A DNA stretch of 22,207 bases from a virus. Each line of letters opens with the position of its first letter. The stretch's first letter is position 1. Location of the stretch: positions 1 through 22,207 of IMG/VR virus record IMGVR_UViG_3300037317_000050. The stretch is one strand, 5' to 3'. The position numbers were made by a program, and so were the translations under genes. Shown piece after piece: positions 1-22,207 of this stretch. The notes under the pieces were generated by a model. The model made no database searches. It saw nothing but the letters and a program-made list of their open reading frames with translations, and was not told the DNA's origin.

Positions 1-559
1 CGGGTACTCTGACATTCTGAAATATCTGTAGACCGACTTGGCCCATGATGACGGTCTGCTCTTCATCTACCTCGAAGGGTGGAAACGTGACGCCACTATC
101 CAGCAGGCATAGGTAGATTATCGAGCCATCGGCTATGTGCTCGGTGGCCACATCCATCAAGACGCCTCGATACTTTTCCGCCCGTGTCCTTTCCCACTCC
201 GCAGGAGTTAGCTGGCGTCCATTGCGGCTCGGCAGATCTAGGCCAGCATGGACTCGGGACATGATCGAAACCCCGACTTCGGTCGTGGCCTGATACGCTT
301 CGTGTGTCCCGCTACCGGTTTGCCGTGCATCGTATTCAGTCTGACCGTAGCGGATGGTCATCCAGACATTCGGGCCTGCCAGCATTTCGAAGTCAAACGT
401 TGCGTTGCCCTGTGACACCACCAGATGTTCTGGATCGGGGGCAGGAAGCGGATAGTCCGACGTCGATCGCTTCGAGCAGTACGCAGGCACCTTGTCCTGC
501 AGGACCTCTTCGATCCTGCTGATCATCTGGTTGGCGGCTGTGGAGGCGTCTACGGTCAT
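1..559 (-). CDS. Phage neck/tail protein, unknown family (3' end cut off)
   Basis: An open frame of about 186 codons runs off the left edge, so the C-terminus is missing. I start it at the ATG at 559 (MTVDAST...), six bases after the stop of the tail-completion gene. No strong ribosome site precedes it, so translational coupling is likely. The protein is soluble-looking, with no membrane segment or signal peptide. It has an N-terminal helical part (TAANQMISRIEEVLQDK) and then mixed beta-rich sequence. I do not recognise the family. In Mu-like gene orders the position after the gpG-like gene is usually taken by a tail terminator or neck protein, so that role is inferred from position only. Confidence 0.7.
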   Translation of the reverse strand, partial: MTVDASTAANQMISRIEEVLQDKVPAYCSKRSTSDYPLPAPDPEHLVVSQGNATFDFEMLAGPNVWMTIRYGQTEYDARQTGSGTHEAYQATTEVGVSIMSRVHAGLDLPSRNGRQLTPAEWERTRAEKYRGVLMDVATEHIADGSIIYLCLLDSGVTFPPFEVDEEQTVIMGQVGLQIFQNVRVP

Positions 560-565
560 ATGCGA

Positions 566-1102
566 TCAGACGTTGCTTCGGACGTCACCAATACGGCGGC
601 CTGCCCGGTTGATGTGGCGCTTCAAATGTCTCTGAATCTCAGTCGCCAACGTCTTGTTCATCTGTCGGCCAGTCGGCAGGAATTGCCTGCCCGGATACGT
701 CTCACCAAACGGCCCTGTCCCGCCCTCTTGGAGCCTCGGGGCATAGGGGACGGATGTACCGATGGAGACAGACGTCGGCGTCTGTCGGAAATAGTGCCAA
801 GGATTCGTCGGGTCGGTCAGCGAGGGATACAGTCGCTCCTTTGTCCCTTTGCGCCATCTGAGGACATCGGTATGCCCAACCTTGTTGACCTTCCATCGGC
901 GATATCGCGGCTCACCGTTGTAATCCCAACTCTGGCCAACCAACGCCCCCTGCCGGTCGATGTTATTACGGGCATTTTCCAAAAAGTGCGGATGGATAAT
1001 CTCGTCGACCACGGTGGGGAACCACTGCTGCACCTCCAGACTGTCGACCACACCGAGAGCCCTATCGAAAGCGTCCCCTATCTTGATGCGTGGACGTGCC
1101 AT
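566..1102 (-). CDS. Phage virion morphogenesis / tail completion protein (Mu gpG / Phage_tail_S-like)
   Basis: This 178-residue protein is basic and has the family's typical C-terminal region, a substrate-like GxxYPGRQFLPTG stretch followed by a basic helix (LATEIQRHLKRHI). That resembles Phage_tail_S / Mu gpG-like proteins, which finish the head-tail junction. An earlier W-rich middle with RRWKVNKVGH and YAPRLQEGG also fits. The start is the ATG at 1102, which overlaps the stop of the SAP gene by one base (TGATG); a GTG one codon upstream is possible. It sits between connector-type genes and the cut-off gene at the left edge, as expected for a neck protein. Family assignment comes from motif memory, not a search. 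Confidence 0.72.
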   Translation of the reverse strand: MARPRIKIGDAFDRALGVVDSLEVQQWFPTVVDEIIHPHFLENARNNIDRQGALVGQSWDYNGEPRYRRWKVNKVGHTDVLRWRKGTKERLYPSLTDPTNPWHYFRQTPTSVSIGTSVPYAPRLQEGGTGPFGETYPGRQFLPTGRQMNKTLATEIQRHLKRHINRAGRRIGDVRSNV

Positions 1103-1368
1103 CACTGGCCCCGCAGTCGGTCGATGAGTTCCGATTTCGTGCCGCTGGTCTTGAGATCCCGATCACGCAGCAGCTCCCGGAGTTCGTCATTGGTCATCGA
1201 CGATAAGTCGGGTGGCATATCTTCGATGACATCGAACCAATCCTCGTGCGCTTTGTAGAACTCATCAGACACCACTAACGGGTCCCCATAGCGGTAGATC
1301 TGAGGCTCGCCGTTACTATCCTCGAGCTTCAGGGTGGTGATGCGCTTTAGAACGACGTTTTTGGGCAT
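1102..1368 (-). CDS. Small phage protein with C-terminal SAP-like domain
   Basis: An 88-residue protein starting at the ATG at 1368, which shares one base with the stop of the preceding gene (TAATG). The open frame extends further upstream, but that part lies over the previous gene and is a shadow. Residues 1-50 look like a small beta fold (KNVVLKRITTLKL...YRYGDPLVV). The last 31 residues (MTNDELRELLRDR...SELIDRL) have the helix-turn-helix spacing of a SAP or HeH/LEM-type domain, which often binds DNA or other proteins. Such short SAP-tailed proteins occur among phage head-tail genes; the exact role is unknown. Confidence 0.72.
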   Translation of the reverse strand: MPKNVVLKRITTLKLEDSNGEPQIYRYGDPLVVSDEFYKAHEDWFDVIEDMPPDLSSMTNDELRELLRDRDLKTSGTKSELIDRLRGQ

Positions 1369-1805
1369 TACCAACCTCGGAAATTCGATGAATCCCACTT
1401 CTTCTCTGTCGGTTCTTGGGTGTCGACATTGCTCTTGATCGGAGAGCTCTGGCTCTTGCCCAGATCCTGCGGGCTGTCTTTGAGGGTGCGACGTGCATCT
1501 TTCCACGTATCCCAAAAGCTCTCTCGTACTGATTCCGAGATCGTAGGAACGACGATGGCCGACCTTGCGCAGGCGTATGCGATGATGGCCCCACGCACGA
1601 ATTCGGCTTCGTCATCACCTAGCTGCGTAGGATCGACGCCCACCCTATTCAGAAGAGCATTGACCGTTCCGGAAGCCCGGTTGATCCATTCCTCGATCTT
1701 GGTCGTGTTCAGGGAATTGGAGGTAGCCGTGACTTTGCTGTTCTGCACCGGCAGCTCGTCGAGCACATCCTGTGCGTCGACGTTATGTGTGGTGGTGACA
1801 GCCAT
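1368..1805 (-). CDS. Head-tail connector-like protein (gp6/DUF1320-like)
   Basis: A 145-residue, mostly helical acidic protein. Its core (KIEEWINRASGTVNALLNRVG... EAEFVRGAIIAYACARS) resembles the helical connector adaptors of HK97 gp6 type or the Mu gp36/DUF1320 group, which form a ring under the portal. This is a resemblance in pattern, not a confirmed match. The start at 1805 is preceded by a GAGGG ribosome site at about eight bases. The gene is three bases from its upstream neighbour and overlaps its downstream neighbour by one base, so it belongs to the late head operon. The C-terminal 25 residues are polar and probably disordered. Confidence 0.68.
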   Translation of the reverse strand: MAVTTTHNVDAQDVLDELPVQNSKVTATSNSLNTTKIEEWINRASGTVNALLNRVGVDPTQLGDDEAEFVRGAIIAYACARSAIVVPTISESVRESFWDTWKDARRTLKDSPQDLGKSQSSPIKSNVDTQEPTEKKWDSSNFRGW

Positions 1806-1808
1806 CGA

Positions 1809-2105
1809 TCAACCCTCGTCTTCAAACGCTTTGAGAGCGGCCAGAATTGACTCCTTCTTGCGACTTTCCGGCAGGGCATCATGGGCCGACAAGAACCGGA
1901 TCTGTGCGTTGTAGTCGGCTTCCAGCGCCTCCTCGACGCTATCCGGAATGTCTCCCTTTTCGTCCGATTCGACTTCAAACGGGTGTCTGGCAGCAGCCTC
2001 TTCAAGCCGGTCTTCGTCGATTTGGACGACATCACCGGGGTAGATCCATCTGTGAAAAAGCCAGACTTTCTCAGTCCCTTGGAATGTGGCTTTTCTCTTG
2101 CCCAT
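1809..2105 (-). CDS. Small hypothetical phage head-region protein
   Basis: A 98-residue acidic protein with a clear AGGAG ribosome site six bases before the ATG at 2105. The N-terminal 45 residues look like a small beta fold (FQGTEKVWLFHRWIYPGDVVQI). The second half is helical and charged. I do not recognise a family. Small proteins with a comparable start (a short fold binding a neighbouring neck protein) are common right after major capsid genes, but no function can be assigned. Confidence 0.7.
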   Translation of the reverse strand: MGKRKATFQGTEKVWLFHRWIYPGDVVQIDEDRLEEAAARHPFEVESDEKGDIPDSVEEALEADYNAQIRFLSAHDALPESRKKESILAALKAFEDEG

Positions 2106-2140
2106 GACGTTCTCCTGTTCGTACTTTCGTTAGAGGACGA

Positions 2141-2176
2141 GGGGGGATCGAACCCCCTGACAACGGCCTATCCGTT
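2141..2176 (-). other. Two tandem hairpins after the capsid gene, one shaped like a tRNA T-arm
   Basis: In the 91-base gap between the capsid stop and the next start, the minus strand can form AACGG-ATAGG-CCGTT, then a 4-base linker, then GGGGG-TTCGATC-CCCCC. The second hairpin has exactly the 5-bp stem and 7-base TTCGATC loop of a tRNA T-arm. No T-run follows, so it is not a standard terminator, and no acceptor or D-arm partner is present upstream. It may be a processing or stability element, or the remnant of a phage tRNA. Confidence 0.45.
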
Positions 2177-2196
2177 CGCCCTAGTTTCGGTGTGAT

Positions 2197-3114
2197 TTAC
2201 TCAAGGATATTGGCGTCGATGCCTTCCCAATTGGCCTTCTCAGCCACGACGATATCCGCCGTCAAACCGGACCGGACGTAGTCCTTGCGAGTGTCCTTGT
2301 CCTCCCACATGTCGGTGTAGAGGTCCTCGAAGAGCACGAGGTAAAGGGAGTCCGATCGGCCTACAGCGCAGACATCATCAAAGATGCCTGTACGGTTGAG
2401 ATCGAATTGGGTGGACCCACTCTGATAGAAGTAGTCAGCTACGACGACCTCACGGAATCCGTGCTTGACCTGCAGCATATTGACCAACTCACCCGGACCC
2501 CTATTGGGGTTTTCCGGTGTGGTGTAGTCGGGGCTTTGCTGCAGCGCCTGCAGGATGTTCTCACCGATAATTAGCATGTCGCCACGGGTACGCCGCTTCA
2601 TGCCCTCGATGACGTCGAACGGGTTGTGTGTGGACGAATCGTAGTTATCGAACTCCTCACCGGCTGAAAGGCTGTTTGCCGTAATCAGATCGTTGTCAGC
2701 GGCAGCACCGCCAGCCTTCAGGATGGTGGCAAGGTCGGTGTCCAGATCATGCAATACGTCCTGCGCACAGCCGAAGGTCATACGGCCTGCGGCATCGAGG
2801 CCCTCATCGAGTTCCATCCGGGCAAGCCGGGTGATGGAATCCTTGATCCGGTACTCTTGGCAGTCGTATGCGATCTGCTTGAGACGACTGGAGCGCTCGG
2901 GCGTGGATGCACCGTCAGAAACTTTGCTTGAGCGACGGTCTTGACCGTACTCATTGCGCTGGTCCCAGACCCGGATGACACCGGAATCCTCTAGGATGGG
3001 CGAGCTAGGTGTTGCGAGAACCCTACGCGCTACGAAACCTTCAAGGTCCTGTCGGTGAAGCTCCAAGACTTCACGAAGGTAGCCGGTAGGGATGGAATTC
3101 TTGTCAAAAGCCAT
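2197..3114 (-). CDS. Probable major capsid protein
   Basis: A 305-residue protein, the usual length for an HK97-fold major capsid protein. The start is the ATG at 3114 (MAFDKNSIPT), which has GGAGG six bases upstream; the longer open frame from 3147 has no such site. Supporting features are the position after protease and decoration genes, a soluble mixed alpha/beta composition, a central helix rich in Arg/Leu (ITRLARMELDEGLDAAGRM) and an FDVIEGMKRRTRGDMLIIG segment. That segment resembles the spine helix and strand region of this fold. No signal peptide or membrane segment is seen. I am confident in the capsid role by context, less so in any specific subfamily. Confidence 0.8.
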   Translation of the reverse strand: MAFDKNSIPTGYLREVLELHRQDLEGFVARRVLATPSSPILEDSGVIRVWDQRNEYGQDRRSSKVSDGASTPERSSRLKQIAYDCQEYRIKDSITRLARMELDEGLDAAGRMTFGCAQDVLHDLDTDLATILKAGGAAADNDLITANSLSAGEEFDNYDSSTHNPFDVIEGMKRRTRGDMLIIGENILQALQQSPDYTTPENPNRGPGELVNMLQVKHGFREVVVADYFYQSGSTQFDLNRTGIFDDVCAVGRSDSLYLVLFEDLYTDMWEDKDTRKDYVRSGLTADIVVAEKANWEGIDANILE

Positions 3115-3211
3115 GATGGCCTCCGTTGATCGGAGGTCCCGGATCATGGTCGTAATGCTGCTCGTAGGGCGTGGATGGGACCGAGGTTACGGCGAATTAG
3201 CTAAGGGTTGG

Positions 3212-3577
3212 TTACGACTTGTCTACCTTCAGGTTGGTTCGAAGAAAGGCGGCATCTTCGCCCGCGGGCTTTGCTACGCCATCTTCAAGGGCTTCCCCGA
3301 CGACGGTTTCACCACCACCGGAGTCTTTGGCTGCTCGGCCATTCGCATCGATGGCGACGAGATCACCATCAGCGATATTGGCGTCATCGACTTGCATGTA
3401 TGCCTCACCGGAGCGGACAACAGCGACTTCATCGCCGCTATTGGCACCGTGGTAGGTCACACCAAAAACCGAGTCAGTGGTGCCAGTGACAGCGATTGCA
3501 TCACCGGAGGAAAGCTTAACGGCAATTCCTTTTTCAAGGTCTTCACCGGCTGTGATCGAGGTTACGAGAGAGTTCAT
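3212..3577 (-). CDS. Capsid decoration/stabilisation-like protein (DUF2190-like)
   Basis: A 121-residue beta-rich, Gly/Ala-rich acidic protein with GAGGAG six bases before its ATG. Its pattern of short strands (AVTGTTDSVFGVTYHGA, GDEVAVVRSGEAYMQVDD, GETVVGEALEDG) matches the small DUF2190-type proteins. These often lie between the prohead protease and the major capsid gene and are thought to decorate or stabilise capsids. The order protease, this protein, capsid fits that. Assignment is by pattern and position. Confidence 0.75.
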   Translation of the reverse strand: MNSLVTSITAGEDLEKGIAVKLSSGDAIAVTGTTDSVFGVTYHGANSGDEVAVVRSGEAYMQVDDANIADGDLVAIDANGRAAKDSGGGETVVGEALEDGVAKPAGEDAAFLRTNLKVDKS

Positions 3578-3608
3578 GATAGCTCCTCTAAGGGGTTGTT
3601 AAACGGGG

Positions 3609-4049
3609 TTACTGGTTGGCCTTAATAGCGGCCTCTTCGGGGCTTAGGCCCTGCTTTCGATACTTTTGATAACGGGATTCGAGGTCGGTAGCGGGACTGG
3701 TTGGAAGCCCCTGACGTCCACGCTCGGATAGGTTCAGGTGCTTGCGCTTTTCGGGAATGATCTCATCGATTTTGCGCTCAATGAGTTCTTCGATGGACGA
3801 AAGGCTCAAAGGCTCTTCGCTCCCATCGTCTTGTTGTCCCACGTGGGACGCTTCGACCTCGGTCTTGTCGGATAGATCAGGCTCTACGTGGTCGCCTTCT
3901 TCGCCTCCCTCGCCGTTGATTTCCGGCTCTTCGTCGTCCGGCTGCGAGGCTTCTACAGGCTCATCTGGCTTGAGTTCATTAAGACGGGTCATCATGGTCT
4001 CCATACCGTCCTGAATGGCTTCTAATGTGGATTGAAGTTCTTCGGGCAT
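3609..4049 (-). CDS. Nested scaffold protein from an internal start in the protease gene
   Basis: Codon 180 of the protease gene is an ATG (MPEELQSTLEAIQD) preceded by AAGGAGG four bases upstream, one of the strongest ribosome sites in the window. Starting there gives a 146-residue protein made only of the acidic coiled scaffold part and the basic C-terminal tail, without the His/Ser protease domain. This is the same design as lambda C/Nu3 and Mu I/Z, where a shorter in-frame product is the main scaffold. The site is seen in the sequence; production of the short form is inferred. Confidence 0.65.
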   Translation of the reverse strand: MPEELQSTLEAIQDGMETMMTRLNELKPDEPVEASQPDDEEPEINGEGGEEGDHVEPDLSDKTEVEASHVGQQDDGSEEPLSLSSIEELIERKIDEIIPEKRKHLNLSERGRQGLPTSPATDLESRYQKYRKQGLSPEEAAIKANQ

Positions 4050-4586
4050 GTCGCCTCCTTCGGCTAGATAGTTGGAAAGTCGGACATCTAATGTGTCTTG
4101 GATTTCGGGAAGATTCTTCTGGAAGGGATCGACCGTGATCGATAACTCCGAGGCCAACATCCCGAACTCGGTGCCGTCCTGAGCGGTGTAGGGTCGCAGG
4201 CCCGGTGACACGTGCCGCACCCGATCTGATTCAATGGCCAGAGCCATCTCTTCGGACCAAAGCACTTTGAACCAGAGACCGGTCAGGCCGTTCTTCGTGG
4301 CATATTTGACCTCGATGACATCGCCTTCCCGTTCACCGGTGGACCGATGCTCCCGCTTGACCGGGAAGCGGTAAGGCTCTCCTTCGGCTACCTCGTCAAA
4401 GTGGGCGTAGGCCCGACGAGTATTGCGGGCAATTTCCTTGAGGTAGGCTTCGGACAACTCGACTTCACGGCCCTGATACTGGAGGGTAGGTCCCTGCTGG
4501 ACACCAAGAATCCATGATTCGAGCCGCTTTCCGCTGTTTGGATCGACGGCAAATGTGAAAGTAGGTTGCAGCGTATCATCACTCAT
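3609..4586 (-). CDS. Mu gpI-like prohead protease/scaffold
   Basis: A 325-residue protein that cleaves scaffold and head proteins during prohead maturation. The N-terminal ~165 residues form the protease-like domain. KREH (His80) and RHVSPGL (Ser127) are the likely catalytic His and Ser by comparison with the Mu I-like group. Residues ~175-290 are acidic and coiled, as in a scaffold, and the C-terminus is basic and helical (ESRYQKYRKQGLSPEEAAIK). The start at 4586 (MSDDTLQ) overlaps the portal-MuF gene by 8 bases; AAGGGG precedes it at about ten bases. The extra codons upstream to 4634 lie inside the portal gene and are rejected. Confidence 0.83.
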   Translation of the reverse strand: MSDDTLQPTFTFAVDPNSGKRLESWILGVQQGPTLQYQGREVELSEAYLKEIARNTRRAYAHFDEVAEGEPYRFPVKREHRSTGEREGDVIEVKYATKNGLTGLWFKVLWSEEMALAIESDRVRHVSPGLRPYTAQDGTEFGMLASELSITVDPFQKNLPEIQDTLDVRLSNYLAEGGDMPEELQSTLEAIQDGMETMMTRLNELKPDEPVEASQPDDEEPEINGEGGEEGDHVEPDLSDKTEVEASHVGQQDDGSEEPLSLSSIEELIERKIDEIIPEKRKHLNLSERGRQGLPTSPATDLESRYQKYRKQGLSPEEAAIKANQ

Positions 4587-7170
4587 CAGGCGTACCCCTT
4601 CCGGTGGCAAAGCTCTGTAAGGCGTTGGATACAAATAGAATATCGGCGTGGGGTTCAGATTGGGTCAGATCAGTCCCGCTCTGGGCGTTCAGATCGTTGA
4701 TGATGTCTTCGTATCCACGCTCAGAGGGCATGATGTAGAACCAGATGCAGCGGCATCGGTCATCGCCTTCACAGAGGTTCGGGGGTGATATCCGGTCGTA
4801 GCGCTTGGACCCGACAAACACCCGTGTTCCGTCAGCGTTACGGCACGGCTGGCAGGTAGTCTCCCGCTCCATCACACTGGAATATTCAGCTACTACACGA
4901 GTGTCTGATAGCCCCCGACGCTCGGCCTCTTGTCGTACTACTTCCACAATGGCTTCACGGCCCCCTTGAAAAGCACGTGAGGTGAAGTCGTTTGCATAGC
5001 TGCTGAAATTATTGACCGTAGGAATCGGTGGCTTTGCCCTCTCTGGGGCGTTCGGGGATAGCTCCGGAACGGCGTTCGCATCCAGCATCGACTCCGTAAT
5101 ATTGTACGCCTTCCGCGCAATGCGATCCGCCACCAGATCAGCCCATTTGTCGAACTCGGGGGCGAAACTCTTGAGGCTATACTTGCGAACTGCTGCATCC
5201 GGGTCTTTGGGTACCTGCGGCAGCGGCAGTTCCCCCTGCTCAGGGGCCAGAGCACCTAGCTCCCTTAGCGTAGCCGCAGAGCCTTTCACTGCTACGCGGT
5301 AGACTTCACCCCGTATCTCATCGGCAAATCGCTTGAGGTGCTTGCGACGTAGCCGCTCACCGATCTCCGTGATCCTGCTTGGGTCACTTACCCCCGCAGT
5401 CAGTCGGACATACTCATCGCGGAAGTCAGCCGCAGCAGACCGAAGAACTCTGCCAATTTCGTTGTTGCTTTGGTCGAGCCAGTCATTCATCCGATCTGGA
5501 TCGAATCCGTTGGTGAGATAGATTCCACCCTCTGCGTATTCGACGGCTTCCGGGTCCGATCCAAGGGACAACGCCTCGTGATGGCCGCACGCTGTCCCGT
5601 GGCTAAAATCCCCGTTTGATGGCCCTCCTTGTTCCGGTGTCTCCGGAGCTGGGCTTTCGCCCTCTTCGAGTTGCGCTCGATGGCGCTCAACGAATGCACT
5701 CGCCTCTTCCTCTGTGGGAGGGGGGGCTCCTAGCCGCTCATGGACGTATGCGACTAGCTCCGGGGTAAGGACCGCAGCCCCGTTCTGAAGGGCGTTGCTG
5801 ATCTTGTAGACCAACTGGTCATCCGCAATGTCGTCTTCTTCGGTCTCTTCGACATCCGGAAGCGGTGCAAGATCTAGCTCCTCCCTGAGCTGGTTCTCGT
5901 CGGATCTGCGCCACGAAAGCAGGCCGGAATCAGCGAGACGGGTGAGGGTCTGGTAGTGCTCAGGGTCCCTCGACTCCTTTTGCAAAGAAAACGACAGCTT
6001 TGGCGTGACAAACTGCTCAATCGGGCCGTCAAAGGCGTTCTCCAGCACTCTGGGCACGATGAACTCGTTGATCAGGTCGCATACGTGCTGACCTGCCATC
6101 GAAACACGACGGACGTTCTCTTGGACGTCCTTTGTCTCCGCCAGTGCCCGGTTTCCGTGGCCATCAAGACCGACCATCGACCCGGTATTCTGGAGGGTTA
6201 GGGTGATTTGCTTGTCGCAGTAGTCCTTAATGGCTTGGAAGTCGGGAAGGTGGCCCTTTGGGGACAACCATTCGATCCCAAAACCGCTCTTGAGCCGGAT
6301 CTTGGCGATGTCCGTTGCCCCGGCTGCATTTAGGTGGGTGATGATGTCTTCGGCGTCGGAATCGTCGTACCCCTCTTCACCATCATCTGTGACGATCACG
6401 AAGCCGGTACCGTGGGCCTCGGCTGATGCTGCCTCTATCTGGGATACTAGCTGCTTGAGTTCGACCCAGCGGACGACACGACGAACCGGGCTGCGTCCTT
6501 CGGGGTCTGCTGGCCCTGTCCCCGTCGAATACAAGAGAATGTGTTTAGCGGCTATCTCAGCATCTGTGCCATCTGCATACTTGAATTTGACGCCCTGAAG
6601 CTCGCGGGGAGGATCGTCGAAGATCCAGCCCTCGACCGTGGACGGATCACGCCATGCCAGCCGTCTGATCCCGCCCTCTTCGGTGTCCACGATTTCCCAT
6701 AGCCCGAAACCATAAATCAGGTGTGCATGGGTCCAATTCTTGAGGAACGTCTTCCACGTCGATGGTCGACCGAGAAGCGTGCGATTCAAGAACTCGACTT
6801 GTTCGGATAGGCGGTCAAGAAGGGCTTCATCGGCGTCTTTAGGCACCTGAAACTCCCACTGCCCGGACACTAATCCTTCATGCACCGAATCGATCGACGA
6901 CATGACCAGTCCGTCTTCGTCGTAGACGTCCCAATAGGCCCCCGGACGTCCCCTAACGCCCCGTGCTTTGTATCCGAAGGGGCTCTGGACATCGGGCAAG
7001 TCGTCGACAAAGTGCGTGTTCGTGCGACCTGTCTCGGAGGTGTTCTTGGCAAGCTCTAGGGCCAGTGGTTCGGATAGCTCGATCGAGCGATATACCGGCT
7101 CACCGGACTCAGAGAGATCCCACGACAGCCGCTTGACGTTGTACTTCTTGTAAAGGTCTTTGATGTCCAT
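4579..7170 (-). CDS. Portal protein (Mu gp29/DUF935-like) fused to MuF head morphogenesis domain
   Basis: An 863-residue protein. The first ~470 residues resemble the DUF935 portal family. Signs are an N-terminal SGEPVYRS..LALELAKNT region, a helical clip and stem region with NWTHAHLIYGFGLWEIVDTE, and ITLTLQNTGSMVGLDGHGN. A Pro/Glu/Gly-rich linker follows (~480-545). The last ~300 residues are a MuF-type domain ending in TTCQPCRNADGT and PPNLCEGDDRCRCIW, the family's typical Cys-rich end. Portal forms the DNA channel at one capsid vertex; MuF is a minor head protein. In Mu these are two genes (29 and 30). The gene starts three bases after the terminase stop, and I see no frameshift at the junction. 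Confidence 0.85.
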   Translation of the reverse strand: MDIKDLYKKYNVKRLSWDLSESGEPVYRSIELSEPLALELAKNTSETGRTNTHFVDDLPDVQSPFGYKARGVRGRPGAYWDVYDEDGLVMSSIDSVHEGLVSGQWEFQVPKDADEALLDRLSEQVEFLNRTLLGRPSTWKTFLKNWTHAHLIYGFGLWEIVDTEEGGIRRLAWRDPSTVEGWIFDDPPRELQGVKFKYADGTDAEIAAKHILLYSTGTGPADPEGRSPVRRVVRWVELKQLVSQIEAASAEAHGTGFVIVTDDGEEGYDDSDAEDIITHLNAAGATDIAKIRLKSGFGIEWLSPKGHLPDFQAIKDYCDKQITLTLQNTGSMVGLDGHGNRALAETKDVQENVRRVSMAGQHVCDLINEFIVPRVLENAFDGPIEQFVTPKLSFSLQKESRDPEHYQTLTRLADSGLLSWRRSDENQLREELDLAPLPDVEETEEDDIADDQLVYKISNALQNGAAVLTPELVAYVHERLGAPPPTEEEASAFVERHRAQLEEGESPAPETPEQGGPSNGDFSHGTACGHHEALSLGSDPEAVEYAEGGIYLTNGFDPDRMNDWLDQSNNEIGRVLRSAAADFRDEYVRLTAGVSDPSRITEIGERLRRKHLKRFADEIRGEVYRVAVKGSAATLRELGALAPEQGELPLPQVPKDPDAAVRKYSLKSFAPEFDKWADLVADRIARKAYNITESMLDANAVPELSPNAPERAKPPIPTVNNFSSYANDFTSRAFQGGREAIVEVVRQEAERRGLSDTRVVAEYSSVMERETTCQPCRNADGTRVFVGSKRYDRISPPNLCEGDDRCRCIWFYIMPSERGYEDIINDLNAQSGTDLTQSEPHADILFVSNALQSFATGRGTPDE

Positions 7171-7173
7171 CGA

Positions 7174-8424
7174 CTACCACCCACCGGATGCGAATCCGGA
7201 CGATTTGGAAGGAAAGGAGCCGAGGCTTTGCGTGGTAGTCGTGTTTTTTCGTCGTTTGGTTAGCTCGGCGTGCTTTTTGACGGCTAAAGCGAGAGCACAG
7301 ACGCAATCGTCATGGAGGCCCGAGGGTGCGCTGTAGCGAACCCCGTTCCGTCGTTGCTCATACTCAAAAAGCTCTAGCTCTGACTTGATTTCATTGTCTG
7401 GGAAGCGGACTTCACCAGCCTGAATGGCCAGTGCCAGCCCCTCCATCAACTGCTGCTTGCTACGGGCCGTGAACTTGAAGCCTTCAAAGAAACGTGACTG
7501 CCTTTGCAGGTGTTCGGTGGGTGAGTCACCGGGGCCGGTTGAGTCGACCAAGGCCGGAGTTCTACCCGTGACTTGGATGATGCGTTGCTCCGTCTCGGGC
7601 CACGGCTTCTGAAAGCGCTCGAACGCGCACACGTAACCTTCTCGATCCAGCCCCACACCCACGGTCCAATCCACCGAACGAGCGAGGTCCCAGCCCCAGC
7701 AGATCGAGGCGTGTTCGGACACTTCCTCGATCGTGCAGGCGTCGATCGCATCCAAGCCAAAAGGGTTGCCTCCATCATCGGCTGGCTGCGCCAGATAAAG
7801 TTCCCGGAACTTGTATTCTGGCAGTGTGGCTCTGGCATCATCCAACTCCTCTTGCGGGAAGACGCCAGCCTCGACGGCATCGAGGGCCGTGAGCTTGTGA
7901 TAGCTGTGCTTGGACCCATCGGATTGTTCTGCCTTGCGACAACCCTTGTAGAACCAGTTATGACGCCCCTGAACGTTTCCAATGATGCGGATTGGGCCTT
8001 TCGTAGCGGTCAGGGTTGACCGAACCGCCAGCCACGAATCCGACTTCACACGGCTGGCCTCATCGATAACGGCTGCGTGGACGTCTTCACCGTACAGAGA
8101 ATCCGGCTTATCCCCTGATTTGAACCAGATACGCCCTGCCCCTTGGAGCTGGATGTACTTCTTGCTCAGATTGGCGGTGTACAGGTCATCTGGCAGATAC
8201 GACCGGAGCCGATCAAAGGCCATATCAGCCTGTGTGCTGACTGGAGCTACCCACCAGTAGGCACCGCCCTTGTACGGTGCTTCGAGCGCCTGTGCTAGCA
8301 GCCAGACGATACAGCCGAAGGTCTTCCCGGCCTTGGTGCTGGCTTCAATCCAAGCGTATCGAGCAGCGTCAAAGACGGCCCTGTGCTGCTTCGGATACAA
8401 TTGTGGGAGTTCGACGGTGGGCAT
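7174..8424 (-). CDS. terL: Terminase large subunit (DNA packaging ATPase/nuclease)
   Basis: A 416-residue packaging motor. The ATPase domain has a Walker A-like STKAGKT (residues 29-35) and a Walker B VHAAVIDEAS (115-124, Asp121/Glu122). The RNase H-like nuclease domain shows acidic residues in GWDLAR (Asp246), ALVDSTG (Asp294) and GLHDDCV (Asp372/373), so both activities look intact. It cuts concatemeric DNA and drives it through the portal encoded next door. The ATG at 8424 lies 38 bases after the small-subunit stop. The protein is at the short end for the family, which is usual for Mu-type terminases lacking extra domains. Confidence 0.93.
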   Translation of the reverse strand: MPTVELPQLYPKQHRAVFDAARYAWIEASTKAGKTFGCIVWLLAQALEAPYKGGAYWWVAPVSTQADMAFDRLRSYLPDDLYTANLSKKYIQLQGAGRIWFKSGDKPDSLYGEDVHAAVIDEASRVKSDSWLAVRSTLTATKGPIRIIGNVQGRHNWFYKGCRKAEQSDGSKHSYHKLTALDAVEAGVFPQEELDDARATLPEYKFRELYLAQPADDGGNPFGLDAIDACTIEEVSEHASICWGWDLARSVDWTVGVGLDREGYVCAFERFQKPWPETEQRIIQVTGRTPALVDSTGPGDSPTEHLQRQSRFFEGFKFTARSKQQLMEGLALAIQAGEVRFPDNEIKSELELFEYEQRRNGVRYSAPSGLHDDCVCALALAVKKHAELTKRRKNTTTTQSLGSFPSKSSGFASGGW

Positions 8425-8462
8425 GGATAAGATCCGGTGCCTCTACCCCGTCGTAGTCGTAA

Positions 8463-8885
8463 TCAGTCGTCGGTCGTTGGGTCGTCCTCTAGGGACGTGG
8501 GGATCTTGAGGGTGTACGTTGTCTGGGCGTCTATTTCGGCGTTTACTTGGTGGCGTTGAATGAAGTCGGCTTGGGTCTTGCCGAGTAGCTCAGCGGCCTT
8601 AAGGCGGTCTTTCATCCGCTGGTCTTCATCGTACATCACTTGGGTCCAGAATTGCTGTCTTTCCTCTCTGGATGCGATCTTCGGGTCAGCAGCGACCCGT
8701 TCGGCGATCGCAGCTTGGATCTTAGGCTTTCTGAGGTTTTCAGAGCCCATCGATGCTAGGTATGCGTCGGTAGGATCATCGCCCCCGTATCCAGCCATTC
8801 GAGCCGCTTCGGTGGCGTTACCCGCAGCTTCACCCATGTAGGCTTCGACGAAACGCCTTTGCTTTTCTGTCAGCCGCTTTGTCAT
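8463..8885 (-). CDS. terS: Terminase small subunit (Terminase_2 family)
   Basis: A 140-residue protein starting MTKRLTEKQRRFVEAYMG, the typical N-terminal helix-turn-helix opening of Terminase_2, which recognises the packaging site. ATEAARMAGYGG and LRKPKIQAAIAERV complete the DNA-binding part. An acidic C-terminus (SLEDDPTTDD) probably contacts the large subunit. The open frame continues upstream to 8993, but that part has no family likeness, so I start at the ATG at 8885. Its ribosome site is weak; an in-frame GTG nine codons upstream is an alternative. This is the first gene of the late operon; the 204 bases before the next gene should hold its promoter. Confidence 0.9.
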   Translation of the reverse strand: MTKRLTEKQRRFVEAYMGEAAGNATEAARMAGYGGDDPTDAYLASMGSENLRKPKIQAAIAERVAADPKIASREERQQFWTQVMYDEDQRMKDRLKAAELLGKTQADFIQRHQVNAEIDAQTTYTLKIPTSLEDDPTTDD

Positions 8886-9089
8886 CCACTCGTCTGTTTG
8901 GAGGTTCACAGCTCCCCACTGCTGGGGCTCATTAGAAGGCCGGTACAAATGAATTACCGACTTCGACGCAGAACCCCGGACAGGCGAAACCAAGACCTAA
9001 GCCACTGAAATCAATAAGAAAACACACCACCACAACTAGTCCTTAGCTACACCGCTTGAGAAGCAGGTCCCTTCTGCTACCCTTCCTAC

Positions 9090-9836
9090 ATGTCAAAGCG
9101 AAAACCATGGCCGCCGAACGTAGTGCATGAAGTACTCTATCGGTCCCGCAGAAGGTGCGCGTTTTGCTTCGGATTGCTTGGTGATCACGGTGTCAAGAAC
9201 GGGCAGATCGCACATGTCGACCGTGACTCTTCGAATTCGACCCTAGAAAACGCTGCGTGGTTATGCGTGGACCACCACACGAAATACGACGCAAAATTTG
9301 AACAGGCCAAGCGATGGCAGCCGTCCGTCCTGAAGATGCACAGGGCTGAACTTTACGAGGCTGTTCAGGACCGGGACTTTCTTCGAGATCTTACGGGTGG
9401 GTCAGATTTGAATGAGAGAAGACGACACGACCGTGAAAAGTTCGAGGAGTTCGAAGCGTGGCTCAGCGAGACTGACTTCATGAATATCATGTTCAGCCTT
9501 GACCACGAGACGATCCAAACAGACGAGTTCAAAGTCTTGGCCCGGTGCGAATATCTTCGGGAAAAGCCCAGCTTCAGATTCATCAACGATGAACTTAATG
9601 ACGCATTGAATCGCTTCCTGCTGGCTACTGACGTACTGACGGAGTTCATTGCCGTGGTGTTCAAACCTCCGACACCGGGTCACGAGTTCACCTCCTTTTA
9701 TCCGGGATTGGACTACGCAAAGCCGTCTGATACGCGATACCGAAATGAAAAGTTTCTTTACTATGCCGAGGTTCGGCTCTTCGAACAGACGTACCGAAGA
9801 TTGAGGAGACTCGTGCAAGAATTGCTGTATGTTTAG
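9090..9836 (+). CDS. HNH nuclease-domain protein with unknown C-terminal domain
   Basis: A 248-residue protein on the opposite strand to the phage operons. The N-terminal ~70 residues are an HNH fold: CAFC (Cys23, Cys26), IAHVDRDSSN (His42), a conserved Asn and LCVDHH (Cys59, His62/His63). This is the zinc-bound beta-beta-alpha metal form found in restriction and defence nucleases. The remaining ~175 residues are helical and charged, with SETDFMNIMFSLDH and a C-terminal FEQTYRRLRRLVQELL helix; I do not recognise them. There is no strong ribosome site. Its strand, and its position beside the tRNA and integrase, suggest cargo, perhaps defence, rather than a packaging HNH, which would normally be co-transcribed with terminase. 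Confidence 0.8.
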   Translation: MSKRKPWPPNVVHEVLYRSRRRCAFCFGLLGDHGVKNGQIAHVDRDSSNSTLENAAWLCVDHHTKYDAKFEQAKRWQPSVLKMHRAELYEAVQDRDFLRDLTGGSDLNERRRHDREKFEEFEAWLSETDFMNIMFSLDHETIQTDEFKVLARCEYLREKPSFRFINDELNDALNRFLLATDVLTEFIAVVFKPPTPGHEFTSFYPGLDYAKPSDTRYRNEKFLYYAEVRLFEQTYRRLRRLVQELLYV

Positions 9837-9917
9837 ACCTCTCTTCAGCCAATTTTCCTTGACGCGCCAGCTCACCGCCTGCTAATAGATGCGTCCCGCT
9901 TGGGTGCGGCGTAGAAT

Positions 9918-9969
9918 TCTAGTAGCTTTTTTAGTAGCTCTGCGACGCACCGGAAAAGGTCTAGTAGCT
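9918..9969 (+). repeat. Three direct repeats TYTAGTAGCT left of tRNA-Pro (possible integrase arm sites)
   Basis: Copies lie at 9918-9927 (TCTAGTAGCT), 9930-9939 (TTTAGTAGCT) and 9960-9969 (TCTAGTAGCT). The first two are 12 bases apart. The first and third continue identically as TTT. They match the right-hand set at 10186, 10198 and 11714 under the consensus TYTRGTAGST. The rest of 9837-10029 holds no gene. Confidence 0.6.
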
Positions 9970-10029
9970 TTTGGCAAAGAGGCCCAAAGCCGGCCCAAGA
10001 GGGCCTCAGAAGGCACTTTGAGGACATTT

Positions 10030-10103
10030 CGGAGCGTGGCGCAGTCTGGTAGCGCACTTGCATGGGGTGCAAGGGGTCCCGGGTTCAAATCCCGGCGCTC
10101 CGA
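10030..10103 (+). tRNA. tRNA-Pro, anticodon GGG
   Basis: A complete 74-base cloverleaf: 7-bp acceptor CGGAGCG/CGCTCCG, 4-bp D-stem GCGC/GCGC, anticodon arm CTTGC-ATGGGGT-GCAAG with GGG at the anticodon, 5-base variable loop, and T-arm CCGGG-TTCAAAT-CCCGG. The discriminator is A and no CCA is encoded. The gene reads CCC/CCT codons. It has its own terminator, and its 3' end faces the integrase gene, as is usual for tRNA-targeting integrases. No second copy of its 3' end is visible elsewhere in the window. Confidence 0.97.
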
Positions 10104-10111
10104 CTTCAAGA

Positions 10112-10145
10112 AACCCGCCAAGATTCAAGCACTTGGCGGGTTTTT
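10112..10145 (+). terminator. Rho-independent terminator of tRNA-Pro
   Basis: A perfect 10-bp stem, ACCCGCCAAG paired with CTTGGCGGGT, with a nine-base loop and a run of Ts. It begins nine bases after the tRNA. Confidence 0.93.
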
Positions 10146-10155
10146 CTACATCTGC

Positions 10156-10168
10156 GCAAACGTGTGCA
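10156..10168. repeat. 13-bp direct repeat, left copy (candidate att core)
   Basis: GCAAACGTGTGCA lies between the tRNA terminator and the integrase stop and recurs exactly at 18984-18996. Its centre has near-perfect dyad symmetry (TGCA-ACGT-TGCA spacing in the right copy). A 13-mer repeated by chance is not rare in 22 kb; the positions, not the length, make it notable. Confidence 0.35.
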
Positions 10169-10185
10169 CTACCCCGTGAAAGTAG

Positions 10186-10207
10186 TTTGGTAGGTATTCT
10201 GGTAGGT
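10186..10207 (+). repeat. Two direct repeats TYTGGTAGGT (possible integrase arm sites)
   Basis: TTTGGTAGGT at 10186-10195 and TCTGGTAGGT at 10198-10207 are 12 bases apart, the same spacing as the left-hand pair at 9918 and 9930. They sit just before the integrase stop. Confidence 0.55.
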
Positions 10208-10217
10208 CGAGACACCC

Positions 10218-11681
10218 TTACTCTTCGGAATAGAGGTCGCCCTCCCCGGCCAGCAAGTCGTGCAACTCTCTCGGGTCCACATCGGTGTAATTCAGGTTCA
10301 CGTCCTCGGAGAGATGACCCATCAGGGCCTGACGAAGCTCCGAAGGCACGCCGAGTTGCCGTAACCGATCGTTGAAGCCATGCCGCATCATGTACGGCGT
10401 GATGTCGCGTTTCAGCCCCGCTTCCTTACTCGCGCCCTTGTAGTGCGTCCGAAGGCTATCGTCGGTGAAGTAGCCACCCTCCTCGTCCGGGAAGAGAATG
10501 TCGCAGTCACCGATGTCAGGAAATCCGTGATCGGTGCGGATCTCGAGCCACTCATCGATCGCGTCACGCGCAGGTTGCAGTACGGGAATCATCTTCCGGC
10601 CCGCGTACGCATCCGAGTGAGCCTTGCCCGTTTTCGTGTATCCGCCCTCTCCATCGACAGCCGCTCCCTCCACGCGAAGCACTCGGTTCTCCCGGTCGTA
10701 GTGCTCGAGACGAAAGTAGAAGAGCTCGGACGGTCTCAGGCCGGTGTACTTGAGTACCCGGTGCATGAAGTAGCTGGCCTTCCGCCGCGGCAGATGCTGC
10801 TTGAAACGACCGTCAGACGCCTTCTGGATGCGCTTGCGGAATCCCTCCTCGAGCTTCGCCAACTCTCGGAGACCTGGCACCTTCTGTGTTTTCGAGCGTC
10901 CTTTGATGCGCTTGGGTGACAGCCGGAGCTTCGCCGGGTCTGCCGGGTCGTCGGCTCCCATCTTCTTCGCGAACCCTCGAACGATGGACTTGAGCACCTT
11001 GAAGTACCGCACCACGGTCGACTTGGAGTACTTGGGTACGACCTCCTCGTCCTTCTTCTTGGTCTGGCGCTCCAGGTACTCCGCAAACCCATCGACGTGC
11101 TTCGGTTCGATGTCGTGGATGGTGAGCTCGGGGAGTCGGTTCGAGCTCTGCTTTCCGAAGGACTGAATCAGCGACCAGACTGCCTTCTTCTGCTGGTGGT
11201 CGGACTTCGAGTTCCGGCGCTCAATCCACGGAAGGTAGTCCTCCTCGACATACTCCCGCAGCGTGACCTTCCGGTCCTCCAGGCGTTCTTCGTCGGTCCC
11301 GTGTGCCTGCTTGAGCAGAAACTTGAAGTAGTTCTTGTCGCCATGAGCACGATTGTCCACGAGCTCCTGGAGCCTTTCGAGGAACACGCCGATGGGCGCA
11401 GTCGTGGGCTCCCGCTTCTCACCCTTGTCATACGCAAACTCGACGTAGGCTTTCCCGGACCCAACGTGAACTTCCTTCCGAAGCTCGAGCTTGTCCCGAA
11501 ACTCACGGGCCTTCTCGAGCGCGGCCTTTCTCGCCTCCTCGGAGTCGTTGTGCGGACGGAACGTCTTCGAGCGCTTCCGCTCGACTCCCTTCTGGTCCCG
11601 AACAAATTTCTGTACGCGAAAGCCCGCTGGTTTCGTCTTCGTCGCGGGCACTGGATAGATACACCGTTCGATGGCCCCCAT
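10218..11681 (-). CDS. int: Tyrosine recombinase integrase
   Basis: A 487-residue site-specific recombinase. Residues 1-90 look like an arm-binding domain. Residues ~140-245 are the SAM-like core-binding domain, with LREYVEEDYLPWIE and TVVRYFKVLKSIVRGF. The catalytic domain follows with Arg316 (TGLRPSELF), a Lys near 350-363, YMMRHG (430-435), GHLSED (His456) and the nucleophile Tyr465 (LNYTDV). The usual first His of the HxxR motif is Tyr430 here. At 487 residues it is longer than most phage integrases, mainly through a basic linker. The ATG at 11681 has GAGG upstream. The 3' end is 115 bases from the tRNA-Pro 3' end, the usual arrangement for a tRNA target. Confidence 0.95.
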   Translation of the reverse strand: MGAIERCIYPVPATKTKPAGFRVQKFVRDQKGVERKRSKTFRPHNDSEEARKAALEKAREFRDKLELRKEVHVGSGKAYVEFAYDKGEKREPTTAPIGVFLERLQELVDNRAHGDKNYFKFLLKQAHGTDEERLEDRKVTLREYVEEDYLPWIERRNSKSDHQQKKAVWSLIQSFGKQSSNRLPELTIHDIEPKHVDGFAEYLERQTKKKDEEVVPKYSKSTVVRYFKVLKSIVRGFAKKMGADDPADPAKLRLSPKRIKGRSKTQKVPGLRELAKLEEGFRKRIQKASDGRFKQHLPRRKASYFMHRVLKYTGLRPSELFYFRLEHYDRENRVLRVEGAAVDGEGGYTKTGKAHSDAYAGRKMIPVLQPARDAIDEWLEIRTDHGFPDIGDCDILFPDEEGGYFTDDSLRTHYKGASKEAGLKRDITPYMMRHGFNDRLRQLGVPSELRQALMGHLSEDVNLNYTDVDPRELHDLLAGEGDLYSEE

Positions 11682-11713
11682 GGCCTACCTCGTCGTCTTC
11701 GTTGGCGTCGTAG

Positions 11714-11723
11714 TCTGGTAGGT
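11714..11723 (+). repeat. Sixth copy of the TYTRGTAGST motif, upstream of int
   Basis: TCTGGTAGGT in the divergent promoter region between int and the HEPN gene. With two flanking bases (TCTGGTAGGTCG) it is identical to 10198-10209. It could be an integrase arm site, or an autoregulatory site for int. Confidence 0.45.
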
Positions 11724-11760
11724 CGTGCAAGTGGCTCAATACGACCGCATCCTCCGGCGT

Positions 11761-11790
11761 TCGTCAAATGCTCATCCGTTAGGATATGCT
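11761..11790 (+). promoter_or_regulatory. Candidate promoter of the HEPN gene
   Basis: TCGTCA (11761-11766) and TATGCT (11785-11790) with an 18-base spacer lie 34 bases before the ATG at 11825. Only a moderate match to a housekeeping promoter. Confidence 0.3.
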
Positions 11791-11824
11791 CGAGTGAAGC
11801 AAGATTTCTGGCAGGAGAAAAAAA

Positions 11825-13129
11825 ATGGAGCAGCTACAGGAACTTGCGTGGGCTCTCGCAAAAATGGTCATCGAGAGATTTCGCGAAGGACTGAAACGTG
11901 AGGAGTGGGCGCGAGTCTACCGCGTACCATGGCTCTCCGAGGACGGTACCAGCTGGGGAATGGAGGCCGTCCAAGTTCCGCGTATCGACACCCCTATGTC
12001 GGACGAGCTCTCAGCGATAAAAGACTCTGAAGAGTACCGGAACTACCGGGCAGAACTTGCGTCGCATGTGAGTACGGGAACAGATCTTTTCGACTATCCA
12101 ACGTTCCTCAATACGATGGCACTCTACCTCCAAGACGTTCCCGACGTGGACTCTCCCGAGGAGGAGGTCTTCAAGCGACTCTTCTTGCACAGCTTCAACA
12201 AGCATCATGCGAGGGAAACTTGCCATGAGGTTGTTGTTCCGCTCATTGGGACAACCTGCAATGCCTCCTTCGACCTGGGCGATGGGGTTGAACTCGTACC
12301 GCTTTCGCTCGACCTGAAACACTACCTTATGGGGATGAATACATCGTCCGAGGTAATCGACTCGATGAGACTCTCCAACTCGTGCATCAGATTCACGTTC
12401 AGGGGGAATCCGCGCAACCCACGAGTACCAGATCACATACTGGACCAGACGAGACGAATTCTTTATGCGCTCCGCTTGTCGACAGACGCTGATTTCGGCG
12501 CATATTGCATTCATCAGTATCCCTCAGACCTGCCGCTGGAGCGCATCGAAAAGGCGAGAGAAGCAGTTATTCGCGAGATGGTTCCACGGCGGATCGAGAA
12601 TCATCTCACTACCTTCAATACAAGAGATGTAGTCGAGTTCGATGCCAAATTCGCACAAGAGAGTCGTAAGGCACTGGATGCACTCCGAAAGCGCCCGGAT
12701 CTGGGTGGGTCTGCTCTCGGAGTGGCACTCGCGAGGTTTTGTATGGCGCGTGGACGAGAAAGGCTCGACGATGTCGTGCTTGATCTCGCGATAGCCCTCG
12801 AAGCTAGCGTGCTTCATGATGGGCGCGGAGGGGGATTCAAGCTCACAGGCCGAGCAGGCGTTCTAATGTCCCAAGCCGGACACGATCCGAGCGACGCAAT
12901 GTGCCTACGAAGGCTCCACAACACTCGTCACGCCATTGTTCATGGAAGTGCGCCAGATGAATCCAGGACGAAAGAAGCGGCGAGAATGAAGCCGGAGTGG
13001 TTCAAGACAACGCGAGTAGTAATTCGAAGGATCTGCGAAAGAATTGCGCTCGGCGAGAGTCACCAAGAATTATGCAAGAGCCTGGACGGGGAGCTCTTGG
13101 CGATGATTCAAGAAAGCGGCGCTGAATAA
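11825..13129 (+). CDS. Apea-like HEPN domain protein, candidate anti-phage RNase
   Basis: A 434-residue protein. The C-terminal ~120 residues carry the HEPN pattern: LAIALEAS (321-328), TGRAGVLMSQ and LHNTRHAIVHGSAP, which holds Arg368-x4-His373, the RNase motif. This matches Apea-like HEPN proteins seen in abortive infection and other defence settings. The N-terminal ~300 residues are unrecognised mixed alpha/beta sequence and would be the sensor or partner part. AGGAG precedes the ATG at about eight bases. It is transcribed alone on the plus strand, divergent from int and convergent with the early operon, which fits cargo carried by the element. RNase activity is inferred from the motif. 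Confidence 0.75.
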   Translation: MEQLQELAWALAKMVIERFREGLKREEWARVYRVPWLSEDGTSWGMEAVQVPRIDTPMSDELSAIKDSEEYRNYRAELASHVSTGTDLFDYPTFLNTMALYLQDVPDVDSPEEEVFKRLFLHSFNKHHARETCHEVVVPLIGTTCNASFDLGDGVELVPLSLDLKHYLMGMNTSSEVIDSMRLSNSCIRFTFRGNPRNPRVPDHILDQTRRILYALRLSTDADFGAYCIHQYPSDLPLERIEKAREAVIREMVPRRIENHLTTFNTRDVVEFDAKFAQESRKALDALRKRPDLGGSALGVALARFCMARGRERLDDVVLDLAIALEASVLHDGRGGGFKLTGRAGVLMSQAGHDPSDAMCLRRLHNTRHAIVHGSAPDESRTKEAARMKPEWFKTTRVVIRRICERIALGESHQELCKSLDGELLAMIQESGAE

Positions 13130-13157
13130 GCGAAGCCCTGCGTCGCGAGCCAGAGCA

Positions 13158-13442
13158 TCACTTGAGAAGTCGAACCTCGAGAACAAGGCCAAACTTGCCA
13201 GCCGCAGCCTCCGCCAAGTGCTGTAGCGAGTGAATGACTCGCCCTCCCCGGCCCACCAGCTTAGGCGCATCATCCTCTGCGCAATCTACCTCAATGGTGA
13301 ACGTCTTCCCGCAGACCAGCTCAACGAAGAGAGCCTCCTGGTCGTCCACGAGCTCCGCCGCCCAACTCTCTACCTTCTTACGAATCCGCTCCGCAGCGGC
13401 AGTGTCTTCTCGTCGACTTTCTTCAGACTGAGTTAGCTCCAC
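13158..13442 (-). CDS. KhpA-like KH-domain RNA-binding protein
   Basis: A 94-residue protein starting at a GTG at 13442, behind GGGGAGG. Residues ~15-35 are a charged helix. Residues 36-94 are a single KH domain with VELVCGKTFTIEVDC, the GRGG loop (64-67) in KLVGRGGRVIHSLQHLAEAA, and a final strand LVLEVRLL. The length and arrangement match KhpA/YlqC, a chromosomal RNA chaperone that pairs with KhpB in many bacteria. A KH protein of this kind as the last gene of a phage early operon is unusual. It overlaps the preceding gene by 10 bases. The obvious inference is binding of phage or host RNA; the target is unknown. Confidence 0.82.
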   Translation of the reverse strand: MELTQSEESRREDTAAAERIRKKVESWAAELVDDQEALFVELVCGKTFTIEVDCAEDDAPKLVGRGGRVIHSLQHLAEAAAGKFGLVLEVRLLK

Positions 13443-13771
13443 AGCTCCTCCCCGCTCTTCTCATGGTTGCCGTACTTGACCGAGCGCATCCGGCAAGGCT
13501 CGCGGACGTACCCGATGGCGACCTGCCACCGATGATCTTGGGAGAGCGCCTCGAAGTCGTCCTTCTGGACCATCTCATGGAGTTCGAACGCCCGCTCGTG
13601 ATGCGGCGTTCCCTCGAGCGCGTTGAGCATGTCGACGTAGAGGTCCCGGAGACGAGTAACGTCGCCACCGGGGAGTAGAATGTCCTCAACTACTTCCAGC
13701 CGATCATCGTCGAGCGAGGCGTAGAGTCTCGTGATTCGTCCGAGTGCTTCGAGAGTGTCAAAGGTGTGCAT
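13433..13771 (-). CDS. Small helical protein, tandem paralogue B
   Basis: A 112-residue acidic helical protein with GGAG six bases before its ATG. Its pattern LGRITRLYASLDDDRLEVVEDIL at the start and HRWQVAIGYVRE near the end recurs in the next gene upstream (13690-14064), so the two look like products of an old duplication. I recognise no family. Its start lies inside the last 82 bases of the paralogue gene, so the two are translationally linked. Confidence 0.72.
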   Translation of the reverse strand: MHTFDTLEALGRITRLYASLDDDRLEVVEDILLPGGDVTRLRDLYVDMLNALEGTPHHERAFELHEMVQKDDFEALSQDHRWQVAIGYVREPCRMRSVKYGNHEKSGEELWS

Positions 13772-14064
13772 ACTTGTCTCCAGTAGCCTGCGCAGACCTC
13801 TGCGCGCTGCTGTTGGGTTGGGTTGACGAGGCTCAATACCTCGTGAGTCGTGAGAATATCGACCGTGAGCTTCGTCTCTTCAGACTTCGCCACGTCCTTG
13901 AGAAGAGCGATGAGAGCGAACCCCCCGACATTGTCGTCGTGAAGGACGTGCTTCACTCTACGTCGCTCGTCTGGGTAGTCCTCGTAATAGAGACGGAGAA
14001 TTCTCCCCGCCTTCGTTGCGGCGGTCACTGACAATTCGCCGTTCGTGTCTGTGTTCGTAATCAT
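13690..14064 (-). CDS. Small helical protein, tandem paralogue A
   Basis: A 124-residue protein with GGAGG five bases before its ATG. AGRILRLYYEDYPDERRRVKHVL and RAEVCAGYWRQV align with the matching parts of paralogue B (13433-13771). The last ~25 residues (CTPLTLSKHSDESRD...) have no counterpart, are of low complexity, and are encoded entirely in the stretch that overlaps B. They look like read-on into the neighbour after loss of an original stop. The start overlaps the preceding HNH gene by four bases (ATGA). Function unknown. Confidence 0.72.
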   Translation of the reverse strand: MITNTDTNGELSVTAATKAGRILRLYYEDYPDERRRVKHVLHDDNVGGFALIALLKDVAKSEETKLTVDILTTHEVLSLVNPTQQQRAEVCAGYWRQVCTPLTLSKHSDESRDSTPRSTMIGWK

Positions 14065-14657
14065 TGGTTCCTCCGATGGTGGTTTTGCAGCTTCTTGAGC
14101 TTCTCGAGGATTTCATCTTGCGGCATTGGAAGGTGCTTCCATGACCGCCCCGTCACGGCAGACCAGATGGCGTGAAAACTGACCTCCTCGCCGATTCGTT
14201 TGGACACTTCGTCTGCGAGTTCAGTGCACGTGACGTCGTCACGGTAGTATCGTCGACGCAGCTCCTTCACGAGCTCCTCATTGAGTTTGCAGCCATGCGT
14301 GCCGTGGTCGATTTTATCAGCGTTGTTCTCTGCACGCGTGCCGATGTAGAGGTTTTCTGCGGAGTTGTCGTGCTTGCTGTCCTTCTTGATGTGACAGACG
14401 TCTTTGCCCTCGATGCAGCCGTCGATAAACGCCTCTCCCACCAGTCGATGGACGTTGTGAGTGGTGCCTTTCGCGTCTCTGTAGAGCACGACTACGTGAT
14501 AGCCGTTGGCTCCCGGTGAATCCTTCAAGCGGCGTGGATTCCCGCTCTTCATCGAGAAGACTTTTCCGCCTGATGTCACCCAGTAATCGCCGTCGTATCC
14601 GGGGATTGGCTTCGCCTCTTCTCCCGGCGCAAGCAGTGCTTCAAATTCGTCACTCAT
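14061..14657 (-). CDS. NUMOD4-HNH endonuclease (homing-type)
   Basis: A 198-residue protein. Residues 14-60 are a NUMOD4 DNA-binding domain (PIPGYDGDYWVTSGGKVFS). Residues ~66-108 are an HNH domain (HNVHRLVGEAFI... VCHIKKDSKHDNSAENLYIGT, with the NSAEN core). A helix-turn-helix tail follows (CTELADEVSKRIGEEVSFHAIWSAV), the layout of free-standing phage homing endonucleases. The start is the ATG at 14657 with AGGAGGA about eight bases upstream; the long open frame up to 15122 is out of frame with genes there and is rejected. It overlaps the next gene upstream by 8 bases. Phage-borne genes of this type usually nick relatives of the phage and spread themselves. Confidence 0.88.
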   Translation of the reverse strand: MSDEFEALLAPGEEAKPIPGYDGDYWVTSGGKVFSMKSGNPRRLKDSPGANGYHVVVLYRDAKGTTHNVHRLVGEAFIDGCIEGKDVCHIKKDSKHDNSAENLYIGTRAENNADKIDHGTHGCKLNEELVKELRRRYYRDDVTCTELADEVSKRIGEEVSFHAIWSAVTGRSWKHLPMPQDEILEKLKKLQNHHRRNQ

Positions 14658-14982
14658 CGTCGTCTTCCTCCTCAAAAATGGCGTCGATCTCGTCTTCGTT
14701 GAGCTGGGGGTATTGACGCCGTAAGTACCTCCGCAGCTCGTCATCTTCGTCGTGTTGATTTTCTCCGAATGCCTCTTGTTGGAGCACGTGAACCGCCCTT
14801 TGAGTGCGCTTGCCATGTCGCCAAAGCTCCACGACCTCAACGCCCCGCACGTCCCATGTGCTCTTCTGTTCCCACTCTCCTCCCTTCCGACTCCACACCG
14901 TCCCGTCTGGGCAGACCGCGTAGTCAGCGTCGTACTCTTCGAGCAGGACACAAACCCCCTCGATTTCGACCGTCTTACACAC
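14650..14982 (-). CDS. NUMOD4-like protein without a nuclease domain
   Basis: A 110-residue protein with a GTG start at 14982, AAGGGG eight bases upstream. DYAVCPDGTVWSRKGGEW and GKRTQRAVHVLQQEAFGE follow the NUMOD4 pattern (ND-GTVWS ... VHxLVxEAF) and match the following HNH gene in order. The protein stops where the HNH would begin and ends instead in a very acidic tail (EIDAIFEEEDDDE). It may bind DNA without cutting, or be a remnant. Its stop overlaps the start of the HNH gene. Confidence 0.72.
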   Translation of the reverse strand: MCKTVEIEGVCVLLEEYDADYAVCPDGTVWSRKGGEWEQKSTWDVRGVEVVELWRHGKRTQRAVHVLQQEAFGENQHDEDDELRRYLRRQYPQLNEDEIDAIFEEEDDDE

Positions 14983-15448
14983 TCAAATATCCCCTTCCAC
15001 GCAACTGGTCCTCGACCTCTTCCCGCACTTCTCCAATCCATTCGCTGACGGTCGAAGTCGACTTGTCGATGCGGTCCGCAATGCTTCTTTGAGGCACGCG
15101 AGAGGCGTCGTGGAGTAGCCATATCCGCGTCTTCTTAGATCCCTTCTCGCGAACTACGGACCTGATAAGGGGCGTGATCCATCCGAGGTGACAGACCAAG
15201 TCAGGATCCCATGCCGAAGGGTCTGGAGTCGAGTCAATCGGCGTGCCGAGCTCCTGCGCGCTGGCGATGACTGAGCTCACCGAGACGATCCCTGGAGCTC
15301 TCCACTCCTCAACGGTCAGCGAGACGAAGTCAGCAAATTCTTGTGCACTGGAAAAGCGAGGGTCAGATCGCCGCATGGCACGGCTGGCATATCCCTGCCT
15401 GACTGTCGGGTCGCCGCTATGCACGCTATCGTCGTAGGCCGTGCTCAA
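14975..15448 (-). CDS. Helix-turn-helix protein, sigma region 4-like
   Basis: A 157-residue protein with a TTG start at 15448 overlapping the stop of the preceding gene, behind a G-rich ribosome site. The C-terminal 55 residues (VPQRSIADRIDKSTSTVSEWIGEVREEVEDQL) form a helix-turn-helix resembling sigma-factor region 4 or small phage transcription regulators. The N-terminal ~90 residues are unrecognised (FADFVSLTVEEWRAPGIVS...). In mid-operon of an early region, a transcription switch toward late genes is a reasonable guess, but nothing in the sequence proves it. Confidence 0.72.
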   Translation of the reverse strand: MSTAYDDSVHSGDPTVRQGYASRAMRRSDPRFSSAQEFADFVSLTVEEWRAPGIVSVSSVIASAQELGTPIDSTPDPSAWDPDLVCHLGWITPLIRSVVREKGSKKTRIWLLHDASRVPQRSIADRIDKSTSTVSEWIGEVREEVEDQLRGRGYLSV

Positions 15449-15666
15449 GATCCGCCCCCACCTTGCCTCTCATCGGTCCTCAGCAGCTTTCGCTCTGGTG
15501 GCTCGACGATAGGTCCGGACCCGCGATGCATACGCGAGCGTCGATAGAGGTGTGGCATCATCAGACGGATCAATGAGGCCCCTTCGTCTTCGATGACGCG
15601 CAGCCCGCTGGTGTCGTCTATGATTTCCTTCAACTGGTCGACGGGGTCTTGCTCTGACTTCGTCAC
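15445..15666 (-). CDS. Small hypothetical protein
   Basis: A 73-residue protein with a GTG start at 15666 behind GAGGGGG and overlapped at both ends by its neighbours, which is the main evidence that it is real. The first 40 residues are an amphipathic helix and strand (SEQDPVDQLKEIIDDTSGLRVIE). The C-terminus is Arg/Gly/Pro-rich. No family recognised. Confidence 0.6.
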   Translation of the reverse strand: MTKSEQDPVDQLKEIIDDTSGLRVIEDEGASLIRLMMPHLYRRSRMHRGSGPIVEPPERKLLRTDERQGGGGS

Positions 15667-16181
15667 GCCGCCCCCTCAAGGTCTTTCGCGATGTCGGAGT
15701 GTGAGGCCAACATAAAATTCGTCATCCAATTGTCATCCGACATACGTAGTTGGATTTTGCTAGCCAGAACGCAGGACTCATCAATATCCTGTCCGTAGCA
15801 GCGCAGGCGTCTGAGAGCCTTTCGCCCCCACCTGGATGCGATTTCGCCTCTCAGGGCCAATAGAAGCATCCCCGTGCCGATCGCCGGGTCCTGCACCTTG
15901 AGCGGCTCCGCGCCTGTAGTCTTGAGACGTCGTATCTCCTCATCCGAGAAGCCCGCGACGGTCATTCGCGCGATGGAGCGTGACACCTCCCAGGGCGTCG
16001 AAAAGTAGGCAGTGTCATCGCGCTTCTTGGGGGTGTACTCGGCCAGAAAATGCTCCAGCGTCGGAGCTAGCAAGTCCGAAAACGAACCTGCGAGCCAGTA
16101 GTGCGAGACCAGCAGGCCAAACCCGTTGCTGACGAGCTCCAAAGTCTCCGGGTCGTCAGCCCACGGCGAGATGGCCTCCAT
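15663..16181 (-). CDS. Incomplete N6-adenine DNA methylase-like protein lacking the catalytic motif
   Basis: 172 residues from the ATG at 16181 (AGGAG six bases upstream). It contains the S-adenosylmethionine half of a class I N6-adenine methylase: TPWEV (62-66), the motif I DPAIGTG (98-104) and GQDIDESC (130-137). It ends about 35 residues later, before any NPPY/DPPY catalytic motif, so methyl transfer is not expected. It may bind cofactor or act with another subunit. In the same frame, coding-like sequence continues upstream for 41 codons to a TAG at 16305-16307, and beyond it, so the natural start may be further upstream than 16181. Confidence 0.72.
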   Translation of the reverse strand: MEAISPWADDPETLELVSNGFGLLVSHYWLAGSFSDLLAPTLEHFLAEYTPKKRDDTAYFSTPWEVSRSIARMTVAGFSDEEIRRLKTTGAEPLKVQDPAIGTGMLLLALRGEIASRWGRKALRRLRCYGQDIDESCVLASKIQLRMSDDNWMTNFMLASHSDIAKDLEGAA

Positions 16182-16304
16182 GTACGGCTCCTCACCTCGC
16201 TCGTATCTCGTCAGGACAGCCCACCATATCTCGAGACATCGTCGGAAGAGATCGAGGTCGCCAGTCCGCTCCCAGATGTCATCGATGATGCGCTTAATCT
16301 CGCG

Positions 16305-16544
16305 CTAGGCTGTCTCATTTCTGCTGACGGATACGGGCACTTTGACCCGCGAGGGAGTCAGCGGTATGGACTCCGGCGGACGGACGTCGGCGTCTTCGGG
16401 CGGATTGTCGAAAAGGGAAAGTTGATGGTCTTCGGGCACGGCAGAGCTCCAGAGCACAAATACAAAATGTGCCCCGAAGCGGGCCCGGATGGACGAGCTG
16501 CTTCGAGATTTACCGCCGGACGGCGGCTCCTCAAAAATCTGTAG
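16305..16544 (-). pseudogene. In-frame upstream segment of the methylase-like gene, ended by TAG
   Basis: An open frame of 79 codons, in phase with the methylase gene, ends in TAG at 16305-16307. A GTG at 16439 begins VPEDHQLSLFDNPPED..., a usual type of phage protein opening. After the TAG the frame continues REIKRIIDDIWERTG...LEIWWAVLTRYERG and reaches the ATG at 16181 without a break. This looks like one longer gene split by an amber codon. An unusual start after the TAG, or readthrough, is also possible. The first part (EEPPSGGKSRSSSS...) may be the tail of a lost gene. Otherwise nothing is seen in 16308-16596. Confidence 0.45.
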
Positions 16545-16596
16545 TCATGATCTCATAGTCCAGAGATACGATTCAAGTCCGATTTGAATACCGGCC

Positions 16597-17316
16597 CTAT
16601 TCTTCCTCTCCGAAGAGCTTTTCCAAGTAGCGATAGAGGTCTATCTCATCCGCTTCTAGCCCGACATATCTCGAGCGTTCAGGATGGTATTGTTCTCCAA
16701 AGCAAAGCACTTTGAACATCTCTTCGATTTCTTCTACCGAGCTCTGAAAGAAGTCAAGACTAAGATCTTCGGCAACCTTGAATCCCATCACAACCCCGTA
16801 AACCCCGTCCTTTCCTGCTTCAACCAGCGCCTTGTCGCTCAGATGACCGATCACGTCGTTACGGACGTCGCGAATATGGTCGAGTACGTCGTTTATCCGC
16901 TTAGAAATACGTGCATCGGCCAAGACTTTCCCCACATCCTTTCGAAGATCCTCCTTGGTTAGAGGTACGAGCTGATTCTTCCAGACTCGCAGGTTCGCGA
17001 AGTTTGGAGACCCGTTGTTGTCCTCGGTAAGACGATAGAGGCCCATAGCCACTGACTCGATCAGCATCACTAATACGTGATCGAAGAATCCTTTCTTGTC
17101 GTAGTTGTAATCGAATTCATGCATTGCTTCGAGATATCGCAACTCTTGGCGTACTCGCATAATCTGGCACCACACCGTTTCACGACGGGTCCTGTACTCC
17201 TCCAAAGGCTCGATGTCGTCTGAGGACTTCTTTGCGCGAATAACGTCTTCCGGCTTAACTGTGGTCAGATCCATCGCTCCCTCATGATCAAAAACAGTCA
17301 CGACTGACACGGACAC
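16597..17316 (-). CDS. AbiU2-like HEPN domain protein
   Basis: A 239-residue helical protein. LDHIRDVRNDVIGHLSDK carries the HEPN signature RN-x4-H (Arg152, Asn153, His158), in the style of the AbiU2 HEPN family, after a long helical pair with HVLVMLIESVAMGLYRL. The start is a GTG at 17316 with GGAG five bases upstream; an ATG at 17274 is the alternative. It has an 84-base gap on its 5' side and about 290 bases on its 3' side, so unlike its neighbours it may be transcribed on its own. AbiU2-type proteins belong to abortive infection systems; no partner is obvious here. The RNase role is inferred. Confidence 0.7.
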   Translation of the reverse strand: MSVSVVTVFDHEGAMDLTTVKPEDVIRAKKSSDDIEPLEEYRTRRETVWCQIMRVRQELRYLEAMHEFDYNYDKKGFFDHVLVMLIESVAMGLYRLTEDNNGSPNFANLRVWKNQLVPLTKEDLRKDVGKVLADARISKRINDVLDHIRDVRNDVIGHLSDKALVEAGKDGVYGVVMGFKVAEDLSLDFFQSSVEEIEEMFKVLCFGEQYHPERSRYVGLEADEIDLYRYLEKLFGEEE

Positions 17317-17400
17317 GATAGCTCCGGCGATACTGGGTGCCCTTCGCCCGCCTCCTTCCCAAGTCTATCACAGGGTACCGTCACAAGCCGCAATGGTGGC

Positions 17401-17604
17401 TCAATCCTGGTAGCCCATCAACTCCGCAATCCGCTCCTGCGCCTCCCGCTCGCCCTGTACACGGCCTGCGTAGACCGCCCCGGCGAAGACCGCGCACGAG
17501 CCTGCGACGTAGACCGCGGGCCAGACGTCGATGAGGTCGAAGGCCCATAGCCAGCTCACAGCGAGGGCGACTACCGTCGGTGCGAAGTGTCGTATCAGTC
17601 CCAT
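17401..17604 (-). CDS. Small two-helix membrane protein
   Basis: A 67-residue protein starting MGLIRHFAPTVVALAV at the ATG at 17604, which overlaps the stop of the replication gene by 10 bases. Two membrane segments are clear (about residues 8-22 and 27-44), followed by a charged helix (QGEREAQERIAELMG). The open frame upstream to 17646 is within the replication gene and is rejected. It could be a superinfection-exclusion or membrane-docking protein. A holin is possible but unlikely so far from lysis genes. Confidence 0.7.
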   Translation of the reverse strand: MGLIRHFAPTVVALAVSWLWAFDLIDVWPAVYVAGSCAVFAGAVYAGRVQGEREAQERIAELMGYQD

Positions 17605-18686
17605 CCTATCCCGCCTTCCACGGTTCCTGCGGCTGACTCGTCCCACTCATCGACATCGAGCCTCTTCTTCTTTTCGGCACTTGAAGCTGAGCGGTCAGGA
17701 AGATCACCATGCTTGGCAAAATAGGCGGGTAGCCACTTGTTCATCAGAGATGAATCGACTGTCTCCCATTTGAGCACATCGCGTATCCAGGCACCATCGC
17801 GCTGGTGACGTTTCCACACGCGACGTATCAGCATTTCCGCTTTGCGCACTCCGCCGAGCAATCGGATGGCCCTCGCGGCTCTCTCGATAGCTCCTTCGCT
17901 CTTCAGGGTATTTCGTTGAGACTGAAATGCCTCATCCGTCCATTTGTCGAGCCTCTCCTCCAGCTTGTCCAAAAGTTCACGGGGGGAAGGGGGGTTGTCT
18001 TTCGCTGGCGTCCTCTTCCCTACTTGCCCGTGGTTGCTCTTGCCTTCCACTCCGCCCTTTTCCTCCCTCGTCTTACCCGAGGTCTTTGACCGAGGGGGGA
18101 CGCCTGCTTCTCTCCGACTGGAACCCGACTCTGCGTCAACGTCGACGGAGCCGGAGGCGGAGTCTGGCGTGTTGTTGTTGGGGTCTTTGTCGGTGGTCTC
18201 TGCGGTAGTCTCTGTATCGTAGTCTCTGTAATGGGTCTGGCGCTTTCCGCCATTCTTGGATGGCGCTTTTGTACATTCTTGTTTGGCGGAATCCGCCATT
18301 CTAGTATGGCGCTTTCCGCCATTCTGGTCAGAATCGCCTGAGACGCCGTTTTTCGGGTCATCTTCGGGTTCGGCGGTGAGTTCAGCCCAAAGGGCATCGA
18401 GGTCTACCTGGAAGAAGAGTCGGCAAGGCACGCCTCGCCTATCCTCCCGCCAAAAAGAGGTCTTTCGAAGGGCTCGACGCGCTGACTCTTGCTCCCGACG
18501 GGACATTCCGGTCTCATCCTCCCACTCCTCCTGAGTCTTCCAGAACCAGCCGTCGTCGGAGGTTCGCTTTGACCAGTACACGGCCTGAGACAGCATGAGA
18601 GCAGCTGTCACTGACCCCGTGATGTCGACGAAGGAACGTTGAAAAGCAATGGGCCTATCGAGTATTGAATAGACGCGGTGAGACAT
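17595..18686 (-). CDS. Phage replication initiator (lambda O-like layout)
   Basis: A 363-residue protein starting MSHRVYSILDRPI at the ATG at 18686, behind AAGGAG seven bases upstream; codons further upstream are rejected. Residues 1-105 form a winged-helix domain (VTAALMLSQAVYW, WKTQEEWEDETGMSRREQESARRALRKT), the pattern of phage and plasmid initiators that bind iterons. A long hydrophilic, low-complexity linker (residues ~105-230) is the part that encodes the iterons. The C-terminal ~130 residues (LLDKLEERLDKWTD... IERAARAIRLLGGVRKAEMLIRRVWKR) would contact the helicase or its loader. It is the first gene of the minus-strand early operon, and its start codon lies in an operator-like sequence. 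No helicase gene is seen. Confidence 0.82.
   Translation of the reverse strand: MSHRVYSILDRPIAFQRSFVDITGSVTAALMLSQAVYWSKRTSDDGWFWKTQEEWEDETGMSRREQESARRALRKTSFWREDRRGVPCRLFFQVDLDALWAELTAEPEDDPKNGVSGDSDQNGGKRHTRMADSAKQECTKAPSKNGGKRQTHYRDYDTETTAETTDKDPNNNTPDSASGSVDVDAESGSSRREAGVPPRSKTSGKTREEKGGVEGKSNHGQVGKRTPAKDNPPSPRELLDKLEERLDKWTDEAFQSQRNTLKSEGAIERAARAIRLLGGVRKAEMLIRRVWKRHQRDGAWIRDVLKWETVDSSLMNKWLPAYFAKHGDLPDRSASSAEKKKRLDVDEWDESAAGTVEGGIGWD
18193..18230. repeat. Short tandem repeats beside the iterons
   Basis: GTAGTCTCTGTA occurs at 18205-18216 and 18219-18230, with a weaker copy GTGGTCTCTGCG at 18193-18204. They lie directly next to the iteron array and may be the melting or accessory part of the origin. 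Confidence 0.5.
18238..18325. repeat. Four 19-bp iterons at 23-bp spacing inside the initiator gene: candidate replication origin
   Basis: Units start at 18238, 18261, 18284 and 18307. Units 1 and 4 are identical: TGGCGCTTTCCGCCATTCT. Unit 3 differs in the centre and is a perfect palindrome around one base (TGGCGGA-A-TCCGCCA). Unit 2 keeps both ends but has a changed middle. Each has the half-sites TGGCG and CGCCA. Exact 23-bp spacing puts all units within about two helical turns of each other, as in lambda's origin inside gene O. This is not a CRISPR array. Confidence 0.85.
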
Positions 18687-18743
18687 CCCAGAACTCCTTG
18701 AGGTCAAGATCAAAAATGAGTATTCTGGGAGTACATCCCAGAA
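18683..18743 (-). promoter_or_regulatory. Operator-like palindrome and repeated half-site over the initiator start
   Basis: TTCTGGGA-GTACA-TCCCAGAA (18723-18743) is a perfect 8-bp inverted repeat with a 5-base spacer. The 12-mer ACATCCCAGAAC at 18733-18744 recurs exactly at 18683-18694, 50 bases away, where it covers the initiator start codon. This arrangement fits a repressor that closes the early promoter, possibly by binding both sites. The protein that binds is not identified. Confidence 0.72.
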
Positions 18744-18745
18744 CC

Positions 18746-18764
18746 CTCGCGAACCGATCGCGAG
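18746..18764. promoter_or_regulatory. Second perfect palindrome CTCGCGA-N5-TCGCGAG
   Basis: A 7-bp perfect inverted repeat two bases beyond the first palindrome and just before a terminator. A second regulator site is likely. No clear -35/-10 pair could be placed with confidence here. Confidence 0.5.
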
Positions 18765-18767
18765 GCT

Positions 18768-18801
18768 AACGCCGACTGGTCCTCGCCGGTCGGCGTTTTT
18801 T
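18768..18801 (+). terminator. Strong plus-strand terminator without an obvious plus-strand gene
   Basis: AACGCCGAC pairs with GTCGGCGTT, extended by GG/CC toward the loop, and is followed by six or more Ts on the plus strand. No plus-strand gene ends here, since everything from 13158 to 18686 is on the minus strand. It may end an antisense RNA over the initiator start, or shield the early promoter region. Confidence 0.75.
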
Positions 18802-18937
18802 CTTCCTGCGCTCCCCCGATCGCGCTCCTTGTCCTCGTTTCTGGGTGCTCATGCCCCAGGGCGGGGCTCACCGGCAAAGATGGATGGCCGGTGCCTCCCC
18901 ATCATGATAGGTGCTCAAGATTTGCCATGCAACATGA

Positions 18938-18972
18938 CAAAACCCCGATCAGAAGAGAATCTGACCAGGGTT
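18938..18972 (-). terminator. Terminator of the 19000-20480 gene pair
   Basis: On the minus strand, a 13-bp stem (with two wobble pairs) and 6-base loop ends in GGGGTTTTG, 27 bases after the stop at 19000. Apart from the palindromes, terminators and a 7-bp hairpin at 18869-18893, I see no gene in 18687-18999. Confidence 0.7.
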
Positions 18973-18983
18973 CAAGAATTCGT

Positions 18984-18996
18984 GCAAACGTGTGCA
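18984..18996. repeat. 13-bp direct repeat, right copy (candidate att core)
   Basis: GCAAACGTGTGCA, identical to 10156-10168, lies between the stop at 19000 and its terminator. Together the two copies bound 8.8 kb from the integrase through the replication initiator. Confidence 0.35.
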
Positions 18997-18999
18997 GGG

Positions 19000-19467
19000 C
19001 TATTGATTCTGGTTCCGTTTCGTCAGCGCGCTATACATCGCTCTACCAATAGTTCGCCGCAATTCTTTTGCCCTATCTTCATCACCGGATTGTGAATCGA
19101 AGTCAAACTCAGTCCCGCCTGCAATATAGAACCCTGACACTTCCCCATCACGATGCCTGAGCTGAATCGTGCATTCGACCGGAGACAAATCCGTTGTCAA
19201 AAATTCTTCCGCATCGCCAGCGATGGTTTGGACATCGATGAATAGCGGCACCTGGGCCTCTTGACCGACGAACTCTGGTTCGCCGAGACGGAAAATTGTT
19301 TTCGCTCGCTTTCGATCTTCCTCGGCATTGAGGTCGAATCCGAATGCCGACCTGACTTCATCCACGATGGTCGACGCGCGGAGGTATGCCCAGTACTTCT
19401 CCGAATCCTTCGCGTTACGATACAGCGCCTCGTGAAGATGCTCTTCGAGACTTCTATCTGCCACCAT
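19000..19467 (-). CDS. Hypothetical protein, likely co-transcribed with membrane-anchored gene
   Basis: A 155-residue protein from the ATG at 19467 (GGAGG five bases upstream). The open frame to 19581 overlaps the neighbouring gene and is rejected. The first 75 residues are helical (SLEEHLHEALYRNAKDSEKYWAYLRASTIVDEV). The rest looks like a small beta fold (EAQVPLFIDVQTI, VECTIQLRHRDGEVSGFYIAGG) with a final basic helix. No family recognised. It follows the membrane-anchored gene by 80 bases and ends at a terminator, so the two form a short operon. It may be a host gene next to the integration site. Confidence 0.7.
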   Translation of the reverse strand: MVADRSLEEHLHEALYRNAKDSEKYWAYLRASTIVDEVRSAFGFDLNAEEDRKRAKTIFRLGEPEFVGQEAQVPLFIDVQTIAGDAEEFLTTDLSPVECTIQLRHRDGEVSGFYIAGGTEFDFDSQSGDEDRAKELRRTIGRAMYSALTKRNQNQ

Positions 19468-19547
19468 ACCTCCCTCCAACTTAGTTTCTGATTGCCACCC
19501 CACTCTAGTTAGAGAAGACATGAGATCAAGCTCACCTTCGAACGACT

Positions 19548-20480
19548 CTAGTCGCTTGCCTCCTCCTTGGTATCCAGCCACTCCATATCCTTGTGGACAA
19601 TACGAACGTGCTTCCTATCCGCATCGACTACGGGACCGGCTCCCACAGCAAGCGGATAGTCGTCCGGTCGCTTCTTCCTCTCATCGACTCGAACTCGGTC
19701 GATGGTGAAGGCCATCAGGATCTCGAAGTCATCCCGCGGTTCGTCGAGGAGAGCGTTGTCTGCCGAGTCCCAAATCCGCCGGAACTCCTTCGCCTCCTCC
19801 TCAGACATCGGCATGGTGAACGCAAATGGCTCGGATTCCCATTCGCGAGAGACCTGAATCCTGTTGCCGGTCTGCCGATGGTTCGTGTAGGTCGGTTTCA
19901 CGCTGGGCTCTCCAAGAGCGACCCAGATGGTTCGGTCGGTAGAGCACCACAACAGGGTCGGCACCTCGACCGTGAACGCGCCTTCGTCGAAGTCGTAGTC
20001 TGACAGGGTCAGGTCCTCGACCGGGAGCTCCACGACGTAGGTCTGCTCCATCACCTTCTTCTCGAGCTCGTCTCGCTTCTTCGCATTTGCTTTCTGCTCG
20101 AACTCGTCTTCCCCTGGAGCATCTCCGGGAAGAATCGCCCACCAGTCTGTGGGACAGTCCTCATCGGGCTCAAAGCGAACCCACTTTGATTCAACCCACC
20201 GCTGTTCAGACGGCTCGCTCTCCGGTTCTTCTGGGTCCTCGGAACGCTGGTCCGGCTTCTCAGCCAAAGCTTTTTCTGCGGCTTGTTGACTCGGCTCCTG
20301 CTCCGCCTTCTTCGATTCGACTGGTTCGGTCGCCTCGGGTTGGGTGTTGTCGGCAATGACTTCCGGGTCATCTTCGCCGAAGAACGCGGCGAGTGAACCG
20401 CAACAACACAGCGACAAGACCACGGCAACAACCACGATCGCCACCAGGTTATCCTTCAACTGCTCCAACAGGTCTGACAT
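19548..20480 (-). CDS. Single-pass membrane-anchored protein of unknown function
   Basis: A 310-residue protein with GGGAGG five bases before its ATG. One membrane segment lies at about residues 12-34 (VAIVVVAVVLSLCCCGSLAAFF). A Glu/Pro/Ser-rich acidic spacer (36-95) and then a globular part (95-310) rich in Trp and beta strands (KWVRFEPDEDCPTDWWAIL, QTYVVELPVEDL) follow, which should lie outside the inner membrane. CCCG at the end of the membrane segment is unlikely to be a true lipobox in this setting but could be modified. I recognise no family. The acidic linker is typical of envelope proteins in some deltaproteobacteria-like groups, though this is a weak hint. Confidence 0.75.
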   Translation of the reverse strand: MSDLLEQLKDNLVAIVVVAVVLSLCCCGSLAAFFGEDDPEVIADNTQPEATEPVESKKAEQEPSQQAAEKALAEKPDQRSEDPEEPESEPSEQRWVESKWVRFEPDEDCPTDWWAILPGDAPGEDEFEQKANAKKRDELEKKVMEQTYVVELPVEDLTLSDYDFDEGAFTVEVPTLLWCSTDRTIWVALGEPSVKPTYTNHRQTGNRIQVSREWESEPFAFTMPMSEEEAKEFRRIWDSADNALLDEPRDDFEILMAFTIDRVRVDERKKRPDDYPLAVGAGPVVDADRKHVRIVHKDMEWLDTKEEASD

Positions 20481-20603
20481 CGGGCCCTCCCTCTTCTCCT
20501 GAACTGAAAAATGGACAACCCCATAATGCTACGCCTGTTATGAGGCCGCAACCGTCCGCCTTCGGTACCGTCCACAGTCCGAGCCCTATTGCTGGAAGTA
20601 CCG

Positions 20604-20840
20604 ATGGCCTCAGACGAAGAAATCGAGACCCGCGCCAAGCGCGTTGTTGCCTACAACGTGCGTCGACTCCGTCACGACGCCGGGCTTACCCAGGAGGAGC
20701 TCGCCGACCGCGCCGGGATTCACCGAACCATGGTGGGGTTTGTGGAGCGGGCCGAGCGCAACGTCTCGGTGAAGACGCTGTTCAAGCTCGCGGAGGGGTT
20801 AGGATGTGAGGTCGGGGAACTCGTTCACCGTCCGGCATAA
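20604..20840 (+). CDS. Small XRE-family helix-turn-helix regulator
   Basis: A 78-residue protein starting MASDEEIETRA at the ATG at 20604, with GGAAG five bases upstream. A TTG 15 bases earlier opens the frame but lacks support. Nearly the whole protein is the HTH_3 fold: NVRRLRHDAGLTQEELADRAGIHRTMVGFVERAERNV with the closing LAEGLGCEVGELV. It resembles restriction-modification controller (C) proteins and short phage repressors. No methylase-nuclease pair sits beside it. It is divergent from the membrane gene, whose start lies 123 bases away, so it may control that promoter or the early operator at 18.7 kb. Confidence 0.88.
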   Translation: MASDEEIETRAKRVVAYNVRRLRHDAGLTQEELADRAGIHRTMVGFVERAERNVSVKTLFKLAEGLGCEVGELVHRPA

Positions 20841-20868
20841 CACTGCTGTCCCCAATTTTTTCGCAGGT

Positions 20869-21822
20869 CTATTTGGCCAGACGAACAAAATCCAGAGTAG
20901 TGACACCAACGAGCTGCACGAGGTTCATGTCCGTGCCCTCTTCAAATTGGTGCAAATACCGCACCTCCAATGCAATATCGGTTGCCCCGGCAAACGCGTA
21001 CCCAAGTCCGATCCCTCCGCCAAGACGAGTTCGTACACCGTCACCAAACTCTGACTCGTCTGTACCTGGAGGAATCAAGAAGTCTAATGCTCCCGAAAAT
21101 CGAAAAAAGAACAGATTTCGAGTCATGTAACGCGCTCCGAAACGGAGTTCTGGAGTTGGCGGAGCGATATCAGTTGGACTTTTATCAGACAAATCCCATT
21201 GGACACCTAGCGGATTAACTGACAAACCCAACTCAGGATAGAGACCTACTCCAGATACAGCCGTTCTCTTCTCGGCGTCGTCTAGCGCAACTACCGAAAG
21301 AAGCTCGGCCTCGGCTTTCGATTCTTTCACCGCAATAAACCGTAGCCGCACCAACACCGGTTCAGAACTCTTCTTGGTGCTCAGATACTCCCGATCATTC
21401 AGTAAGTCAGCAACCGACCGGGAGTAGAACGGTCCTGTACAGGCGTACTCTTCACAGTCGTCTTCACGGCTGAGTACGATCGTCCTGACTTTCTTGGGAA
21501 GCGCGCTCGCGAATGTGCCGCTCTCCGATAAAGTCAAGAACTGGAGCTCAAACTTCACGTGAACCGTTTCTTTCTCGAAATTTCGGAATATCACTTCCAA
21601 GTCGGTTAGGTTCCTTACGTCGTCGCCGCATTCCTCTCGAAAGTCCTTTTGTGAAGTCACACCTTCAGGACAGAGACCCGCGTCGAGACTAAGAGAGTTC
21701 GACGAACCCGCGCTCTTTATTTCGACAAGTATTTCGGACACTCCGGTATTCGCTTGTACGCCCTGACTGAACAGGAGTGTCGTGAAGACGAACACCGAGA
21801 TTACCAGTTTCTTAGAATTCAT
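20869..21822 (-). CDS. Secreted protein with beta-barrel-like C-terminus (outer membrane)
   Basis: A 317-residue protein. A signal peptide is clear: basic MNSKK, hydrophobic LVISVFVFTTLLFSQ and a probable cut after GVQA (residue 24). The middle holds paired cysteines (ECGDD, DDCEEYACTG). From about residue 190 the sequence alternates polar and apolar residues in strands (AVSGVGLYPELGLSVN, LRFGARYMTRNLFFFRF, LGGGIGLGYAFAGATDIALEVRYLHQF, VQLVGVTTLDFVRL), as in an outer-membrane barrel. GGGGG lies six bases before the ATG. It is convergent with the XRE gene. Lysogenic conversion or an ordinary host gene are both possible. Confidence 0.78.
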   Translation of the reverse strand: MNSKKLVISVFVFTTLLFSQGVQANTGVSEILVEIKSAGSSNSLSLDAGLCPEGVTSQKDFREECGDDVRNLTDLEVIFRNFEKETVHVKFELQFLTLSESGTFASALPKKVRTIVLSREDDCEEYACTGPFYSRSVADLLNDREYLSTKKSSEPVLVRLRFIAVKESKAEAELLSVVALDDAEKRTAVSGVGLYPELGLSVNPLGVQWDLSDKSPTDIAPPTPELRFGARYMTRNLFFFRFSGALDFLIPPGTDESEFGDGVRTRLGGGIGLGYAFAGATDIALEVRYLHQFEEGTDMNLVQLVGVTTLDFVRLAK

Positions 21823-22093
21823 ACGTGTCCCCCAGGAATTAGGAAGGAATGCAAGCTAGAATGCCTTTGTGCTGTCAAACTCTACCCCAGTCAAATCAGC
21901 GACACAATGGCGACAAGGCGAATCATCACTATGCGTCTTAGTTTGAGAGAATAGGATAGCCCGCCAATCCGCCGCAGTCTTTGGGTTTCAGTCTGGCTTT
22001 TTGTCCCCGGCACGTCGATTCGCTTGTATGTCTCAGACGCGGGATCTACACTTAGTATACAGAGACTTCCGCTCCTACGGCACTTGTGTTCGC
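21823..22093. other. Intergenic region, 271 bases
   Basis: No gene, repeat or clear hairpin is seen. On the minus strand a TTGACA at 21873-21878 is a good -35 element 50 bases before the barrel-like protein, but no convincing -10 follows, so the promoter is only a suggestion. Confidence 0.4.
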
Positions 22094-22207
22094 TTAAGCC
22101 GTAACCTCCTGGAAAACCCCGTAATCGAGGGCGTCGTCGAGCGGAATCGCCCCGAGAATGTCGTGTGAGCGAGAGCGGTCTCGATTCGGGTCGGCGGCTT
22201 CGGCCAG
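22094..22207 (-). CDS. C-terminal end of a gene cut by the right edge
   Basis: The last 37 codons of a minus-strand frame end in TAA at 22094-22096: LAEAADPNRDRSRSHDILGAIP and then LDDALDYGVFQEVTA. The frame is open to the edge. Too little remains to assign a function. Confidence 0.5.
   Translation of the reverse strand: MAEAADPNRDRSRSHDILGAIPLDDALDYGVFQEVTA

Follow-up and report, generated by a model that had tools for sequence, protein, structure and literature searches.

Iterons and a conserved 12-bp repeat mark a very probable lambda-like replication origin within a phage initiator gene

The repeats at 18193-18325 of virus record IMGVR_UViG_3300037317_000050, analysed here over its full 22,207 bp (the window), are very probably the replication start site of the phage. 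We assign a probability of roughly 0.88 to the reading that this segment is a vegetative origin of lambda-like design, carried within the initiator gene, in which initiator-bound iterons lead to opening of the adjacent 12-mers. The position and order of the array match the scheme of lambda and SPP1; the origin role, initiator binding, opening and helicase loading are deduced. With this assignment an anonymous repeat becomes a testable origin.

The initiator gene and its repeats

The earlier note had described four 19-bp iterons at an exact 23-bp pitch, two of them identical and one a perfect palindrome, in the linker-coding part of a winged-helix initiator gene, with a second set of 12-bp repeats beside them, and each of these elements was recovered (Table 1). 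The iterons fill codons 121-150 at exactly that pitch; the identical pair has palindrome arms of 5 bp, whereas the palindrome of iteron 2 has 7-bp arms and a central base, and iteron 3 retains a single half-site, mixed sites of this kind being found also in relatives (for example L003 and L010). The 12-mers, two exact copies and one matching at nine of 12 positions, fill codons 153-165, and the predicted disordered linker contains all iterons and 12-mers. No tandem array in the window scores higher than the iterons, and the pattern TGGCGNNNTNCGCCATTCT, with up to three mismatches, gave seven matches, six of them inside the array, where 0.69 were expected. A 23-bp pitch does not divide into whole codons, so that the frame shifts from one iteron to the next; together they cover all three frames and specify different peptides. 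Only one in 10,000 synonymous-codon shuffles of the initiator gene reached the observed tandem score, and neither the three 5-5-5 palindromes nor two copies of TACAGAGACTAC arose in any of 10,000. As all three frames are occupied and shuffles almost never repeat in this way, we conclude that the repeats exist at the level of DNA; a chance origin was ruled out by the same frame and shuffle tests.

Table 1. Positions of the initiator gene, its domains and its repeats in the window, and of the related plasmid element
Feature	Position	Strand	Description
O-like replication initiator gene	17595..18686	-	363 aa from ATG 18686; PHROG matches
N-terminal winged-helix domain	18372..18659	-	residues ~10-105; AlphaFold2 pLDDT mostly 94-97, helices and beta wing
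Recognition helix	18465..18500	-	residues 63-74; AlphaFold2 prediction; bears R64 and S68
Predicted disordered linker, coding segment	17997..18347	-	residues ~114-229; holds the whole array
Iteron 1 (gene order)	18307-18325		TGGCGCTTTCCGCCATTCT
Iteron 2 (gene order)	18284-18302		contains perfect 15-bp palindrome TGGCGGAATCCGCCA
Iteron 3 (gene order)	18261-18279		degenerate; TGTAC replaces TGGCG in one arm
Iteron 4 (gene order)	18238-18256		identical to iteron 1
12-mer 1	18219..18230	-	TACAGAGACTAC on coding strand; conserved in relatives
12-mer 2	18205..18216	-	TACAGAGACTAC; reading frame differs from 12-mer 1
Degenerate third 12-mer	18193..18204	-	CGCAGAGACCAC; 9/12 match; tandem array 18182-18215
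PM1-like element	pBSG3 (NC_014104, L219) ~717-888		22-23-bp iterons and three 12-mers

Relative to the gene as a whole, the 12-mer region is thermodynamically weak (mean z 1.95, n = 30). The AT content of the 12-mer is no more than moderate, and in the window gene it is not the single least stable stretch. Identity of the 12-mer with the DnaA-trio was considered and dropped, as it gives no reading as 3'-[G/A]AT-5' triplets. GC skew has no clear reversal at the array.

The protein had earlier been judged not obviously O, a doubt that profile comparison removes: residues 7-306 match phrog_9773 ('replication initiation O-like', E 3.6e-39) over the N-domain and the C-terminal part, with further matches to phrog_678 and phrog_345. 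Pfam and NCBIfam searches yielded no family for it, a sequence search of solved structures no match, and a single-protein search for close relatives one locus each in the viral and genome collections. Use of an alternative upstream TTG start at 18713 would give a 372-aa initiator. AlphaFold2 confidently predicts the N-terminus as a winged helix, in keeping with the initial description; pLDDT falls below 50 in the linker (residues 114-137, 146-196 and 198-229), and the C-terminus is helical and poorly predicted. Among solved folds, the predicted winged helix comes nearest, at modest scores, to the N-domains of plasmid Rep/initiator proteins and to further winged helices.

The record is probably a fragment. 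No helicase or loader gene was recognised in these 22 kb, although most relatives do have one, and the genes that follow the initiator in this fragment (17404-17646 and 16600-17316) gave no loader match. The latter, in the early region, matches HEPN_AbiU2 (E 2.2e-6), an abortive-infection-type domain. Elsewhere in the window, a NUMOD4/HNH homing-endonuclease-like gene (14064-14720) lies between the packaging and replication genes, and a tRNA-Pro gene (10030-10104) adjoins a tyrosine integrase gene (10218-11681), which makes this a likely attachment site.

Conservation and spread of iterons and 12-mers

Relatives were sought by alignment of the winged-helix domain alone, with the linker disregarded, which returned 434 viral contigs; 80 of these were taken and reduced to 34 non-redundant genes, and the window gene and 12 others, mostly from named phages of Synechococcus, Vibrio, Pseudomonas, Acinetobacter, Escherichia, Salmonella and Burkholderia, brought the set to 47. 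With p-values computed gene by gene and uncorrected for shared ancestry, a linker iteron array reached p<=0.01 against synonymous shuffles in 38 of the 47 (34 at 23 bp, three at 22 and one at 24), and AGAGA[CT]TAC, present in 39 and in at least two copies in 33, did so in 32. This motif stands 3' of the iterons in nearly all cases. Glutamate codons within the 12-mer peptide are GAG in 80 cases and GAA in four, compared with 432 and 349 elsewhere in the same genes. Relatives that keep the protein and lose the repeats by synonymous change had been named in the earlier note as a refutation; the check did not refute the reading, since both the array and the 12-mers are retained to a much greater extent than synonymous change would lead one to expect. 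Five relatives (L134, L135, L143, L193 and L196) carry an HNH-endonuclease-like domain inserted in the linker between winged helix and iterons; L134, L135, L143 and L196 also differ in iteron class.

Iteron arms were compared across the 47 genes in three classes: TGGCG, TGCGG-like and GTCTAC-like. Among 103 alignment columns, residues 64 and 68, separated by a single turn of the predicted recognition helix, rank as the top two in mutual information with iteron class. Of 17 genes with arginine at 64 and threonine or serine at 68, 16 have TGGCG arms; of 28 genes without R64, none has them. Iteron class switches repeatedly along the tree, and two or more of the switches fall on branches with good support, but support is weak in places and the covariation is in part shared ancestry. 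This covariation of iteron and helix suggests a readable specificity code, and the initiator probably reads the iterons.

A DNA-only scan of viral contigs, in which two close copies of AGAGAYTAC were required, found at least 119 viral stretches, nearly all of them initiator genes. Among the matches listed, the motif runs in sense inside an ORF in 117, in most cases within residues 125-200 of a protein 250-370 aa long; a small number of these ORFs (for example L066, L100 and L115) resemble chance matches in Thr/Glu-rich proteins. At least 49 of the 63 proteins scanned from these listed matches hit replication PHROGs, and in the winged helix the Y-W pair shows conservation of 90% or more. In the 74 non-redundant genes among the listed matches, 59 have a tandem array of 21-24 bp just upstream (37 at 23 bp, 15 at 22 bp), with iterons wholly different in sequence. 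The 12-mer is thus conserved far more than the iterons, and its pitch is flexible (9-14 bp, mostly 12) whereas theirs is rigid, which would fit recognition of separate sites rather than of a single rigid duplex filament. Nearly letter for letter, the 12-mer is common to a huge range of phages, Gram-negative, Gram-positive and cyanobacterial, and seems not to have been described before: we found no account of it as an origin element in the open literature, where the few papers matching by sequence bore titles on apparently unrelated subjects, older subscription papers being outside the scope of that search. Matches to the 12-mer repeat are also found in 2,358 of 5,426 complete E. coli genomes, and those examined lay inside prophage initiator genes beside dicA/dicC/ydaT-like genes, often annotated as hypothetical. 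As a DNA signature, the 12-mer locates origins together with their initiators in a very large number of phages and prophages, including many annotated as hypothetical only, and its constancy beside ever-changing iterons offers a direct handle on DNA melting by phage initiators.

The 12-mer tracks the type of N-terminal domain and not host, loader or C-terminal domain, as judged from domain-swap pairs and control sets. Staphylococcus phage 37, with a YW-type winged helix, has the 12-mers, and 80alpha, which matches it in host, in C-terminal family (Phg_2220_C) and in its DnaC-like loader, lacks them. Likewise, phiMR11 and TP901-1 have the DnaB_2 domain in common, but of these two phages phiMR11 alone has the 12-mer, and the E. 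coli phrog_391 'protein O' presents the same contrast with lambda. The 12-mer was found in 0 of 80 lambda-O genes (11 non-redundant) and 0 of 80 80alpha-type genes (six non-redundant); both types have a second repeat of their own or an A-rich stretch in its place.

Six near-identical Bacillus rolling-circle plasmids carry, upstream of rep, ~180 bp resembling the linker of the initiator gene of Bacillus phage PM1. The copy on pBSG3 was examined, and the remaining five plasmids (NC_022531, NZ_CP009680, NZ_CP090151, NZ_CP117183 and NZ_CP117198) are identical over the element; a shortened copy is found in CP079835 (L225). In the plasmid element the frame is broken and neither initiator domain is present, but the iterons and 12-mers are intact, which shows that the array has been retained here as a unit of DNA independent of coding. 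No phage source of the exact pBSG3 iterons was found in the viral contigs. The element is a putative naked phage origin, possibly acting as a decoy or as a hitchhiking, phage-driven origin, and the Bacillus copies suggest that plasmids use captured origins to exploit or block phage replication; lambda is reportedly arrested by ectopic lambda origins (PMC4488673). In addition, a CRISPR spacer with TATACAGAGATTACTACAGAGAT lies at ~2490-2525 of pAQ4 of Picosynechococcus PCC 7002 (NC_010478, L221), beside type I-D cas genes, and from its sequence appears to target the 12-mer origin element of a cyanophage.

Proposed mechanism and competing explanations

In the putative mechanism for origin firing, initiator dimers would bind the palindromic iterons through the recognition helix of the winged helix, and dimers spaced at the 23-bp pitch would stack into one nucleoprotein complex. 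This complex would open the adjacent weak 12-mers, which are placed like the AT-rich unwinding region of lambda, one exposed strand would then be captured, and the C-terminal domain together with a loader would recruit the helicase. We further propose, tentatively and at slightly less than even odds, that AGAGA[CT]TAC is an undescribed, near-universal origin-opening signature of YW-type winged-helix initiators, read by the N-domain on opened DNA as DnaA reads DnaA-trios, that the iterons are a fast-evolving code read by residues 64 and 68, and that plasmids and CRISPR systems have captured or targeted the signature.

The iterons might alternatively form an autoregulatory operator that limits initiator synthesis, the origin lying elsewhere. 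Plasmid initiators often autoregulate, and the helix covariation speaks to whether the protein reads the repeats, which it probably does, and not to the purpose; however, the array lies ~360 bp inside the gene, away from the promoter, the weak 12-mer region almost always comes after it, as in the lambda origin, and plasmids bear it without the initiator gene, so that we consider an operator improbable. Scarcely credible is the suggestion that selection at the protein level, for a repetitive peptide in the linker, produced the repeats as a side effect. The 12-mer is indeed read as T-E-T/I-T, in one frame, in most relatives, but the iterons fall in all three frames, and in the window, L004, L008 and L162 the 12-mers are not confined to a single frame. 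The synonymous shuffles, the GAG codon bias and the frame-broken plasmid copies likewise argue against selection on the peptide, and no relatives were seen in which the peptide persists with its codons randomised.

Other explanations concern the 12-mer itself. It is conceivable, though unlikely, that the 12-mers are a binding or priming site for another factor (a host protein, helicase loader or primase) and not an opening element: their bottom strand repeats CTG, a known start triplet of E. coli primase, and their far stronger conservation compared with the iterons also speaks for such a role. Against this, the 12-mer segregates with N-terminal domain type both between phage 37 and 80alpha and between phiMR11 and TP901-1, and it recurs across phages of Gram-negative, Gram-positive and cyanobacterial hosts. 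We regard as very improbable that the 12-mer owes its retention chiefly to recombination, as a joint for swaps of C-terminal domains between phages. It does sit where winged helix and iterons meet quite different C-terminal domains, but such a joint should occur in lambda-O and 80alpha-type initiators too, where none was found (0/80 each), and its low stability and its persistence on plasmids would be left unexplained.

Comparison with known origins

At the lambda origin, O binds to iterons inside its own gene, the AT-rich region next to them opens, and the single strand of this region is bound by O proteins (PMC7466680). The earlier note had likened the layout in the window to that of lambda, and the annotated lambda iterons and AT-rich stretch do hold the same place in gene O. 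Like the window, ori-lambda (O: phrog_277, PF04492) has four iterons, near-palindromic and 18-19 bp long, spaced at ~20-24 bp where the gene encodes the linker. On their 3' side lambda has its unwinding region; the window has at this place the 12-mer region, which is weaker than the gene mean and not strongly AT-rich. Both proteins also share the distant PHROGs 9773, 678 and 345. The iterons, however, are unrelated, lambda has an A-rich stretch where the window has AGAGAYTAC repeats, and a P-like gene was not recognised in the window fragment. PF04492 does not match the window initiator even at E 10 (lambda O itself, 5.7e-36), and a profile comparison of the two proteins was insignificant. On sequence criteria, the window initiator is not a lambda O orthologue.

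Among Gram-positive systems, SPP1 gp38/oriL is alike by its published description, with direct repeats and an AT-rich unwinding element inside the initiator gene, as shown biochemically (PMC6316719). The initiator genes of 80alpha (gp20, origin annotated) and of the lactococcal phages TP901-1 and Tuc2009 (Rep) likewise contain repeats and a second, T- or A-rich repeat, but they differ in having an HTH_36-type or other N-domain and other second repeats, without AGAGAYTAC. The best Foldseek matches of the predicted winged helix (E ~0.01, VIA Z 8-9) are to the N-domain of RepA from staphylococcal multiresistance plasmids (PDB 4pql, 4pt7 and 5kbj), a likeness of fold only, at ~8-13% identity, and many winged helices score alike. 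RepA of these plasmids has its origin within rep.

Also close to the window are the phrog_9773, phrog_1347 and phrog_6493 initiators, for example those of phages Vibrio X29, Pseudomonas CF63a, Acinetobacter TRS1 and Synechococcus Ssp-JY37, in whose records at most an O-like protein is annotated and no annotated origin was found. These share a homologous N-terminal domain and 22-23-bp linker iterons with AGAGAYTAC-type repeats beside them, and vary in iteron arms, C-terminal domain and the downstream loader or helicase gene. An intragenic iteron origin is a known layout; the constant AGAGAYTAC element is the part of wider interest.
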